Positions 1 through 64,000 of a DNA stretch of 64,000 nucleotides are shown here, piece by piece. Source of the DNA: Desulfosoma sp. (GTDB lineage: Bacteria; Desulfobacterota; Syntrophobacteria; Syntrophobacterales; DSM-9756); contig JBBFKY010000005.1 in NCBI GenBank assembly GCA_037481875.1, positions 124,001 to 188,000 of the forward strand, in the 5' to 3' direction. The notes beneath the pieces were generated by a model. It had not been told where the DNA came from. It worked only from the letters and a program-made list of their open reading frames with translations, and made no database searches. How positions within the stretch are numbered: position 1 is the stretch's first letter; each line of letters begins with the position of its first letter. The position numbers and the translations under genes were made by a program.

Positions 1-274
1 ACCTCTTTACCGAACTCATGACCCTTATCAACGCCATGAGGTCAGAAGGCTCCGTACGAACGGACATGTCCACCCAAATACTCCCGCCGCGAAATCATCC
101 CGGGCGCACACACCGGTACCCCACAACGATGCCTCCTTGTGGCAACGATTTCTCAGGCACGGGACCAAACCTTCGTCACACAAAATCCCCTACGCAGGGA
201 CGGAACGACGGGTCCACTTTGTTCACTTTCCTCGGCCACAAGCAAAGTTTTTCCCACACATCCTCAGCACAACA

Positions 275-308
275 TAAAAAAAAGGCTTCGGGAAATCTTA
301 CCCGAGCC
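275..308 (-). terminator. Rho-independent terminator of the tRNA-Arg/tRNA-Lys unit
   Basis: Read on the minus strand, a stem of GGCT + CGGG arms (284-292 against 301-308, one bulged base, eight-base loop) is followed directly by a run of nine T (275-283). It lies 13 bases beyond the 3' CCA of tRNA-Lys, as expected for the end of the tRNA transcript. Confidence 0.8.
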
Positions 309-320
309 CTTTATTGTCTC

Positions 321-396
321 TGGTGGGCCGTCAGGGACTCGAACCCCGAACCTCCTGATTAAGAGTCAGCTGCTCTACCCATTGAGCTAACGGCCC
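321..396 (-). tRNA. tRNA-Lys(CTT)
   Basis: The minus strand folds into a full cloverleaf. The acceptor arm GGGCCGT pairs with ACGGCCC, the discriminator is A, and CCA is genome-encoded (321-323). The anticodon loop CTCTTAA gives anticodon CTT, reading AAG lysine codons. The T arm carries the usual GGTTCGAGTCC core. It is 11 bases downstream of tRNA-Arg and almost certainly shares its transcript. Confidence 0.95.
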
Positions 397-407
397 ACGT
401 GCATTTC

Positions 408-484
<77 letters not shown>

Positions 485-510
485 ATGATCGTTGCCACGA
501 ACGGGGCTTT

Positions 511-539
511 TTACTAGCCCAGGGGCACGAGAGTGTCAA
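511..539 (-). promoter_or_regulatory. Sigma-70-type promoter of the tRNA unit
   Basis: On the minus strand a perfect -35 box TTGACA (534-539) is separated by 17 bases from TAGTAA (511-516), a moderate -10 match. The predicted start is about 20 bases upstream of tRNA-Arg. No other candidate lies closer. Confidence 0.6.
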
Positions 540-694
540 GCAACTTTTTGCAAAATTCGAGGAGTAGGGGCGTGAGGATTTCCTGGATTTTTGCTAAAAA
601 ATACGCATAACGTCGAGTTGCTCAGATTGTGCCGTCATGCTGGGAGCATGTATGAAGACGCTTAATGGCTGTTGCGTTAAATCCCAATTCAAGA

Positions 695-720
695 TAGGGG
701 CAAGGCGGCGTCTGCTCCTA
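695..720. repeat. Intergenic palindrome, degenerate copy
   Basis: Arms TAGGGGCA and TGCTCCTA (one mismatch) around a GC-rich centre. It belongs to the AGGGGCG...CGCCCCT family of this window, closest to the copy at 13522-13546. Confidence 0.5.
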
Positions 721-913
721 AAAAAACTGATACGAAGCCATTCGCTGTGGACGGAGGCTTCATGCCGGCTCATTTTCCGGACGGGACCCCCGCGCTCCCA
801 GAAAAAAATGGACATGGTGTTTTCAATGCATCTGGTGGCCGGCAAACTTCACCATTGACAAGGTCCGGCTTAGGCTCAATCTCTTTTTTAGCCTATGAGG
901 AGGTTTCTTTCTC

Positions 914-1708
914 ATGGATGTGACACTCACCATAGCCTTAGCCCAGGTGCAAGGGAGCAGCGATCCGTTCCAGAATCTGGAAAAGGCGCACCATCTTGCA
1001 GCAAGGGCTGCGCAATCCGGCACGAAGCTTTTGGTGTTTCCCGAGATGTTTATGGGGCTTCCTAAAGGAGATCAGACGCCCGTATCTTTGGCGCGGCACG
1101 GATATGCGAATTTCTTGAAACATTTAAGCAGCATCGCGATAGACTCCGGCCTCAATATTCTTGCCGGGATTTGGGAACCATCGCCGGATTCCCATAGGGC
1201 TTACAACACCGCCGTCCTTGTCGATACTCAAGGAAAATTGCTGGCCACATACCGAAAGCTACACCTTTTCGACGCCCTGAACGTTCGGGAATCCGACACC
1301 ATGAAGCCTGGGGACGCTCCACCTTTTGTGGTTTCCGTCGAAGGATTTCGTGTGGGTGTGGCCATATGTTATGATCTTCGTTTTCCTGAAGTGTTTCGCT
1401 ACCTTGCCGATCAAGGTGCCCAGCTTATTGTAGTGCCTGCAGGCTGGTACCAAGGTTCGGTTAAGGAAGAGCTTTGGCTCACTTTACTTCAAGCCCGCGC
1501 CGTCGAAAACACGGTTTACATTGCCGGGTGCAACCTGATCGGCCACGCCTTTTGTGGCCGAAGCACCGTTTTCGACCCCTTTGGAATCCCCATTGCGACA
1601 GCCATTGAAGGAGAAGATTGCATCATCGCCGTTGTTTCCTCGGCGCGTCTCAGAGCCGTTCGAGAAAAGCTCCCATGTCTCGAAAACCGTAGAAGGGACC
1701 TTTTCTAA
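914..1708 (+). CDS. Carbon-nitrogen hydrolase (nitrilase superfamily, Nit1/omega-amidase-like)
   Basis: A 264-residue cytoplasmic amidase of the nitrilase superfamily. The Glu-Lys-Cys catalytic triad is visible: Glu44 in FPEMF, Lys115 in YRKLHLFD and Cys152 in AICYDLRFPE. The last motif is typical of the Nit1/Nit2 branch, whose members hydrolyse deaminated glutathione or alpha-keto acid amides; the actual substrate cannot be read from the sequence. The length is normal for a single-domain member. The ATG at 914 is preceded by AGGAGG at about 11 bases. It stands alone, about 320 bases ahead of the sulfate activation gene, with no obvious operon partner. Confidence 0.85.
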   Translation: MDVTLTIALAQVQGSSDPFQNLEKAHHLAARAAQSGTKLLVFPEMFMGLPKGDQTPVSLARHGYANFLKHLSSIAIDSGLNILAGIWEPSPDSHRAYNTAVLVDTQGKLLATYRKLHLFDALNVRESDTMKPGDAPPFVVSVEGFRVGVAICYDLRFPEVFRYLADQGAQLIVVPAGWYQGSVKEELWLTLLQARAVENTVYIAGCNLIGHAFCGRSTVFDPFGIPIATAIEGEDCIIAVVSSARLRAVREKLPCLENRRRDLF

Positions 1709-2029
1709 GTCGCAGATTCCGGAATTTCCACATCATCGACCCACCGTTGGTGCTTTTGGTTGCGCCTCATGGGATGTCTTGTTTACACCCAGCCGGCAGA
1801 CGCCTTCAAAACGAATCCCCTTGAAACAACCTCTCGAACACGTCCCTAAATGGACGGGATTCAAAACGCTTCGCGCAGGTGTCGGTTATAAAGTGTCTCC
1901 TTCGGAACCATGGGATTTCCATTTTAGGGGGACGGCAAGCATGGTAAGAAAAACAGTGAGCTCTCATGAGGGGAAAAGCTCAGAAGAAGTTCCTTGGGAT
2001 GCGAAAAGTCAAGACAGGGGAGTCAACCC
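1709..2029. other. Leader region of the sulfate activation operon
   Basis: 321 bases between the nitrilase gene and sat-cysC. No clear sigma-70 promoter, riboswitch or terminator is recognised. It contains a possible 30-codon leader frame (1941-2033) with a good ribosome binding site. Confidence 0.5.
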
Positions 2030-2033
2030 ATGA
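1941..2033 (+). CDS. Possible 30-residue leader peptide upstream of sat-cysC
   Basis: ATG at 1941 is preceded by AGGGGG (1926-1931) at nine bases. The frame encodes 30 mostly polar residues and ends in a TGA that overlaps the sat-cysC start as ATGA (2030-2033), the arrangement of translationally coupled genes. No family is recognised, there is no run of Cys or Met codons, and no attenuator hairpin is evident. It could be chance; the same frame stays open upstream into the 3' end of the nitrilase gene without a good start. Confidence 0.25.
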   Translation: MVRKTVSSHEGKSSEEVPWDAKSQDRGVNP

Positions 2034-3748
2034 TGACGGACATGACCTACGCGGCTCACGGAGGCGCTTTAGTCAATCTTCTTGTGGATGAAGCGCGAGC
2101 GCAGATGCTCAGGGACCTCAGCCGAACACTACCCAGCCTTACCTTGAATCCCCGGCAACTTTCCGATCTAGAACTCTTGTTGAATGGGGCCTTTTCGCCT
2201 TTGCGCGGCTTTATGAACAGTGCGGATTACGAATCGGTACTGGATCGCATGCAGCTTCAAAACGGTGTTCTGTGGCCTCTGCCCGTTTGCTTGGATGTCT
2301 CGGAAGCCGACGCCCGGACTTTGGATGCGGGCCAATCTGTGGCTTTGCGCGATGGGGAAGGATTTATGGTGGCCGTGCTTCATGTGGAAGACATTTGGCC
2401 CATAGACAAGTTGCGAGAAGCCGAAATCATCTACGGCACCACGGACACGGCCCATCCCGGCGTGGATCTGCTTTTTCACAGCACAGGGACCCACTATGTG
2501 GGAGGCACATTAGAGGGGGTGCAGTTACCGCTTCACTTCGCCTTCAAGCGCTTGCGACATACGCCTCACGAAATGCGTGCCCTTTTCAAGAAACTGGGCT
2601 GGCGCCGCATCGTGGGGTTTCAGACTCGAAATCCTTTGCACAGAGCCCAGTTTGAAATGACCCTTCGAGCCATGGATCGCGCCAAAGCGAACCTTTTGCT
2701 GCATCCCGTGGCACGTCGCGCTTCACCGGGCGATATCGACTATTATACGCGCATTCGATGTTACCAGGCGGTGAGCCGGTATTATCCTCCAAACATGATG
2801 CTTTTAAGCCTGCTGCCTTTGGCTATGCGCCTGGCGGGACCTCGAGAAGCCTTGCTGCATGCCATTATTCGCAAAAACTACGGCTGCACGCATTTTATTG
2901 TGGGGCGCGATCACGCCAGCCCAAGCCCTGACCCGAGCGGTCGAAGGTTTTACGCTCCTGAAGCAGCCATGGAAACGGCCTTGAGCTATCAGAAGGCCCT
3001 GGGCATCGAAATTATTCCTTTCGAAGAGATGGTCTACGTCTTTGAAGAAGATGCTTATATGCCCGTGCGCGAAGTGCCTCCACAAAGTACGGTTAAGTCC
3101 ATGTCCTTGGAAGAATTCCACCGAAGGCTTCGAGAAGGAAAACGCGTTCCGGAATGGTTCAGTTTTCCGGAAGTTATCGAGGAACTGCAAAAAGGTTATC
3201 CGCCTCGGCATAAACAAGGGTTCACCATTTTCTGCACTGGGCTTTCTGGAGCGGGAAAGTCGACCATTGCCAGAATTTTATACGCACGCCTTCTGGAAAT
3301 GGGGGGTCGCCCCGTAACTCTGCTGGATGGGGACGTGGTGCGGAGAAATCTTTCCAGTGAGTTGGGCTTTTCCAAAGAACATCGTGATATCAACGTACGC
3401 CGTATCGGCTTTGTGGCCAGTGAAATCACCAAGAACCGTGGTATTGCCATCTGCGCACCTATCGCACCCTATGCAGCCACGCGCCGCCAGATTCGAAGCC
3501 TGATAGAGAACTACGGTGGGTTCGTGGAGGTCTATGTAGCCACACCCCTGGAAGTATGCGAGAGTCGTGACCGCAAAGGGCTTTACGCCAAGGCGCGCGC
3601 GGGCCTCATCAAAGGATTTACCGGAATTGATGACCCTTACGAACCCCCGTCGGCTCCGGAGGTGGTTATCGACACTACGGAACTTACCCCTGACGAAGCG
3701 GCCCAGGAAGTCTTGCTTTATCTGGAACGAGCCGGCTATATCAAATAA
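2030..3748 (+). CDS. sat-cysC: Bifunctional sulfate adenylyltransferase / adenylylsulfate kinase
   Basis: A 572-residue fusion. The N-terminal two thirds are a PUA-like plus catalytic ATP sulfurylase (sulfate + ATP to APS). The C-terminal third, from about residue 400, is an APS kinase (APS to PAPS) with P-loop GLSGAGKST and LDGDVVRRNL. Oddly, the ATP sulfurylase HxxH motif reads HRAQ (residues 204-207), and the later GRDHAGP motif reads GRDHASP, so catalysis by this half is uncertain. ATG 2030 is chosen for a GGGGAG box seven bases upstream; 2033 or 2042 are alternatives. The fusion resembles that of Aquifex and suits assimilation; dissimilatory Sat is normally a separate protein. It heads an operon with the next two genes. 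Confidence 0.92.
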   Translation: MMTDMTYAAHGGALVNLLVDEARAQMLRDLSRTLPSLTLNPRQLSDLELLLNGAFSPLRGFMNSADYESVLDRMQLQNGVLWPLPVCLDVSEADARTLDAGQSVALRDGEGFMVAVLHVEDIWPIDKLREAEIIYGTTDTAHPGVDLLFHSTGTHYVGGTLEGVQLPLHFAFKRLRHTPHEMRALFKKLGWRRIVGFQTRNPLHRAQFEMTLRAMDRAKANLLLHPVARRASPGDIDYYTRIRCYQAVSRYYPPNMMLLSLLPLAMRLAGPREALLHAIIRKNYGCTHFIVGRDHASPSPDPSGRRFYAPEAAMETALSYQKALGIEIIPFEEMVYVFEEDAYMPVREVPPQSTVKSMSLEEFHRRLREGKRVPEWFSFPEVIEELQKGYPPRHKQGFTIFCTGLSGAGKSTIARILYARLLEMGGRPVTLLDGDVVRRNLSSELGFSKEHRDINVRRIGFVASEITKNRGIAICAPIAPYAATRRQIRSLIENYGGFVEVYVATPLEVCESRDRKGLYAKARAGLIKGFTGIDDPYEPPSAPEVVIDTTELTPDEAAQEVLLYLERAGYIK

Positions 3749-3775
3749 CAGTCTCTGGCTGTGAAGGAGATTCCA

Positions 3776-4318
3776 ATGAATGTTTTGATCCAACGCATGA
3801 TTCGAGCCGCCAAATTGGATGTAAGCCTCTACGAAGAGGTGGAAGCGGACACGAGTGCCAAGGGCCAGGCCATGACGGTGGTCATTCTTTCCAGTGTGGC
3901 CGCAGGGATCGGCAGCACGGGCATAGGGGGATTCAAGGGCATGATCACTTTGACCCTCATGGCCTTGGCCGCATGGTACCTCTGGGCTTACATCACTTAC
4001 TTTGTGGGCGTGAAACTCCTGCCCGAACCGCAAACCCAGAGCAATCCCCAAGAGCTTTTGCGAACCATCGGGTTCAGCAGTTCGCCTGGAATCCTGCGTA
4101 TTTTGGGTGTGCTTCCGGGCCTGGGAGGTTTAGTGCTTATCATTACCGGAGCCTGGATGTTGGCGGCTATGGTGGTGGCCGTACGACAAGCCTTGGATTA
4201 CCGGAGCACAGGCCGCGCCGTGGCCGTGTGCATTATCGGTTGGGTTCTTCAGAGTCTGATGCTTACCGTGGCTTTCGCTCTTTTCGGACGGCCGGACGTG
4301 ACGTCTTCGTCCCATTAG
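3776..4318 (+). CDS. Yip1-family integral membrane protein
   Basis: A 180-residue protein with about five hydrophobic segments (around residues 33-50, 55-80, 105-140, 150-175) and the layout of bacterial Yip1-domain proteins: a short soluble N-terminus, then membrane helices separated by short polar loops. Bacterial members have no established biochemical function. ATG 3776 follows GGAGA at five bases; an in-frame GTG at 3761 is less well placed. It starts 27 bases after sat-cysC and ends 10 bases before the next gene, so the three are probably co-transcribed. Confidence 0.7.
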   Translation: MNVLIQRMIRAAKLDVSLYEEVEADTSAKGQAMTVVILSSVAAGIGSTGIGGFKGMITLTLMALAAWYLWAYITYFVGVKLLPEPQTQSNPQELLRTIGFSSSPGILRILGVLPGLGGLVLIITGAWMLAAMVVAVRQALDYRSTGRAVAVCIIGWVLQSLMLTVAFALFGRPDVTSSSH

Positions 4319-4328
4319 GAGCCTAAAC

Positions 4329-5381
4329 GTGGCTGGACAACCCGCCTCACGGCCGAGCCGCTCGGAACGATACCTCTCATGGGGATTGCTCGGCCTTTTG
4401 GTGGTCATAACGGTCCTCATTTTCGCTTTTTCCCGCAGCCCGGATCCTTATCTTTCGGGAACAGCAAACACCGCTCTTCCCCATAGCCATCGTCAAACGG
4501 CGCCATCCCAGTCCTTGGAAACAGCGCTGCCCGATTTGTCTCAAGCCCTGGCGCCGGCCCTAGTGGCTTCAGAAAAGGCGGAACATTTTGATGCCCAGAC
4601 CCTTGCGGATAAAATCGACGGCAAAGCCGAACTCTATCTGGAAGCAGGGTTTCAGTCCCTTAAGACCCAAAGGGTGAAGCTTAAGGAACACTCAGATATT
4701 TGGGCGGAATTTTTTCTTTTCGTCATGCACAGTGATCAAAGCGCTTTTGCTGTTTTCAGCCAACAGAGACGTTCCTCAGCGATACCCATCCCCGATGTCG
4801 CCTTTGGCTATCGAGCCGCTAACGTGGTGTGTGCCGCCGCCGGCCCCTATTACGTGGAAGGGGTCGGATCCGCGGAGGATGAGCACCTCATGGAAGCCTT
4901 AACGGAAACCCTGAGCGCGCTCGTTCGATCCATTCCTTCATCGGACCAAATCCTGCGGACTCTGGAATGGTTTCCTGAGTCCCTTCGGGCTCATGAACGA
5001 GCTGTTCTTTATCTTGGGAGCGCTTTCGGTTATGACGGCTTTCAGGAAACCTTTGCGGTGCCTACGGGTGCAGATATGGATTCGATGACGGTTTTTGTGG
5101 CGAAATCAGTCAAGGATTGGAGCGGACGAGAGGCCGCCGAAGCTTATGTGCGGTACTTGGAAGAAGCCGGTGCGAAACGCCTTTCAGGAGCAAATCCGGA
5201 TGAAGAATTGGTGATTGTGGACTTTTTTGGCTTTGTGGAAGTGGTGTTTTCCCACCAAGAGCTGGTGGCCGGAGTTCACGAAGCCGAACAAAAACAGACC
5301 GCAGAGCGTACCGCCTCGGAATTTCGTGAGAAGCTGAAAAACCGTAAGGCTTTGGATTTTAAGGAAGAGGAAGGCCGGTAG
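4329..5381 (+). CDS. Membrane-anchored DUF6599-like protein
   Basis: 350 residues. A single membrane anchor (about residues 16-36, preceded by Arg residues) is followed by a low-complexity Pro/Ser/His linker and a large exported domain with LADKIDGKAELYLEAGF near residue 95, the signature I associate with DUF6599 proteins. No catalytic motif is visible. The C-terminus is highly charged. The start is GTG with AGGAG (4316-4320) eight bases upstream, overlapping the preceding stop codon. Third gene of the sat-cysC operon; a link to sulfate activation is only positional. Confidence 0.6.
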   Translation: MAGQPASRPSRSERYLSWGLLGLLVVITVLIFAFSRSPDPYLSGTANTALPHSHRQTAPSQSLETALPDLSQALAPALVASEKAEHFDAQTLADKIDGKAELYLEAGFQSLKTQRVKLKEHSDIWAEFFLFVMHSDQSAFAVFSQQRRSSAIPIPDVAFGYRAANVVCAAAGPYYVEGVGSAEDEHLMEALTETLSALVRSIPSSDQILRTLEWFPESLRAHERAVLYLGSAFGYDGFQETFAVPTGADMDSMTVFVAKSVKDWSGREAAEAYVRYLEEAGAKRLSGANPDEELVIVDFFGFVEVVFSHQELVAGVHEAEQKQTAERTASEFREKLKNRKALDFKEEEGR

Positions 5382-5525
5382 GGAAAGGGTGTTGGTAGGG
5401 CGGACGCATCGGTTTGAGGCTATGGGATTTTGGGTGCTTGTTCGGTCACCTAAGTTCGGCCGTTAGTGGTTAGGAAATCGGCGGACATGGGCGACGATCT
5501 TGATTAAATGGCTGATGATCGCATC

Positions 5526-5554
5526 GTAGGGCGGACACATGGGTTCGTCCCTAC
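5526..5554. repeat. Intergenic palindrome, GTAGGGCGGAC type
   Basis: Arms GTAGGGCGGAC and GTTCGTCCCTAC are nearly inverted around ACATGG. A half copy (TAGGGCGGACGCATCGG) lies 130 bases upstream near 5397. It sits between the DUF6599-like gene and the DUF362 gene. Confidence 0.7.
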
Positions 5555-5652
5555 GGAGTCTTTGCCAGCCCGTTGGACAATGGAGCCCGGCTTTGCTGAT
5601 TGTGCTGTTAGCATTCTTAAGTGGATGCTTGTAGGCCTTTTGGGTGCACGCC

Positions 5653-6654
5653 ATGAAAAAACCTGAAGGCAGTTCATCCGTGGATTCTCCACGACGGCGA
5701 TTTTTGGCTCGAGGACTACGCTATGGGTTAGGCTTGGCGGCCTTGTGGGCAACGGGCCTGAGTCACAGCGACTGGGTTGGGCCTACCGGTGAAACCGAAA
5801 AAGATAAAGAATGGCAAGGCCCCTTTGACTGGTCGGTTTCAAATGCCCCAAAAGCTGTGGTCGTAGTGACGGGTTCTAACCGAGCAGCTTGTTGCGAGGC
5901 CGGGTTGGCAGCTCTGGGCGGCATCAAACAATTCATCTCTCCGAAAGATCGCGTTTTCATTAAGGTGAACGCAGCCTTTGCAAGTCCACCGGCTCTCGGA
6001 GCCACATCCCATCCTGAACTGGTGGAAGCTGTGGTCCGTAGTTGCCTGAAAGCCGGAGCTTCCCAGGTTGTGGTTTCAGACAACCCCATCAACGACCCGG
6101 CCAGTTGCTTTCGACTGACGGGTATCGCCGATGCGGTTCGACGTAGCGGGGGTACCTTATGGATTCCCGAATCCCGCCGCTTTCAGGCGGTCACCCTGCC
6201 CGACGGCCGCTACCTGAACCAATGGCCATCTTGGACGGCACCTTTTTTGACTGCCGACAAAGTGATCAACTTGGCTCCGGTCAAGCATCACCATCGTGCC
6301 GGAGCTTCCATGATTTGCAAAAACTGGTACGGGCTTCTTGGAGGGCCACGAAACCTGTTTCATCAAAACGTGCATGACGTGATTGCTGAGCTGGCAGCTC
6401 TGTTTCGGCCCACTTTGGTGATCTTGGACGGCATCACGGCCATGATGACCAACGGCCCGACGGGAGGCTCCTTGGCTGACCTGAAGGAGACTCGAACACT
6501 CATCGTAAGTCCTGATCCCGTGGCTGCAGATGCTTTGGGAGCCCAGATTTTGAACATCGATCCGCATAAGCTGCCTTATCTGAGGCAGGCTGAAAGGTTT
6601 GGAGCAGGGTCTTTGGATCTGAAAAATATGGTTGTTCATCGTGTGCATGTTTAA
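5653..6654 (+). CDS. Tat-exported DUF362 protein
   Basis: 333 residues. The N-terminus has a twin-arginine signal (SPRRRFLARG near residues 12-21, then a hydrophobic stretch to about 40), so the protein is exported folded. The rest is a DUF362 domain (APKAVVVVTG near the start, HPELVEAVVRSCLKAGA, INLAPVKHHH, ICKNWYGLLG). DUF362 proteins are often found with iron-sulfur proteins; their biochemistry is mostly unknown. This copy lacks an attached ferredoxin domain. ATG 5653 is preferred over GTG 5644, although neither has a strong ribosome binding site. It stands first in the block with the polyferredoxin and aldo/keto reductase genes. Confidence 0.75.
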   Translation: MKKPEGSSSVDSPRRRFLARGLRYGLGLAALWATGLSHSDWVGPTGETEKDKEWQGPFDWSVSNAPKAVVVVTGSNRAACCEAGLAALGGIKQFISPKDRVFIKVNAAFASPPALGATSHPELVEAVVRSCLKAGASQVVVSDNPINDPASCFRLTGIADAVRRSGGTLWIPESRRFQAVTLPDGRYLNQWPSWTAPFLTADKVINLAPVKHHHRAGASMICKNWYGLLGGPRNLFHQNVHDVIAELAALFRPTLVILDGITAMMTNGPTGGSLADLKETRTLIVSPDPVAADALGAQILNIDPHKLPYLRQAERFGAGSLDLKNMVVHRVHV

Positions 6655-6696
6655 GGATTTTCGGAGAGAAACTAAAACAAGGCTCCGGAAAATTGT

Positions 6697-6720
6697 GGGG
6701 CGGACATGTGGGACCGCCCC
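6697..6720. repeat. Intergenic palindrome (left end of unit 1)
   Basis: Arms GGGGCGG and CCGCCCC enclose a ten-base centre. It forms the left boundary of the first 97-base repeat unit. Confidence 0.7.
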
Positions 6721-6764
6721 TCCAGGCTGTTGGAAAGTCCCGTTTGGCTCATGGCTTCGTGTTT

Positions 6765-6793
6765 GGGAGGCGGACACATGGGTCCGCCCCTAC
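6765..6793. repeat. Intergenic palindrome (right end of unit 1)
   Basis: Arms GGCGGAC and GTCCGCC with outer GGGA/CCCTAC enclose ACATGG. Identical in all 29 bases to the copy at 7113-7141. Confidence 0.8.
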
Positions 6794-6823
6794 GGGCTAG
6801 CAGTCAATGACATTTTAAGGTAG

Positions 6824-6845
6824 AGGCGGGGGGGGGGCCGCCTCG
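6824..6845. repeat. Short palindrome with a ten-G homopolymer
   Basis: GAGGCGG and CCGCCTC arms flank a G-rich centre; with the arm it gives ten consecutive G. It may be a decayed family palindrome. Such a homopolymer is prone to length variation or sequencing error. Confidence 0.5.
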
Positions 6846-7044
6846 CCCCCGCAAGTCCGAAATCGTGTCTTTCCCTGAAAGCTCGGGCGTCTTACCCGTA
6901 AAAATTGCGGCCCGGAAGCCTGGATTTCCAAAAAAACACAGCTTGGAGGATCACGGCGCGCCGTGACCCTATGTCATGGCCTGGAATGGCTCATTCTCAA
7001 TTGTCGGATAAGCTCCTGGCTTTGATTCTACGCCGGTTTTTTGC

Positions 7045-7070
7045 GAGGCGGACACGTGGGGCCGTCCCTC
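7045..7070. repeat. Intergenic palindrome (left end of unit 2)
   Basis: Arms GAGGCGGAC and GCCGTCCCTC enclose ACGTGGG, with one mismatch; counterpart of 6697-6720. Confidence 0.7.
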
Positions 7071-7112
7071 CAGGCTGTTGGACGGTCCCGTTTGGCTCAT
7101 GGCTTCGTGTTT

Positions 7113-7141
7113 GGGAGGCGGACACATGGGTCCGCCCCTAC
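7113..7141. repeat. Intergenic palindrome (right end of unit 2)
   Basis: Same 29-base sequence as 6765-6793; arms GGCGGAC and GTCCGCC. Confidence 0.8.
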
Positions 7142-7241
7142 AAGGGTAGGGCAGGTTTGGTAACCTGGCAGCGGGTAAGGTGACGAGGACCGTGAAATCT
7201 GTCGTCAAAATGCTTCAGAGGCAGCAAGGAAAAAAGCCTTC

Positions 7242-9227
7242 ATGCGCATCCATCACGTGCGACGTATCAGCCAAGCCTATTTTTTGATGCTCTTTCTGTT
7301 TTTCTGTGCCGTGACTCGGGTGGGCGTCCATTGGACGGAGATTCGTGCCTGGCCCGTCAATTGGTTTCTTCAACTGAATCCACTGAATGCTTTATCCACC
7401 GCCTTAGGCACAGGAACCCTTTTTGCCGGCCTTTTTTGGGGCCTCGTGACCCTTTCGATCACGCTTCTTTTCGGACGTTTCTTCTGCGGCTGGATTTGCC
7501 CTCTGGGAACACTGCATCACCTTATGGGCTGGCTGGCGTCACGTCGTCAAACCTTTTCCCAGCGCATGGCCGACAATGCCCCACACGGAGCGCACCAACT
7601 CAAATTCTACTTCCTCTTCTTTTTTCTCGGTATGGCGTGCGGTCCACTCTGGACCCTCGATCGGTGGGCACATTGGGAAACCGGAGCCAAAACGTTTACT
7701 CTTTTGGGCGCCGTTGTCTTTCTCGTTCTGGCCACCGGGTTTCGAGAAAAACAGCTTTCCCCCAAAGCACCTTTCCGGATTGAAGAAGGTCTCCTAGGCA
7801 CCCTCGTGTTCGTTTTGGGTCTCCTTTTGGCTAGATTCCCCGCCGCTGTGGGATCATTGCAGACCGGCCTCTTGGATCCCATCGCTTTGATTCAAAGGTC
7901 ATTGAACCAAGTAGTGTTTCCGGCCCTGGGACTTTTCCAACCGCAAGGGCTTTCCGGAAACCGATGGACTCAAGGGGCCTGGCTTCTCGGAACCGTCTTT
8001 TTTACTGCTTTGGGCCTCAACTTCATCAAACCCCGTTTCTATTGCCGTTACCTCTGTCCGGCCGGAGCTCTCATGCATCTTGTGGGACAAAGATCCTTGT
8101 GGCGCATGACAAGAATCGAAGACCGCTGCACCGACTGCAAACGCTGTGAAACGGTCTGTGATGCGGCCTGTCGACCTTCCGGGGAACTCATGGCAGGGGA
8201 ATGCACTCTATGCAGCAATTGCCTGGTGATTTGTCCTGAAAAGGCTATTACTTACACTTGGGCCCAACCTGCTTTCGGAGTTTCTTCCTTGAGCCCGGTC
8301 AATTTGTCTCGACGTCGAACTTTGGCCGCTCTAGGCGTAGGACTTTTGGCTGCCCCTGTTTCTCGATTGGACGGCTTGGTGCAGCGGCGCTTTCCACCCA
8401 CCGTGGTGCGACCTCCAGGATCCCTTCCGGAACCGGAATTCTTGCGCCGATGTATCAAATGCGGTCAGTGCCTACGCATTTGTCCCACCAATGTTTTGCA
8501 GCCTGCTTTATGGGAAGCGGGCCTGGAAGGGTTGTGGACACCGGTTTTGGATTTTCGAGCGGGAACCAGCGGCTGCCAGTACCAATGTGTGGCCTGCAGC
8601 CGCATCTGTCCCACGGCGGCTATTCGCAGACTTACCTTGGACGAAAAGCATGGTACCGGGGATTTTGCTGCGCGAGGCCCTGTTCGCATCGGAGCGGCTT
8701 TTGTGGACCGAAATCGTTGCCTGCCGTGGGCGTTTGGAAAGCCATGCATTGTGTGCGAAGAAAACTGCCCTGTAAGTCCCAAGGCGATTCAGACTGTAGA
8801 AACCCTGGAAAAACTGCCGCTGCCTCCCTTATGCGTCACCGCACGCGAAGGAAACCGCTGGATCGTGCATGGGTTTCGCCCATTAGAAAATGCGGTGCCT
8901 CTGGATAACCTCTGGCTGGTTCAGGACCCTTTGGATAGGTCTCAACACTGGCCCATTCGCGATTGGGGTGACGGATGGATTCAGGTGTCTTACGTTGAGC
9001 AAACGAGCGGCCAAGGAGAGGCATCCTTTGAGGATTCTCCATGCTCTGTTTACCTTGCGGTGAAACTGAAACGCCCTGTGGTGGATCTCACGCGATGCGT
9101 TGGATGCGGTATCTGTGAGCATGAATGTCCCGTTCGAGGGGTTCCGGCCATTCGCGTTTCGCCAGAAAACGAATCGCGCCATCCAGAACGATCCCTTCTG
9201 GCAAGACGCTCATCCGGCCGATCCTGA
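7242..9227 (+). CDS. Membrane polyferredoxin (NapH/FixG-like N-terminus, NapG-like C-terminus)
   Basis: 661 residues. The N-terminal third has several membrane helices and the two NapH/FixG-type motifs FFCGWICPLG (near residue 80) and YCRYLCPAG (near 268). Then come clusters of [4Fe-4S] cysteines: CTDCKRC and CTLCSNC (about 297-330), and after a second hydrophobic stretch with RRRTLAALG (a buried Tat-like motif near 355) the sets CIKCGQC (404), CVACSRIC (448), CIVCEENC (near 505) and CVGCGIC (618). This order looks like a NapH-like quinol oxidase fused to a NapG-like ferredoxin. It probably passes electrons between the quinone pool and an exported partner, perhaps the neighbouring Tat proteins. 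It is followed after 43 bases by the aldo/keto reductase gene. Confidence 0.85.
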   Translation: MRIHHVRRISQAYFLMLFLFFCAVTRVGVHWTEIRAWPVNWFLQLNPLNALSTALGTGTLFAGLFWGLVTLSITLLFGRFFCGWICPLGTLHHLMGWLASRRQTFSQRMADNAPHGAHQLKFYFLFFFLGMACGPLWTLDRWAHWETGAKTFTLLGAVVFLVLATGFREKQLSPKAPFRIEEGLLGTLVFVLGLLLARFPAAVGSLQTGLLDPIALIQRSLNQVVFPALGLFQPQGLSGNRWTQGAWLLGTVFFTALGLNFIKPRFYCRYLCPAGALMHLVGQRSLWRMTRIEDRCTDCKRCETVCDAACRPSGELMAGECTLCSNCLVICPEKAITYTWAQPAFGVSSLSPVNLSRRRTLAALGVGLLAAPVSRLDGLVQRRFPPTVVRPPGSLPEPEFLRRCIKCGQCLRICPTNVLQPALWEAGLEGLWTPVLDFRAGTSGCQYQCVACSRICPTAAIRRLTLDEKHGTGDFAARGPVRIGAAFVDRNRCLPWAFGKPCIVCEENCPVSPKAIQTVETLEKLPLPPLCVTAREGNRWIVHGFRPLENAVPLDNLWLVQDPLDRSQHWPIRDWGDGWIQVSYVEQTSGQGEASFEDSPCSVYLAVKLKRPVVDLTRCVGCGICEHECPVRGVPAIRVSPENESRHPERSLLARRSSGRS

Positions 9228-9270
9228 AGATTAGGCATTTTGAAATGTCAAAAAACATGGAGGACTGATT

Positions 9271-10530
9271 ATGCATCGGGAAAAAGACGTGATCACCACA
9301 AGCGGTGCCGGAACCCTTTCACGCCGAAGATTCCTCAAGGCGGCCGCCATTCTAGGCCTTGCGGGAACAACGGCGACGGTTACGCAATTTCCTTCACTGG
9401 GAAAGGCTCAGGAATCGTCAACTTCCCAAAGAGTTCCCCAACGACCTTTTGGAGCTTCCAAGATTCCCGTATCCGTTTTGTCTTTGGGAGGTATGTTTGA
9501 CACAGGATCCAACCAGACTTTGCTTCGGCAGGCTTTGCGTTGGGGTGTGACTTATTGGGACACGGCGGACTGTTACGGAGGCGGTCGCAGTGAAGAGGGT
9601 ATCGGTGCTTTTTTTGCGCGATTTCCTGAAACAAGAAAAGAAGTGTTTCTGGTAACCAAATCTGATGCTCGAGATCCCGCCGGAATGACCAAACTGCTGC
9701 AACGCAGTCTGGAACGCATGCAAACGGACTGGATTGATCTGTACTTTCTGCATGCCGTAGATGACATTAAAGAACTGACACAGGATGTGCGCCGCTGGGC
9801 GGAGCAAGCAAAAGCTTCGGGGAAAATTCGCCTTTTCGGCTTCAGTACCCACGCCAATATGGCTCAGTGCCTGGAAGGAGCGGCTCGGCTGGGTTGGGTG
9901 GACGGCATAATGTTTACTTACAATTTTCGACTCATGCACGACGATGCCATGAAACGGGCCATTGACCGCTGCGTCGCCGCCGGCATTGGTCTCACAGCCA
10001 TGAAAACGCAAGGAGGCGGACCTTTTCGAGCGGATTCTTCAGCCGAAGGCGCTTTGGCCGAAAAGCTGCTGGCACGAGGTTTTACGGACAAGCAGGCCAA
10101 GCTCAAAGCCGTCTGGGAAGATACACGCATTGCGAGTATCTGTTCACAGATGCCCACCATGACCATCCTCATGAGCAATGTCGCGGCGGCCCTGGATCGA
10201 ACCTCGCTCAGCCGAGAAGAACAAAACGAATTGCGGCACTATGCCGAAGCCACTCGAAGCCAGTATTGCGCCGGATGCGCCGCTGTCTGTGCTCATGCCG
10301 CCCAAGCCCCCATCTTCGACATGATGCGAAGCCTCATGTACGCTCGGGACTATGGCGACATGGCGGCGGCGTGCGAAGTCCTGCAGCCCCTCGCGCAAGG
10401 AGGCGTCTTTGCGACCTTGAACGAGGCCCGGCTGAAAGAGGCTGAAAGACGCTGTCCTCATGGTCTTCCCCTTCGCCGCCTTGTGTCTGAAGCGGCCCAG
10501 CTTGCTCGAAACCTTAAAATATCGGTTTGA
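9271..10530 (+). CDS. Tat-exported aldo/keto reductase with C-terminal cysteine cluster
   Basis: 419 residues. A twin-arginine signal (LSRRRFLKAAA, residues 17-27) precedes an aldo/keto reductase barrel. The catalytic tetrad is recognisable: WDTADCYGGG (Asp and Tyr), VTKSD (Lys) and YFLHAVD (His). The C-terminal third is all-helical with CAGCAAVC and a later RCPHG, resembling the iron-sulfur extension of the MJ1432-type reductases, though one cysteine of a standard CxxCxxC set is displaced. Export of a nicotinamide-type barrel is unusual, so the electron donor may be an iron-sulfur protein instead. ATG 9271 follows ATGGAGGA at about six bases. Same direction and close to the polyferredoxin. 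Confidence 0.85.
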   Translation: MHREKDVITTSGAGTLSRRRFLKAAAILGLAGTTATVTQFPSLGKAQESSTSQRVPQRPFGASKIPVSVLSLGGMFDTGSNQTLLRQALRWGVTYWDTADCYGGGRSEEGIGAFFARFPETRKEVFLVTKSDARDPAGMTKLLQRSLERMQTDWIDLYFLHAVDDIKELTQDVRRWAEQAKASGKIRLFGFSTHANMAQCLEGAARLGWVDGIMFTYNFRLMHDDAMKRAIDRCVAAGIGLTAMKTQGGGPFRADSSAEGALAEKLLARGFTDKQAKLKAVWEDTRIASICSQMPTMTILMSNVAAALDRTSLSREEQNELRHYAEATRSQYCAGCAAVCAHAAQAPIFDMMRSLMYARDYGDMAAACEVLQPLAQGGVFATLNEARLKEAERRCPHGLPLRRLVSEAAQLARNLKISV

Positions 10531-10631
10531 AAAAGCGGGTTAATGTTTCGCTCACATCCGCTTGAAATTGTGTGGAGAAACGGGACGCTTTGAGCTTTCC
10601 GTCAAAAAGCGATCTAGCTCTTTTCTCTGAA

Positions 10632-10667
10632 AAACGGCCTGGAGCCGTCAGATCTCCACGGCCGTTT
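10632..10667. terminator. Strong hairpin after the aldo/keto reductase gene
   Basis: AAACGGCC + TGGAG pairs with CTCCA + GGCCGTTT, thirteen base pairs with one bulged C and a nine-base loop. It is preceded by AAAA and followed by TTTATG. Likely the terminator of the redox operon and an insulator for the downstream sigma-54 promoter. The U-run is short. Confidence 0.55.
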
Positions 10668-10690
10668 ATGTATGCAAATCTTACGCACCA

Positions 10691-10732
10691 TGTGCAATCC
10701 GTTGCACACCCCATGCGGCAATCTTTTGCACA
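10691..10732 (+). promoter_or_regulatory. Paired upstream activator sites of the PEP-CTERM gene
   Basis: A perfect inverted repeat TGTGCAA-TCCG-TTGCACA (10691-10708) is followed 24 bases later by a half-conserved version with the same TTGCACA right arm (10726-10732). The position, roughly 140-180 bases before the predicted start, is usual for sites bound by sigma-54 enhancer-binding proteins. Both right arms run on into CACCCC, as does the promoter itself. Confidence 0.6.
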
Positions 10733-10848
10733 CCCCTCGTGGATACGGGAATCCGCCTTTTACCACTCCCTTTTGACCAAACCCATATCCTACTGACTTT
10801 TCATGAAAACTTCCTTCCTCGTTTCATGCGTTTTGAATTCTCGTTACT

Positions 10849-10863
10849 TGGCACACCCCTTGC
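10849..10863 (+). promoter_or_regulatory. Sigma-54 promoter of the PEP-CTERM gene
   Basis: TGGCAC-N5-TTGC with the -24 GG (10850-10851) and -12 GC (10862-10863) exactly ten bases apart, a full match to the RpoN consensus core. Transcription would start near 10875, giving a leader of about 75 bases. PEP-CTERM genes are known to be RpoN/PrsR-dependent in some bacteria. Confidence 0.8.
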
Positions 10864-10948
10864 TGTGCGTTTAGGCACGGAAAAAAATAGAGGCTTTTCT
10901 GAACGCTTGATTCATGGATCTTAGAACTGCGAAGGAGAGGAGCTTTTT

Positions 10949-11746
10949 ATGAAAAGGTTCATGCCGTTTTGGCTTTTCCTGGCCTTATGCCTGTTTTCCG
11001 TAACACCATGCCTCGGAACCCCATTTACCTTTTACGACGACAGTATATATTGGCCTGGTTGGGCAAATAACTCACCGTCTGACAATGGTAAGGACACCAT
11101 CGGCGATCCAAATTTTACGGGCGGCACGGTTAAAATCGATGAACTTGGGTATTTAACCCAAATTACGTTTTCCTTTGCCTCTTGGGGCAATACGAACAAC
11201 GGCTGGAACAAACTGGAGCCTGGGGATCTTTTCTTAAGCATTGATAATGATACGAACTGGGAATACGTCGTCTATACGGACAATAACAAATTAGACGGCA
11301 CAATACCTTCCCCGTGGAATTATAATCTCTATGCCATAGACATTTCTTTAGACAATGGAAGCGCTTATCAAACATCCGGACAGGATAACACAGGCTTCTG
11401 GAGTGGTTATAATATTCGTCACAACCACCCCATCGGGCTGAATTCCCTTCCCAGTGGTGCATCTCTGGAGGGAGCTGTGGAGTTTAGTGGCTGGGGAACC
11501 ACAAATCTGACTTTTATCTTCCCTGCTGACAAGATTCTTCTCGATGCGGGTCTGCTCACCATTGGGTTTACTGTGAACTGCGCAAATGATGTCATCTACG
11601 AAACAGTTGAGTTATCACTTCCACCTCAGAATGTGGTCCCCGAGCCCGCCTCGATGCTTCTTATGGGATCAGGACTGGTGGGTTTGGCAGGTTTTCTGCG
11701 CGCTCGAAAAAAGGGAAACGGTAAAAGAACCGCAGCACAGTCGTGA
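10949..11746 (+). CDS. PEP-CTERM sorting domain protein
   Basis: 265 residues. A Sec signal peptide (about 1-24: basic MKRF, hydrophobic core, TPCLG) precedes an exported domain rich in Asn, Asp, Trp and Tyr. The C-terminus carries the PEP-CTERM sorting signal: VPEPASMLLMGSGL, a short hydrophobic helix, then the basic tail RARKKGNGKR. Such proteins are processed by exosortase and linked to extracellular polysaccharide or biofilm. No exosortase gene is present in the window. The body has low similarity to anything I recognise. ATG 10949 follows GGAGAGGAG. Single-gene unit between its own sigma-54 promoter and a terminator. Confidence 0.9.
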   Translation: MKRFMPFWLFLALCLFSVTPCLGTPFTFYDDSIYWPGWANNSPSDNGKDTIGDPNFTGGTVKIDELGYLTQITFSFASWGNTNNGWNKLEPGDLFLSIDNDTNWEYVVYTDNNKLDGTIPSPWNYNLYAIDISLDNGSAYQTSGQDNTGFWSGYNIRHNHPIGLNSLPSGASLEGAVEFSGWGTTNLTFIFPADKILLDAGLLTIGFTVNCANDVIYETVELSLPPQNVVPEPASMLLMGSGLVGLAGFLRARKKGNGKRTAAQS

Positions 11747-11812
11747 TGTGAAAAGACTTCCAACCGTAAAGAGTCTGACATAAGACGTAAAACCTTTAAA
11801 GAAACCGACAGA

Positions 11813-11850
11813 CCGGCGGCATTGTCTTCCTTCAGTGCCGCCGGCTTTTT
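11813..11850. terminator. Rho-independent terminator after the PEP-CTERM gene
   Basis: CCGGCGGCA (11813-11821) pairs perfectly with TGCCGCCGG (11836-11844) around a 14-base loop, then CTTTTTGTTTT. It lies between convergent genes and may also stop hisHF transcripts, though the T-run favours the plus strand. Confidence 0.85.
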
Positions 11851-11854
11851 GTTT

Positions 11855-13453
11855 TCATCTTTCAGGCGTTCTATGGGGCGTGGGTCGAACAGGGACTTTG
11901 CCTTGAAGAAAGGTTTTAACGGCACCGATGGAGACTTCGTTTCGGTGAAAAATACCGGCGGCTAGGGCCGATTCCGCCCGTGTTCGCGTAAAGACTTCCA
12001 GAAAGTGTTCCGCGCAGCCGGCTCCACTGGAAGCAATCACGGGAAGGCCCACGGACTCTTTGACGGCGTTGATGAGCTCCACATCAAATCCCATATTGGT
12101 GCCGTCCCGGTCGATACAGTTGAGCAGAATCTCGCCGGCTCCCAATTCCTCGCACACTCGAGCCAGAGTCACAGCATCCACGGGTCTTCCTTCCCGCCCT
12201 CCTTTGATGGTGCACTGATACCAACAATAACGTTCTCCATGCGGCCCCGGGATTTGTGTTTCCAACACATGATGGGGCACTTCATGCGGGGAGGCTACAT
12301 AAACCCTTCGCGGATCGATGGAAATAACCACAGCCTGGCTGCCGTAAAGACGTGAAATGGTTTCAATCGCGCTTCGGCCTGTGGCTTTTCCCGTGCGTAG
12401 CACATCTTCAACGATGAGCACAGCGTCGCTTCCGATAGAAACTTTATCGGCTCCGGACCGAAAGTAGGCGGAAGCTACCTGAAGCGCACTGTATTCGGTG
12501 CCGTCCTTATCCACATAATCTCGAATGCCGCCTCCGATGGTCAAGGGCACAAAGACATTTTCTGAAGTCCTTTCAAGGACTTCAAGCATGGGAAGATCCT
12601 TGAGGGGAAAATCGCGAAAGCCGGTAATGTTCAGAAAAGTGATTTCGTCGGCCCCTTCCTCGTAGTAGCGTCGCGCCAAATCCACGGGTTTTCCCAAGTT
12701 ACGGACCACACCTTTTTCACGCACATCGTACTGGTCCCCTTTGGTCACCACCAGGTCTCCCTGATCGTTGGATCGCACATCCAGGCAGGCGATAATGCGC
12801 TTGGCCAGCTGGGTTCGCGCCGGGGCTTTGGGCGGAAGCACGCTCGGTGCCTCCAAAGCTTCCAGAAAATTTTTAAGAATTCCGAGGCCGACAGAGCCGC
12901 TCTTTTCAGGGTGAAACTGCACGGCGGCCACACGCCCCTTTTGCACGGCACTTACGAATTCTCGGCCGTAATCGGTTGTCGTAAGAACCAACTCGGAATC
13001 TTCGGGATCCACGTGGTAGGAATGCACAAAATAGAATTTTTCCTCACCCTCCAAACCTTGAAACAGGGCTGAGGGTTTACGCGGTTTGATACCATTCCAG
13101 CCGATGTGCGGCACGGCCAGATTCACTCGAAACCGGCGTACCCTGCCTTTGAAGAAACCAAGGCCTTCCTCGCTGGGATCTTCTTCACTCCTTTGAAACA
13201 GGACCTGAAGGCCCAAACAAATGCCCAGAAAAGGGCGGTTCGCTTCCAAGTAACGGCGCAGAGGTTCCACAAATCCTTTGTTTCGAAGCGCCCGCATCAT
13301 GGACCCGAAAGCGCCCACTCCTGGAAAGACCAGCTTTTCCGCAGACAAAATATCCTCGGCACTTTGCACGAAACGCACCGAATGCCCAAGGCTTTGAATG
13401 GCGTTGACCACACTTCGCACATTTCCCGCGCCGTAATCCAAAAGTGTCACCAT
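11855..13453 (-). CDS. hisHF: Imidazole glycerol phosphate synthase, HisH-HisF fusion
   Basis: 532 residues joining the glutaminase HisH (about 1-205; Cys in GICLGLQ, His in QFHPEKS) to the cyclase HisF (from about 217; RIIACLDVR and ISIDPRRVYV carry the two catalytic Asp). It makes imidazole glycerol phosphate and AICAR in histidine synthesis. The HisF half has the insertions and wording of eukaryotic HIS7 (NDQGDLVVTKGDQYDVREK, RYCWYQCTIKGGRE, GEILLNCIDRDG) rather than the shorter bacterial HisF. Bacteria usually encode two separate subunits. ATG 13453 has AGGAGG about ten bases upstream. No other his gene is adjacent; hisC is about 30 kb away. Confidence 0.93.
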   Translation of the reverse strand: MVTLLDYGAGNVRSVVNAIQSLGHSVRFVQSAEDILSAEKLVFPGVGAFGSMMRALRNKGFVEPLRRYLEANRPFLGICLGLQVLFQRSEEDPSEEGLGFFKGRVRRFRVNLAVPHIGWNGIKPRKPSALFQGLEGEEKFYFVHSYHVDPEDSELVLTTTDYGREFVSAVQKGRVAAVQFHPEKSGSVGLGILKNFLEALEAPSVLPPKAPARTQLAKRIIACLDVRSNDQGDLVVTKGDQYDVREKGVVRNLGKPVDLARRYYEEGADEITFLNITGFRDFPLKDLPMLEVLERTSENVFVPLTIGGGIRDYVDKDGTEYSALQVASAYFRSGADKVSIGSDAVLIVEDVLRTGKATGRSAIETISRLYGSQAVVISIDPRRVYVASPHEVPHHVLETQIPGPHGERYCWYQCTIKGGREGRPVDAVTLARVCEELGAGEILLNCIDRDGTNMGFDVELINAVKESVGLPVIASSGAGCAEHFLEVFTRTRAESALAAGIFHRNEVSIGAVKTFLQGKVPVRPTPHRTPER

Positions 13454-13521
13454 GATGCTGGATCCTCCTAGAGCCTATTCAAGAACGACAAAAACCTTTG
13501 GATCGATTGCCGTTCGTGCAT

Positions 13522-13546
13522 AGGGGCGAGGCGTCGCCTCGCCCCT
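13522..13546. repeat. Perfect 25-base intergenic palindrome
   Basis: AGGGGCGAGGCG and CGCCTCGCCCCT flank a single T: twelve perfect pairs. The cleanest copy of the AGGGGCG family here, between hisHF and the phosphodiesterase gene. Confidence 0.85.
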
Positions 13547-13637
13547 TGAAATCTGAAACGGGTTTTTCTGGAAGCGGAAGGCCTTGGCCCACACTGATCG
13601 CAGACGAAGCGCCTCGACTTTCCTGACAGGTTCGTGT

Positions 13638-14483
13638 TCAGACGTGTGCTGAGCGCTTTGCTTTTCCACATAATTCGTCAGGTCGATCGGATATGACGGC
13701 GGAAACACTCCAGTTTTGAAGCTTTTGAACCCTGGTGGAATCGTTCACGGTCCAGGCAATGACGGGAATCCCCTCGTTGCGGCATGCCTCTATCATTTCC
13801 GGGTGCACTCGGCTTTGCTCGGGATGAAAAGAGAAAGCTTTCCAAGCCCTCACAAGACCCACGGGATCCTTGACGTCATCGCTGACCAAAACTCCGGTTG
13901 CCACCGGAACCTTCAGGGCCCGAACTCGGGAAAGCACCTCTAAGTGAAAAGAAGACAAGAGCACTTGAGAAACCATGCCCAGTTCGGTGATGAGTCTCAA
14001 CGTCTCTTGCACAAGTCGCTCGTGATGTTCCGCCTTTCCCTTGATCTCCACGTTGACCAGCCATCCAAGGTTTCGAGTCATTTCAAGAGCTTCCCTTAGA
14101 GTCGGAATGCGCAGGACCTTGGATGGGGTTTGATGGGCATTGTCATGGAGCTTATTTTTTCTAAAGTCTACAATATTAAGAGCCGCCAATTCCGACCGAG
14201 AGAAGTTCCACACATACCAGGGTCGTCGTTCCGGGTAAAGACTTGGCGCATTTGTGGTTCGTTCCAGAGTGTCGTCATGAAGCACCATGGGAACCCCATC
14301 AGCGGAAAGTTGCACATCCAATTCCCAAAAATGGGCTCCAGATCGAAACCCGAGCAAAGCTGTCTCCAAGGTGTTTTCCGGCCCCAGAGCCAATCCTCCT
14401 CGATGCGCTCCAATCCAAAACACATTGGATTCCCTAAGATCTTTCCACGTCGCCATGGCCCCTTCTCGACACCCCGTCACCAT
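13638..14483 (-). CDS. Glycerophosphodiester phosphodiesterase
   Basis: 281 residues from the first ATG, 272 from the one at 14456. It has the GDPD motifs in order: GAHRGG (His-Arg pair), PENTLET, WELDVQLSADG and VLHDDTLERTT near the N-terminus, VNVEIKG (metal-binding Glu) in the middle and VIAWTVND near the C-terminus. It hydrolyses glycerophosphodiesters to glycerol 3-phosphate and an alcohol. No signal peptide, so it is probably cytoplasmic. The start is uncertain: neither ATG has a well-spaced ribosome binding site. Stands alone, about 180 bases upstream of hisHF. Confidence 0.9.
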   Translation of the reverse strand: MVTGCREGAMATWKDLRESNVFWIGAHRGGLALGPENTLETALLGFRSGAHFWELDVQLSADGVPMVLHDDTLERTTNAPSLYPERRPWYVWNFSRSELAALNIVDFRKNKLHDNAHQTPSKVLRIPTLREALEMTRNLGWLVNVEIKGKAEHHERLVQETLRLITELGMVSQVLLSSFHLEVLSRVRALKVPVATGVLVSDDVKDPVGLVRAWKAFSFHPEQSRVHPEMIEACRNEGIPVIAWTVNDSTRVQKLQNWSVSAVISDRPDELCGKAKRSAHV

Positions 14484-14545
14484 TGCTCTACAGCCCGCGC
14501 CTAAGGTTGCAACCCCATGTTTCGTAAAGGAGAAAGGAGCTGCCC

Positions 14546-14794
14546 GTGCCCGTCCATATTGTGAACCATCCGCTCGTTCGCCACAAATTGGGCCTCATGC
14601 GCAAACATAATATCAGCACCAAGGATTTTCGTGAACTCGCATCGGAACTGGCCCGCATATTGACCTGGGTTGTTTTCGCCATCGGGGGCATGGATTTCTC
14701 GGCGGGAGATTTCACCATCAAGGGAATCGGGCTTGTGGGTATCAGCGGTGTGGCCCTGAACCTTCTCCTGCCCGGCCGGGCCGAACGAGGGTAG
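14546..14794 (+). pseudogene. In-frame upp'-'uraA deletion remnant
   Basis: 82 codons. Residues 1-40 match the N-terminus of uracil phosphoribosyltransferase ([18 protein letters not shown] then [13 protein letters not shown]). At that point, where Upp continues YEA, the frame switches to one hydrophobic helix and tail ([15 protein letters not shown] then [18 protein letters not shown]) resembling the last 40 residues of uracil/xanthine permeases. upp and uraA are commonly adjacent, so an internal deletion has joined the head of one to the tail of the other, near 14666. Neither activity can remain. The GTG start keeps a good ribosome binding site (GGAG repeated at 14529-14540), so a small membrane peptide may still be made. 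Confidence 0.8.
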
Positions 14795-14847
14795 AAAGCC
14801 GGCGCCTAAGCCTTGGCATCCGAACACTGATTTTTCTGAACCCAATA

Positions 14848-15801
14848 TCAGCCCGTTTCCTCGCCTGAAGGGCTGCGATGTGGTTCGCGTAATCGTTCCA
14901 GAAGGTTGCAAACACTGCAACGGGTTCCGTAACAGGGTTCTCCGCATCGGTCACATGTGCCGAAATCTTCCGTAAGCTGCGGCGCGGACCGTGTCTCAAC
15001 GTAGGCAAACAAGAAATCCCTTTTGGTTCCCGGCATTTTGCCTTCCAGCATGTCCAAAGCTTCTTGAAAGATACGGCTTGTGGCCCCTCGAGACAAAGGA
15101 CAGGCTTCTTCCAAGAATTCAATCCCGTGGACACGGCAGTATGTGCGGATTTCGTGCGCTGATACGCGATATAGGGGTTTGATTTTGGCCGGCACTCGAG
15201 GATGCACAGAAGGCAGGTAGGGGTAGTGCTTTTCGATGTATTCTCGACGGTTACGCACGAGATTTCCCAGGAGTCTTCCGGCTTCATCGTCCAGGTTATG
15301 ACCTGTGGCGATGACTCGAAACCCTTCCTGAACCGCCAGGCGGTTGAGCAGTCGGCGTTTGATCATACCGCAGACGGAACAAATGGGGCGGCGGGTTTTT
15401 TGACGGATTTCCCAAATGGAATAGCCGATGAGATCCTTCAGGGTATAGCTCGTCCAGGAAAGATTTCGGTTTCGAGCAAAGGCGGCGACGGCTTCTTGCG
15501 AGGCTTTCGAAAACGAAGGAATCCCTAGATTCAGGTGAACCCCTTTGGTGACATAACCCAATTCGTTTAAGACCGACCAAGTCGCCAAGGAATCCTTACC
15601 ACCCGAAACAGCCACCAGGATCGGTTCGTCGGCCTTGATGGGGAATTTTTTCATGGCCCTAAGAACCGCACGGTGAAAGAAAACTTCAAAACACGATTCA
15701 CAAAAATTGGCATGATGACTAGGCAGCGCGATGACGGCTTGTTGCCGACATCGCGTGCACTTGGCCGATTGAGAAAGCGGCCTGTTTTCTTGAAAACCCA
15801 T
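14848..15801 (-). CDS. ttuA: tRNA 2-thiolation enzyme, TtuA/Ncs6 family
   Basis: 317 residues. An N-terminal zinc finger (Cys15, 18, 34, 37) precedes a PP-loop ATPase domain (SGGKDS, 66-71). CSVCG in the middle and EACPLS further on supply the three cysteines that hold the catalytic [4Fe-4S] cluster. The C-terminal zinc finger is CDRCGEPC...CSVC. This is the complete TtuA layout: it adenylates and thiolates U54 or T54 in the T loop of tRNA, stabilising tRNA at high temperature. Related Ncs6/CTU1 proteins act on U34, so the target base is inferred. No TtuB-like sulfur carrier is seen nearby. It follows speE after 25 bases on the same strand. Confidence 0.85.
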   Translation of the reverse strand: MGFQENRPLSQSAKCTRCRQQAVIALPSHHANFCESCFEVFFHRAVLRAMKKFPIKADEPILVAVSGGKDSLATWSVLNELGYVTKGVHLNLGIPSFSKASQEAVAAFARNRNLSWTSYTLKDLIGYSIWEIRQKTRRPICSVCGMIKRRLLNRLAVQEGFRVIATGHNLDDEAGRLLGNLVRNRREYIEKHYPYLPSVHPRVPAKIKPLYRVSAHEIRTYCRVHGIEFLEEACPLSRGATSRIFQEALDMLEGKMPGTKRDFLFAYVETRSAPQLTEDFGTCDRCGEPCYGTRCSVCNLLERLREPHRSPSGEETG

Positions 15802-15826
15802 GACGACTTCCGCTTCTTCTCAAAGC

Positions 15827-16738
15827 CTAGAAAGGTTCCGTTTTGATGACAAAGGGAGCTGCGTCCGTGGAAACGGCGCAGGGGACATCAAGAATCCGCT
15901 GCATGTATCCGGGAAGCGTTCGGAAACGTTCCAGAAGCTGCGGCGTGTAGCTTAAAAGGCCCTGAAGCCCGCGATCAGCGGCACGGCGTTGCAGTTCTTT
16001 TTCCTCCACCTCCAGCACATCGTCCATGGCACAAACGGAAAAGGCGAAATCCAGCATATAGCCCACGATATAGGCGGCGTATTGGCGCCTAAAAGGGAAG
16101 ACGGCATCGAGGGTCTTGGTGATCACGTTGTAGGCGTCGGGAAAGAAAAACGGCGAATCGTTATGCAGTCCAAGAATCCCTTTTGGACGCAGCCTTGCTG
16201 CGCACAAGCTGTAAAATTCCCGGGTGTACACATACTTGGACGGTTCCATGGGATCGGTCAGATCCAACAAGATGACATCAAAGGTTTCGGCGGTTTCTTC
16301 CACAAATTTTCGGCCATCGCCGATGATGAGGTGAACGCGAGGATCTTCAAAAGCGGCCCCGCAGATGCTTCGAAGGTGCTCTTTGGCGATATCCACCACC
16401 TCCCCGTCCAATTCCACCATGGTCACGTGGGTCACCGACGGATACTTCAACACTTCTTCCAATGTCCCTCCATCGCCGCCCCCGATAATCAGAACGCTCC
16501 GGGGGTTGGCATGAAGCATCATGGCCGGATGCACCAACGATTCGTGGTAAAAAAACTCGTCTTTTTCCGATGTTTGAAACCGACGGTCCAGAAAAAGGGT
16601 CACGCCGAAATCGGGGGAGTCCACCACCTCCACGAGCTGGTAAGGGGTCTTTCGACGGTGAATCACGCGGCGAATTTCAAACCGGCGCCCCATGCTTGCC
16701 GTGAAAGGCTCATAGAGAATCATGTCACGATCAGTCAT
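15827..16738 (-). CDS. speE: Polyamine aminopropyltransferase (spermidine synthase)
   Basis: 303 residues. A small N-terminal beta domain and a Rossmann methyltransferase-like domain with LIIGGGDGGTLEEVLKY, MVELDGEVV and VILLDLTDP, the motifs that bind decarboxylated SAM and the amine acceptor. It transfers aminopropyl groups to putrescine or, in some thermophiles, to agmatine. ATG 16738 is preferred (AGGAGG eight bases upstream) over the TTG immediately before it. The partner genes speD and speB are about 4 kb away. It probably shares a transcript with ttuA. Confidence 0.93.
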   Translation of the reverse strand: MTDRDMILYEPFTASMGRRFEIRRVIHRRKTPYQLVEVVDSPDFGVTLFLDRRFQTSEKDEFFYHESLVHPAMMLHANPRSVLIIGGGDGGTLEEVLKYPSVTHVTMVELDGEVVDIAKEHLRSICGAAFEDPRVHLIIGDGRKFVEETAETFDVILLDLTDPMEPSKYVYTREFYSLCAARLRPKGILGLHNDSPFFFPDAYNVITKTLDAVFPFRRQYAAYIVGYMLDFAFSVCAMDDVLEVEEKELQRRAADRGLQGLLSYTPQLLERFRTLPGYMQRILDVPCAVSTDAAPFVIKTEPF

Positions 16739-16871
16739 CAAGAAAGCCTCCTCGCTTGAAAATTTTTGAGCGGCTCACTATAGAGGAAACGTTTTCAAAT
16801 CTCAAACGCGGATTCAACTTTCTTTCTTTAGAACATTTCGGCCTTATACGCCGTGTTTCAGGAGTGTGTGC

Positions 16872-17750
16872 ATGGACGGCATGCATTATGAAGGTATCAT
16901 CATTCGGCCTCCCAGTGAGGCGGACAGTATTCTTTTGCAGGTCACCGTAGGGTGCAGCCATAATAAATGCACCTTTTGCGGGACTTACAAAGGGGTACGG
17001 TTTCGGATCAAGGATCAAGAGATCATCGACCAGGATATCGCCTATGCGGCACGTCATTTCCCTTTCCTTCGCCGAGTGTTTCTCACCGACGGCGACGCCC
17101 TCATTGTGCCGCAACCAAGACTTGTGGATATTTTGCAAAAAATTCGACGGGCCATGCCCTGGATTCAGAGGGTTGGCCTGTATGGAAACGCCAAGAGCAT
17201 TTTACGTAAGACCCCTCAAGAACTTGCCGAACTGAAGGAATTGGGGCTAGGGATCGTGTACCTGGGCGTGGAAAGCGGTGACCCGGAAACCCTTCGCGCC
17301 ATTCGCAAAGGCATTTCACGGGAAAAACTTATCGAGGCCGGCCGTCGGGTTCGAGAAGCCGGTATCAAGCTTTCGGTCACGGTTCTTTTGGGTATCGCCG
17401 GAAGGGATCGATCCTTGCAGCATGCGCAGGCTACCGGGTCCCTGCTTTCAGCCATGGACCCTCACTATGTGGGAGCCTTAACCCTGATGGTGCTTCCCAA
17501 CACGGAACTGGGTGAGCAGGTTCGCCGAGGTGCTTTTGTGCTTCCTACCCCTGAAGAACTCCTCAGGGAACTGCGGGAAATGCTGGCCTCCACACACATG
17601 TCCCGCGGCTTGTTTCTTTCCAATCACGCGTCCAACTATTTACCCATCAAGGTGAAAATGCCTTCGGATAAGGAAAAGGGCCTGGATTTGATCGATGCCG
17701 CCTTGAAGCGCCAAGTTCCGTTGAAGCCTGAATGGATGCGCGCGCTCTAG
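16872..17750 (+). CDS. Radical SAM protein with CX4CX2C motif
   Basis: 292 residues. The cluster-binding motif GCSHNKCTFCGT has four, not three, residues between the first two cysteines, a spacing known in some Elp3/HemN-like radical SAM branches. The rest has the usual TIM-barrel signs: VFLTDGDAL, GLGIVYLGVESG and GIKLSVTVLLG. No TRAM, B12-binding or extra ferredoxin domain is present. The substrate cannot be inferred. ATG 16872 has AGGAG eight bases upstream and is preferred over GTG 16866. Divergent from speE, sharing a 130-base promoter region. Confidence 0.8.
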   Translation: MDGMHYEGIIIRPPSEADSILLQVTVGCSHNKCTFCGTYKGVRFRIKDQEIIDQDIAYAARHFPFLRRVFLTDGDALIVPQPRLVDILQKIRRAMPWIQRVGLYGNAKSILRKTPQELAELKELGLGIVYLGVESGDPETLRAIRKGISREKLIEAGRRVREAGIKLSVTVLLGIAGRDRSLQHAQATGSLLSAMDPHYVGALTLMVLPNTELGEQVRRGAFVLPTPEELLRELREMLASTHMSRGLFLSNHASNYLPIKVKMPSDKEKGLDLIDAALKRQVPLKPEWMRAL

Positions 17751-17948
17751 GCTGAAATCGGCGCTTTTCTTTGGAGCCTGTTCGGGAACGGCAACGCAGG
17801 AGTTCTCTGAAAACACATTTCTTCGTAGGGCCGCTGGCGTTTGAACTGGATGGAAGTCGGTTTTCCTTGTAAAAACCAAGGGGCTTTTGGCTTCTCTGAG
17901 ATGCTCCCGACACTGGAAAAACTGAAGAAGAATTCCGACCTCATGGTT

Positions 17949-18794
17949 TTATGTCTGCCCCCATTTGAGTTTGGTGCGAAGAATGTCGAAGTAATCGGTG
18001 CTGGCAGGTTTGATGAGTTTGAGGCTATGGGGGGACATGGCCATGGAAATGGAATCCTTGGGAGAAAGATGATACCCTACCTGCCCGTCGCAGGTCAGGG
18101 TCACGTCTTGAGCTTTCTCGTCTAGTCTCACTTCAATGAGCGATGAAGCCGGCAAAATGATAGGACGGTTGGTCAAGGTAAAGGGACAGATGGGGGTCAA
18201 AATGACCGCCTGCGCCGTAGGATAGACGATGGGACCGCCTGCGGAGAGATTGTAAGCCGTCGAACCCGTCGGGGTGGCCACGATGAGGCCGTCGGCACGG
18301 TAATGAGTCAGGTAGCGACCGTCAATAAAGGTCTCCAGCTCTACGATACGGGCAAGCGCTCCCTTATTGATCACCGCATCATTGAGAACCGTCTGGACAA
18401 AGAGCTCTTGACCCCGGCTTTCAATGACCACGCGCAGCCGCATACGCTCTTCGATTTCGTAGGCTCCAGAAAGCACATGGTCCAGATCCTGAAAACAGCG
18501 TTCTCGGCTGATTTCCGTGAGAAAACCCAACCCACCCAAGTTCACACCCACAATAGGAACATCCCGGTCCGCCACTTGACGGGCGACACTGAGCAAGGTG
18601 CCGTCCCCGCCGAGAACAATGACCGCATCGGCATCCATGGGCAGAGGCGATGGTGGGTTTGTTATTTCTGTTTCCGGAAGGTTTTCTCGAGCCGTCGCGT
18701 CAAAGCCTCGAGCCGTGAGCCATGCAACCAGTTCTTGCGCCAGCCGGGCGGCATCGCTTCGACCTTTCTTGTAAATAATCAGGAGACGTTCCAT
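17949..18794 (-). CDS. nadK: NAD kinase
   Basis: 281 residues. It phosphorylates NAD to NADP in the cytoplasm. Visible motifs: VLGGDGTLLSVAR (substrate and ATP binding), GVNLGGLGFLTEI, LNDAVI, ADGLIVATPTGSTAYNLSAG and LTCDGQ. The length is normal. The start is ATG 18794 (MERLLIIYKKG), which fits the family N-terminus and has GAGAGGG about nine bases upstream; the frame stays open another 54 bases. Divergently arranged with the response regulator gene. Confidence 0.95.
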   Translation of the reverse strand: MERLLIIYKKGRSDAARLAQELVAWLTARGFDATARENLPETEITNPPSPLPMDADAVIVLGGDGTLLSVARQVADRDVPIVGVNLGGLGFLTEISRERCFQDLDHVLSGAYEIEERMRLRVVIESRGQELFVQTVLNDAVINKGALARIVELETFIDGRYLTHYRADGLIVATPTGSTAYNLSAGGPIVYPTAQAVILTPICPFTLTNRPIILPASSLIEVRLDEKAQDVTLTCDGQVGYHLSPKDSISMAMSPHSLKLIKPASTDYFDILRTKLKWGQT

Positions 18795-18929
18795 GAACCT
18801 TGACCCTCTCTGTCGCCCCCAATGGGCGTCTTCGCCTTGAATCATCACGCGAAACTCGTTGCCAAAAGCCCAAAGACAACGTATTGTATTTCACCGTTCG
18901 GTGCAAACGCTTCTTGGGAAAAACAGCAC

Positions 18930-19901
18930 ATGAAAACCCTTCTTCGAGATGATAGCTTCGGTCCGCAGCGCATTCTCGTGGTGGATGACGAGCGCAGCGT
19001 GCGGGAGTTGGTGGCGGAAAGCTTAAGCTACATCGGCCACCATGTGGATATGGCCTCCGACGGCTTGGACGCTTCCGAAAAGCTCAAACTCGCCCCGTAC
19101 GATATTGTGATCACCGACATGGACATGCCTCGCATGGACGGCATGGAACTCATCGAGCATATCAGGCAGCATTACCCGCACACCGATGTTATCGCCATCA
19201 CCGGACATGCCACCCGTTACAAGTATGTGGAAGTGATCAGCGCCGGAGCGGCGGATTTCATCACCAAACCTTTTGGTCTGGACAAGCTGGAAGCCAAGAT
19301 ACGACGGCTTCTTCGCGAGCGGTTTTTGCGTCGAGAACTGGAGCAGCTGGCCATTCGAGATCCCTTGACCGGCCTTTTCAACCGACGCCATTTTCGAAAC
19401 GTCTTGATCCAGGAAGCGGTACGCTCCATCCGTTACGGTCATCCCCTTTTTCTGGTCTTTATCGATATCGATTTTTTCAAGCAGTACAATGACCAGGAAG
19501 GTCATCAGGCGGGAGATGCTCTGCTTATTGAACTGGGGACCATTCTGCAGCAGTCCATTCGAGAACATGTGGATTCGGCGTTTCGTTACGGAGGTGATGA
19601 ATTCACCGTGGTGTTGCCGTATCTTAACGCCGACCAAGTGCGTATCGTGGTGGAACGCGTTCAAAAACGATACGCCGCTTTGGATGCAGCCCCCACAACC
19701 TTGTCCATTGGGGCCGCTCGGTTTAAAAACCTCAACGGGGACGTGGAAAAAAGCGTCGAGGACCTCATTGAACGTGCCGATAAGGCTCAGTATCGTGCTA
19801 AAAAGGAGCTGGGCGGCAATCGACTGTGCCTCGACGGCGATGACATTCCCTTTGAAACATCTTCCGCGGCCGCCGACGAACCGTCTCGATCCGTTGTCTA
19901 A
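18930..19901 (+). CDS. Response regulator with GGDEF diguanylate cyclase output
   Basis: 323 residues. N-terminal receiver domain (ILVVDDE, phosphoacceptor Asp in VITDMDMPRMDG, AITGHAT, ITKPFGLDKLE) joined to a GGDEF domain (RDPLTGLFNRRHF, FIDIDFFKQYND, RYGGDEF). The intact GGDEF signature suggests it makes cyclic di-GMP when phosphorylated. The product-inhibition site RxxD, five residues before GGDEF, reads EHVD, so feedback control may be lost. No histidine kinase is adjacent. ATG 18930 fits the domain start. The PilZ protein at 60516-60938 in this window is a possible c-di-GMP receptor. Confidence 0.9.
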   Translation: MKTLLRDDSFGPQRILVVDDERSVRELVAESLSYIGHHVDMASDGLDASEKLKLAPYDIVITDMDMPRMDGMELIEHIRQHYPHTDVIAITGHATRYKYVEVISAGAADFITKPFGLDKLEAKIRRLLRERFLRRELEQLAIRDPLTGLFNRRHFRNVLIQEAVRSIRYGHPLFLVFIDIDFFKQYNDQEGHQAGDALLIELGTILQQSIREHVDSAFRYGGDEFTVVLPYLNADQVRIVVERVQKRYAALDAAPTTLSIGAARFKNLNGDVEKSVEDLIERADKAQYRAKKELGGNRLCLDGDDIPFETSSAAADEPSRSVV

Positions 19902-19983
19902 CCCGTTGATTCTCTTTCATTCCGTGACGCTTTTAGGCTTCAGCTTCTGAAAGCCCCGTTTGGAAACACCGCTCAATTTTTTC

Positions 19984-20012
19984 TTGACATCCCGGGTTCG
20001 TGCTCTTATACA
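19984..20012 (+). promoter_or_regulatory. Sigma-70 promoter of the XRE-cupin/polyamine unit
   Basis: TTGACA (19984-19989), a 17-base spacer, and TATACA (20007-20012). A near-consensus promoter with a start expected around 20019, about 35 bases before the regulator ATG. Confidence 0.75.
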
Positions 20013-20024
20013 AGGTCCGCTTTT

Positions 20025-20041
20025 TTAAACTTTCTGTTTAA
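20025..20041 (+). promoter_or_regulatory. Candidate operator of the XRE-cupin regulator
   Basis: Perfect inverted repeat TTAAAC-TTTCT-GTTTAA just downstream of the predicted transcription start. A second GTTTA...TAAAC pair (20036-20052) overlaps it. The position suits autorepression by the helix-turn-helix protein encoded immediately after. Confidence 0.5.
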
Positions 20042-20053
20042 TATAGGTAAACC

Positions 20054-20605
20054 ATGGAGGACGGCCTCAAGATCGGAGATAAGCTCCGAAGACTTCGCAT
20101 GGAAAACGGCCTGACCCAGGAAGAACTGGCCAATCGGGCTTATTTGACCAAGGGATTCATTTCCCAGTTGGAACGGGACTTGACGTCGCCGTCCATTGCC
20201 ACGTTGAAAAGTATTCTGGACGTGTTGGGAGTGGATCTAGCCGAGTTTTTTCAGGATATGCCCAGGCCGACCGTGGTGGCTCGCAAGAGATCGCGCGTCC
20301 TCAGTTCTGAATCCACGGAGGAGTGCGCCATTTATTTTCTTTTGCCAAGGGCCTTGGGCCGGATCATGGATCCGGTGATTGTGCGCATGCAGAAAGGTGG
20401 CCGAACCGTGGAACACACCCCTCATGAGGGAGAAGAGTTCGGCTTTGTGATCAAGGGATCGGTGACCTTGTGGTTCGACAACAAACCTTATCGCTTGAGT
20501 GTGGGGGATTGTTTTTATTTTAAGAGTTCCACGCGGCATTGGGTGGAAAATTCCGGTCGGGGCGAAGCGCATCTTCTGTGGGTGGTGAGCCAGTCCCGGT
20601 TTTGA
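20054..20605 (+). CDS. XRE-family regulator with C-terminal cupin domain
   Basis: 183 residues. An N-terminal helix-turn-helix of the XRE type (LRRLRMENGLTQEELANRA, then TKGFISQLERD) is followed from about residue 100 by a small cupin barrel (HTPHEGEEFGFVIKG, LSVGDCFYFKSSTRHWVEN). Members such as PuuR bind small ligands in the cupin and control polyamine, amino-acid or osmolyte genes. It lies directly upstream of speD and speB, so polyamine sensing is the natural guess. ATG 20054 follows TATAGGTAAACC, a weak ribosome binding site. Confidence 0.88.
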   Translation: MEDGLKIGDKLRRLRMENGLTQEELANRAYLTKGFISQLERDLTSPSIATLKSILDVLGVDLAEFFQDMPRPTVVARKRSRVLSSESTEECAIYFLLPRALGRIMDPVIVRMQKGGRTVEHTPHEGEEFGFVIKGSVTLWFDNKPYRLSVGDCFYFKSSTRHWVENSGRGEAHLLWVVSQSRF

Positions 20606-20691
20606 GGCTCTGGGCCGCTGATTTAGGAATACCGTCACCGGCAGCTTTCGGCTTCCGGACGATTCATCGAAAGGTCGGGGAGGTACCGCAC

Positions 20692-21141
20692 ATGAACATG
20701 AAAAAACCGGAATTCGGCTTCGGGGTCCATCTTATGCTGGACGGGTACGGATGTGATCCCGAAGTTTTGCAAGACATCAACGTGATTTACAATTTCTTGG
20801 ACGAATATCCACAAGAAATGGAAATGACCAAGATTATGCCCCCGTATGTCTTTCGGTACAAAGGGGTGGTCCCTGAAGACTGGGGGATTTCCGGCTTTGT
20901 GCTTATTGCGGAAAGTCACATCAGCATTCATACCTTCCCGGAAAAAAGGTATCTCAGTTTGGATATGTTTTCCTGCAAACCTTTCGATACCGACAAAGCG
21001 GTGGCTGTCGTCAAGGAACGGTTTCGCATACAAAAATGTGAAATCCATGTTTTGGATCGAGGACAGGAATTCCCCAACACCATCGAAGATTCCACGCACG
21101 TGGTGCGCATGGATCGCATGCTGCGCCAGCGGAGCCGCTGA
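20692..21141 (+). CDS. speD: S-adenosylmethionine decarboxylase proenzyme
   Basis: 149 residues, the small bacterial/archaeal type. The proenzyme cleaves itself between Glu74 and Ser75 in AESHISIHT, turning the serine into the catalytic pyruvoyl group; His80 and the Cys in DMFSCKPF complete the active site. It supplies decarboxylated SAM for speE. ATG 20692 has GGGGAGG eight bases upstream; an open frame continues upstream without a better start. The C-terminus is slightly longer than in Thermotoga. Followed after six bases by speB. Confidence 0.95.
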   Translation: MNMKKPEFGFGVHLMLDGYGCDPEVLQDINVIYNFLDEYPQEMEMTKIMPPYVFRYKGVVPEDWGISGFVLIAESHISIHTFPEKRYLSLDMFSCKPFDTDKAVAVVKERFRIQKCEIHVLDRGQEFPNTIEDSTHVVRMDRMLRQRSR

Positions 21142-21147
21142 TTTTTC

Positions 21148-22062
21148 ATGACGAGAAACACCCATGGGCTGGGGGCCGAGGTGATGGATCATCTCGGTCC
21201 CTGTTTGTCTTTTTTGGGCTTGCCGGAATACAGCCGTCCCGTGAATGAGGCTCGAGCGGTGATCGTGGCGGCGCCCTATGATGGAACCACCACCTTTCGA
21301 GCGGGCACTCGAGAAGGACCTCGAGCCATCCTTGCGGCCTCTCGAGAACTTGAATGCTATGAAGAAGATACGGGCACAGAGCCGTACCGGTATGGGATCG
21401 CCACTTTGGGAGAACTGCGGGTCACGGCCGTTTCCCCTCGAGACATGGTGGAAAGGGTTCATGCCGTGGGGAAGGCCCTCTTGGCCGCGGAAAAGATTCC
21501 GGTCCTTCTCGGCGGCGAGCATCTCATGTCTTTGGGCATGATTCAGGCGGCTGCAGCTCGGTTTCACTCTTTGACGGTTCTTCATCTGGACGCTCATCCC
21601 GATCTTCGCGCATCCTACCAGGAAACCCCGTTCAGCAACGCGTGTGTCATGCGCCATGTGCTGGACAGTGTTCATCTGGTTCAAGTGGGATTGCGTTCCA
21701 TGACTCGGGAAGAACATGAACTGATTCGTGAAAAGGCTATTCCTGCTTTTTTCGCCGAGGAGGTGGTTCGAGACTCCCACACGATTCCTCGAATTCTGGA
21801 CCTTTTGGGTCCTGACGTCTATGTGACCATCGATCTGGATGTGCTCGACCCTTCCATCATGCCTGCCGTAGGCACACCGGAACCTGGAGGATTGGGCTGG
21901 TACGACCTTTTGTCCTTGCTTCGTGCCGTCACAACCCAAAAGAGGATCGTAGGTTTCGATGTCATGGAACTGTGCCCCATTCCAGGCATGGTCGCACCTG
22001 ATTTTCTTGCGGCTCGACTGGTTCACAAAATGCTTGCCCATATTTTTCTAGACAAGCCTTAG
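21148..22062 (+). CDS. speB: Agmatinase / ureohydrolase
   Basis: 304 residues of the arginase/agmatinase family. Metal ligands are visible in GGEH, LDAHPDLR and TIDLDVLDP, followed by PAVGTPEPGG. It releases urea from agmatine to give putrescine. Related thermophile enzymes act on aminopropylagmatine to give spermidine directly; with speD adjacent and speE nearby, either route is possible. No arginine decarboxylase gene is visible. ATG 21148 lies six bases after the speD stop, with GGAG overlapping the end of speD. A terminator overlaps its 3' end. Confidence 0.93.
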   Translation: MTRNTHGLGAEVMDHLGPCLSFLGLPEYSRPVNEARAVIVAAPYDGTTTFRAGTREGPRAILAASRELECYEEDTGTEPYRYGIATLGELRVTAVSPRDMVERVHAVGKALLAAEKIPVLLGGEHLMSLGMIQAAAARFHSLTVLHLDAHPDLRASYQETPFSNACVMRHVLDSVHLVQVGLRSMTREEHELIREKAIPAFFAEEVVRDSHTIPRILDLLGPDVYVTIDLDVLDPSIMPAVGTPEPGGLGWYDLLSLLRAVTTQKRIVGFDVMELCPIPGMVAPDFLAARLVHKMLAHIFLDKP

Positions 22063-22084
22063 AGGAGCTTGTTAGATTTTTTTT
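22052..22084 (+). terminator. Rho-independent terminator of the speD-speB unit
   Basis: ACAAGC (22052-22057) and GCTTGT (22067-22072) enclose the speB stop codon region, followed by TAGA and eight T (22077-22084). The stem is short but the T-run is strong. Confidence 0.6.
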
Positions 22085-22157
22085 AACGTCATGGACGTCT
22101 GCCGGTCCCCCATGGACGTCGGCTTCATTGGCCTTGTTGCAAGGTTGAGGGAAAGAC

Positions 22158-23030
22158 TTGGAAGAAGAATCTGCCAAAGGCTTGTCGCGCTGGCTCAAAA
22201 AGGCTCTGCGCCGCCTCTCGCGGATCGACAAACCCAAGGATCTGGAAAAGCAGATCCAAGAGCTCATTGATGAGGGAGAAGAGCGCGGGCTTATCACCGA
22301 AGACGAAGGGGAAATGATTCAGGGAATCTTTTCCTTTCGCGATACAGTCGCTCGCGAGGTCATGGTCCCTCGAACCGATACCGTCGCCGCCCCCCATGAA
22401 TCCACCGTGGAATTCCTCATTGGGCTGATCGTGGAATCGGGCCACTCTCGAATCCCCATCTATCAAGACTCCATCGACAACATAATCGGCATTTTGCATG
22501 CCAAGGACCTTTTGCAGCATTGGGGCAAAACCGAGATCAATCTCTCGGAAATTCTACGGGCTCCCTACTTCATTCCCGAAACCAAGAAGATCAGCGAAGT
22601 TTTGAGGGATCTTCGGCACCGAAAATCCCACATGGCCATCGTCATTGATGAGTACGGCGGCACAGCGGGCGTGCTCACCATGGAAGACATCATTGAAGAA
22701 GTTATCGGCGATATCATGGATGAGTACGACGCCGAGGAAAACTGGCTGGTGGAGCAAGAAGACGGTTCCATCCTCGTGGATGCTCGACTGGATGTGGAAG
22801 AACTGGAGGATTATCTGGACCTGGAGTTTCCCGAGGGAAAATTCGAATCCGTCGGCGGTTTCATCATCAGCCGTTTGGGCAGGGTTCCCTCGGTGCATGA
22901 AAAGGTCTATTTCAAGAACTTGGAAATGATCGTGGAAGCCGCCGACAGTCGTAAGGTGCAAAAGGTTCGCGTCCGCCGTCACGAATCCTTTCCGGAAAAG
23001 ACGCAGGCGGAATCGGAATCTTCCGATTGA
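22158..23030 (+). CDS. corC: CBS-domain protein of the CorC/HlyC type
   Basis: 290 residues. A basic N-terminus, then two CBS domains (AREVMVPRTDTVAAP; HMAIVIDEYGGTAGVLTMEDI) and a C-terminal CorC_HlyC domain (SVGGFIISRLGRVP). No membrane DUF21 region, so it corresponds to YbeX/CorC. These proteins are linked to Mg/Co efflux or to membrane and ribosome maintenance. The start is TTG 22158 with GAGGG seven bases upstream. It overlaps lnt by four bases, as corC/ybeX and lnt do in many proteobacteria. Confidence 0.9.
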   Translation: MEEESAKGLSRWLKKALRRLSRIDKPKDLEKQIQELIDEGEERGLITEDEGEMIQGIFSFRDTVAREVMVPRTDTVAAPHESTVEFLIGLIVESGHSRIPIYQDSIDNIIGILHAKDLLQHWGKTEINLSEILRAPYFIPETKKISEVLRDLRHRKSHMAIVIDEYGGTAGVLTMEDIIEEVIGDIMDEYDAEENWLVEQEDGSILVDARLDVEELEDYLDLEFPEGKFESVGGFIISRLGRVPSVHEKVYFKNLEMIVEAADSRKVQKVRVRRHESFPEKTQAESESSD

Positions 23031-24589
23031 AAGGGATCCCATCCTTGACGGGCCTGCTCACCTCCCCCTGGACAGCCGCCTGTCTCACGGGCCTGCTGTT
23101 GACGGCAGGTTTTCCTTTTTTCCACTTCGCCGCGCTCAGCTGGTTTGCGCTGGTTCCTCTTCTGATGGTTCTAGACAAGGTGCCTCTGCGAAAGGCCTTT
23201 TCCCTAGGGTTTGTCGCCGGGTTCGTCCATCATGTGACCACGCTTTACTGGATCATCTATGTGATCAATCATTATGGAAACCTGCCGCTTCCTGTATCGG
23301 CATTGGTCCTTTGTCTTCTATGTGGCTATCTCGCCCTCTACACAGCAATTTTTTTCGCCCTGGCTCGTCGTTGGCGGGGTTTGCCGGCCCTGGAGATATG
23401 GGGACTTCCTTGCCTCTGGATTGCTTTGGAATGGGTACGAGCCCATTTTCTTACAGGTTTTCCCTGGACCAATGTGGGTTACACGCAAACAAAGGTGATT
23501 CCCCTTTTGCAAACCGCGGACATAGCGGGGGTCTATGGTGTAGGATGGCTGGTCGTTCTTGGAAACACCATGGTGGCAAGCCTTGTGGCCAGGCGCCTTG
23601 GACTGCGCCATGCGCTGCTTGGAATCCTTTGCGGAACCCTTTTTGTGGGCTATGGGGTGTGGCGGGAAAACTCCCTAAAAGTCTCGAGCCAGGACACCGT
23701 GCGGCCCTTACATGTGGCGCTCGTTCAAGGCAATATTGATCAGTCCCTGAAGTGGGATCCTGAGTACCAAGAGACGACCCTGAATATTTATTGGAACCTT
23801 TCACAGACGGCTTCCCAGGAAAAACCCATAGACCTACTGGTCTGGCCGGAAACGGCGGCACCCTTTTTCTACGGATACGAACAAGGACCCACTCAAAAAC
23901 TTCACGAAATCGCCGCTTCGGTTCAAGTGCCCATTCTTTTGGGGCTTCCCTGGGTAATTCCTGACGGGGTTTCCCCGCGCTTGCAAAACCGTGCTGCGTT
24001 ACTGGATCCCGAAGCAGGCATCGTGGCTTCCTATGCCAAACGCCATCTGGTACCCTTTGGGGAATACGTGCCCCTGAAGTCCGTCCTCTTTTTTGTGGAG
24101 AAACTTGTAACCGCGGCCGGGGATTTCGTTCCAGGGGAGAATCCCTCCGTTTTTCCCTTCAAGGACACATCCCTTGGGGTACTCATTTGCTATGAAGCCA
24201 TCTTTCCGGAATTGGCTCGAGACGCTTGGCGCCATGGAGCACGGGTGTTGGTCAACCTCACCAACGACGCCTGGTTCGGTCAAACAGCCGCACCGTATCA
24301 ACACTTGGAAATCGCACGTTGGCGTGCCGTGGAATGCCGTGTTCCCTTGGTACGATGCGCCAATACGGGCATCAGTGCTGTGTTTGACGCTGCCGGGAGA
24401 ATCCTCACCTCCCTGCCCTTGAACCTCACCGGTACCACAAGGGCCGAGATCATCCCAGGGAACAAAGCTCCTACCTTTTATATGCGCTATGGAAATGTGT
24501 TTGCGTGGAGCTGCACCTTGACGACACTGCTGTGTCTCGTGTATGGGGAGCGGGCTCGGTCGCGACACAGGTCTCGGGGAATTGCCTAG
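23027..24589 (+). CDS. lnt: Apolipoprotein N-acyltransferase
   Basis: 520 residues. Six or so N-terminal membrane helices (up to about residue 215) are followed by a periplasmic nitrilase-like domain. The catalytic triad is Glu in VWPETAAPFF, Lys in YAKRHLVPFGEY and Cys in ICYEAIFPE, with VNLTNDAWFG close behind. It adds the third acyl chain to outer-membrane lipoproteins, consistent with the lipoprotein LptE encoded later. The start is TTG 23027, overlapping the corC stop as TTGA; no better start is seen. Normal length. Confidence 0.93.
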   Translation: MKGIPSLTGLLTSPWTAACLTGLLLTAGFPFFHFAALSWFALVPLLMVLDKVPLRKAFSLGFVAGFVHHVTTLYWIIYVINHYGNLPLPVSALVLCLLCGYLALYTAIFFALARRWRGLPALEIWGLPCLWIALEWVRAHFLTGFPWTNVGYTQTKVIPLLQTADIAGVYGVGWLVVLGNTMVASLVARRLGLRHALLGILCGTLFVGYGVWRENSLKVSSQDTVRPLHVALVQGNIDQSLKWDPEYQETTLNIYWNLSQTASQEKPIDLLVWPETAAPFFYGYEQGPTQKLHEIAASVQVPILLGLPWVIPDGVSPRLQNRAALLDPEAGIVASYAKRHLVPFGEYVPLKSVLFFVEKLVTAAGDFVPGENPSVFPFKDTSLGVLICYEAIFPELARDAWRHGARVLVNLTNDAWFGQTAAPYQHLEIARWRAVECRVPLVRCANTGISAVFDAAGRILTSLPLNLTGTTRAEIIPGNKAPTFYMRYGNVFAWSCTLTTLLCLVYGERARSRHRSRGIA

Positions 24590-24694
24590 GAGCCTGCCCG
24601 ACAAGAATTGTTTTTCCAGGAAGTGCAGGCGTCCCAGCCGCACAAATGGCGGGCCGAAGGCCGGCGCTCCCATGAAAAATGCGGTTTCGGCTCC

Positions 24695-24724
24695 GTGGGG
24701 AGGCGAGGCACCCCTTCGCCCCTA
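24695..24724. repeat. Intergenic palindrome, degenerate copy
   Basis: GTGGGGAGGCGA and TTCGCCCCTAC form imperfect arms; decayed member of the family, between lnt and prfB. Confidence 0.5.
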
Positions 24725-24845
24725 CAAAATGGCATGGGATGCCTTGGCATGGCGAGTTCTCTGTCATCTTCCTAGGGAACACTTTTCCAATATGCTATAT
24801 TAAAAAAAATGCTGTCCCAGGACAGCCCGTAAGGAGGGAAACACC

Positions 24846-25983
24846 ATGCTTATCGAAACCTCAGAAATTCGAAACTCCCTAAAAGAACTGCACCAGCGGG
24901 TGGACACGTTGGGAGGTTATCTTTGACATTGCTGAAAAACGCCGGCGACTTCAAGAGCTGGATCGGGCAATATCCAAGGAGGATTTTTGGAACGATCCGG
25001 AAAAATCCAAGGAAGTCCTAAAGGAAAGAGCTCAGCTTTCGGAAATCGTCTCGGAATTCGAAACGCTGAAAAGGGAACTGGAAGACAACGAACTGCTTCT
25101 GGACCTAGCCGTCGAAGAAGACGACGGGGACACCGTCCGTGAAGTAGCCCGTAAGACCAAAGACGTTCAAAAAAAGGTCAAGGCTCTGGAAGTGCGTCAA
25201 ATGTTGGGCGGCGAAAATGATGCCCGCAACGCCATCGTCAGCATCAATGCGGGAGCCGGAGGCACGGAAGCCCAGGATTGGGCGGAAATGCTTCTGCGCA
25301 TGTACCTCAGATGGTGTGAACGCCGAGGGTTTCAGACCGAAGTCATCGATCTTCTGGAAGGAGAAGAGGCGGGGATCAAAAGCGCCACCTTTACGGTTTC
25401 CGGGCCCTATGCCTATGGGTTACTCAAAGGCGAATCCGGCGTGCATCGCCTGGTGAGAATCTCTCCCTTTGATGCCAGTGGACGTCGGCATACCTCTTTT
25501 GCCGCCGTGTTCGTCTACCCCGAAGTGGACGACTCCATTGTGATCGACATCAAGCCTTCGGACCTGCAGATAGACACGTTTCGAGCCAGCGGTGCCGGCG
25601 GCCAACATGTGAACAAGACCAGTTCGGCGGTGCGAATCACCCATCTTCCCACTGGCATCGTGGTCCAGTGCCAGAATGAACGTTCTCAGCATCGCAACCG
25701 AGATCTGGCCATGAAAGTCCTACGGGCTCGGCTCTATGAAAGGGAGATGCAAAAAAAACAAGCGGAATTGCAGGAACTGCATGACAGCTTGGACGACATA
25801 GCCTGGGGAAACCAAATTCGATCCTACGTTCTTCAGCCCTATCGCCTGGTCAAGGACCACCGCACTCAGGTAGAAAAAGGGAACGTGGACAGTGTTCTGG
25901 ACGGGGAACTGGACGACTTTATGGAAGCCTATCTCCTCCATCAACTTCAAGGCCAATCCCAGATTTCCGCCGCTTCCTCATAA
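24846..25983 (+). CDS. prfB: Peptide chain release factor 2 (programmed +1 frameshift)
   Basis: RF2 releases the chain at UGA and UAA codons. ATG 24846 (AGGAGG upstream) begins a 26-codon frame that meets TGA at 24924-24926; translation continues in the +1 frame from 24925 to 25983, giving 378 residues. The shift site is CTT TGA C with GGGAGGT three bases upstream. The main frame has SPFDASGRRHTS (the SPF codon-recognition tripeptide) and GAGGQHVNK (the GGQ that triggers hydrolysis). RF2 thus controls its own level through UGA readthrough. This is regulation, not a broken gene. It may be read with corC-lnt, though 256 bases separate it from lnt. Confidence 0.97.
24911..24927 (+). promoter_or_regulatory. 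prfB programmed frameshift site
   Basis: GGGAGGT-TAT-CTT-TGA-C: a Shine-Dalgarno-like stimulator three bases before the slippery CTT and the in-frame UGA, the same order as in Escherichia coli prfB. Confidence 0.95.
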
Positions 25984-26018
25984 TCTTGGAGGCATTGACA
26001 CTTCCGGATTTCCTATCA

Positions 26019-26057
26019 AAACCGGTGAAGCACATCGCTACTGTGCTTCGCCGGTTT
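26019..26057. terminator. Bidirectional terminator between prfB and the RNase gene
   Basis: AAACCGGTGAAGCAC pairs with GTGCTTCGCCGGTTT along 15 positions (one U-G pair) around a nine-base loop. The AAA/TTT ends serve both converging transcripts. Confidence 0.8.
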
Positions 26058-26059
26058 CA

Positions 26060-28084
26060 TCACACGATCTGGACACGAAGCACGTCGTCTCGAGGATGTA
26101 ACCGCTCGATCTTCAGCCGCACCATTTCACCGGGTCCCACGGGATGTTCCTGAGGAAGCGGTGCTTGCACTTCCAATAGAAAATCAGGCAAAAGGATGTG
26201 GGCGAACTTGGCGTTCTTATCCAGAACGATCCCATGAAGCGTCTGAATGTCTTCCTGTTCCAGGTATCGAAGAATCCAGTAACGGGTCCATTTGCGTTGG
26301 ACGAAGGCGATCTTGCCCAGCTGGACGCGCATGCGTGTGAGAATCTTTTCCAGCTCTTCTTCCGTATAAGCCGGTCGGCCGTGAAGAAGTGCGGCTTTAA
26401 TCTGACGCTGCACCACCAGGTCCATGTAACGGCGAATAGGGGAGGTCACGGTGGTATAGGGGTTCATGCCTAGGCTGCAGTGAGGGCCGGGACGTGTTTC
26501 AAGTTCCGCCCGAGCAAAGAGACGACGCTGTCGGTAGATATGAAAAATGGGATAATCGCTTTGTACCTGATCTGTTTCGGGACGGCATTCCGCCTGGCAC
26601 CGATAAATGGCCGGCAGATTCCGTTCAGCCAAGTAAGCGGCAGCACGACCGTTGGCCGCAATCATCCATTCGGAAACGATAATCTGGCTCGGGCTTTCCT
26701 TGTCGTATCGCACCAGCTGTATCATGCCATGGTCATTGACACTGATGTGAATTTCCGGCAACGGCAAGAGCACGGCCCCTCTTTCCCGCCGCTCTTCTCG
26801 AAGTCGTTCACTGAGGTGTAAAAGAATCTTGAACGCTTCCTCGGTTTCCACCAAGGAGTCCACCTGCTCATAGGTCAGTCGGCGGGTGACTCGAACAATG
26901 CCGGGGCGAACGGTCCAACGATGAATCCGACCCTCTTCGTCCACTTCCATGAGAAAGCTCAGGGTGGCTCTGTCTTTCCCCAAGCACAGGCTGCAGGCTT
27001 CTTCTGATAAAACCGGAGGGAGCATGGGAATACGTCGATCGGGAAGGTAAATGGATGTTACCCGGGACGCCGCTTCCTCATCCAGCACATCATGCATGCC
27101 TACAAAATGGGCGGCATCCGCAATGTGCACCCCCACTTCCCAAAGACCTGTATCCAAGGGGCGAAAGCTCAAGGCATCGTCAAAGTCCCGCGTCGTAGCA
27201 CTGTCAATGGTGAAAACATCGAGTGCACGAAAATCACTTCGTGCCTCTTCCACACTGACCCTTTGCACAAGGCTCTTGGCGGCGTCCGCCGCCTTCAGAG
27301 CTTGCTCAGGAAACTCGATGCTTAATCCCTGCTGGTGTAAGTAAAGGTTTTCGTTTTCAGACCATACCCCTAAACGCACCAGCAGCCGAAAGGCTGCGGC
27401 CGGTTGCGCCGTAAGGCCCGCTCGAGCAAACAGTTCCTTGACAAAAGCGGCGCTTTCCGCTTCCTGGCCGAAGAGTCCGAAATCCTGAATCTTTTCTATG
27501 ATTTCTGGAGAAAATATCTCTTGACGAGTCCCCGGTTTTGATTGCCAAACACGACGCAGCCATTGAGCCCCTTCTTCCAAAAGACGTTCTCTTTCGGCTT
27601 CTCGAGCTATTTCTTCGCGGCGACGTTCCACCTGTTCTTCGGTTCTTGCGGCAAAGAAGCCATTTTTGAATTGAAAATACAGACGATCGGCCAACAAAAC
27701 CCGTTGCACCGCCGCCATATGGTCATCGGTGACTTCGGATGTAAAGACCAGCTCGGCCAAATCCTGAACGCTGTAGGTTTCGGATTCGCCTTCCAGAACT
27801 GACCACAATTCCGCCACATTCACCTGTGCAGCCAGGGATTCACGCAGTTGCCGAATGTTCTTGAGAGCTCGAACCAGGTCATCTCGACGCAGCGAAGGAT
27901 TCAACTTGCCGGGAGAAACCGATACCACGCGCCGAAGAACCAGGTTCATTTCCCGGTTGGTTTCCGTCAGCACATTGAGCCTTTGGTCTTTAACCGCCAG
28001 GCAGACTCCAAGAAGCAGTTCCTTGGCCTCAAAAAATTCGACCACCGTCCCGGGACTCACTCCACTCACCTCGGATGGGCTCAT
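26060..28084 (-). CDS. RNase II/R-family exoribonuclease (RNB domain)
   Basis: 674 residues. The RNB catalytic core is clear: IDSATTRDFDDALS (metal-binding aspartates), HIADAAHFV, YLPDRRIPMLPPVLSE and YTTVTSPIRRYMDLVVQ. A helical, Arg/Glu-rich N-terminal region replaces the usual pair of cold-shock domains, and the C-terminal S1 domain looks short or degenerate. It should degrade RNA 3' to 5' with release of 5'-NMP; whether it acts like RNase II or RNase R is unclear. Its ATG overlaps the amidase stop as ATGA, so it is the last gene of the mutS operon. Confidence 0.88.
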   Translation of the reverse strand: MSPSEVSGVSPGTVVEFFEAKELLLGVCLAVKDQRLNVLTETNREMNLVLRRVVSVSPGKLNPSLRRDDLVRALKNIRQLRESLAAQVNVAELWSVLEGESETYSVQDLAELVFTSEVTDDHMAAVQRVLLADRLYFQFKNGFFAARTEEQVERRREEIAREAERERLLEEGAQWLRRVWQSKPGTRQEIFSPEIIEKIQDFGLFGQEAESAAFVKELFARAGLTAQPAAAFRLLVRLGVWSENENLYLHQQGLSIEFPEQALKAADAAKSLVQRVSVEEARSDFRALDVFTIDSATTRDFDDALSFRPLDTGLWEVGVHIADAAHFVGMHDVLDEEAASRVTSIYLPDRRIPMLPPVLSEEACSLCLGKDRATLSFLMEVDEEGRIHRWTVRPGIVRVTRRLTYEQVDSLVETEEAFKILLHLSERLREERRERGAVLLPLPEIHISVNDHGMIQLVRYDKESPSQIIVSEWMIAANGRAAAYLAERNLPAIYRCQAECRPETDQVQSDYPIFHIYRQRRLFARAELETRPGPHCSLGMNPYTTVTSPIRRYMDLVVQRQIKAALLHGRPAYTEEELEKILTRMRVQLGKIAFVQRKWTRYWILRYLEQEDIQTLHGIVLDKNAKFAHILLPDFLLEVQAPLPQEHPVGPGEMVRLKIERLHPRDDVLRVQIV

Positions 28085-29904
28085 GCGCCTTCCCCCAGCC
28101 GGCCCACCTGGGCAAGCCGTTCCCGGTACGAATGAATCCCTTTGGCAATGGCTCTTGCCAAGTTGCGTTGGAATTGCGTCTGGGTCAACAACCGTTCTTC
28201 CTCAGGGTTGGAAATGAAACAGGCTTCAATCAAAACACTGGGCATTTGAGCACCTAGAAGCACATAAAAGGGAGCCTGCTTGACGCCCAAGTCGCGAAGC
28301 TGCACGCTGCTTTCCAGGTTGCGCATCATGCCCCGGTGAATATCTTGAGCAAGACGCGATGATTCATCGATCTTGGTGTGATGTAACAGCTCATTCAAAA
28401 TAGCTTCCAAGTCACTCATATGCTTGGCTGATGTAGCGTTTTCTCGAGCGGCCAGGCGTGCGGATTCTTTGTCTTTCGAAAAGTTAAGAAAATAGGTTTC
28501 AATGCCGCCAAGGCTTGAATCTTCGTGGGCATTGGTATGGATGGAGACGAAGAGATCAGCCTTCTTAGTGTTGGCGATGGCCGTGCGTTCTTCCAGGCTC
28601 AAGAATCGATCGGAATCCCGTGTCAGAATCACTTCATAGCCGCCTTCCTTTTCCAAAATCTTTTTCAATTCCTTAGCGATGGCCAGCGTAATGTCCTTTT
28701 CGAAGACTCCTCCGGGACCGATGGCCCCTTTGTCTTTCCCTCCATGGCCCGGATCCAGGACGATGCGTCTCACGGTCAACCCCAATTGAGCCACCATACT
28801 GGGCATGCCCTTTTTGACGACGGGTTTCGGCACCATAGGGGCTGCGGCGGGCGGCGTTTCCGTTCGAGCCGTTGTGGAGGCTTGCGCTCTTTTCTTGCCC
28901 TGCACGTCAACGATAAGGCGAAATGGATCGGCCAAAGAAAAGACGCGATAGGATTCCACCGATTGAAGGCCCACAATCACCTGGGTTTTGTTTTCAAAGG
29001 AAGTCGTCAAACGTACGTCTTCCAACAAACCATCCTTGATGGGGATGACCGACTTGACTTGAGGACCCACACTGCAGCGTTCCAGATCGAGGATGATACG
29101 TTGAGGCAGCTTCTTCTCGGGGTCTGCGAGCTGTTCACTCCGGCTGTACCGTACGGGACCGCTCAGGTAAACCACCACTCGAGTGTACTCTTCCGCCGAC
29201 CAGTGACGAATTTTTTCCACGGCGGCTTTGGGCTCTTCTCGGGCTGGTTCTGCAACCTTTGGCACCGCCCAATGCGGCGTTTTTTCCTGGCTGGTCCCCT
29301 TAGGTTTGGATGTCGCCTTGTCACCGTTGAGAATCGTTGAAGCCTCAGGAGTCGGCGCCGACGCCGAGGTTCTGAGCTTTTTTGACAATTCTTCAGCTTT
29401 TTGCCGAGCCTTTGAGGTCATATCGCCCTGAGGGAAAAGAACACAGAGGCGTGAAAATTCCAAACAAGCCTCTTCTGGTTCCTTCATTTCCATAAGGATT
29501 CCCGAAAGAAACAGGGCATCATCGGCCAAGGGGCTTTGAGGAAACCGAAGGGCCACTTGTTTGTAAAAATTGAGAGCGTTTCTATAATCGTTTTCCAATT
29601 TGAGAGCGTCATGAAGGCGATGGTAGGACTGAGCGATCATGAAAAGGCACCGATCCGATAAAGTCTGTTTGACATCTTCTTGAAGAATATCAAGAAATTT
29701 TTGGATATTTTGTCGAAAGAGGGCTTGATTTTTGGGATCGGACAACTGGTCCACGAGGGATAAATACTGACGGCGCGCCTCATGGTAACGACCCTCCAAG
29801 TTCAGAGGTGCCGATCCGTGCACGAAGGCGCTGCCAACAGCCACAGTCAATCCAAAAACCAGCGCACTCCAAAGGCCTTTCGCACTTGTCAAGAATCTTT
29901 TCAT
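28081..29904 (-). CDS. N-acetylmuramoyl-L-alanine amidase (AmiC type) with TPR-like N-terminus
   Basis: 607 residues. A signal peptide (about 1-30, hydrophobic core after [10 protein letters not shown]) leads to a helical tetratricopeptide-like region (about 35-175), a Pro/Lys linker, an AMIN domain ([13 protein letters not shown] to about 340) and a C-terminal Amidase_3 catalytic domain. The latter has zinc ligands in [12 protein letters not shown] (His), the Glu of GGVFEKD and HTNAHED (His), and the catalytic Glu in [10 protein letters not shown]. It cleaves septal peptidoglycan in the periplasm. The N-terminal repeat region is an addition compared with E. coli AmiC. It overlaps mutS and the RNase gene by four bases at each end. 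Confidence 0.93.
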
Positions 29905-32687
29905 GGTGATTCTCCACCGCTTGGCCGCGATGTTCCCTGACGAAACATTCCTGAACCTTCGTCCCCTTTGAACCGGGTAGCTGGGTTTTTCCCATCGGGT
30001 GAGGTCCTAGGGTTCCACGTCTCTTCATCCTCAAGAGTCTCTTTGCCTTTGGGCACGGCTGCTAGAGGGGAACGCCCCTTAATTTGTTCTTGAAGTCCGT
30101 AAAGGGTCTTGAGGGCTGCAAGAGGAGTCATACGGTCCAGGTCCAAAGCCATGATGGCATCCCGAAGCCACTCCACACCGGGTTGAAACAAGCTCATCTG
30201 AAACCCCACTCGGGATTTGCGTCGGGGCGCCGAACGAGCCGTGTCTCTAGGTCTTTCAGGAGGCCGATGGCTTCCTGCTTCCAGCTGACTCAGTATTTCC
30301 TGGGCTCGAACAATCACTTCTTTGGGAAGCCCCGCCAGACGCGCCACATGAATGCCGTAGCTCTTGTTGGTACCTCCGGGAAGGAGGCGATGAAAGAAAA
30401 CAATGTCGGTTTCAAATTCCTTGACGGCAACATTGTAATTCTTGACACGAGGCAGTCTTTCCGCCAGTTCCGTCAGTTCATGATAGTGCGTGGCGAACAA
30501 GGTCTTTACGCCGACACCGTGCAAATCATGAAGATATTCGGCCACGGCCCAGGCTAGACTCATGCCGTCGAAGGTGGATGTGCCGCGACCGATTTCATCC
30601 AAAACGATAAGACTTTTGGGGGTAGCCTGGTACAATATATTGGCCGTCTCTTGCATCTCCACCATGAAAGTGGAGCGACCTCGAGCCAGATCGTCGGAGG
30701 CACCCACGCGTGTGAAAATGCGATCCACAACCCCGATGCGGGCCTGCCTTGCCGGAATAAAAGAGCCTATTTGAGCCATGAGCACAAGCAGAGCCGTTTG
30801 ACGCAAAATGGTGGATTTTCCGGCCATATTGGGGCCGGTGATTATGAGAATCTGCTGATCCCGAGAATTCAGTTGCACATCGTTTGGAACGAAGGCTCCT
30901 TCGGGAAGGGATCGCTCAACGACCGGATGACGTCCCTCTAGAATGACAATCTCGTCCCCATCATCCACGACCGGTCGGCCATATCCCCTACGGGCGGCTG
31001 TTTCCGCCAACGAAGCCAAAACATCCAGATGCGCCACGTGTTCAGCGGCCTTAAGAATCCTTTCCGCATGTTGCGCCACGCATAAGCGTAACTCCTCGTA
31101 ATGCCGTTCTTCCAGTTCTCGGCTCTTTTCATCCGCATGCAGAACCTGGTCTTCAAAGTTTTTGAGTTCTTCGGTGATAAATCTTTCGGCGTTGACCAAG
31201 GTTTGTCGGCGTATGTAATCATCAGGCACAAGGGCCAAATTGGCTTTGGAAATTTCAATGTAATAGCCGAAAACTTTGTTGTAACGCACCTTCAGGGAAC
31301 TGATGCCGGTACGCGCCCGTTCTTTGACTTCATATTCGGCCATCCAACCTTTGGCATCCAAGGCCAGGCGTCTGTAATGGTCTAGTTCCGCATCCACACC
31401 GGGGCGAATCACCCCGCCCGACGCCAACATGTGGGGAGGATCATCCACAAGGGTTTCCGCGAGACGCTGTGCCACATCTTGCAGGGAATCCCAATCGAAA
31501 GCCAACTGTGACAAAAAGGTGCATGAAAAAAGCTGCAGATGTGTCTGAATTTCCGGTAATATTTCCAAGGAGCGTCTCAGCGCCGCCAGATCCCGCGGCC
31601 CTGCCGTACCCACACTCACACGGGCGACGATCCGCTCCAGGTCCGCTATCTTTTCAAGGATTTCTCGAAGTTCTGCACGGGTACCCCCTTGATCCATCAA
31701 TTCGGCCACGGCATCTTGCCTCTGAACAATGGCTGAAACATCCAGCAAAGGATAACGGACCCATTTCTGAAGCAGCCGGGCTCCCATAGGGGTCAGGGTT
31801 TCGTCCAGAATATGCAGCAGGGATCCTTTGCGGGTTAAAGTGGCAGCGGCCTGAAGGACTTCCAGATTCTTGAGTGTGGCCTCATCTAGGGCCATGAAAT
31901 CGCTCGGCCGATACGGTGTGATTTTTCTTAAATGTGCGCAGGTGTTCAGCCGGTTGGTTCGAAGGTAGTCCAAAATGGCTCCCGCGGCCCGCACAATCAA
32001 GGGACTTTCCCCGATACCGAAGCTTTCCAGGGAATACACGCGAAAATGGTCCAAAAGTCTTTCCCGGCATCGAGCCACATCAAAGGCCGACTCATCCAGG
32101 ACCGTCACCGCGACCCCTTGACCTGAAGTCACCTCGGAAATCCACGATGTTTCCTGCCCATCGCCGACAAGTATCTCTTTGGGGCTTACACGCGCGAGTT
32201 CACGCAAAAGGGTTTCACGCCCATCGACTTCCACCACTAAAAAATCACCGGTGGAAACATCCACGTAGGCCAGACCATATCGGCTCCCTTTATGGGAAAC
32301 GGCCGCCAGATAATTGGGATCCTTGGCCGATAGGTTCTGGCTTTCCACCACCAGTCCCGGCGTGATGACACGGGTGACCTGCCTTCGAACCAAACCCCTG
32401 GCCTTTTTCGGATCTTCCACCTGGTCGCAGACGGCCACCTTGTGCCCCGCGTTTACCAGCCGAGCTATGTAGCTTTCGGCCGCATGATATGGCACGCCGC
32501 ACATGGGCACAGGGTTTTCCGCGTTCTTGTCTCGGGACGTGAGGGCAATATCCAAGATGCGCGATGCCGTCACAGCATCTTCAAAGAAAAGCTCGTAGAA
32601 GTCTCCCATTCGATAAAGCAGCAAGGCTTCCGGATGCTGTGCCTTGATGTCCAGATACTGCTGCATCATGGGGGTGATCTTGTTCAT
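29901..32687 (-). CDS. mutS: DNA mismatch repair protein MutS
   Basis: 928 residues, slightly long. N-terminal mismatch-binding domain with [12 protein letters not shown] (the Phe-x-Glu that stacks on mispairs), connector, lever and clamp regions, then the ABC-type ATPase ([34 protein letters not shown]). The C-terminal tail after about residue 820 is charged and poorly conserved. ATG 32687 fits the family start; the ribosome binding site is weak. mutL is not in the window. It lies in a compact run from the YfcE-like gene to the RNase gene. Confidence 0.97.
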
Positions 32688-32714
32688 GAGCGATCACAGT
32701 CTGATAGAGGCTCC

Positions 32715-33095
32715 TCAAGCGGATGCCTCGGAGTGCGGCTCCGATTCCGAAAAGGTCGGAGCCTGACTTTCCTGTTCGGTTTGACCCCGTACCCGAACCT
32801 CTTCGACAGCTCTGGCTCTTTCCGCCAAAAGCCTTTCCTTTTCGGCCCTTTCCGCCTGCAGAGCTCTGCGTGTCCGCAAAAAAGGTCGAAACATGAGGAA
32901 TAGACCGACCAGCAGCCCCACAAATCCTGAAATGAAAATGACCATGAAGACCTTAAGCGTCCAACGCACATCTTCCCTGATAAACAAATACAGCATGAAA
33001 TCCAAATCCCTCTGAAAAGTGGCCATGTTCTGCCGGACAAAAAGTACCATCACGGCCACAAGCAACAGGGTGGTCACGAACCTAAAGAGCTTCAT
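32715..33095 (-). CDS. LapA-domain membrane protein
   Basis: 126 residues. Two N-terminal membrane helices (about 6-25 and 45-70) separated by a short polar loop, then a basic and coiled, Glu/Arg-rich cytoplasmic tail: the DUF1049/LapA layout. In E. coli LapA helps control lipopolysaccharide synthesis. ATG 33095 (AAGGAG seven bases upstream) starts inside the 3' end of the HIT gene, an overlap of 14 bases. Followed by mutS after 27 bases. Confidence 0.75.
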   Translation of the reverse strand: MKLFRFVTTLLLVAVMVLFVRQNMATFQRDLDFMLYLFIREDVRWTLKVFMVIFISGFVGLLVGLFLMFRPFLRTRRALQAERAEKERLLAERARAVEEVRVRGQTEQESQAPTFSESEPHSEASA

Positions 33096-33582
33096 GGAGT
33101 TTCTCCTTGTCAAAATGTGGTCGCAACTTCTCGTAGGTCTGTTTCAAGTGCTCTGGAATGCTTCGCACATCGGCAAAAACCGTCATGAAATTGGTGTCCC
33201 CTTCCCATCGGGGCACCACATGAAAGTGTAAGTGGCTCTCCACACCGGCTCCGGCGGCAGCACCTAGATTAAGCCCTACATTAAAGCCCTGAGGTCGCAT
33301 GAGGGGGCGAATGATTCTCACGCACATCTGTATCTTCCTCATGAGGTCAGTCATTTCCTCCTCCGTGAGACCCTCCAAGTCCGCCACATGACGCCATGGG
33401 GCCACTAAAAGGTGGCCGTTGTTGTAAGGGTATTTATTCATCATCACCATGGTCAAGCGACCCCGATAGAGAATCAGGCGTTCCGGATCGCTCAGCCCGC
33501 CGCCTTCCGGACAAAAAATGCAGTACGGTTCTCTTTTTCCCAAAATGTATTCCATACGCCACGGCGCCCACAGATTCTGCAT
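33082..33582 (-). CDS. HIT-family nucleotide hydrolase or phosphorylase
   Basis: 166 residues. The histidine triad HLHFHVVP (near residue 117) and a possible zinc-binding pair in CIFC near residue 21 place it among HIT proteins close to diadenosine tetraphosphate phosphorylases. It probably acts on dinucleoside polyphosphates or nucleoside phosphoramidates. ATG 33582 has AGGAG seven bases upstream, overlapping the stop region of the YfcE-like gene. Confidence 0.85.
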   Translation of the reverse strand: MQNLWAPWRMEYILGKREPYCIFCPEGGGLSDPERLILYRGRLTMVMMNKYPYNNGHLLVAPWRHVADLEGLTEEEMTDLMRKIQMCVRIIRPLMRPQGFNVGLNLGAAAGAGVESHLHFHVVPRWEGDTNFMTVFADVRSIPEHLKQTYEKLRPHFDKEKLHEAL

Positions 33583-33592
33583 GATCGCACTC

Positions 33593-34084
33593 CTACAGCT
33601 GGATAATTTCCGCGTGCAGCGACGTGCCCACTCGCAAAAAGGCCAAAGTCCTTCCTTGAGAACTTCGAGGTGAAAAAACAGAACCCGGATTCAACAAAAG
33701 CCGCCCATTCACTTTTTCCAGAAGAGGTCGATGCGTATGCCCGAAAAGAATAACATGGGCCGTATCGAATACTTCCAGCAGATGCGTTTTGATGTCCGAA
33801 GCATAGTTCCCGTAACCCCATCCATGGGTCAGGGCGATTTGATAAGAACCCACTCGGAACGTTTTCTTTGTCGGCAGTCTCAAACGCACCGCCGTCTCAT
33901 CCGTATTGCCGCATACCGCCTCCAGCCGGTACTGCTCGAAATAATCCAATACACAACCCGCCGTCCAGTCCCCAAGATGGACCACCAAATCCGCACCATC
34001 GCAGTAACGTGCACACAGGTCTTGCAGTTCCTGCGTCACGTGCGTGAGATGTGTGTCGGAAAGCACCACGATATTCATGCCCAT
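33593..34084 (-). CDS. YfcE/MJ0936-type metallophosphoesterase
   Basis: 163 residues. Metal ligands of the calcineurin-like fold are in order: LSDTHLTHV, VHLGDWT, CGNTDE, LTHGWGYG and FGHTHRP. Small single-domain members hydrolyse phosphodiesters in vitro; the cellular substrate is unknown. The start may be ATG 34084 (MGMNIVVLSD) or 34078; a further ATG at 34120 would add a hydrophobic stretch outside the fold. First gene of the run leading to mutS. Confidence 0.85.
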   Translation of the reverse strand: MGMNIVVLSDTHLTHVTQELQDLCARYCDGADLVVHLGDWTAGCVLDYFEQYRLEAVCGNTDETAVRLRLPTKKTFRVGSYQIALTHGWGYGNYASDIKTHLLEVFDTAHVILFGHTHRPLLEKVNGRLLLNPGSVFSPRSSQGRTLAFLRVGTSLHAEIIQL

Positions 34085-34132
34085 TGGTCGCTCAATTACA
34101 AAAAATGCTTTTAATTTCAATGGTTAATTGAG

Positions 34133-34161
34133 CATATACCAGCCACCCTTTTGAAACACAA
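34133..34161 (-). promoter_or_regulatory. Candidate promoter of the YfcE-HIT-lapA-mutS run
   Basis: Minus strand: TTGTGT (34156-34161), 17-base spacer, TATATG (34133-34138). Moderate matches, well placed about 50 bases before the first gene. Confidence 0.4.
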
Positions 34162-34175
34162 GGCTTTTTTGGGCT

Positions 34176-34913
34176 TTACGGATCCGCAAGCGAGATGTTT
34201 CCCCAAACGGCCAAATGATCATGCAGGGTTACCAGAGCCCCTAGCACACCGGGAATGGATTGAATCCAAGTCAAAGCTGGTTCCAAATCATCTTGGTGCC
34301 GGACGCGATTCCCTAGGGCTGTGGCGCAGGCATCCGCTAAAGCCGCGTCCTTGGCGAGCACCGTGGCGGCATCCGCTCGGCCCATACTCAGGGAATGGCC
34401 TAGGGTTCCGGAGGAAGTGCACACGGCCATAGGTAAATCCTCGGCGGCCAATTTCAGGGCCAGCCGGTCTCGAAACGGGGACTTCTCTCCTGGATACACA
34501 GCCACCACAAGATCTTCTTGAGCCACGGCATAGCAGTCCCCCCCGTTTTCGACGATGACCGAACGGGCCCAAGATAGAAGTCCTTCGGCCACGGCTTGGG
34601 CAATGGCACCGGCCACGGCGGCCATAGGCCCCACATGAGCTTTCTGGGCGGCTCGCAGCATACGACGCACGATGTCCGGAGCCAGAGGATCGTCGGGCAA
34701 TGGGGTCAAGGACGTCAAAAAAAGCGGAGCCGTACGGCTGTATTCAAGGATATGGCGTCGAAAGGTCAGGATAAGGTCGCGGGTCTGGCGGCCAAGATCC
34801 GCATCGGCCCGTACCCACAAATCCGTTTGTTCCACCTGAACTCGAAAGGCATGCCAAGGGCCTCTTTTGTGCTGTTCCCGATAGAACCTATGAACCGGCT
34901 GAGCCCTTTCCAT
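34176..34913 (-). CDS. UPF0280 family protein (ApbE-like fold)
   Basis: 245 residues. Motifs such as GPMAAVAGAIAQAVAEGL and VIVENGGDCY match UPF0280, a family related in fold to the flavin transferase ApbE. Function is unproven; relatives of the family occur widely in methanogens and sulfate reducers. ATG 34913 begins one base after the guaA TGA; a longer start at 34964 would overlap guaA. Probably co-transcribed with guaA. Confidence 0.8.
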   Translation of the reverse strand: MERAQPVHRFYREQHKRGPWHAFRVQVEQTDLWVRADADLGRQTRDLILTFRRHILEYSRTAPLFLTSLTPLPDDPLAPDIVRRMLRAAQKAHVGPMAAVAGAIAQAVAEGLLSWARSVIVENGGDCYAVAQEDLVVAVYPGEKSPFRDRLALKLAAEDLPMAVCTSSGTLGHSLSMGRADAATVLAKDAALADACATALGNRVRHQDDLEPALTWIQSIPGVLGALVTLHDHLAVWGNISLADP

Positions 34914-34914
34914 A

Positions 34915-36471
34915 TCATTCCCATTCGATGGTGCTGGGCGGTTTGGAAGAAATGTCGTAGACAACGCGGTTCACTCCGGGGACTTCGTTGATGATGCGAT
35001 TGGAAAGGCGTGCCAGAAGCTGGTAGGGAATTCGGGCCCAATCAGCGGTCATGGCGTCCACACTTTCCACCGCTCGAATGGCCACCACCTGTTCGTACGT
35101 GCGTTCATCGCCCATGACCCCCACGGAACGCACAGGTAACAGCACGGCAAAAGCCTGCCAGACACGGTCGTACCAATTGGCGGCTTCCAGTTCTTCCAAA
35201 ACAATGGCATCGGCTTGACGAAGGATTCTTAGACTTTCCGGGGTGACTTCGCCGATAATGCGAATGGCCAAACCCGGTCCCGGAAACGGATGCCGCATGA
35301 TGATGCGTTCCGGCAATCCCAGTTCCCGTCCCAATTGGCGCACTTCGTCCTTGAAAAGTTCCCGAAGCGGTTCGATGAGTTCCAATTTCATGCGTTCGGG
35401 AAGCCCGCCCACATTGTGATGCGTTTTGATGGTAGCCGATGGCCCTTTAAAGGACACACTTTCTATAACGTCAGGATACAAGGTGCCTTGGGCTAGGTAG
35501 CGGGTCCCTTGGAGTTTGGAGGCTTCCCTTTCAAAGACTTCGATGAAGAGGTTGCCGATGATTTTCCGTTTCTGCTCAGGGTCCGTCACTCCCTTGAGGC
35601 GATCGAGAAAGAGATCCGTGGCGTTGACCGAAACCAGGTTGATTTCGAAATGGTCTCGAAAGACCCGTTCCACGGTTTCAGCTTCACCTTTCCGCAAAAG
35701 ACCGTTGTTCACGAAGAGGCATTGAAGCTGGTCGCCGATGGCCTTATGCAATAAGACGGCCACCACGGAAGAATCCACGCCGCCACTGAGGGCACACAAT
35801 ACTCGGTCGGATCCCACTTTTTCCCGAACCGCGGTGATGGCCGATTCCACAAAACTTTTCATGGTCCAGGTGGGTTTGCAGCCGCAGATATGAAAAAGAA
35901 AATTGTCCAATAGCGTGCGGCCGCACGGCGTGTGAGCAACTTCCGGGTGAAATTGCACACCGTAAAGTTTTCGGGACGGGTCAGCCATGGCGGCCACAGG
36001 AGAATTGGGACTATGGGCCAAAATACGAAATCCCAAAGGCATGTGCACAATGCGATCCCCGTGACTCATCCAGACGCGTACATCCTTGGCGTCTATATCC
36101 TGAAAAAGCACAGCCGGCTCATCCACATCCACAAGGGCCGGGCCGTACTCACGATTTTCGGCACGCTCCACGTATCCGCCAAGAAGGTGTGCCATGAGCT
36201 GCATGCCGTAGCAGATACCGAGCACGGGAATACCCAACTGAAAAAGCTCCTGAGAAGCCAGGGGCGCGTTGGCATCATGCACGCTGGAAGGTCCTCCGGA
36301 CAAAATAATGCCTTTGGGGGCATAGGCGCGCACAGCCTTCAAGTCCATGGAATAGGGATGGATTTCGCAATACACATGGCTTTCACGCACTCTGCGCGCA
36401 ATGAGCTGTGTGTACTGGGATCCGAAATCCAGAATGAGCACCCGGTCCGGATGCAGAGCATGCCAATCCAT
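34915..36471 (-). CDS. guaA: GMP synthase (glutamine-hydrolysing)
   Basis: 518 residues, normal length. N-terminal class I glutaminase ([16 protein letters not shown] with the nucleophile Cys; QFHPEVAHT with His), ATP pyrophosphatase domain ([18 protein letters not shown]) and C-terminal dimerisation domain ending in STIEWE. Converts XMP to GMP. It starts 14 bases after guaB, forming the standard guaB-guaA unit. Start at ATG 36471. Confidence 0.98.
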
Positions 36472-36485
36472 AACGGCTCCGTCCT

Positions 36486-39097
<2,612 letters not shown>

Positions 39098-39140
39098 CGT
39101 TGTCTTTTCTCATCCTTTATGTTTACTTTGCCTATAGGGG

Positions 39141-39161
39141 TTTCGGCCCAGGGGGCCGAAA
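39141..39161 (+). other. Hairpin in the leader of the YciO-type gene
   Basis: TTTCGGCC and GGCCGAAA form eight perfect pairs around a five-base loop, about 45 bases before the start codon and between divergent genes. No T-run follows, so it is not a simple terminator. Confidence 0.4.
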
Positions 39162-39206
39162 TCCGCCATTGGGCTTCCAACGCACTTCACCACAAGAAGG
39201 AGAGGG

Positions 39207-39830
39207 ATGCCTATGATTCTGGAAATCAACCCCCGCAACCCGGAACCGCGCAAGATCAGACAAGTGGCCGAAGTTCTTGCCAAGGGAGGAATCATCGCTT
39301 ATCCCACGGACACCTATTACGGTATCGGGTGCGACTTGTTCAACAAGTCGTCCATTGAAAAGATCTATAAACTCAAACGCCGATCCCCTCAGCAGCCCTT
39401 CAGCTTCATTTGCAGCGACCTCAAAAGCATCAGTGAATACGCTCAGGTCACCAATTATGCTTACAAGACCATGAAACGGCTTCTTCCCGGTCCCTACACC
39501 TTCATTCTGGAAGGATCCAGGCTTGTCCCTCGTATCATGCTCACCAAACGCAAAGCCGTGGGTATCCGTGTGCCGGACCATCCCATATGCACCGCTATCG
39601 TCAAGGAATTGGGACATCCTGTGATCAGTACCACCGCCACGGACCCGGAATCCGGTCGTATTCTGGAAACGCCGCAGGAAATTCGAGAAGTCCTGGGGCA
39701 TTCCTTGAACCTTATCGTGGATGGCGGCCCCGTTCCTGGACGCCCCTCCAGCGTTATTTCTCTGATTGAAGACATTCCCGAAGTCCTTCGAAAAGGCGGC
39801 GGGAATGTGGAAATTTTTCAAACCCCTTAG
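39207..39830 (+). CDS. Sua5/YciO/YrdC-family protein (threonylcarbamoyl-AMP synthase-like)
   Basis: 207 residues. YrdC-like fold with GGIIAYPTDTYYGIGCDL, KRRSPQQPFSFICSD, LPGPYTFIL and ISTTATDPES. The family includes the enzyme that makes threonylcarbamoyl-AMP for t6A37 of tRNA; this sequence is nearest the YciO branch (KRRSPQQPFSF, where TsaC usually has KxR.KPL), whose role is less sure. ATG 39207 lies close to AAGGAGAGGG; the ATG at 39213 is an alternative with better spacing. Divergent from the gppA-like gene and ends one base before sppA on the opposite strand. Confidence 0.85.
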   Translation: MPMILEINPRNPEPRKIRQVAEVLAKGGIIAYPTDTYYGIGCDLFNKSSIEKIYKLKRRSPQQPFSFICSDLKSISEYAQVTNYAYKTMKRLLPGPYTFILEGSRLVPRIMLTKRKAVGIRVPDHPICTAIVKELGHPVISTTATDPESGRILETPQEIREVLGHSLNLIVDGGPVPGRPSSVISLIEDIPEVLRKGGGNVEIFQTP

Positions 39831-39831
39831 A

Positions 39832-40716
39832 CTAATGCCCTAAAAGGAGCTCATAGCGTACCGGGCACAAGGCCGGGTCCAGCACTTGGTCCAGGACCTT
39901 GAGCCCGGTAGCTCCCAGAAGAAGGCGCAATAGGCCGCGGCGATCTTTTTCCGCATACACCAGACGTGGTTCTCCCACGATACCCCCCAGTTCTTTGGCC
40001 TTGGCCACAGCGTCTTGAAAATTGCCCAGAGCATCCACAAGTTTGAGTTCCAAAGCCTTTTCACCGCTCAGCACACGACCGTCCGCCACAGCTTGCACTT
40101 GATTCGGCGAGAGACGTCGTCCGGCGGCCACATCCTTAATGAACTGCGTGTGCATCCCTTCCACGGTTTCCTGAAGCAAAGCGATTTCAGCCTCGGTTAT
40201 TTCTCGTCCTGGATTCCCCACGTCCTTGAACCGACCGCTTTTCACCGTCACGGTACGATACCCCACCTTATCGAACAACCCTTGCAAATTGGGTAGATGG
40301 GCCACCACACCGATACTTCCGGTGAGGGTTCCCGGGTTGGCGATGATGTAACTGGCCGCCGCCGAGGCGTAATAGCCTCCCGAAGCAGCCACGCCGCCAA
40401 AGGAGGCTACCACAGGTTTTTCCGCCGCCGTTCGCTGCACTTCACGATACACTTCCTGACTGGCTCCCACACCGCCTCCGGGAGATTCCACACGCAACAC
40501 CACCGCCTTGACCAAAGGATCCTTTCGAAACTCGCTCAAAGACTCCAACACAGGTCGAGCGTCCGTCAAAAGTCCTTCGATTTCCACCACACCGATTCGG
40601 TTGGGCTCCTTTGTCCATTCCCATTGGGGAGCTAGAAGCCAAAGATACAAGCCCACAAAAGGCACAAGCACCACAAAAGCGATCATAAGAAGAATTTTCA
40701 AAGTCTTTTTGAACAT
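39832..40716 (-). CDS. sppA: Signal peptide peptidase SppA (short form)
   Basis: 294 residues, the half-length single-domain form. An N-terminal membrane anchor (about 5-28) precedes a ClpP-like protease domain with VLRVESPGGGVGASQEVY, VVASFGGVAASGGYYASAAA (catalytic Ser in ASGGYY) and GSIGV. The general-base Lys follows in SGRFKDVGNPG (serine/lysine dyad). It degrades signal peptide remnants in the membrane. ATG 40716 has GAGGGAAAGG upstream. It follows rpsA after the terminator hairpin. Confidence 0.92.
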   Translation of the reverse strand: MFKKTLKILLMIAFVVLVPFVGLYLWLLAPQWEWTKEPNRIGVVEIEGLLTDARPVLESLSEFRKDPLVKAVVLRVESPGGGVGASQEVYREVQRTAAEKPVVASFGGVAASGGYYASAAASYIIANPGTLTGSIGVVAHLPNLQGLFDKVGYRTVTVKSGRFKDVGNPGREITEAEIALLQETVEGMHTQFIKDVAAGRRLSPNQVQAVADGRVLSGEKALELKLVDALGNFQDAVAKAKELGGIVGEPRLVYAEKDRRGLLRLLLGATGLKVLDQVLDPALCPVRYELLLGH

Positions 40717-40735
40717 AGCCTTTCCCTCAAAAGCA

Positions 40736-40765
40736 AACACCCGGCATCACACAAAGCCGGGTGTT
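40736..40765 (-). terminator. Rho-independent terminator after rpsA
   Basis: AACACCCGGC and GCCGGGTGTT form ten perfect pairs around a ten-base loop; on the minus strand TTTGCTTTTG follows. It ends the hisC-cmk-rpsA transcript just before sppA. Confidence 0.85.
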
Positions 40766-40818
40766 CGATAACCCAAAGGCAAGAACACGAACATCAGGTT
40801 TGGGAAAAGCGCCGAGTT

Positions 40819-42594
40819 TTATTCTTCCTGGGCACTTTCCGCGTTCTGGCGCGCTGCCGCTTCCAAAACTTCTCTCAAGTTGGTGGTGGCGGCTTTGGGG
40901 CTGTTTATGTATTCCTTGTACTCGCTACGTTCTTCGTGTTCTTCGGCCTTCTTGATGGACAAGCCGATCTTTCGGTCTTTGGGCGAGATATTTATCACCT
41001 TGGCCGTCACCTGGTCCCCGACTTTGTATTCGTCCGGAGCTCCCTTGGCCTTTTCCTTGCCGATTTCCGAAACATGCACCAGCCCTTCGATGCCCTCTTC
41101 CAGCTCCACAAAGAGGCCGAAGTCGGTCACATTGGTCACCGGCCCCGTAATTACGCTGCCCACCGGATAACGTTGAGCCACGCTTTCCCATGGATCAGGT
41201 TCCAACTGTTTGATACCCAAAGAAAATCTTTCGTTTTCCTTATCAATATTCAAAACGATGGCCTGAACTTCTTGACCTTTCTTATAAACCTCTGAAGGAT
41301 GTCGAATACGCTTGATCCAGGAAATATCCGAGATGTGCACCAGGCCGTCGATCCCTTCATCAATGCCGATGAAGATGCCGAAGTCTGTGATGTTTTTAAT
41401 CTTGCCGGAAATGATGGTTCCAACAGGATATTTTTCGGAAATGACACTCCACGGATTGGGTTCCAACTGCTTCATGCCCAAAGAAATACGCTTTCGGGCG
41501 GGATCGATGCTCAAAATCACAGCTTCCACCTTGTCCCCGACACTCAAGATCTTGGACGGATGCCGAATCTTGCGTGTCCAGGACATTTCAGACACGTGAA
41601 TGAGTCCTTCAATACCTTCTTCGATTTCCACAAACGCCCCGTAGTCCGTCAAACTGACCACCTTGCCTTGAATCTTGGTGCCCACGGGGTACTTTTCAGC
41701 GGCGTTGGTCCAGGGATCAGGCTGAAGCTGCTTAAGGCCCAAGGAAACCCGCTCGTTTTCTCGATCGAAATGAAGCACTTTAACCTTGATGGTATCTCCA
41801 ATCTGGCACAATTCCGAAGGGTGTCCCACGCGACCCCAACTCATGTCCGTAATGTGCAGCAGGCCGTCGATACCTCCCAGGTCCACAAAAACACCATAGT
41901 CGGTGATATTCTTGACCACGCCTTCCATGACCTTGCCCTCCTCCAACAGTGACAAGGTCTGGCCTTTCTGACGTTCTCGTTCCTTTTCCAAAAGCACGCG
42001 CCGAGACAACACCACGTTGCGGCGTTTCTTGTTGTATTTGAGGATCTTGAAATCAAAGGTTTTGCCGATGAGGGCATCCAGGTTGCGTACAGGACGCAGA
42101 TCCACTTGTGAGCCCGGCACAAAGGCTTGAATGCCGATGTCTACAGCCAAACCTCCCTTGACCCGGGAGACCACCTTACCCTGAATGACACCGTCTTCAT
42201 TGTAGATACGGCTGATGTCGTCCCAAACTTTTATCTTTTCCGCCTTTTCTTTGGACAGAAAGACGGTTCCTTCATCGTCGTCGTGGTATTCCAAAAGCAC
42301 GTCCACCTCGTCTCCGATGGCAACTTCCAGATTCCCCTTTTCATCCTTGAATTCGGAAATGGGAATCTCTCCTTCGGACTTGTAGCCGATATCCACCATG
42401 ACATAGTCATCCGAAATTTGGACAACCCTTCCTCGAACGACTTCCCCTTCCTGAATGTTGCCGAAGCTCTGGGCATAGAGCTTCTCAAAGCTGTCGCCAT
42501 CCACATCATCCGTGTCGGCTTCGTGATCCGTTAAGACTTCCTGCATTTTTTGCTGCTGCATTTCTAAATTTTCCGTGGTTTCTTTCGTCATCAT
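40819..42594 (-). CDS. rpsA: 30S ribosomal protein S1
   Basis: 591 residues with six S1 RNA-binding repeats; repeats 3-6 share GIEGLIHVSEMSW- or GIDGLVHISDISW-type motifs. Typical length for a proteobacterial S1. S1 binds mRNA leaders and brings them to the ribosome. ATG 42594 is chosen (acidic N-terminus MMTKETTENL), with AAGGGGG further upstream; the frame is open to 42669. It follows cmk, the usual cmk-rpsA order. Confidence 0.97.
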   Translation of the reverse strand: MMTKETTENLEMQQQKMQEVLTDHEADTDDVDGDSFEKLYAQSFGNIQEGEVVRGRVVQISDDYVMVDIGYKSEGEIPISEFKDEKGNLEVAIGDEVDVLLEYHDDDEGTVFLSKEKAEKIKVWDDISRIYNEDGVIQGKVVSRVKGGLAVDIGIQAFVPGSQVDLRPVRNLDALIGKTFDFKILKYNKKRRNVVLSRRVLLEKERERQKGQTLSLLEEGKVMEGVVKNITDYGVFVDLGGIDGLLHITDMSWGRVGHPSELCQIGDTIKVKVLHFDRENERVSLGLKQLQPDPWTNAAEKYPVGTKIQGKVVSLTDYGAFVEIEEGIEGLIHVSEMSWTRKIRHPSKILSVGDKVEAVILSIDPARKRISLGMKQLEPNPWSVISEKYPVGTIISGKIKNITDFGIFIGIDEGIDGLVHISDISWIKRIRHPSEVYKKGQEVQAIVLNIDKENERFSLGIKQLEPDPWESVAQRYPVGSVITGPVTNVTDFGLFVELEEGIEGLVHVSEIGKEKAKGAPDEYKVGDQVTAKVINISPKDRKIGLSIKKAEEHEERSEYKEYINSPKAATTNLREVLEAAARQNAESAQEE

Positions 42595-42681
42595 TGAACT
42601 GACTACCCCCTTGTCCGAATTTCGGCTGACGCCGTCTTTACTGGGTGCGCACCATAGCAGACACGCCAACCCTTGACAATG

Positions 42682-43374
42682 CTAATCTGCACGGGATCTT
42701 TGAGCCCCGGTCTCTTTTTTCGCGTTCGTCACGAGATCCGTCACGACCTGCAGCACCTGAGTAACGGAAAGCCCCGAAGTGTCGATGACCACCGCACCAT
42801 CGGCAGGTTTCAAAGGCGCTAGAAAGCGATTGGCATCGGCATGGTCTCTCGATTCAATGGCCTGCAAGACAGCCTGAAAATCAGCCTTCGTTCCTTGTTC
42901 ATGGTATTGGGCCACACGACGTCTGGCCCTTTCCTCGCTGGAGGCTGTAAGAAATATTTTGACTTCAGCCGTGGGAAACACCACCGTGCCCATGTCCCGA
43001 CCTTCGGCCACCACAAGAGATGTGTCGCTCAGACGTCTTTGCTGTTCCAAAAGGAATCGGCGTACGGGTTTCTTTTGAGCGATGCTGGAAGCGGCTTGAG
43101 TGATTTCCGGGCTGCGAATTTCCAAGCCCAAGGAAACCCCTTGCCAAAAAATGTGAAGTTTCTGGTCTTGAACGACAAAGGCAAGGGGCAACGTCGGCAG
43201 GACTCGCTCCAGGGTGGCATCATCGGCGTCCAGTAGACGCTCTTGCGTCAAAGCCCAGGCCACCGCACGGTACATGGCTCCGGAATCCAAATACACGCCC
43301 CCAAGCCTTTCGGCCAGGAGTCGAGCAATGGTGCTTTTTCCGGAACCTGCCGGTCCGTCAATGGCAATGATCAT
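42682..43374 (-). CDS. cmk: Cytidylate kinase
   Basis: 230 residues. P-loop IDGPAGSGKSTIARLLA, YLDSGAMYRAVA (CMP binding), VAEGRDMGTVVFP and a lid rich in Arg (ERARRRVAQY). It phosphorylates CMP and dCMP. The start overlaps the hisC stop as ATGA. Precedes rpsA as in many proteobacteria. Confidence 0.97.
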   Translation of the reverse strand: MIIAIDGPAGSGKSTIARLLAERLGGVYLDSGAMYRAVAWALTQERLLDADDATLERVLPTLPLAFVVQDQKLHIFWQGVSLGLEIRSPEITQAASSIAQKKPVRRFLLEQQRRLSDTSLVVAEGRDMGTVVFPTAEVKIFLTASSEERARRRVAQYHEQGTKADFQAVLQAIESRDHADANRFLAPLKPADGAVVIDTSGLSVTQVLQVVTDLVTNAKKETGAQRSRAD

Positions 43375-44477
43375 GGTTGGAACTGTTCCAAAACCTTGGC
43401 AAAAGTCCGAAGAAACCGCTCGTTTTCTTCAGGAAGTCCCACATTGACACGAACATAACGATCAAGCCCGTAGGCATTCATGGCTCGAATAATTACCCCT
43501 TCGCGAAGCATGGCTTCATAAACCTTTTTGGCGTCTACGGGAACAGCAATGAGAAAGAAATTGGTCGAGGTACGTAGATAAGGGACCCCGAGAGCCTCAA
43601 GGCCTCGATACAGAAACTTCAAGCCTTCATGGACCACGGCACGGCTTTTTTCCAGGAACTCATCGTCATCCAGAGCCGCCAGAGCGGCCGTTTGGGCCAG
43701 AGTACCCACATTGAAAGGCTGACGTACGCGGTGCAGAAAGGACGCCAATTGAGGATCCATAACACCGTAGCCGATGCGAAGGCCCGCCAAACCATAAGCT
43801 TTGGAAAAGGTGCGCGTCGTCACGACCCAGGGCCCTTGCGTGGAAACGAAATCCAACCCGTCAAAGGTGGAACCCATGGGAGCAAATTCGATATAAGCTT
43901 CGTCAATCACAACCACGACGTCGGAAGGCAGTTTTTGAAAAAAGTCTCGAAAAGCCTCTTCGGATAAAACGGTTCCGGTGGGATTGTTGGGATTATTGAC
44001 GAAAATGAGACGCGTTCGATCGGTAACGGCCCCGAGGATTCCTTCTAAATCAATGGCAAAATCTTTTAAGGGCACAGAGACCACCGTGCCGCCTACCGTC
44101 TGGACGGCCAGCTGATACACGAGAAAGGACGGGTTAGGAATGACCACCTCAAGCCCGGGTCGAATCAAGGTTCGAATGACCAGCTCAATGATTTCATTGG
44201 ACCCGTTGCCCAAGACCACCCCTTCCATGGGGACTTTCAGTTTTTCGGCGATCCTTCGGCGGAGATAATACCCGCTACCGTCCGGATAGCGGTGCAGACC
44301 GCCAAGCTTTTCTCGAATGGCCGCCACAGCCTTTGGTGAAGGTCCCAAGGGATTTTCATTGCTGGCCAGTTTGATGGAATTGGTGATCCCGAGCTCTCTT
44401 TCCAGCTCTTCAATGGGCTTACCGGGCGGATAAGGATCAATGGCGGCGATATGCGGGGGCACCAAGCGAGAAACCAA
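43371..44477 (-). CDS. hisC: Histidinol-phosphate aminotransferase
   Basis: 368 residues. Class I/II PLP aminotransferase with ASNENPLGPSP near the N-terminus, NPNNPTGT, IDEAYIEF and the Schiff-base Lys in TFSKAYGLAGLRIGY. Normal length. The start is TTG 44477 with AAGGAG about ten bases upstream; no ATG is better placed. It heads hisC-cmk-rpsA; the only other his gene in the window is hisHF. Confidence 0.95.
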   Translation of the reverse strand: MVSRLVPPHIAAIDPYPPGKPIEELERELGITNSIKLASNENPLGPSPKAVAAIREKLGGLHRYPDGSGYYLRRRIAEKLKVPMEGVVLGNGSNEIIELVIRTLIRPGLEVVIPNPSFLVYQLAVQTVGGTVVSVPLKDFAIDLEGILGAVTDRTRLIFVNNPNNPTGTVLSEEAFRDFFQKLPSDVVVVIDEAYIEFAPMGSTFDGLDFVSTQGPWVVTTRTFSKAYGLAGLRIGYGVMDPQLASFLHRVRQPFNVGTLAQTAALAALDDDEFLEKSRAVVHEGLKFLYRGLEALGVPYLRTSTNFFLIAVPVDAKKVYEAMLREGVIIRAMNAYGLDRYVRVNVGLPEENERFLRTFAKVLEQFQP

Positions 44478-44719
44478 GAGATTCGGGCTCCTTTCACAGG
44501 TCGTGGGCTTTGATGAAGTTTACGCAAAGGCTTATAAAAAAGAGCCGCTCAAAACGCAAGCTTTTGTGGTGTCTTGATCCGGTTCTGTTAATATGTTTTA
44601 AATGACCCTCAAGGAGTGGGTGGCGTTTTGACGACCGGCACACAGGATTCCTCATCAAACATGCAAACCGAAATGGCGCCGGGAAAAACGCCGTCATAAA
44701 AGGGAGGCGGACGCAAAAG

Positions 44720-45733
44720 ATGGTCAAGAAAAAACAATCCTTAACGCCAATGCTGGACGAGGACCTTCCGCCCGAGAGCATTCAGGAAGAAGAGCTCTTG
44801 TTCGAAACTGAGGATTTTTCTCTTCAGGATGAAACGATTCCGGACACGCCTCGCACTGACTGGCCTCAGGTCTACGATCCTTTACGAGCGTATCTAGAAG
44901 AAATCAAGAGATACCCTCTGTTGAGCCGGGAAGAAGAAACCCAATTGGCCATTCGATACAAGGAAAAGGGCGATCTGGAAGCGGCCTACAAACTGGTCAC
45001 ATCCAATCTGCGACTTGTGGTGAAGATCGCCATGGATTTTCAGCGCCACTGGATGCAGAATCTCATGGACCTCATTCAGGAAGGAAACATCGGCCTCATG
45101 CAGGCGGTCAAAAAATTCGACCCGTACCGAGGCTATAAATTCTCTTATTACGCCTCTTTCTGGATCAAGGCCTACATCATCAAATTCATTATGGACAACT
45201 GGAAGCTGGTCAAAATCGGGACCACCCAGGCTCAAAGGAAACTCTTTTTCAATTTGCGCAAAGAAAAAGAACGTTTGGAAGCCCAAGGAATCGAAGCGAG
45301 TCCCAAACTGCTAAGCCAGCGTTTGGATGTGAAGGAATCTGAAGTGACCGAAATGGACATGCGGTTGGCAAGCGGCGAAATCTCCTTGGATGCACCCCTG
45401 GATCATGACTCCACCGACACCCATAAGGCCTTTTTGCCGGCTCGAGAAATTCCCGCAGACGACCTGCTCGCCGATGCCGAAGCCAAAGCCATTCTCCAAG
45501 AAAAGCTGAAACGATTTCGAGAAGGCCTTAAGGGCAAGGAGGCTGTCATTTTCGATCATCGACTTCTAGCCGATGAGCCCATGACCTTGCAGGAAATCGG
45601 AGATCAATTTGGTATCAGCCGTGAACGGATTCGACAAATCGAAAGCCGCTTGAAGAAAAGACTCAGAGCTTACCTGGAAGAGGAAGTCGAAGATTTGGAG
45701 CTTCTTCAAGAAAGTCTCATCGACGCCTCATGA
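44720..45733 (+). CDS. rpoH: RNA polymerase sigma-32 type factor
   Basis: 337 residues. An acidic N-terminal extension (about 1-50) is followed by sigma regions 1.2 (DPLRAYLEEIKRYPLLS), 2 (NLRLVVKIAMDFQR, GLMQAVKKFDPYRGYKFSYYA), the RpoH-specific box QRKLFFNLRKEKE, and region 4 (LQEIGDQFGISRERIRQIE). It directs heat-shock transcription. The extension and a C-terminal acidic tail make it longer than E. coli RpoH. ATG 44720 has GGGAGG about 12 bases upstream. Divergent from hisC. Confidence 0.9.
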   Translation: MVKKKQSLTPMLDEDLPPESIQEEELLFETEDFSLQDETIPDTPRTDWPQVYDPLRAYLEEIKRYPLLSREEETQLAIRYKEKGDLEAAYKLVTSNLRLVVKIAMDFQRHWMQNLMDLIQEGNIGLMQAVKKFDPYRGYKFSYYASFWIKAYIIKFIMDNWKLVKIGTTQAQRKLFFNLRKEKERLEAQGIEASPKLLSQRLDVKESEVTEMDMRLASGEISLDAPLDHDSTDTHKAFLPAREIPADDLLADAEAKAILQEKLKRFREGLKGKEAVIFDHRLLADEPMTLQEIGDQFGISRERIRQIESRLKKRLRAYLEEEVEDLELLQESLIDAS

Positions 45734-45835
45734 AAAAGCAGGCGGGAGCCCGAAACCCTAGGCCCGTAGACTTTTTAGCCAACAGTCGGCACGGCGGGGA
45801 CAAGGTTTAGGAAAAGGTTTATCATTTTGTGCCCG

Positions 45836-45862
45836 AAGGGGTGCATCGGTGCGTGGTCCCTT
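45836..45862. repeat. Intergenic palindrome, degenerate GCAC type
   Basis: AAGGGGTGCA...TGCGTGGTCCCTT with several mismatches; resembles the copy at 47821-47846. Lies between rpoH and the convergent amidohydrolase gene. Confidence 0.45.
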
Positions 45863-45931
45863 CGCTTTTGTGACAGGGCTTACCGACTTCCCTAGTGAGC
45901 GGATGGAAAGGCTGAGGATCTTCATGAGACT

Positions 45932-46786
45932 TCAAGGCAGTGCGGCGTCAAAGGTCACCAAACGCAGCGCGTTTTGGCCGAGAATCGCCGTCTTTTCTTC
46001 AGGCATGAGCCCAGCCTCGTCCATGTCCTTTTCATAGCGGCTTGGGGGCAACAAAGGATAGTCGCTGCCAAAAAGGATTCGGTCACAACCTACAATGTCA
46101 AGGGCCTGCCGATACACGCTGCTGCGATAAAGAAAGGGCGATGCAGCGGTGTCATAATACACATGGGCTAGTATCTGCGGCGCTTCCTTTTTGAGCAGTT
46201 CGTAAAAAAAGAGGCCTCCTCCCCAATGGGCCAAAATCAGAGGCACGTCCCGACACATGGAAGCCAGCTGGTAGTAAAAGCCCAAGCCAAAAGGCGCCTT
46301 TCCCGGGTACAGGTGGCCAACGGGCTCGTTGGCATGCACAAGCATCAAACGTCCGAATGAACGGCACAACGTCATGAGCGCCTCATAGGCTTTCAAAGCC
46401 CGTCTTTCGTCACAAGCCTCATACACTGCCAATTCTCCTAGACCTGCAACCCCGGCCTCCAGGCATCGGGAGGCCTCGTTCACAGCCCAGTCAGAAAGAG
46501 CGTCAAAGCAGGCCAGGGGTATCAGCCGTCGTGAATTTTGTGCCGCCGATTCCAGCACGTAGTCGTTATGGCGTCGAGCCGTTTCCCGATTCTTCCACGG
46601 GAACCCAAAAATCACGGCGCCGTCCACACCGTTTTGCTCCATGGCTTCCAGCACGGCAGGCGTATCGACCAAGCGTGCTTTAGGATGGCCGTACAAAGCA
46701 CGAAAGGCAGGCTCTCCGTCAAAAAAACGTTCTCGATCCGCGACCACTTCAGGAGGAAAACTGTGGACGTGAAAATCTATTTTCAT
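45932..46786 (-). CDS. Amidohydrolase (Amidohydro_2, ACMSD-like)
   Basis: 284 residues. Metal-dependent TIM barrel with DFHVHSFPPEV at the start, LVHANEPVGH and LAHWGGG in the middle and LFGSDYPLLPP near the end, the ligands of the amidohydrolase_2 family. Members decarboxylate or hydrolyse diverse carboxylic acids or lactones; the substrate is not evident. ATG 46786 has AAGGAG six bases upstream. Divergent from the inositol-phosphatase family gene, with 79 bases between them. Confidence 0.85.
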   Translation of the reverse strand: MKIDFHVHSFPPEVVADRERFFDGEPAFRALYGHPKARLVDTPAVLEAMEQNGVDGAVIFGFPWKNRETARRHNDYVLESAAQNSRRLIPLACFDALSDWAVNEASRCLEAGVAGLGELAVYEACDERRALKAYEALMTLCRSFGRLMLVHANEPVGHLYPGKAPFGLGFYYQLASMCRDVPLILAHWGGGLFFYELLKKEAPQILAHVYYDTAASPFLYRSSVYRQALDIVGCDRILFGSDYPLLPPSRYEKDMDEAGLMPEEKTAILGQNALRLVTFDAALP

Positions 46787-46865
46787 CGTTGTCTCCTTCA
46801 GTGTTAAGGACATGAAGGCTACAGAAGGTTTTCAAGTTAACGCAAACCCTTGCAAGGAGGCAATT

Positions 46866-47717
46866 GTGAAAGATTCCGGGAGAAACCCTTCCAGCTCTGT
46901 TCTCTCACCCCAGGAAGTCCATAAGGCACGTACGACCGCTCGATTGGCCATCTTTGAAGCCGGCTCCTATATACGAGAAAAATTTGAATCCCAAGGCCTT
47001 CAGGTGGAAAGCAAAGGGGTTTCTGATTACGTCACCGAAGTGGACCGATTCTGTGAAGAGCTCATTCTAAAGCGTCTTCGATCTTCTTTTCCAGACCACA
47101 CCTTGATGTCTGAAGAACGAGCTGTGGAAAACCATTCCCCTTCCCATGTCTGGATCGTGGATCCCTTGGACGGCACGACCAACTTCATTCATGGATTTCC
47201 CATGATTGCCATTTCCATTGCTCTGGCGGTTCGGGGCACCGTGGTTATGGGATGGGTGTTCGATCCTTTGCGACGCGAACTCTTTGAAGTGCATCAGGGT
47301 GTCGGAGCCTGGTGTAACGATCGTCCTCTTCCTTCGATTCCTCAAAAACCCTTGCACGAGGCCCTTTTAGCCACAGGGTTTCCTTTCCGTTCCAAAAAGT
47401 TTTTGGACCCGTATCTTCAAGTTTTTAAGGAAGTCTTTGCTGAAGTCACCGGTATTCGAAGGGCCGGATCCGCCGCCCTGGATCTTGCCTACGTCGCAGC
47501 CGGCCGCGTGCAAGGGTTTTGGGAAATCGGGTTGAAACCCTGGGACATAGCTGCCGGAGCCCTCCTCATTCAAGAAACCAAGGGATTGGTTACAGATTTT
47601 TGGGGAAGATCGGCTTACCTGGAAAGCGGCCACATCGTGGCCGGATCTTCTCTTGTTCACCGTTTTCTACTGGAAAAAATCGAACCCCTTCGAGAAGCTC
47701 TTGGCCCAATACTCTGA
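46866..47717 (+). CDS. Inositol monophosphatase family protein
   Basis: 283 residues. Metal-binding motifs DYVTEVDRFCEE, MSEERA (Glu), WIVDPLDGTTNFIHGFP and WDIAAGALLIQE are all present, so it should be an active Mg-dependent phosphatase for inositol phosphate, fructose bisphosphate or PAP/NADP-type substrates. GTG 46866 with AAGGAGG five bases upstream is preferred over an ATG at 46812, which lacks such a site. Confidence 0.92.
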   Translation: MKDSGRNPSSSVLSPQEVHKARTTARLAIFEAGSYIREKFESQGLQVESKGVSDYVTEVDRFCEELILKRLRSSFPDHTLMSEERAVENHSPSHVWIVDPLDGTTNFIHGFPMIAISIALAVRGTVVMGWVFDPLRRELFEVHQGVGAWCNDRPLPSIPQKPLHEALLATGFPFRSKKFLDPYLQVFKEVFAEVTGIRRAGSAALDLAYVAAGRVQGFWEIGLKPWDIAAGALLIQETKGLVTDFWGRSAYLESGHIVAGSSLVHRFLLEKIEPLREALGPIL

Positions 47718-47820
47718 GGTTTTTTGACCCCGGGAACCATAACCGGAGAAGCACAACAGAACCACGCGCCGGCGGCTCAAACCGCTCGACCATAGCCCAG
47801 CTGAACCAAAGGATCCCTGT

Positions 47821-47846
47821 AGGGGCGCACCGATGTGTGCGCCCCT
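47821..47846. repeat. Intergenic palindrome, GCGCAC type
   Basis: AGGGGCGCAC and GTGCGCCCCT form ten perfect pairs around CGATGT. Confidence 0.8.
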
Positions 47847-47872
47847 AATTCCAACAAAGGACGAATGATTTC

Positions 47873-47897
47873 AGGGCGGACACATAAATCCGCCCCA
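47873..47897. repeat. Intergenic palindrome, GGCGGA type
   Basis: GGGCGGA and TCCGCCC arms around CACATAAA; sister of the 5.5-7.1 kb copies. Confidence 0.7.
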
Positions 47898-47955
47898 CAG
47901 GCCGTCTTACGTGCTGGATCTAAAGGTCCAGAAGGCCCATGGTCTGGGAGTGGTT

Positions 47956-47984
47956 TAGGGCGGGCACATAGGTCCGCCCCTGCA
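47956..47984. repeat. Intergenic palindrome, GGCGG type
   Basis: TAGGGCGG and CCGCCCCTG arms around GCACATAGGT, with the CACAT core shared with the copies at 6765 and 7113. Confidence 0.7.
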
Positions 47985-48085
47985 AGTCATTTTTTGTGGC
48001 GGGAACACGGGTCTGACCCCTTGGGTTCAGGAATGAGAAGACGAAAACCAGTGAAGCTCGCTTTTCTCCATTCCAGGGCGGCTGC

Positions 48086-48484
48086 TTACTCCTTGGTCCA
48101 GGTGGTTGGAGGAACCACATTCATGGCCATAAGTTTTTTGCTGGTTTCATAAACCACTTCCATTTTTCTTGGGGTGAGCACATGGCTCACGACTCCTAGC
48201 CCGAAAACAGGATGCCAGATCAGGTCCCCTTCCTTGTACGACTCAGACATGTTGTATTCAGGAACCCCTTCCCGGCTTGCTTCCAAAAGGCGAGCACGCC
48301 AGTCTTCCTCCGTTTTGGGCTTGGGACTCCCCTTGAGAAGCACCGACGGCATCATGTCGTCTTCGTCTTCTATGAGGATCCCTTCCTCTTCGTCCTCAAA
48401 ATCCAGATCCGCGCCGCCTTCAAAATCCAGGCTGTCGTCTTCGTAATCTTCCATCAAATCATCTTTATCCACGTCTTTGGCCAT
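48086..48484 (-). CDS. Small acidic protein with CarD-like C-terminal segment
   Basis: 132 residues. The N-terminal half is extremely acidic (long Asp/Glu runs, about 1-50). The C-terminal segment, YKEGDLIWHPVFGLGVV followed by KMEVVYETSKKLMAMNV, resembles the beta-barrel start of CarD/TRCF RNA-polymerase-interacting domains (GD.VVHP.FG.G.V). I do not recognise a named family, so this is inference. ATG 48484 has GGAG about nine bases upstream. Divergent from the AEC transporter gene. Confidence 0.6.
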   Translation of the reverse strand: MAKDVDKDDLMEDYEDDSLDFEGGADLDFEDEEEGILIEDEDDMMPSVLLKGSPKPKTEEDWRARLLEASREGVPEYNMSESYKEGDLIWHPVFGLGVVSHVLTPRKMEVVYETSKKLMAMNVVPPTTWTKE

Positions 48485-48615
48485 CGCAACACTCTCCATC
48501 TTCATTCTGGGCTTTACCCCGCAAGGTGCCGAGACTATTAAAACCGAGTTGTGTGCAGGTCAAGCCTTTTCCCGTATGGAAACTCGAAACCCTTCTCAGG
48601 CACCGGAGGCTGCGG

Positions 48616-49557
48616 ATGTTCAAGGTTTTCGTCACCCATATCCTTCCTGTGTTTTCCATCATCGGTTTGGGCTATGTGCTCATGCACCGCCGATTCGTGG
48701 GAGATGTTTTCATCGCCTCAGCCAATCGACTGGTGTATTACGTGGCTGTCCCCGCCATGCTCTTTCACGAAGTCGCCCGATCTTCCTTTTCGCAAAACTT
48801 TCACGCCGGCGCCGTGCTATCCATGTTGGCCGGACTTGCCATTGTGACCACCGCCGGTTTTACCATCGCCCATTCCATGGGCCGACCCAATGCTTTTAAG
48901 GCGACCTTTGTGCACAGCACTTTCCATGGGAATCTGGGTTATATGGCCTATGCCATCGCTTTCTATGCCTTGGGAGAAAAAGCCTTTGCGCAAACCGCCA
49001 TTTTGAGCAGCTTTCTCATTGTGGCACAAAATCTCCTCGCCGTATGCGTTTTTGCCTACTACAAACCCACAAACCAAAGCCCGTCCGGAATCGGAAGCTT
49101 CGATCCCATGGAAACCCTTAAACGTATCGTTTCCAATCCCATCATCGTTTCGGTAACGGCCGGAACACTTTTTTCTTACCTTTCCCTTTCACTCCATCCG
49201 GCCCTTTCACAATCCCTGAAAATCCTTTCCGGTATGGCTCTGCCTCTCGCCTTGTTACTTATCGGCACCTCTCTTTCCTTTAAATCGCTGACAAAGCTGC
49301 TGCCCGCCATGAGTGCCATCGGTGCCTTGAAGCTCCTTCTTTTTCCTTTGATCACCTATGGGCTCATGCGCTCCTGGCACGTTCCTTCCTCCTTCTACAC
49401 CCCCGTGCTCATTCTGACAGCAGCCCCTCCCGCCACCATCACCTATATCATGGCCTCGGAACTGGGCGGGGACACCGAACTGGCCGCCGCAGCCACCTCA
49501 CTTCTAACTATGGTCTCCGGCTGCACCTACGCCGTGCTGCTTTCTTTTCATGGATGA
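48616..49557 (+). CDS. AEC-family transporter (auxin efflux carrier type)
   Basis: 313 residues and about ten hydrophobic segments in two five-helix halves. Start MFKVFVTHILPVFSIIGLGY and the C-terminal AAPPATITYIMASELGGD match bacterial AEC permeases, which export malate, malonate or other organic acids. The substrate is unknown. ATG 48616 has GGAGG six bases upstream; an open frame to 48526 lacks a site. Confidence 0.85.
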   Translation: MFKVFVTHILPVFSIIGLGYVLMHRRFVGDVFIASANRLVYYVAVPAMLFHEVARSSFSQNFHAGAVLSMLAGLAIVTTAGFTIAHSMGRPNAFKATFVHSTFHGNLGYMAYAIAFYALGEKAFAQTAILSSFLIVAQNLLAVCVFAYYKPTNQSPSGIGSFDPMETLKRIVSNPIIVSVTAGTLFSYLSLSLHPALSQSLKILSGMALPLALLLIGTSLSFKSLTKLLPAMSAIGALKLLLFPLITYGLMRSWHVPSSFYTPVLILTAAPPATITYIMASELGGDTELAAAATSLLTMVSGCTYAVLLSFHG

Positions 49558-49634
49558 AAAGCACGCAAAACCATGATGATCTTAAAATGAATGTGCACCG
49601 AAGGGTGAAACTCTGCACTCGACCTTGTGAGGCT

Positions 49635-51053
49635 TCAGAAGGGTTTTCGGTCCAGGGTGTCTTCGTCTTCTTCGGAAGAGAGGCCATGCTTAACGAGTCG
49701 ATATCGAAAAGAACGAAAGGTCAGCCCGAGAAGCTGTGCAGCCTTTTGTTTGGAGCCTCCGCATCGTTCCAGAGCCTGTAAAAGCAGGCTTTTTTCCAGG
49801 TCCTCAAGATACTTGGGAAGATTTAGGCCCTTTTCAGGCAAAACAGGCAAACCTGGTTGGTATTCTTCCTGACGTTTTTTTCGAGACGTGGCGATGGTCA
49901 AGCTTTCAGGGAGAATAATACTCGAAGATTCCAAGGCCACACCGCGTTCGATAATGTTTTCCAGTTCTCGAACGTTCCCCGGAAAATCGTACTGTTTCAA
50001 AATATCCATGGCGTAAGATGAAATTTTTTGAATATCCTTCCCGAAGGCTTTAGAAAATTTGGCCAGAAAATAGTCTGCAAGAAGAGGAATATCTTCCTGC
50101 CTTTCCCTCAAGGGAGGTATCCTTAGATGGATGACGTTCAATCGAAAATATAAATCTTCACGGAACTGACGCTCGATCACCATCTGCTCCAGATCTCTGT
50201 TGGTCGCAGAGATAATGCGCACATCCACGGGAACATCGGTGGTATCTCCAAGCATACGAATGGTTTTTTCCTGAACCAGGCGTAAAAGCTTGACCTGAAG
50301 GCTTGGAGACAATTCCCCGATTTCATCCAAAAAAAGGGTCCCGCCTTGAGCGGCTTCCACCAGCCCTTTACGGTCCATGGTGGCGCCCGTAAAGGCTCCT
50401 TTGCGGTACCCGAAAAGTTCGCTTTCGATAAGGGATTCCGGAACGCCGGCGCAATTGACCACCACAAAGGGTTTTTCGGCTCGAGCGCTTCTTTTATGGA
50501 TGGCTTTGGCCACCAGTTCCTTGCCTGTACCGCTTTCTCCGGTAATCAACACATTGCTGGTGGTGGCTGCCACACGTTCAATGAGTTCATAGATCTTTTT
50601 CATGGCCGGGCTTTCGCCGATCATGCAGCCGAAATGCAAGGGGCCTTGGCGGGCATGGGGCGGCACTTCTCGGCCCTGAGTCTTCAAGGCGTTTTGAATG
50701 ACCCGGCGCATCTCATCAATTTTGAAGGGTTTGGGCAAATAGTCGTAGGCCCCTTCACGCATGGCGGCCACGGCCGTTTCGGTACTGGCATAGGCCGAAA
50801 TCATAATCACCACCGTGGAAGGAGACAGTTGTTTACATTCCCTGAGAACTTCCAGACCGTCTACGGGTTTCATGCGAATATCGGTGATGACCAAATCAAA
50901 GCGCTGTTCTTTGAGAATCTTCAGGGCTTCCGTGCCGCTGGCCGCACAGTGCACCACATAGCCTTCTTTCTGGAGCATGATCTCCAGAAATTCACGCATG
51001 CTCCTTTCATCATCCACCACGAGGATTCGGCGTCCGTCGGCATGGTAGGACAT
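49635..51053 (-). CDS. Sigma-54-dependent response regulator (NtrC family, PilR-like)
   Basis: 472 residues. Receiver domain (ILVVDDE, phosphoacceptor in VITDIRM, LPKPFKIDE), AAA+ central domain (GESGTGKELVAKAIH, ELFGYRKGAFTGAT for sigma-54 contact, GTLFLDEIGEL, FREDLYFRLNV) and Fis-type helix-turn-helix (KQKAAQLLGLTFRSFRYRL, very close to the PilR wording). It should activate RpoN promoters when phosphorylated. No kinase is adjacent. It follows pyrC after 15 bases. Whether it acts on the sigma-54 promoter at 10849 is unknown. Confidence 0.92.
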   Translation of the reverse strand: MSYHADGRRILVVDDERSMREFLEIMLQKEGYVVHCAASGTEALKILKEQRFDLVITDIRMKPVDGLEVLRECKQLSPSTVVIMISAYASTETAVAAMREGAYDYLPKPFKIDEMRRVIQNALKTQGREVPPHARQGPLHFGCMIGESPAMKKIYELIERVAATTSNVLITGESGTGKELVAKAIHKRSARAEKPFVVVNCAGVPESLIESELFGYRKGAFTGATMDRKGLVEAAQGGTLFLDEIGELSPSLQVKLLRLVQEKTIRMLGDTTDVPVDVRIISATNRDLEQMVIERQFREDLYFRLNVIHLRIPPLRERQEDIPLLADYFLAKFSKAFGKDIQKISSYAMDILKQYDFPGNVRELENIIERGVALESSSIILPESLTIATSRKKRQEEYQPGLPVLPEKGLNLPKYLEDLEKSLLLQALERCGGSKQKAAQLLGLTFRSFRYRLVKHGLSSEEDEDTLDRKPF

Positions 51054-51068
51054 GCGAATGTACGCTCC

Positions 51069-52376
51069 TTAAGGAAAAGGATAACGCACGAGGCCATTCA
51101 CCAGGGTCATGACGGCCCTCCCTTTGACGGACCATCCTCGAAACGGACAGTTACGCCCTTTGGATTGAAAGGTTTCGGGATCGATCACGTGTTCCGCATT
51201 CGGGTCAATAATGGTTATATGGGCCGGCGCACCCTTTCGAAGGCTTCCAAAAGGGATGCCCAAAATTTTCGAAGGATTCCATGTGACCTTGGCCAAAATA
51301 TCCAGGGGATCGCCGACCCCTTCTTCAATAAGGTTCAGCACCAAAGGAAGGGCGGATTCCAGGCCGATCATGCCATTGGCAGCATCCTGAAATTCCGTGT
51401 CTTTTTCCAAAAGGCTGTGCGGTGCATGGTCGGTGGCGATGACATCGATGGTGCCGTCCGCAAGGGCTTCCTTGATGGCTTCCACGTCTCGGCGAGTCCG
51501 CAACGGAGGGTTGACCTTGTAAACCGTGTCAAAACCTTCCACGAATTCGTCGGTAAGGGTGAAATAATGGGGAGCCGTTTCACAGGTCACAGGAATGCCT
51601 CGGCGTTTTGCTTCACGGAGAATCCACACCGAAGCTTCGGTGCTCACATGAGCCACATGAAGGCGGCCACCGGTGAGCTCGGCTAAAAGCACATCACGGG
51701 CGATCATGACGGCTTCCGCAGCCGCGGGAATACCCTGAAGCCCCAATCGAGTCGACATAACGCCTTCATGCATGTGGCCCCCTTGGGACAGGGCCGTCTC
51801 TTCGGCATGCGTGATCACCAGCAAGTCAAAGGCTTTGGCGTATTCCAGGGCTCTTCGCATAAGAGCCGCGTTCATCACGGGACGTCCATCATCAGAAACA
51901 GCCACCGCACCCGCTTCACGAAGTTCTCCAAATTCGGCCAGTTCTTCACCTTTAAGACCTTTGCTGATGGCGGCTACAGGGTAAACATGGCAATGCCCTT
52001 GTTCGAAGGCTCGACGTGTTATGAAAGAAGTCACCGCCGCACAATCGTTGACCGGTTTTGTATTGGGCATGCAGGCCACAGCTCCGAATCCTCCGGCCAC
52101 AGCGGCGGCGGTTCCCGTCATGATGGTCTCTTTGTACTCTTCGCCGGGTTCCCTGAGGTGCACATGCATATCCACCCACGCCGGGACCACCCATTTTCCG
52201 GTCACATCGATCACGCGGGTTTGGGAAGACGGCGACACGGCATGAGGTTCCCACACCAGCTCATGAATTACCCCATTCCGTATAATGAGGTCCCCGATTC
52301 TATCGATTCGCCTTTGCGGATCCAGAATACGACCGCCACGCAGGACGATCTCCACAGCTCCCTCCCTTGTCGTCAT
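51069..52376 (-). CDS. pyrC: Dihydroorotase (class I)
   Basis: 435 residues. Metal ligands VDMHVHLREPG, ITHAEE, VAHVSTEASV and ATDHAPH are all present, so it should be catalytically active. It closes carbamoyl aspartate to dihydroorotate in pyrimidine synthesis. It starts 17 bases after pyrB, a coupled order often reflecting a shared enzyme complex in the class I/ATCase type. Confidence 0.96.
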   Translation of the reverse strand: MTTREGAVEIVLRGGRILDPQRRIDRIGDLIIRNGVIHELVWEPHAVSPSSQTRVIDVTGKWVVPAWVDMHVHLREPGEEYKETIMTGTAAAVAGGFGAVACMPNTKPVNDCAAVTSFITRRAFEQGHCHVYPVAAISKGLKGEELAEFGELREAGAVAVSDDGRPVMNAALMRRALEYAKAFDLLVITHAEETALSQGGHMHEGVMSTRLGLQGIPAAAEAVMIARDVLLAELTGGRLHVAHVSTEASVWILREAKRRGIPVTCETAPHYFTLTDEFVEGFDTVYKVNPPLRTRRDVEAIKEALADGTIDVIATDHAPHSLLEKDTEFQDAANGMIGLESALPLVLNLIEEGVGDPLDILAKVTWNPSKILGIPFGSLRKGAPAHITIIDPNAEHVIDPETFQSKGRNCPFRGWSVKGRAVMTLVNGLVRYPFP

Positions 52377-52393
52377 CGGGTCATGAAACCCAT

Positions 52394-53326
52394 TCAGTCG
52401 GCCGATTCGTCTCTTTGCACCAAGAGGTAAAGCAGCGCCATGCGCACCGCCACACCGTTGCTCACCTGATCCAAAATGACGGCATGGGGGCCGTCGGCCA
52501 CTTCCGGGCTTATTTCCACACCGCGATTCATGGGCCCCGGGTGCATGATGAGCACATCAGGCTTGGCGTGCGCCAGTTTTTTGGAATCGATGCCATAATA
52601 GGCGGCGTATTCCCGCAAAGAAGGCAGCAACCCCTGACCCTGCCTCTCCTTTTGAAGCCTTAGAACCATAATCACATCCGCCTCTGGAATCACCGGCTCC
52701 AGACGCAGGGAAACCGTTACCGGCAGATGTTCGAGATGCGAAGGCAGAAGCGTCGGTGGGCCGCATACCACAACACGAGCCCCCATTTTGGTCAGGCCCC
52801 AGATGTTGGACCGGGCCACTCGGCTGTGCGCGATATCCCCCACAATGAGCACCGTCAAGCCGTCCAGGCGACCCTTGTGCTGGCGAATGGTCAGCATGTC
52901 CAAAAGGGCCTGAGACGGATGTTCGTGCATGCCGTCTCCGGCATTGATCACGGAAGCCTTGGTACGCTGAGCAATGCGATGTGGAGTCCCCGAAGCCGAA
53001 TGCCGAATAATGAAAACGTCCGGCTGCATGGCTTCCAGGTTCTTCACCGTGTCCAGAAAGGTCTCCCCCTTCACCATGGAACTGGTGGAAGTACTAATGC
53101 TGTAAGTATCCGCGCTGAGCCTCTTGGCGGCGATGTCAAAAGAGGTGCGGGTTCGTGTGCTGGGTTCATAGAACAGGTGCACAACCGTTTTGCCTCGAAG
53201 GGTGGGGACTTTCTTGATGGACCGTGTGTTGATTTCCTTAAGGGATTCGGCGGTGTCGAGAATGGTTTCAATTTCATCCACCTCCAGATCCCTCATGCCG
53301 AGTAGGTCTTTTCTCGAAAAGGCCAT
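52394..53326 (-). CDS. pyrB: Aspartate carbamoyltransferase catalytic chain
   Basis: 310 residues. Carbamoyl phosphate motif [13 protein letters not shown] and aspartate-side motifs [14 protein letters not shown] and [10 protein letters not shown]. It makes carbamoyl aspartate. No pyrI regulatory chain is visible. ATG 53326 has GAGG eight bases upstream and is preferred over the GTG two codons earlier. First gene of pyrB-pyrC and the NtrC-family gene. Confidence 0.97.
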
Positions 53327-53617
53327 GGGCACATCCTCAATGTGTTTCCTAAGACCTCAAAATAGTTTTTTGTGAAAATACCATTTTTCAGACTGAAAAG
53401 TGAGGAAAAAATCAGAGCCTAAAACACAGGACCTCTTGACACCGGAAGCGCATCCCTATAAAGGAATCGGTACCTCAAGGCTGTGCGATCTTTTCATGCT
53501 TTGGATTGTGGAAACGCCCTCTGCAGCGCCCTTCCGACGGCGAAGGGCGGCGGGGAGCGTTTTTGCGTTTACAAGACACGGCTTTGACGGGGACATCCTT
53601 GAACCTGGAGGCAGGAC

Positions 53618-54088
53618 ATGGAAAGGGTTCCAATCACAAGGGAAGGCTATGAAAGACTGAGACAGGAACTCCAACGGCTCCAAAAGGAAGAACGCCCCAA
53701 AGTGATCAAGGCTATTGAAGAAGCTCGAGGACATGGGGATCTTTCCGAGAACGCCGAGTATGAAGCTGCCAAGGAAAAACAGGCCCTGATCGAAGGACGC
53801 ATCGCCGATATTCAGGAAAAACTGGCTCATTCGGAAATCGTTGAAACTAACGGTGCCGACGGCGGGAAAGTCATGTTCGGGCTGACCGTAGTGCTGGAGG
53901 ACCTGGACAGCGGGGAAGAGCTTACCTATAGGCTTGTGGGACCTTACGAAGCGGACATTCAAGCAGGAACACTGTCGGTCAGTTCGCCCCTGGGCAAGGC
54001 CTTGATCGGCAAAGAAGAAGGCGACACGGTTTCGGTGAGGACTCCAAAGGGCGTTCGTCAGTTGGAAATTGTGGAAGTGCGTTCCTAA
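53618..54088 (+). CDS. greA: Transcription elongation factor GreA
   Basis: 156 residues, normal. N-terminal antiparallel coiled coil with the acidic tip GDLSENAEYEAAKEKQ (Asp-Glu that helps RNA cleavage by RNA polymerase) and a C-terminal FKBP-like domain with LVGPYEADIQAGTLSVSSPLG. It rescues backtracked polymerase. ATG 53618 follows GGAGGCAGGAC. Probably its own transcript; a candidate -35 TTGACA (53436) precedes it by about 180 bases. Confidence 0.97.
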   Translation: MERVPITREGYERLRQELQRLQKEERPKVIKAIEEARGHGDLSENAEYEAAKEKQALIEGRIADIQEKLAHSEIVETNGADGGKVMFGLTVVLEDLDSGEELTYRLVGPYEADIQAGTLSVSSPLGKALIGKEEGDTVSVRTPKGVRQLEIVEVRS

Positions 54089-54103
54089 AAAACGCAAAGC
54101 GTC

Positions 54104-54132
54104 TTGACAGAAAACCTTTACACGGGTAAAAG
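54104..54132 (+). promoter_or_regulatory. Candidate promoter of rpsT
   Basis: TTGACA (54104-54109), 17-base spacer, TAAAAG (54127-54132), a strong -35 with a weak -10, about 75 bases before the start. Confidence 0.5.
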
Positions 54133-54206
54133 ACAAGGCTCCCGAAAGAGAAACCTAGAACACTTTTTCCATATGATGACGGTGAAAAACGGAAGGAGGA
54201 AAGGTC

Positions 54207-54485
54207 TTGGCCAATCACAAATCAGCCCTGAAGAGAGCCAAACAGAGTGAAGCGCGCCGCATGCGCAATCGAGCGCGGAAAAGCCGCATGAAGACGGCTA
54301 TCAGGAAGCTGGAAGAAGCCATTCGCACCAACGCAGTGGATGCAGCTATGGAGCACCTTCGAGAAGCCACGTCGATCATTGCAAAAACCGCCGCCAAAGG
54401 AACCATTCATCGCAACACGGCTTCGCGTAAAATTTCCAGACTGGCCAAGAAAGTCAACATGCTTAAGGCTGCCCAGAGCGCCTGA
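54207..54485 (+). CDS. rpsT: 30S ribosomal protein S20
   Basis: 92 residues, normal length, Arg/Lys-rich. The start MANHKSALKRAKQSEARR and IAKTAAKGTIHRNTASRKISRL fit S20. The start codon is TTG (54207) with GGAGG about eight bases upstream; non-ATG starts are also used for this gene in other bacteria. A terminator follows inside the convergent holA gene. Confidence 0.97.
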   Translation: MANHKSALKRAKQSEARRMRNRARKSRMKTAIRKLEEAIRTNAVDAAMEHLREATSIIAKTAAKGTIHRNTASRKISRLAKKVNMLKAAQSA

Positions 54486-54542
54486 AACCACCTCAGGCTC
54501 TTTCAGAGTCGAATTTGCAAGGGTCGAGGCCCGTTATCGCCC

Positions 54543-55586
54543 CTACGAAAATTCTGAAGGAGGTCCCGCGGGAAGGACCTCCTTCTTTTGTGCCTTCAAA
54601 GTCGCCATGCGATAGAGAAGACCTTCCAAGGCTCTAGCCGGATCAAGGGTTGTGGTTTTCAAGGAAAGGTCTATGGCGATTATGGCCGCATGCAGTTGAA
54701 GAAGGGCATCTTCCGAAAAGAGGTGCGCATGGCGAGCGGTCTTTTCCACCGCAAAGGGAGGAAGGCGCATCTTTTGTGCTAGGCTCCCCACCGTTTCTCC
54801 TCGATCAAGTCCATCCTTGACTTGCCACAAAAGACGAACATGGCGTGCCAGGAGCGCCAAAAGGGCCAGGGGGGCATCCCCCTTGAGGAGCAGTTGACGA
54901 AGGGTTTCAAGGGCTGCCTTGGATCGACCTTCCACCACATGGTCCATGAGCTTGAAAACATGCTCGGATCGTACTCGGCTACAGGCGGCCTCCACGTCTT
55001 CCGCCGTGATGGTGGCGGCATCTCCTACGTAAAGACACAGCTTTTCGATCTCAGTTTCCAAAGCATGAAGATCTGTGCCCACAGCTTCCACGAGCAGGAA
55101 GGCCGCCGAGGGTGTCATGGCTTTTCCTTGAGCCGCCGCCTTTTCTCGAACCCAAACAGGAAGCTGGCGTTCTTGCATGGGCTGAAAATCCACGATGGCC
55201 CCATGAGCTGCCACGGCCTTTTCCAAGTTCTTCCAGCTTTTTTTGCTTCCCAAGGTCAAGACCACATGGCTTCTTGGGCTTGGGTATACCACGAAACGTT
55301 CCAGAAGATCCCGCTGCTCTTTGGGCCATAGGTCCACATCGCGCACCCGAAGCACACGCCGGGAAGCGAACATGGGTACTGTACGGGCTCGACTGAGCAC
55401 TTCATGCACGGAGGTTTCCTTGGCATCCATCTGTTCCCCCTGAATCGGGGAACCCTCCCGGGCCCTGACGGCCTCAACCAAGGCTTCCCATGCCTTGTCC
55501 AACAAGGACGGGTCATCACCACGAAAAAGATAAATGTTGCGCAGAGGAGCCTCTCGAAGCTGTTTGAAGAAAAGCCGGCTGTCCAT
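54543..55586 (-). CDS. holA: DNA polymerase III subunit delta
   Basis: 347 residues. N-terminal AAA+-like region (IYLFRGDDPSLLDKAWEAL), middle region with the sensor-like segment and the C-terminal helical collar (LLARHVRLLWQVKDGL). It loads the sliding clamp by opening the beta ring. Starts six bases after lptE. Its last codons double as the rpsT terminator. Sequence similarity of HolA is low in general; context supports the call. Confidence 0.9.
   Translation of the reverse strand: MDSRLFFKQLREAPLRNIYLFRGDDPSLLDKAWEALVEAVRAREGSPIQGEQMDAKETSVHEVLSRARTVPMFASRRVLRVRDVDLWPKEQRDLLERFVVYPSPRSHVVLTLGSKKSWKNLEKAVAAHGAIVDFQPMQERQLPVWVREKAAAQGKAMTPSAAFLLVEAVGTDLHALETEIEKLCLYVGDAATITAEDVEAACSRVRSEHVFKLMDHVVEGRSKAALETLRQLLLKGDAPLALLALLARHVRLLWQVKDGLDRGETVGSLAQKMRLPPFAVEKTARHAHLFSEDALLQLHAAIIAIDLSLKTTTLDPARALEGLLYRMATLKAQKKEVLPAGPPSEFS
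54556..54589 (+). terminator. Rho-independent terminator of rpsT, inside holA
   Basis: GAAGGAGGTCC and GGACCTCCTTC form eleven perfect pairs around an eight-base loop, then TTTTG. It lies within the last codons of holA (stop at 54543), so the sequence serves both genes. Confidence 0.85.
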
Positions 55587-55592
55587 GGTGGG

Positions 55593-56111
55593 CTAAAATC
55601 GGCTCATGAACCGATCAAAAACGCGGGTAGCTATTTCCAGGGCCGCCCTTTGAAGGGCTTCCTGACGATTTTGAAAACCTACGATGGCTTCCGGATCGTG
55701 AGCATAGTCCTCAAAGTAGGTCAAGGCACGGTCTTGCCAGAGAATGGTTCCTGTTTTTCGATCCACACTGCGCACATCCAGGATCACGGTCAGGCGCGTG
55801 AGGACTGTGTTTTGAGCCTTGCTATGGCCCACCTCGGTGGTTGAAAGACGTCGAATCTGACCGATAAAGACCACGTCCGCTTCGGATTCAGGCACCAGAC
55901 GAAGTCGGCTTTTCATGAGAAACTCTCGACGTAAAGCTCCCGTAAAAACCGCTTCGATTCCAGGTTCAGCCGTCAGGTTTTCAAAGACGGGAACCGCCAC
56001 CGTTTGCAGACGTGCATCCAGTTGGGCCCCGTCCCCTGCGAACCGGTAACCACACGCGCCGCACCATAGCATCAGGCTGAAGGCAAAAAGGCTGTGCAGA
56101 TACCGGCCCAT
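55593..56111 (-). CDS. lptE: LPS assembly lipoprotein LptE
   Basis: 172 residues. Signal peptide with lipobox LWCGAC (acylated Cys20) followed by GYRFAGD, the usual LptE start, then a mixed alpha-beta body (TVAVPVFENLT, TGALRREFL). LptE plugs the LptD outer-membrane channel for lipopolysaccharide. Lies between leuS and holA, the conserved proteobacterial order; gaps are 25 and 6 bases. Confidence 0.9.
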   Translation of the reverse strand: MGRYLHSLFAFSLMLWCGACGYRFAGDGAQLDARLQTVAVPVFENLTAEPGIEAVFTGALRREFLMKSRLRLVPESEADVVFIGQIRRLSTTEVGHSKAQNTVLTRLTVILDVRSVDRKTGTILWQDRALTYFEDYAHDPEAIVGFQNRQEALQRAALEIATRVFDRFMSRF

Positions 56112-56136
56112 GAGCGTCTCTTTTACCTGGGATGGT

Positions 56137-58626
56137 TTACATCACGATGTTGACCAGTTTCTTCGGCACCACAACGACTTTCCGCACCGGCTTGCCTCCT
56201 AGAAAACTCTGAATCTTAGAGTCTTTCAGAGCAGCTTCTTTTAAAGCTTCCTCGGAAATGTCCGCTGGAACCATGAGCCGGCTTCGTAATTTACCGTTCA
56301 CCTGAATCACCACGAGAACGGTATCCGCCGTCAAGGCCTCTTCTCTGTAGGAAGGCCAAGACACCTTGGCGACGCTGGCAGGCATGCCCAGTTGGGTCCA
56401 GAGTTCTTCAGCGATATGGGGAGCCATGGGAGAAAGCATCAGAATAACCGATTCAACGGCTTCCCGAAGAACAGGCCAGCACGCGGAATCTTGCCTGGCT
56501 TTGTCCAGGCACCCGTAGATCTCATTGACCAGTTCCATGATGGCGGCAATAGCCGTGTTGAAATGGAATCGCTGCTCGATATCTTCGGTGACTTTCTTGA
56601 TCGTCTGATGGGTTTTGCGATGAAGACTTTGAAGTTCCTGTGTCAGGGGTTCGCTTCCATCATAAGGGCGCACGGCTTTGAGTTCATCCAGGTTTTCTGA
56701 GACCAGTCGCCACACACGCCCTAGAAAACGGTAGGCCCCTTCCACTCCCTGGTCGCTCCATTCCAGCTCCTTTTCCGGCGGAGCCGCAAACAAGCAAAAC
56801 AGCCGGACCGTATCCGCTCCGTAAGTGCGAATCATATCGTCGGGATCCACCACGTTCCCCTTGGACTTGCTCATCTTGGCACCGTCTTTAATCACCATGC
56901 CTTGCGTGAGCAAGTTCGTGAAGGGTTCGTCCACGTGCAGAAACCCCATGTCCCGAAGGACTTTGGTAAAAAACCGGGAATAGAGCAGATGCAACACCGC
57001 GTGTTCAATGCCGCCGATGTATTGATCTACCGGCATCCAGTAACGCACGCGGCGATCGTCCAACGGTCCTTCGTTGTGGTCGGCGCAGGCGAACCTTGCG
57101 AAATACCAGGAAGATTCCACAAAGGTGTCCATGGTATCCGTTTCCCTCTTTCCCGGACCGCCGCATCGAGGGCACGTGGTCTTGACAAAGGCGTCACTGG
57201 AAGGGAGCGGCGAAGCGCCGTTTTCCGGCATTTCCAAATCCAAAGGGAGAATCACGGGAAGATCTTCTTCCTTGACCGGGACCGTTCCGCAACGATCACA
57301 GTAAACGATGGGAATAGGAGCCCCCCAGTAACGTTGTCGAGAAATGCCCCAATCCCGAAGCCGATATTGCACGGTCAAACTGCCTTGTCCTTTGGCTTCC
57401 AGATCCCGAGTGATGGCTTCGCGGGCTTGTTGGGAGGACATGCCTGAATAAGGGCCGGAATTAATAAGAATGCCGTCCTCTTCAAAGGCATGAGTCAGAT
57501 CTTCTGCAGCAGGCTCGGAAGCCGCCTCGCTTTCTTTGATGACCACTTTGATGGGTAATCCGTATTTTCGAGCGAACTCAAAGTCCCTCTGATCATGTGC
57601 CGGAACGGCCATAACGGCACCCGTGCCGTATTCCATGACCACGAAATTGGCCACAAAGATGGGCATACGCTCTTGGGTCATAGGATTGATACAATAAGAA
57701 CCCGTGAATATACCTTCCTTTTCCAAAAGCCCTACCGTACGGTCACCCCGTTTGGCCTGTTTCGCTTTTTCCACAAAAGCCAAAACGGCCTGTTCCTCGT
57801 CATGCCCTCGGCACAGTTCCGCCACCATGGGGTGTTCCGGAGCCAAGCTCATAAAGGTGGCTCCAAACAGCGTATCGGCTCGGGTCGTAAAAACTTCGAT
57901 AAAACCTTGACCCGACGCTAAAGGAAATCGAATGGTGCTGCCGTAGCTTTTACCGATCCAGTTCCGCTGCATGGTCAACACCCGCTCCGGCCAGCCAGGA
58001 AGCTTGTCCAACCATTCCAGAAGCTCTTCCACATAGTCCGTGATCTTAAAAAACCATTGCTCCATTTCCTTCTGAACCACAGGCTGGTCACAACGCCAGC
58101 ACGCGCCGTCTTCCACCTGTTCATTGGCCAAAACCGTCTGGCAGGTGTTGCACCAGTTGACATAGGATTTCTTCTTGTAAGCCAGTCCCCTCTCAAACAT
58201 CTTGATAAAAAACAACTGCTCCCACCGATAATAGGACGGATCGCAGGTGGCGAATTCTCGGGACCAGTCGTAAGAAAAACCCAACTGTTTAAGCTGGCTT
58301 CGCATGTACTCGATGTTTTCATAGGTCCACTTGGCCGGATGGGTTTTCGCTTTGATGGCCGCATTTTCGGCGGGCATGCCAAAAGCGTCCCATCCCATAG
58401 GATGCAGAACATTGTAGCCTCGCATGGAAAGGAACCTGGCCACCACATCCCCAATGGAATAATTGCGCACATGGCCCATATGAATACGGCCTGAAGGATA
58501 GGGAAACATTTCCAAAAGGTAAAATTTCTTCTTGCCGGGATCTTCAAAAGCTCGAAAGAGCTGTTCCTTTTCCCAGAAATCCTGCCATTTTTTCTCGATG
58601 TTTTTAGGATCGTATCGGCTGTCCAT
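56137..58626 (-). CDS. leuS: Leucyl-tRNA synthetase
   Basis: 829 residues. Class I synthetase with HIGH-type motif [18 protein letters not shown], the editing domain in the middle ([12 protein letters not shown] region, [18 protein letters not shown]), a zinc-binding insert ([20 protein letters not shown]) and the KMSKS loop [18 protein letters not shown] 58626 has GAGGAA about nine bases upstream; the open frame extends to 58794 but is not coding. First gene of leuS-lptE-holA. Confidence 0.98.
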
Positions 58627-59003
58627 GTCACCGTTCCTCACGTGTGGTTTGACCGGCTGAAGCCGGTAGGCGAATGCAACGGTCAAAAGCGCTTGCCTTG
58701 TAGCACAGGCGCCCTTGAATCGCAACGGTGCATACCAACAGGAGTACGGTGGAAACACCGCAAGGGTCCGGCCAAAGCCTTTGAACCCCTCCACGGCTTA
58801 TTTCACCCGGGAATGGCAAGGCCTTTCCCGACAGTGGATCAGGAAAGTAGAAAGCATGCAAGAAATGATTGGAGAAGAGAATTTGAAAGGGAAAGAAGAG
58901 ATGTGGAAGGCCAAATTTTTGGTGAAAAAACTCCGCTATGAGCCGCATCGGGAAGGTGTCAAGGCGCAGGGAACGGCATAAAACCTCGACACCCCAATCC
59001 CGC
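58627..59003. other. 377-base region between leuS and the ParA gene
   Basis: No established gene. It would hold the leuS promoter (minus strand). A 41-codon plus-strand frame (58856-58981) has a weak AGGAAAG box but no recognisable product. No T-box, riboswitch or terminator is seen. Confidence 0.5.
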
Positions 59004-59948
59004 TCAACTCAAAAGGGTCTCATCTCCAGCCACCCGGCGAACCAAGTCGCGATAGTCCCTGGCTCCAGGAGATCCCGGCGCATATTCGTAAATGGTCTTG
59101 CCATACCCGGGCGCTTCGGACAGCCGCACGTTGTAACGAATAGGGGCACACATCCGGCTGTTGTAATGGGCGCTCAGCTGCTCGAGGATTTCTTCCGATT
59201 GCTTGACACGCTTGTCCAGGAAGGTGGGTACCACGTATTTGAGTGCAAGATCTTTGTGATAGTTCTGGACGGAGGCCAGGCTTCGACTGAATTCCAAAAG
59301 ACCTTGAATGGCCATCACTTCCAGACTTACCGGAATCAAGACTTCCTTGACATAAAACAGCACGTTGATGGTCAACACATCCCATCCCGGCGAAGTATCC
59401 ACAATCACGTAATCAAAGCGGTCCTCAATGGGCGTGAGGGCCTCGGTGAGGGTCATTTCCCCGCGAAAGTCTTTGCGTGCAATGAGGCGTTTCACCCCTG
59501 CCAAAGAACGCCCTCCGGCCAGAAGCCACAAGCGCTCTCGAGCCTGGACCAGGCATTCCTCGGGGATAACCTCACCGGTCATGAGTTCCGTGAGACCCGC
59601 TTTTGGCTTCACTCCGAGCATGTAGGACGCCTGCCCTTGCGTGTCGGTATCCACCAAAAGCACTTTAAAACCAGCCATGGCTAATCCCGCGGCAAGATTG
59701 ACCGCCGTGGTCGTTTTGCCCACACCCCCTTTGCTTAAAGAGACGGCAATGCGACGCTTGGGCCATCGCGCCTCCTGAGCCGCCTGTTGAGGCTGCGGCG
59801 CCTTTGCCCCTTCCTGTTCCCCATCGGAAGGTCTCGGTAAGGGAAACCGATGACCGCAAAAGACACATTTTGCGGCCTTCACCTTTTCAGAAAGGCGAGT
59901 CTCATCCACCTTGTGCTGCCGATTGCAGCTGGGACACACGATAATCAT
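59004..59948 (-). CDS. ParA-family ATPase with N-terminal zinc ribbon
   Basis: 314 residues. Residues 1-35 form an MJ0042-type zinc ribbon (Cys5, 8, 28, 31), followed by a Pro/Gln linker and a ParA/MinD ATPase from about 66: deviant Walker A KGGVGKTT (73-80), VLLVDTDTQGQASYMLG and VIVDTSPG. Such ATPases form dynamic patterns on nucleoid or membrane and place cargo. The extra metal-binding head is unusual and may contact a partner. ATG 59948 overlaps the stop of the preceding gene as ATGA and has GAGG upstream. No parS-like repeats are seen nearby. Confidence 0.85.
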   Translation of the reverse strand: MIIVCPSCNRQHKVDETRLSEKVKAAKCVFCGHRFPLPRPSDGEQEGAKAPQPQQAAQEARWPKRRIAVSLSKGGVGKTTTAVNLAAGLAMAGFKVLLVDTDTQGQASYMLGVKPKAGLTELMTGEVIPEECLVQARERLWLLAGGRSLAGVKRLIARKDFRGEMTLTEALTPIEDRFDYVIVDTSPGWDVLTINVLFYVKEVLIPVSLEVMAIQGLLEFSRSLASVQNYHKDLALKYVVPTFLDKRVKQSEEILEQLSAHYNSRMCAPIRYNVRLSEAPGYGKTIYEYAPGSPGARDYRDLVRRVAGDETLLS

Positions 59949-60382
59949 GGGACCTCTTCTCCTGATGACTTCCTGGAAACCTGTACGGTTTCTTTGGGTT
60001 TTCGGCACACCTCGTGAACCATTTGAAACAATCGACTCTTGGGCCCCTTGGCGTCCAGTTCCTGAAGTGCTGTTCGTAAAGCCGTCTCAACGATCACGGA
60101 TTTGGAAATCCTCGGTTTGGATTCATCCGATGGAGCGTCCAACAAGATATGTTGCGCTTTCTCCAAGTGTTGAATGATCAGCTTGGTAAGATAATAGGTA
60201 ACCTTCTTTTTCGGCTGAGCATCTTTGGGCCGAGTCAAAGTCCCTTTGCGGTCATCATGCCCGGCTGAGGCGTTTCGGTGTTCCAAGCGCCTTAAGTAAA
60301 AAGCCAACCGTTCAAGGATGTCGTTTTCTTCTGTGGTGACCTTGGGCTCTTCCCCACGGAGCAAGGCCCCCATAATGTCCAT
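59945..60382 (-). CDS. Ribbon-helix-helix-like partner of the ParA ATPase
   Basis: 145 residues with no family I recognise. The C-terminal half (about 70-135) reads like a ribbon-helix-helix DNA-binding domain: KKKVTYYLTKLIIQHLEKA then RISKSVIVETALRTALQEL, joined by an acidic loop. The N-terminal half is charged and probably disordered. Its stop overlaps the ParA start as ATGA, typical of ParA with its DNA-binding or adaptor partner. ATG 60382 with GGAGG six bases upstream is preferred; an upstream ATG at 60469 would add 29 residues. Confidence 0.55.
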   Translation of the reverse strand: MDIMGALLRGEEPKVTTEENDILERLAFYLRRLEHRNASAGHDDRKGTLTRPKDAQPKKKVTYYLTKLIIQHLEKAQHILLDAPSDESKPRISKSVIVETALRTALQELDAKGPKSRLFQMVHEVCRKPKETVQVSRKSSGEEVP

Positions 60383-60515
60383 CGGTTCCTCCTTACGAGA
60401 CGGCGCCACCGGAGATCCTCCTGTCCAACCCAGCTTTTCAAAGCCCCAAAACAATTCTCCCATGTTCATGCACCTTTGACGGCTTTAGGGGGCTCTGCCT
60501 TCAGAGGCATGTGCC

Positions 60516-60938
60516 TCAATTCTGCTCGAAAAACCGTTCGCGGGCTTTTTGCACGAAATCCACCATGAAATCCCTATCCGCGTCATTTTTCAGTTCGAGA
60601 GAAAGACCGTACAAGAATCCTGAACCTTCAAGGGGGGTCACATGTCGAACGGTTCCGTAAGCCTGAAGATGCCTATCGCCGAACCGCAATTCCACGGAGT
60701 CCAATCCCTGACCGATCTGGGCCAAGTTTCCGGAATCCGCCAAAAATCCCACACCGCCTTCACTGATATTGGCTACACGGAAAGAAACGCCTTGGATGAA
60801 CAAGCTGACCGGTGTTTGTTCGTTGACGGGAACACGAAAGGTTTTTCGAACCACCGTCTGTTCCTCAAAAACACCGGTCAGTTCCAACGTTTCCTCTAAG
60901 TCCTTGAGTTCTTCCAGAAGATTGTCTTTGTTCGTCAT
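60516..60938 (-). CDS. PilZ-domain protein
   Basis: 140 residues. An N-terminal acidic helix leads into a PilZ barrel with the c-di-GMP signature: R31xxxR35 in RKTFRVPV and N57xSxxG62 in NISEGGVGF. It should bind cyclic di-GMP. No other domain is attached. ATG 60938 has GGAGG eight bases upstream. It precedes the RHH/ParA pair by 133 bases on the same strand and may regulate or use it. Confidence 0.88.
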   Translation of the reverse strand: MTNKDNLLEELKDLEETLELTGVFEEQTVVRKTFRVPVNEQTPVSLFIQGVSFRVANISEGGVGFLADSGNLAQIGQGLDSVELRFGDRHLQAYGTVRHVTPLEGSGFLYGLSLELKNDADRDFMVDFVQKARERFFEQN

Positions 60939-61139
60939 CGATGTTTCCTCCATGCCCATGACGGCGTGCCTTGATCTGTTTCAACCATTTTAGTATTCGG
61001 CATCTTGACGGCTGACCTTAAATACTTTTGAAACCGATGCATCCTCAGCCTTCCTTGAAAAAGCGAATGGAGCGCCTTATAGTCAAAGGGCGTCATTGAA
61101 AGACGCATTCAGCGGACAAACCGAAAGGCTAGGTGCCCC

Positions 61140-62933
61140 ATGAGTGATCAGTGCCAAAAATTTCCGGATCAAGAAGAACTGGAAAGGGAGCTCAGCGAAT
61201 TCCTTTCCAAGAAATACGGACGCCAGATCAGGGTCATTTCCCCCATGATGGTTGCCCACCCCAAAGCAGGCGAATCCAAAAAGTCTTCGTCGGAAAAGGT
61301 GCGTCAGATTCAGTTTGACATGAAACCCGAAGAGCTGGAAGCCTACCTCGACCAATACGTGGTCAAGCAGGAGCAGGCCAAGGCCATTTTGGCGACCAAG
61401 ATCTGCACGCATTACAACCGTATCAAGTGGCGCTTGGAACGGGGACATCGAAACGCCGATCCCATCGGGCGCATTAAGAACAACATTATCCTGATGGGCC
61501 CCACCGGAGTGGGGAAAACCTATCTTATCAAGCTGATTGCTCAGAAGATCGGTGTTCCTTTCGTCAAGGGAGATGCCACCAAGTTCAGCGAAACAGGCTA
61601 TGTGGGCGGAGATGTGGAAGACTTGGTGCGAGACCTGGTGCGTGCCGCCGATGATGATCTGGAACTGGCCCAGTACGGAATCATTTACATTGACGAAATC
61701 GATAAGATCGCTTCCTCTTCACAGCTTATCGGACCTGATGTGTCGCGAACCGGTGTTCAGCGAGCCTTGTTAAAGCCCATGGAAGAGACCGAAGTGGATC
61801 TACGGGTTCCTCATGATCCCATCTCCCAACTGCAGGCCATCGAACAATACCGAAGAACCGGCAAAAGGGACAAGCAAACCATCAACACCAAAAACATTCT
61901 CTTTATCGTCAGTGGCGCTTTTAACGGTTTGGCCGAAATCGTCAAAAAACGCCTGCAACAGCAAGGTGTGGGATTTCGCGCCGCCGTTCACAGTCGCACA
62001 GACGACCACAAGTTCCTTCAGCACGTCAAAGCGGAAGACCTCATCGAATATGGATTTGAAAGTGAGTTCGTGGGGCGTCTTCCCGTGATCGCTGTTTTGG
62101 AACCTTTGGAAGTGGAAGATTTGTATCAAATCCTGAAGAATCCAAACAGTCCGATCATTCAAGGGAAAAAAGAGGATTTTCGCTGCTACGGGATCGATCT
62201 TAAATTCCAGGACGAGGCTCTGTGGACCTTGGCGGAAATGGCTTACCAGGAAAGAACGGGAGCAAGAGGGCTGGTGAGTGTCATCGAGCGGATCTTGTTG
62301 GGATTTGAGAAACGCTTGCCGTCCACCTCCATTCGCCATTTGGTGGTGACCAAGGACCTGGTCCTGCATCCCCAGGAAGCTTTGGAAGCCATTCTTAAGG
62401 ATCCGGATTCGCCCCAGCAGCGTGAGCTTTATGAACGGATGGTGCGAGAGGAAAAAGAAGCCGTTCATCAACAGGTCCTCAAGAAAAAGAAACATTACGT
62501 CCACAACTATCCCTTCGTCTTTACGCCGGGACGGTTGGAACTCTTGGTGGATCAGCATGTGAAAACCGGAGAACCCATCGAAGGGCTCTTTGACGCCATG
62601 ATCACCATGTATAACCAGATCAAGGTTTTTGAAGAAGAATTTCACGACCATCAGGGTTTTAAAATCCATTTCGACGATCAGGCTATGACCGCCATTATGA
62701 TCAAGGCCTTGACGGAGGATAAGACAGCCACGGCTGTGTGTCGGGAAATTTCGCGGGATTACGACTATGCCTTTCGACTGGTCGCCGAAAGAAGCGGTCA
62801 GATTCAATTCATTCTCCCCAAGGGTGCCGTGGATGCTCCGGAAGCCTACCTGGATGAACTCATTCGGGACACCTACCGCAAGCACCCTCTCCCTGAGGAA
62901 AAGGCCTCATCGCAGAAAGGATCGACCTCATGA
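61140..62933 (+). CDS. ClpX-like AAA+ ATPase with long C-terminal extension
   Basis: 597 residues against about 420 for ClpX. The AAA+ core resembles ClpX: Walker A GPTGVGKT (120-127), pore loop ETGYVGGD (near 153), Walker B IIYIDEID (181-188) and EFVGRLPVIAVLEPL. The N-terminal zinc-binding domain of ClpX is absent, and the ClpP-docking IGF tripeptide reads VGF (277-279), so ClpP partnership is uncertain. The C-terminal 200 residues have no recognised domain. Its stop overlaps the ahbC start as ATGA. ATG 61140 has a weak site (AGG at about eight bases). Divergent from the PilZ gene. Confidence 0.8.
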   Translation: MSDQCQKFPDQEELERELSEFLSKKYGRQIRVISPMMVAHPKAGESKKSSSEKVRQIQFDMKPEELEAYLDQYVVKQEQAKAILATKICTHYNRIKWRLERGHRNADPIGRIKNNIILMGPTGVGKTYLIKLIAQKIGVPFVKGDATKFSETGYVGGDVEDLVRDLVRAADDDLELAQYGIIYIDEIDKIASSSQLIGPDVSRTGVQRALLKPMEETEVDLRVPHDPISQLQAIEQYRRTGKRDKQTINTKNILFIVSGAFNGLAEIVKKRLQQQGVGFRAAVHSRTDDHKFLQHVKAEDLIEYGFESEFVGRLPVIAVLEPLEVEDLYQILKNPNSPIIQGKKEDFRCYGIDLKFQDEALWTLAEMAYQERTGARGLVSVIERILLGFEKRLPSTSIRHLVVTKDLVLHPQEALEAILKDPDSPQQRELYERMVREEKEAVHQQVLKKKKHYVHNYPFVFTPGRLELLVDQHVKTGEPIEGLFDAMITMYNQIKVFEEEFHDHQGFKIHFDDQAMTAIMIKALTEDKTATAVCREISRDYDYAFRLVAERSGQIQFILPKGAVDAPEAYLDELIRDTYRKHPLPEEKASSQKGSTS

Positions 62934-64000
62934 TCGGTATTTCCAAGCTGTACTGCGGCACCGTGGAACCTTCGGACGCCTTGCGCTACGGTCGCCGCAG
63001 CGGAGAACTCCCTTCGCATCTTTTACAGTTTTCCCAGGACAAAAAGCCTGTCGTGGTCTGGAACATGACCCGTCGATGCAATCTCAAATGCGTTCACTGC
63101 TACGCTCAGGCTCTGGATCGCCATTTTCCCGATGAACTGACCACGGCTGAAGGGAAACTTCTTCTGGACGATTTGGCCGCCTTTGGGTGCCCCGTGGTTC
63201 TGTTTTCAGGTGGAGAACCTCTCATGAGGCCGGATCTCGTGGAACTGGCCGCTTATGCCGTAGAGAAAGGTATGCGTGCCGTTGTTTCCACCAACGGCAC
63301 CTTGATCACGCCCGGCATCGCTCAGGAACTGAGACACATAGGGCTTTCGTACGTAGGCATCAGTCTGGACGGCATGGAATCGGTCAATGATCGGTTTCGA
63401 GGGGTCAAAGGGGCGTTTCAAAGGGCGATGGAAGGGATTGCCGCCTGCCGGGAAGCCGGCATCAAGGTGGGGTTACGCTTCACCATGAATCGACGGAACG
63501 CCGCCGAAATCCCGGCTATCTTTGATCTGTTGGAATCCCAAGATATTCCGAGGGTCTGCTTTTATCATTTGGTGTATGCCGGTCGAGGCTCCAAGCTCAT
63601 GGAAGAAGATCTCACTCATGAAGAAACGCGGCGTGCCGTGGATCTTATCATCGATCGTACAGCGGATCTGCATCGACGCGGAAAACCCAAGGAAGTGCTC
63701 ACGGTGGACAACCACGCCGACGGTCCCTACGTCTACCTGCGCCTGCTTCGAGAAGGGTCTCCTCGAGCACCGGATGTTCTCAAACTTCTGGAAATGAATG
63801 AAGGCAACAATTCCGGGCGAGGAATCGGCTGTGTGAGTTGGGATGGTCAGGTGCATGCGGACCAGTTTTGGAGGCATTATTCCTTCGGCAATGTTCGGCA
63901 ACGACCCTTCAGCGCCATCTGGACCGATCTTTCCAATCCCCTCATGGCTCGCTTGAAGGACAAGAAAACCTACGTGAAAGGCCGATGCGCTCAATGCCGC
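62930..64000 (+). CDS. ahbC: AhbC-like radical SAM enzyme (12,18-didecarboxysiroheme deacetylase), partial
   Basis: 357 codons visible; the 3' end lies beyond the window. The start MIGISKLYCGTVEPSDALRY matches AhbC of the siroheme-dependent heme pathway as I recall it. The radical SAM motif RRCNLKCVHC (CX3CX2C) and the VVLFSGGEP signature follow, and the truncated end (GIGCVSWDG, GRCAQC) begins the auxiliary-cluster cysteines. AhbC removes acetyl side chains on the way from siroheme to heme, typical of sulfate reducers. ATG 62930 overlaps the ClpX-like stop as ATGA. Distinction from AhbD rests on the N-terminus. Confidence 0.82.
   Translation, partial: MIGISKLYCGTVEPSDALRYGRRSGELPSHLLQFSQDKKPVVVWNMTRRCNLKCVHCYAQALDRHFPDELTTAEGKLLLDDLAAFGCPVVLFSGGEPLMRPDLVELAAYAVEKGMRAVVSTNGTLITPGIAQELRHIGLSYVGISLDGMESVNDRFRGVKGAFQRAMEGIAACREAGIKVGLRFTMNRRNAAEIPAIFDLLESQDIPRVCFYHLVYAGRGSKLMEEDLTHEETRRAVDLIIDRTADLHRRGKPKEVLTVDNHADGPYVYLRLLREGSPRAPDVLKLLEMNEGNNSGRGIGCVSWDGQVHADQFWRHYSFGNVRQRPFSAIWTDLSNPLMARLKDKKTYVKGRCAQCR

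Follow-up and report, generated by a model that had tools for sequence, protein, structure and literature searches.

In the analysed window, which comes from a bacterium of the sulfate-reducer type, the gene immediately upstream of ahbC encodes a ClpX-like AAA+ unfoldase, referred to here as ClpXL, whose sequence features place it in a distinct and apparently undescribed subfamily. The clpXL-ahbC neighbourhood is ancient and common to many related bacteria. Considering the protein motifs together with genomic context, we regard ClpXL as probably a quality-control or regulatory unfoldase, either ClpP-linked or free-standing, that was recruited once into a siroheme-dependent heme operon. A limited literature search, which is no proof of novelty, found no paper joining clpX with ahbC or a ClpX-like protein with Desulfobacter.

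Gene organization of the clpXL locus

The window is the whole 64,000-nucleotide stretch analysed (C5:124001-188000) and belongs to a 3.4-Mb genome of 19 contigs. The clpXL reading frame has an ATG start and a TGA stop and overlaps the ATG of ahbC by four bases (ATGA). The features of this locus are as follows.

61140..62933, + strand: clpXL, ClpX-like AAA+ unfoldase, 597 amino acids (open reading frame, NCBIfam and Pfam profiles, tree)
62916..62921, + strand: AAAGGA, Shine-Dalgarno-like, 8 bases 5' of the ahbC start (sequence; putative)
62930..64000, + strand: ahbC, 12,18-didecarboxysiroheme deacetylase, cut at the window end (TIGR04546 equivalog)

The complete ahbC encodes 396 amino acids (L009:6930-8120). 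Just beyond the window end come hemB (8139-9113) and ahbD (9122-10249), the latter being another SPASM radical SAM gene; the gene unit is clpXL-ahbC-hemB-ahbD. All three products were identified with NCBIfam models: AhbC by a full-length TIGR04546 match above the equivalog cut-off (769.8 bits versus 650), HemB as porphobilinogen synthase (534 versus 297), and AhbD by TIGR04545 (580 versus 500). Both the four-base overlap and the AhbC-like nature of the downstream product, as given in a preliminary description of this DNA, are thus borne out. The overlap suggests translational coupling of clpXL and ahbC, and ClpXL is probably co-expressed with AhbC; given the AAAGGA element, ahbC may also be translated independently. 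The exact 4-bp overlap is a local feature, as other genomes commonly have a gap of 3-30 bp and occasionally of more than 100 bp.

Divergent from clpXL, the minus strand of the window (59004-60959) carries genes for a PilZ-domain protein (60516-60959), a 174-amino acid product that matches no family, and a ParA/MinD-like ATPase whose N-terminal part has four cysteines (CPSC, CVFC) arranged like a zinc ribbon. Relatives also occur close to clpXL elsewhere in this genus and in a second genus of the family (L122, L123 and L125).

Domain architecture of ClpXL

ClpX models gave the best NCBIfam matches to ClpXL, and no cysteine cluster occurs within residues 1-60, where C5 is the single cysteine. 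The protein had been described as a ClpX-type AAA+ protein without the zinc domain, and this holds. ClpXL stays below both ClpX equivalog cut-offs (NF003745, 335.3 versus 359 bits; TIGR00382, 313.3 versus 370.75 bits) and far below that of HslU (TIGR00390, 173 versus 362 bits). HslU belongs to the same AAA+ group and shares the small-domain fold and some motif wording (ATKFxExGYVG); unlike HslU, ClpXL keeps the xGF docking tripeptide. The following domains and motifs were assigned, all on the plus strand.

61161..61217, +: conserved N-terminal helix motif FPDQEELERELSEFLSKKY, residues 8-26, at the place of the zinc domain of canonical ClpX (alignment, family variants, model)
61320..62090, +: large AAA+ domain, about residues 61-317 (Pfam AAA_2 at 114-317; model)
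61497..61520, +: Walker A, GPTGVGKT, residues 120-127 (family motif comparison)
61596..61607, +: pore-1 loop GYVG, residues 153-156 (in 116 of 116 family members)
61680..61697, +: Walker B, IIYIDE, residues 181-186 (family motif comparison)
61968..61976, +: ClpP-docking tripeptide VGF, residues 277-279 ([IVML]GF in 116 of 116; PMC8745299, PMC13125188)
62091..62375, +: first small AAA+ domain, residues 318-412, with sensor-2 TGAR at 373-376 (Pfam ClpB_D2-small, hhalign, model, motif comparison)
62376..62594, +: helical linker, residues 413-485 (alignment, predicted models)
62595..62897, +: degenerate second copy of the small AAA+ domain, about residues 486-586, without the sensor-2 GAR (hhalign, fold matches, tandem profile matches)

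Motifs were counted in 116 distinct ClpXL members and in 64 other ClpX-type proteins. Walker A and B are conserved across the ClpXL members and sensor 2 reads TGAR in 115 of them, while the RKH substrate loop is present in none, compared to 60 of the 64 other proteins. The predicted model of the whole protein (mean pLDDT 79, pTM 0.67) places a helix at residues 11-26 with low confidence. From these motifs, ClpXL is likely to form an unfoldase ring that uses ATP to pass proteins through its GYVG pore loops.

Over about 350 residues ClpXL is 40-45% identical to ClpX, with which it shares the large and small AAA+ domains, the Walker motifs, GYVG, the xGF tripeptide and the sensor-2 GAR. It differs from ClpX by the absent zinc domain and RKH loop, by the extra linker and second small domain, by its scores under the ClpX equivalog cut-offs, and by its position outside the ClpX clade.

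Two other types of related protein occur in the same genome, namely a standard 419-amino acid ClpX on contig C4, encoded beside clpP and having the zinc domain, and HslU on contig C2. A third ClpX paralog (G000:C6:100853-102010; L262:5854-7011, minus strand) has about 385 amino acids and lacks the zinc domain, RKH and the xGF tripeptide. Its missing docking tripeptide was read by eye and contrasts with ClpXL, which keeps it; for this reason the third paralog is probably ClpP-independent. No Pfam match was obtained for the three reading frames beside it.

C-terminal extension

ClpXL had been credited with a 200-residue C-terminal extension. An extension is present and covers about 185 residues past the first small domain; as judged from profile alignments and predicted models, it is mainly a second, degenerate ClpX small AAA+ domain after a helical linker. 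Pfam gave no match above cut-off for residues 411-597. When the second half of the extension was aligned with ClpXL's own first small domain, hhalign returned 97% and an E-value of 2e-11. Predicted alone, this second half has a mean pLDDT of 94, and all 50 VIA-align 2 matches listed for it are ClpX or HslU, over their small domains, the best reaching Z 8.7 for 80 aligned residues (2.2 A). Among Verrucomicrobiota members, the stretch immediately preceding the extension is matched by the extension profile as well, with E-values down to 2.6e-9. Taken together, the VIA-align 2 score, the hhalign result and the tandem profile matches point to tandem small domains, the second being degenerate, with TAT where the first has GAR. 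These three lines carry the fold assignment jointly, since the Foldseek matches alone are weak (the 50 listed are all ClpX or HslU, the best E-value being 0.13 and none below 0.001). We also considered an unrelated new domain and rejected it, because the listed PDB matches are ClpX or HslU and the extension can be aligned to the first small domain of ClpXL itself. By alignment, about 60 residues of the linker are missing from the Latescibacterota and Verrucomicrobiota members.

Distribution and genomic context of clpXL

Among the nearest relatives, a clpXL match was found in 40 of 40 genomes, the best match being mostly near full-length and in two cases split or truncated. For the phylum as a whole, 345 Desulfobacterota genomes were scored, clpXL by the extension profile and ahbC by an E-value of 1e-190 or better. 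This analysis detected clpXL in 162 and ahbC in 171 genomes; 112 genomes have both, 50 have clpXL only, 59 have ahbC only and 124 have neither (Fisher p 7e-12, uncorrected for shared ancestry). The 1e-190 line was our choice, and under it the weaker AhbC/NirJ-like scores (1e-115 to 1e-180) of 21 genomes counted as negative; none of these genomes carries clpXL, so a looser line would enlarge the ahbC-only class.

Both genes could be placed in 103 Desulfobacterota genomes; in 77 of these, from 22 families, ahbC follows clpXL directly and in the same orientation (76 cases by script plus one with a zero gap; families counted by hand from family codes). The adjacency persists over deep divergence, with members about 50% identical, while the genes flanking the cluster change. 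At this frequency and taxonomic breadth, the link between clpXL and the ahb genes is not a local accident or chance. The link proposed in the preliminary description is therefore deep and recurrent; dedication to AhbC is not supported, given that 50 of the 162 clpXL-bearing genomes have no ahbC. That description had also held that the coupling would be incidental if the AAA+ gene occurred widely without ahb genes. Such occurrence was found in these 50 genomes and at 13 Latescibacterota and Verrucomicrobiota loci, whose genomes have no ahbC above the cut-off. Conversely, 59 of the 171 genomes with ahbC have no clpXL, and in most of them ahbC-hemB-ahbD are still together. Obligate co-occurrence was accordingly rejected, and ClpXL does not appear to be required for AhbC as such, since genomes have one without the other. 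A tail or tag on AhbC that tracks clpXL was likewise rejected: by eye, the termini are alike and no obvious addition distinguishes genomes with and without an adjacent clpXL.

Several other contexts were observed. At 17 loci from 10 families, clpXL is followed by a dnaJ-type gene encoding a J domain and a DnaJ C-terminal domain, and ahbC is missing or located elsewhere (L177, L178, L181, L182, L186, L187, L193, L202-L204, L207, L210, L211 and L213-L216); in places clpXL and dnaJ overlap by 4 bp. This arrangement, known from synteny alone, suggests that a J protein works together with this ClpX-type machine. At nine loci from eight families that have no ahbC, hemB comes after clpXL, and a receiver-domain reading frame often separates the two. 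Such a receiver-domain frame also lies within the roughly 360-390 bases that separate clpXL from ahbC in families f30, f65 and f89. In several deep-branching lineages (L179, L180, L188-L192 and L220-L224), the space between clpXL and hemB or ahbC is occupied by a reading frame of about 120 amino acids, receiver-domain-like where checked, whose product is a possible regulator of heme genes. An MFS-type transporter gene, recognized by eye, follows hemB at some loci where ahbC is absent (L179, L180, L183, L188 and L190-L192). Several genomes have clpXL with neither a heme nor a dnaJ neighbour. In the Verrucomicrobiota group sampled, 22 of 96 genomes have the ClpXL family, and its neighbours there share no common theme (cyclase, histidine kinase, UbiE, TPR, GlgB and others).

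Phylogeny of ClpXL

A quick tree was built from the shared AAA+ part of canonical ClpX, ClpXL, HslU and the third paralog. In this tree, the 22 canonical ClpX proteins form one clade (SH-aLRT 99) with ClpXL outside; Desulfobacterota and Latescibacterota ClpXL form one clade (99) and Verrucomicrobiota ClpXL another (95). With HslU and the third paralog as long branches, this AAA+ tree does not settle a single ClpXL clade. The shared N-terminal motif, the missing RKH and the second small domain nevertheless suggest that all ClpXL proteins are one group.

Genomic contexts were compared with a second tree of 68 Desulfobacterota members and two outgroup rows (LG+G4, quick search). A single clade (SH-aLRT 99) contains the heme-linked members; those linked to dnaJ make up several branches outside it. 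Context tracks the gene tree, with seven changes for four contexts across the 68 rows. The simplest reading of this pattern would be a single ancient gain of the heme link, retained beside hemB where ahbC is absent.

The same correspondence between context and gene tree would also be expected if clpXL and the ahb genes shared an operon by old inheritance without any functional interplay, and the frequent separate occurrence of clpXL and ahbC agrees with this explanation. However, the adjacency has survived deep divergence while the outer flanking genes changed, and clpXL remains beside hemB where ahbC is missing. We therefore consider an incidental neighbourhood possible, at a likelihood well short of even.

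Probable ClpP docking and possible protein turnover

The preliminary description had stressed a VGF in place of the ClpP-docking IGF. The VGF is indeed present; the implied loss of docking is not supported. The tripeptide is conserved in the family, reading IGF in 86, VGF in 11, MGF in 10 and LGF in 9 of the 116 members. The docking motif is (L/I/V)-G-(F/L), and VGF is among the common binding epitopes of Clp ATPases (PMC8745299); VGF of ClpXL fits this motif and MGF is a conservative variant. In ClpE, the VGF loop engages the H-sites of ClpP, and replacing VGF with GGR leaves the interaction with ClpP deficient (PMC13125188). Because VGF docks ClpP in ClpE and ClpC and the tripeptide is conserved, lost docking was rejected as an interpretation. 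Full conservation of the docking tripeptide keeps an ordinary ClpP partnership likely, and the conserved ATPase, pore and docking motifs together make an active, probably ClpP-linked unfoldase the default assumption.

Two Verrucomicrobiota genomes of about 0.92 Mb (L257 and L258; G423 and G444) were observed to keep ClpXL and ClpP. No canonical or second ClpX-type match was found in them at an E-value of 1e-25; in their relatives, clpX adjoins clpP. Both also keep two Hsp100-type proteins, and since one of these could serve ClpP instead, the ClpXL-ClpP partnership is supported rather than proven.

A ClpP-linked ClpXL could degrade AhbC, HemB, AhbD or their damaged forms, and feedback or oxygen stress would then tune heme synthesis. 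The docking tripeptide in all members, the single true clpP gene of the source genome, the operon position of clpXL and the receiver-domain frames that, in several deep lineages, separate clpXL from ahbC or hemB are in keeping with such regulated proteolysis. On the other hand, the AhbC termini show no degron-like difference, and the dnaJ and Verrucomicrobiota contexts point toward other substrates. We consider this explanation rather unlikely. The likelihoods assigned to the different readings add up to more than one because quality control or regulation, the reading we favour, overlaps with turnover of this kind.

Comparison with other ClpX systems and proposed role

ClpX3 of Myxococcus xanthus (MXAN_2743) has neither the N-terminal domain nor RKH and is needed for normal growth at 36 C, its deletion mutant growing poorly at high temperature (PMC11423568). 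ClpX3 and ClpXL are both divergent ClpX proteins without the N-terminal zinc domain and RKH, and are likened by these features alone; the third paralog on contig C6 may be a nearer relative of ClpX3 than ClpXL is.

We know of no cofactor-loading step in the linked heme enzymes for which the need of an unfoldase is known. A precedent for an unfoldase in heme synthesis is mitochondrial ClpX, which activates ALAS without proteolysis in a reaction that requires ATP hydrolysis and the pore loops (PMC7077987). Both proteins are ClpX-type unfoldases tied to heme synthesis; the mitochondrial target is a PLP enzyme of the first step, whereas the partners of ClpXL are ahbC, hemB and ahbD, by gene order only. 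By analogy, ClpXL might partly unfold AhbC, HemB or AhbD to allow the entry or exit of an Fe-S cluster, metal or substrate. Beyond the mitochondrial precedent, the gene order conserved over 22 families and the position of clpXL 5' of hemB in eight families without ahbC speak for such an activase. Set against it are the 59 genomes with AhbC and no ClpXL, including intact ahbC-hemB-ahbD sets, the reverse situation in 50 genomes and 13 other loci, the absence of any AhbC-side feature that tracks clpXL, and the retained ClpP-docking motif. We hold a dedicated activase to be improbable, and one dedicated to AhbC is disfavoured. The more detailed version, in which ClpXL of the heme clade activates or repairs siroheme-pathway enzymes and uses its second small domain and N-terminal helix for enzyme-specific docking, is equally doubtful; if true, it would make ClpXL an independent bacterial counterpart of the mitochondrial ClpX-ALAS system.

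Under the favoured reading of ClpXL as a quality-control or regulatory unfoldase, the protein would feed ClpP or act alone with J-protein help, and its altered N- and C-terminal regions would determine its own range of substrates. Within one large clade ClpXL became part of the clpXL-ahbC-hemB-ahbD unit, where it probably acts on heme-synthesis enzymes or clients. A dedicated heme role is possible, and the retention of the heme link across 22 families may indicate one more specific than quality control. ClpXL would thus represent a widespread ClpX-like subfamily of large-small-small architecture whose scores with automatic models fall narrowly short of the ClpX cut-off, and its ancient place before ahbC, hemB and ahbD makes the involvement of a bacterial ClpX-type unfoldase in heme synthesis, as in mitochondria, a testable idea.
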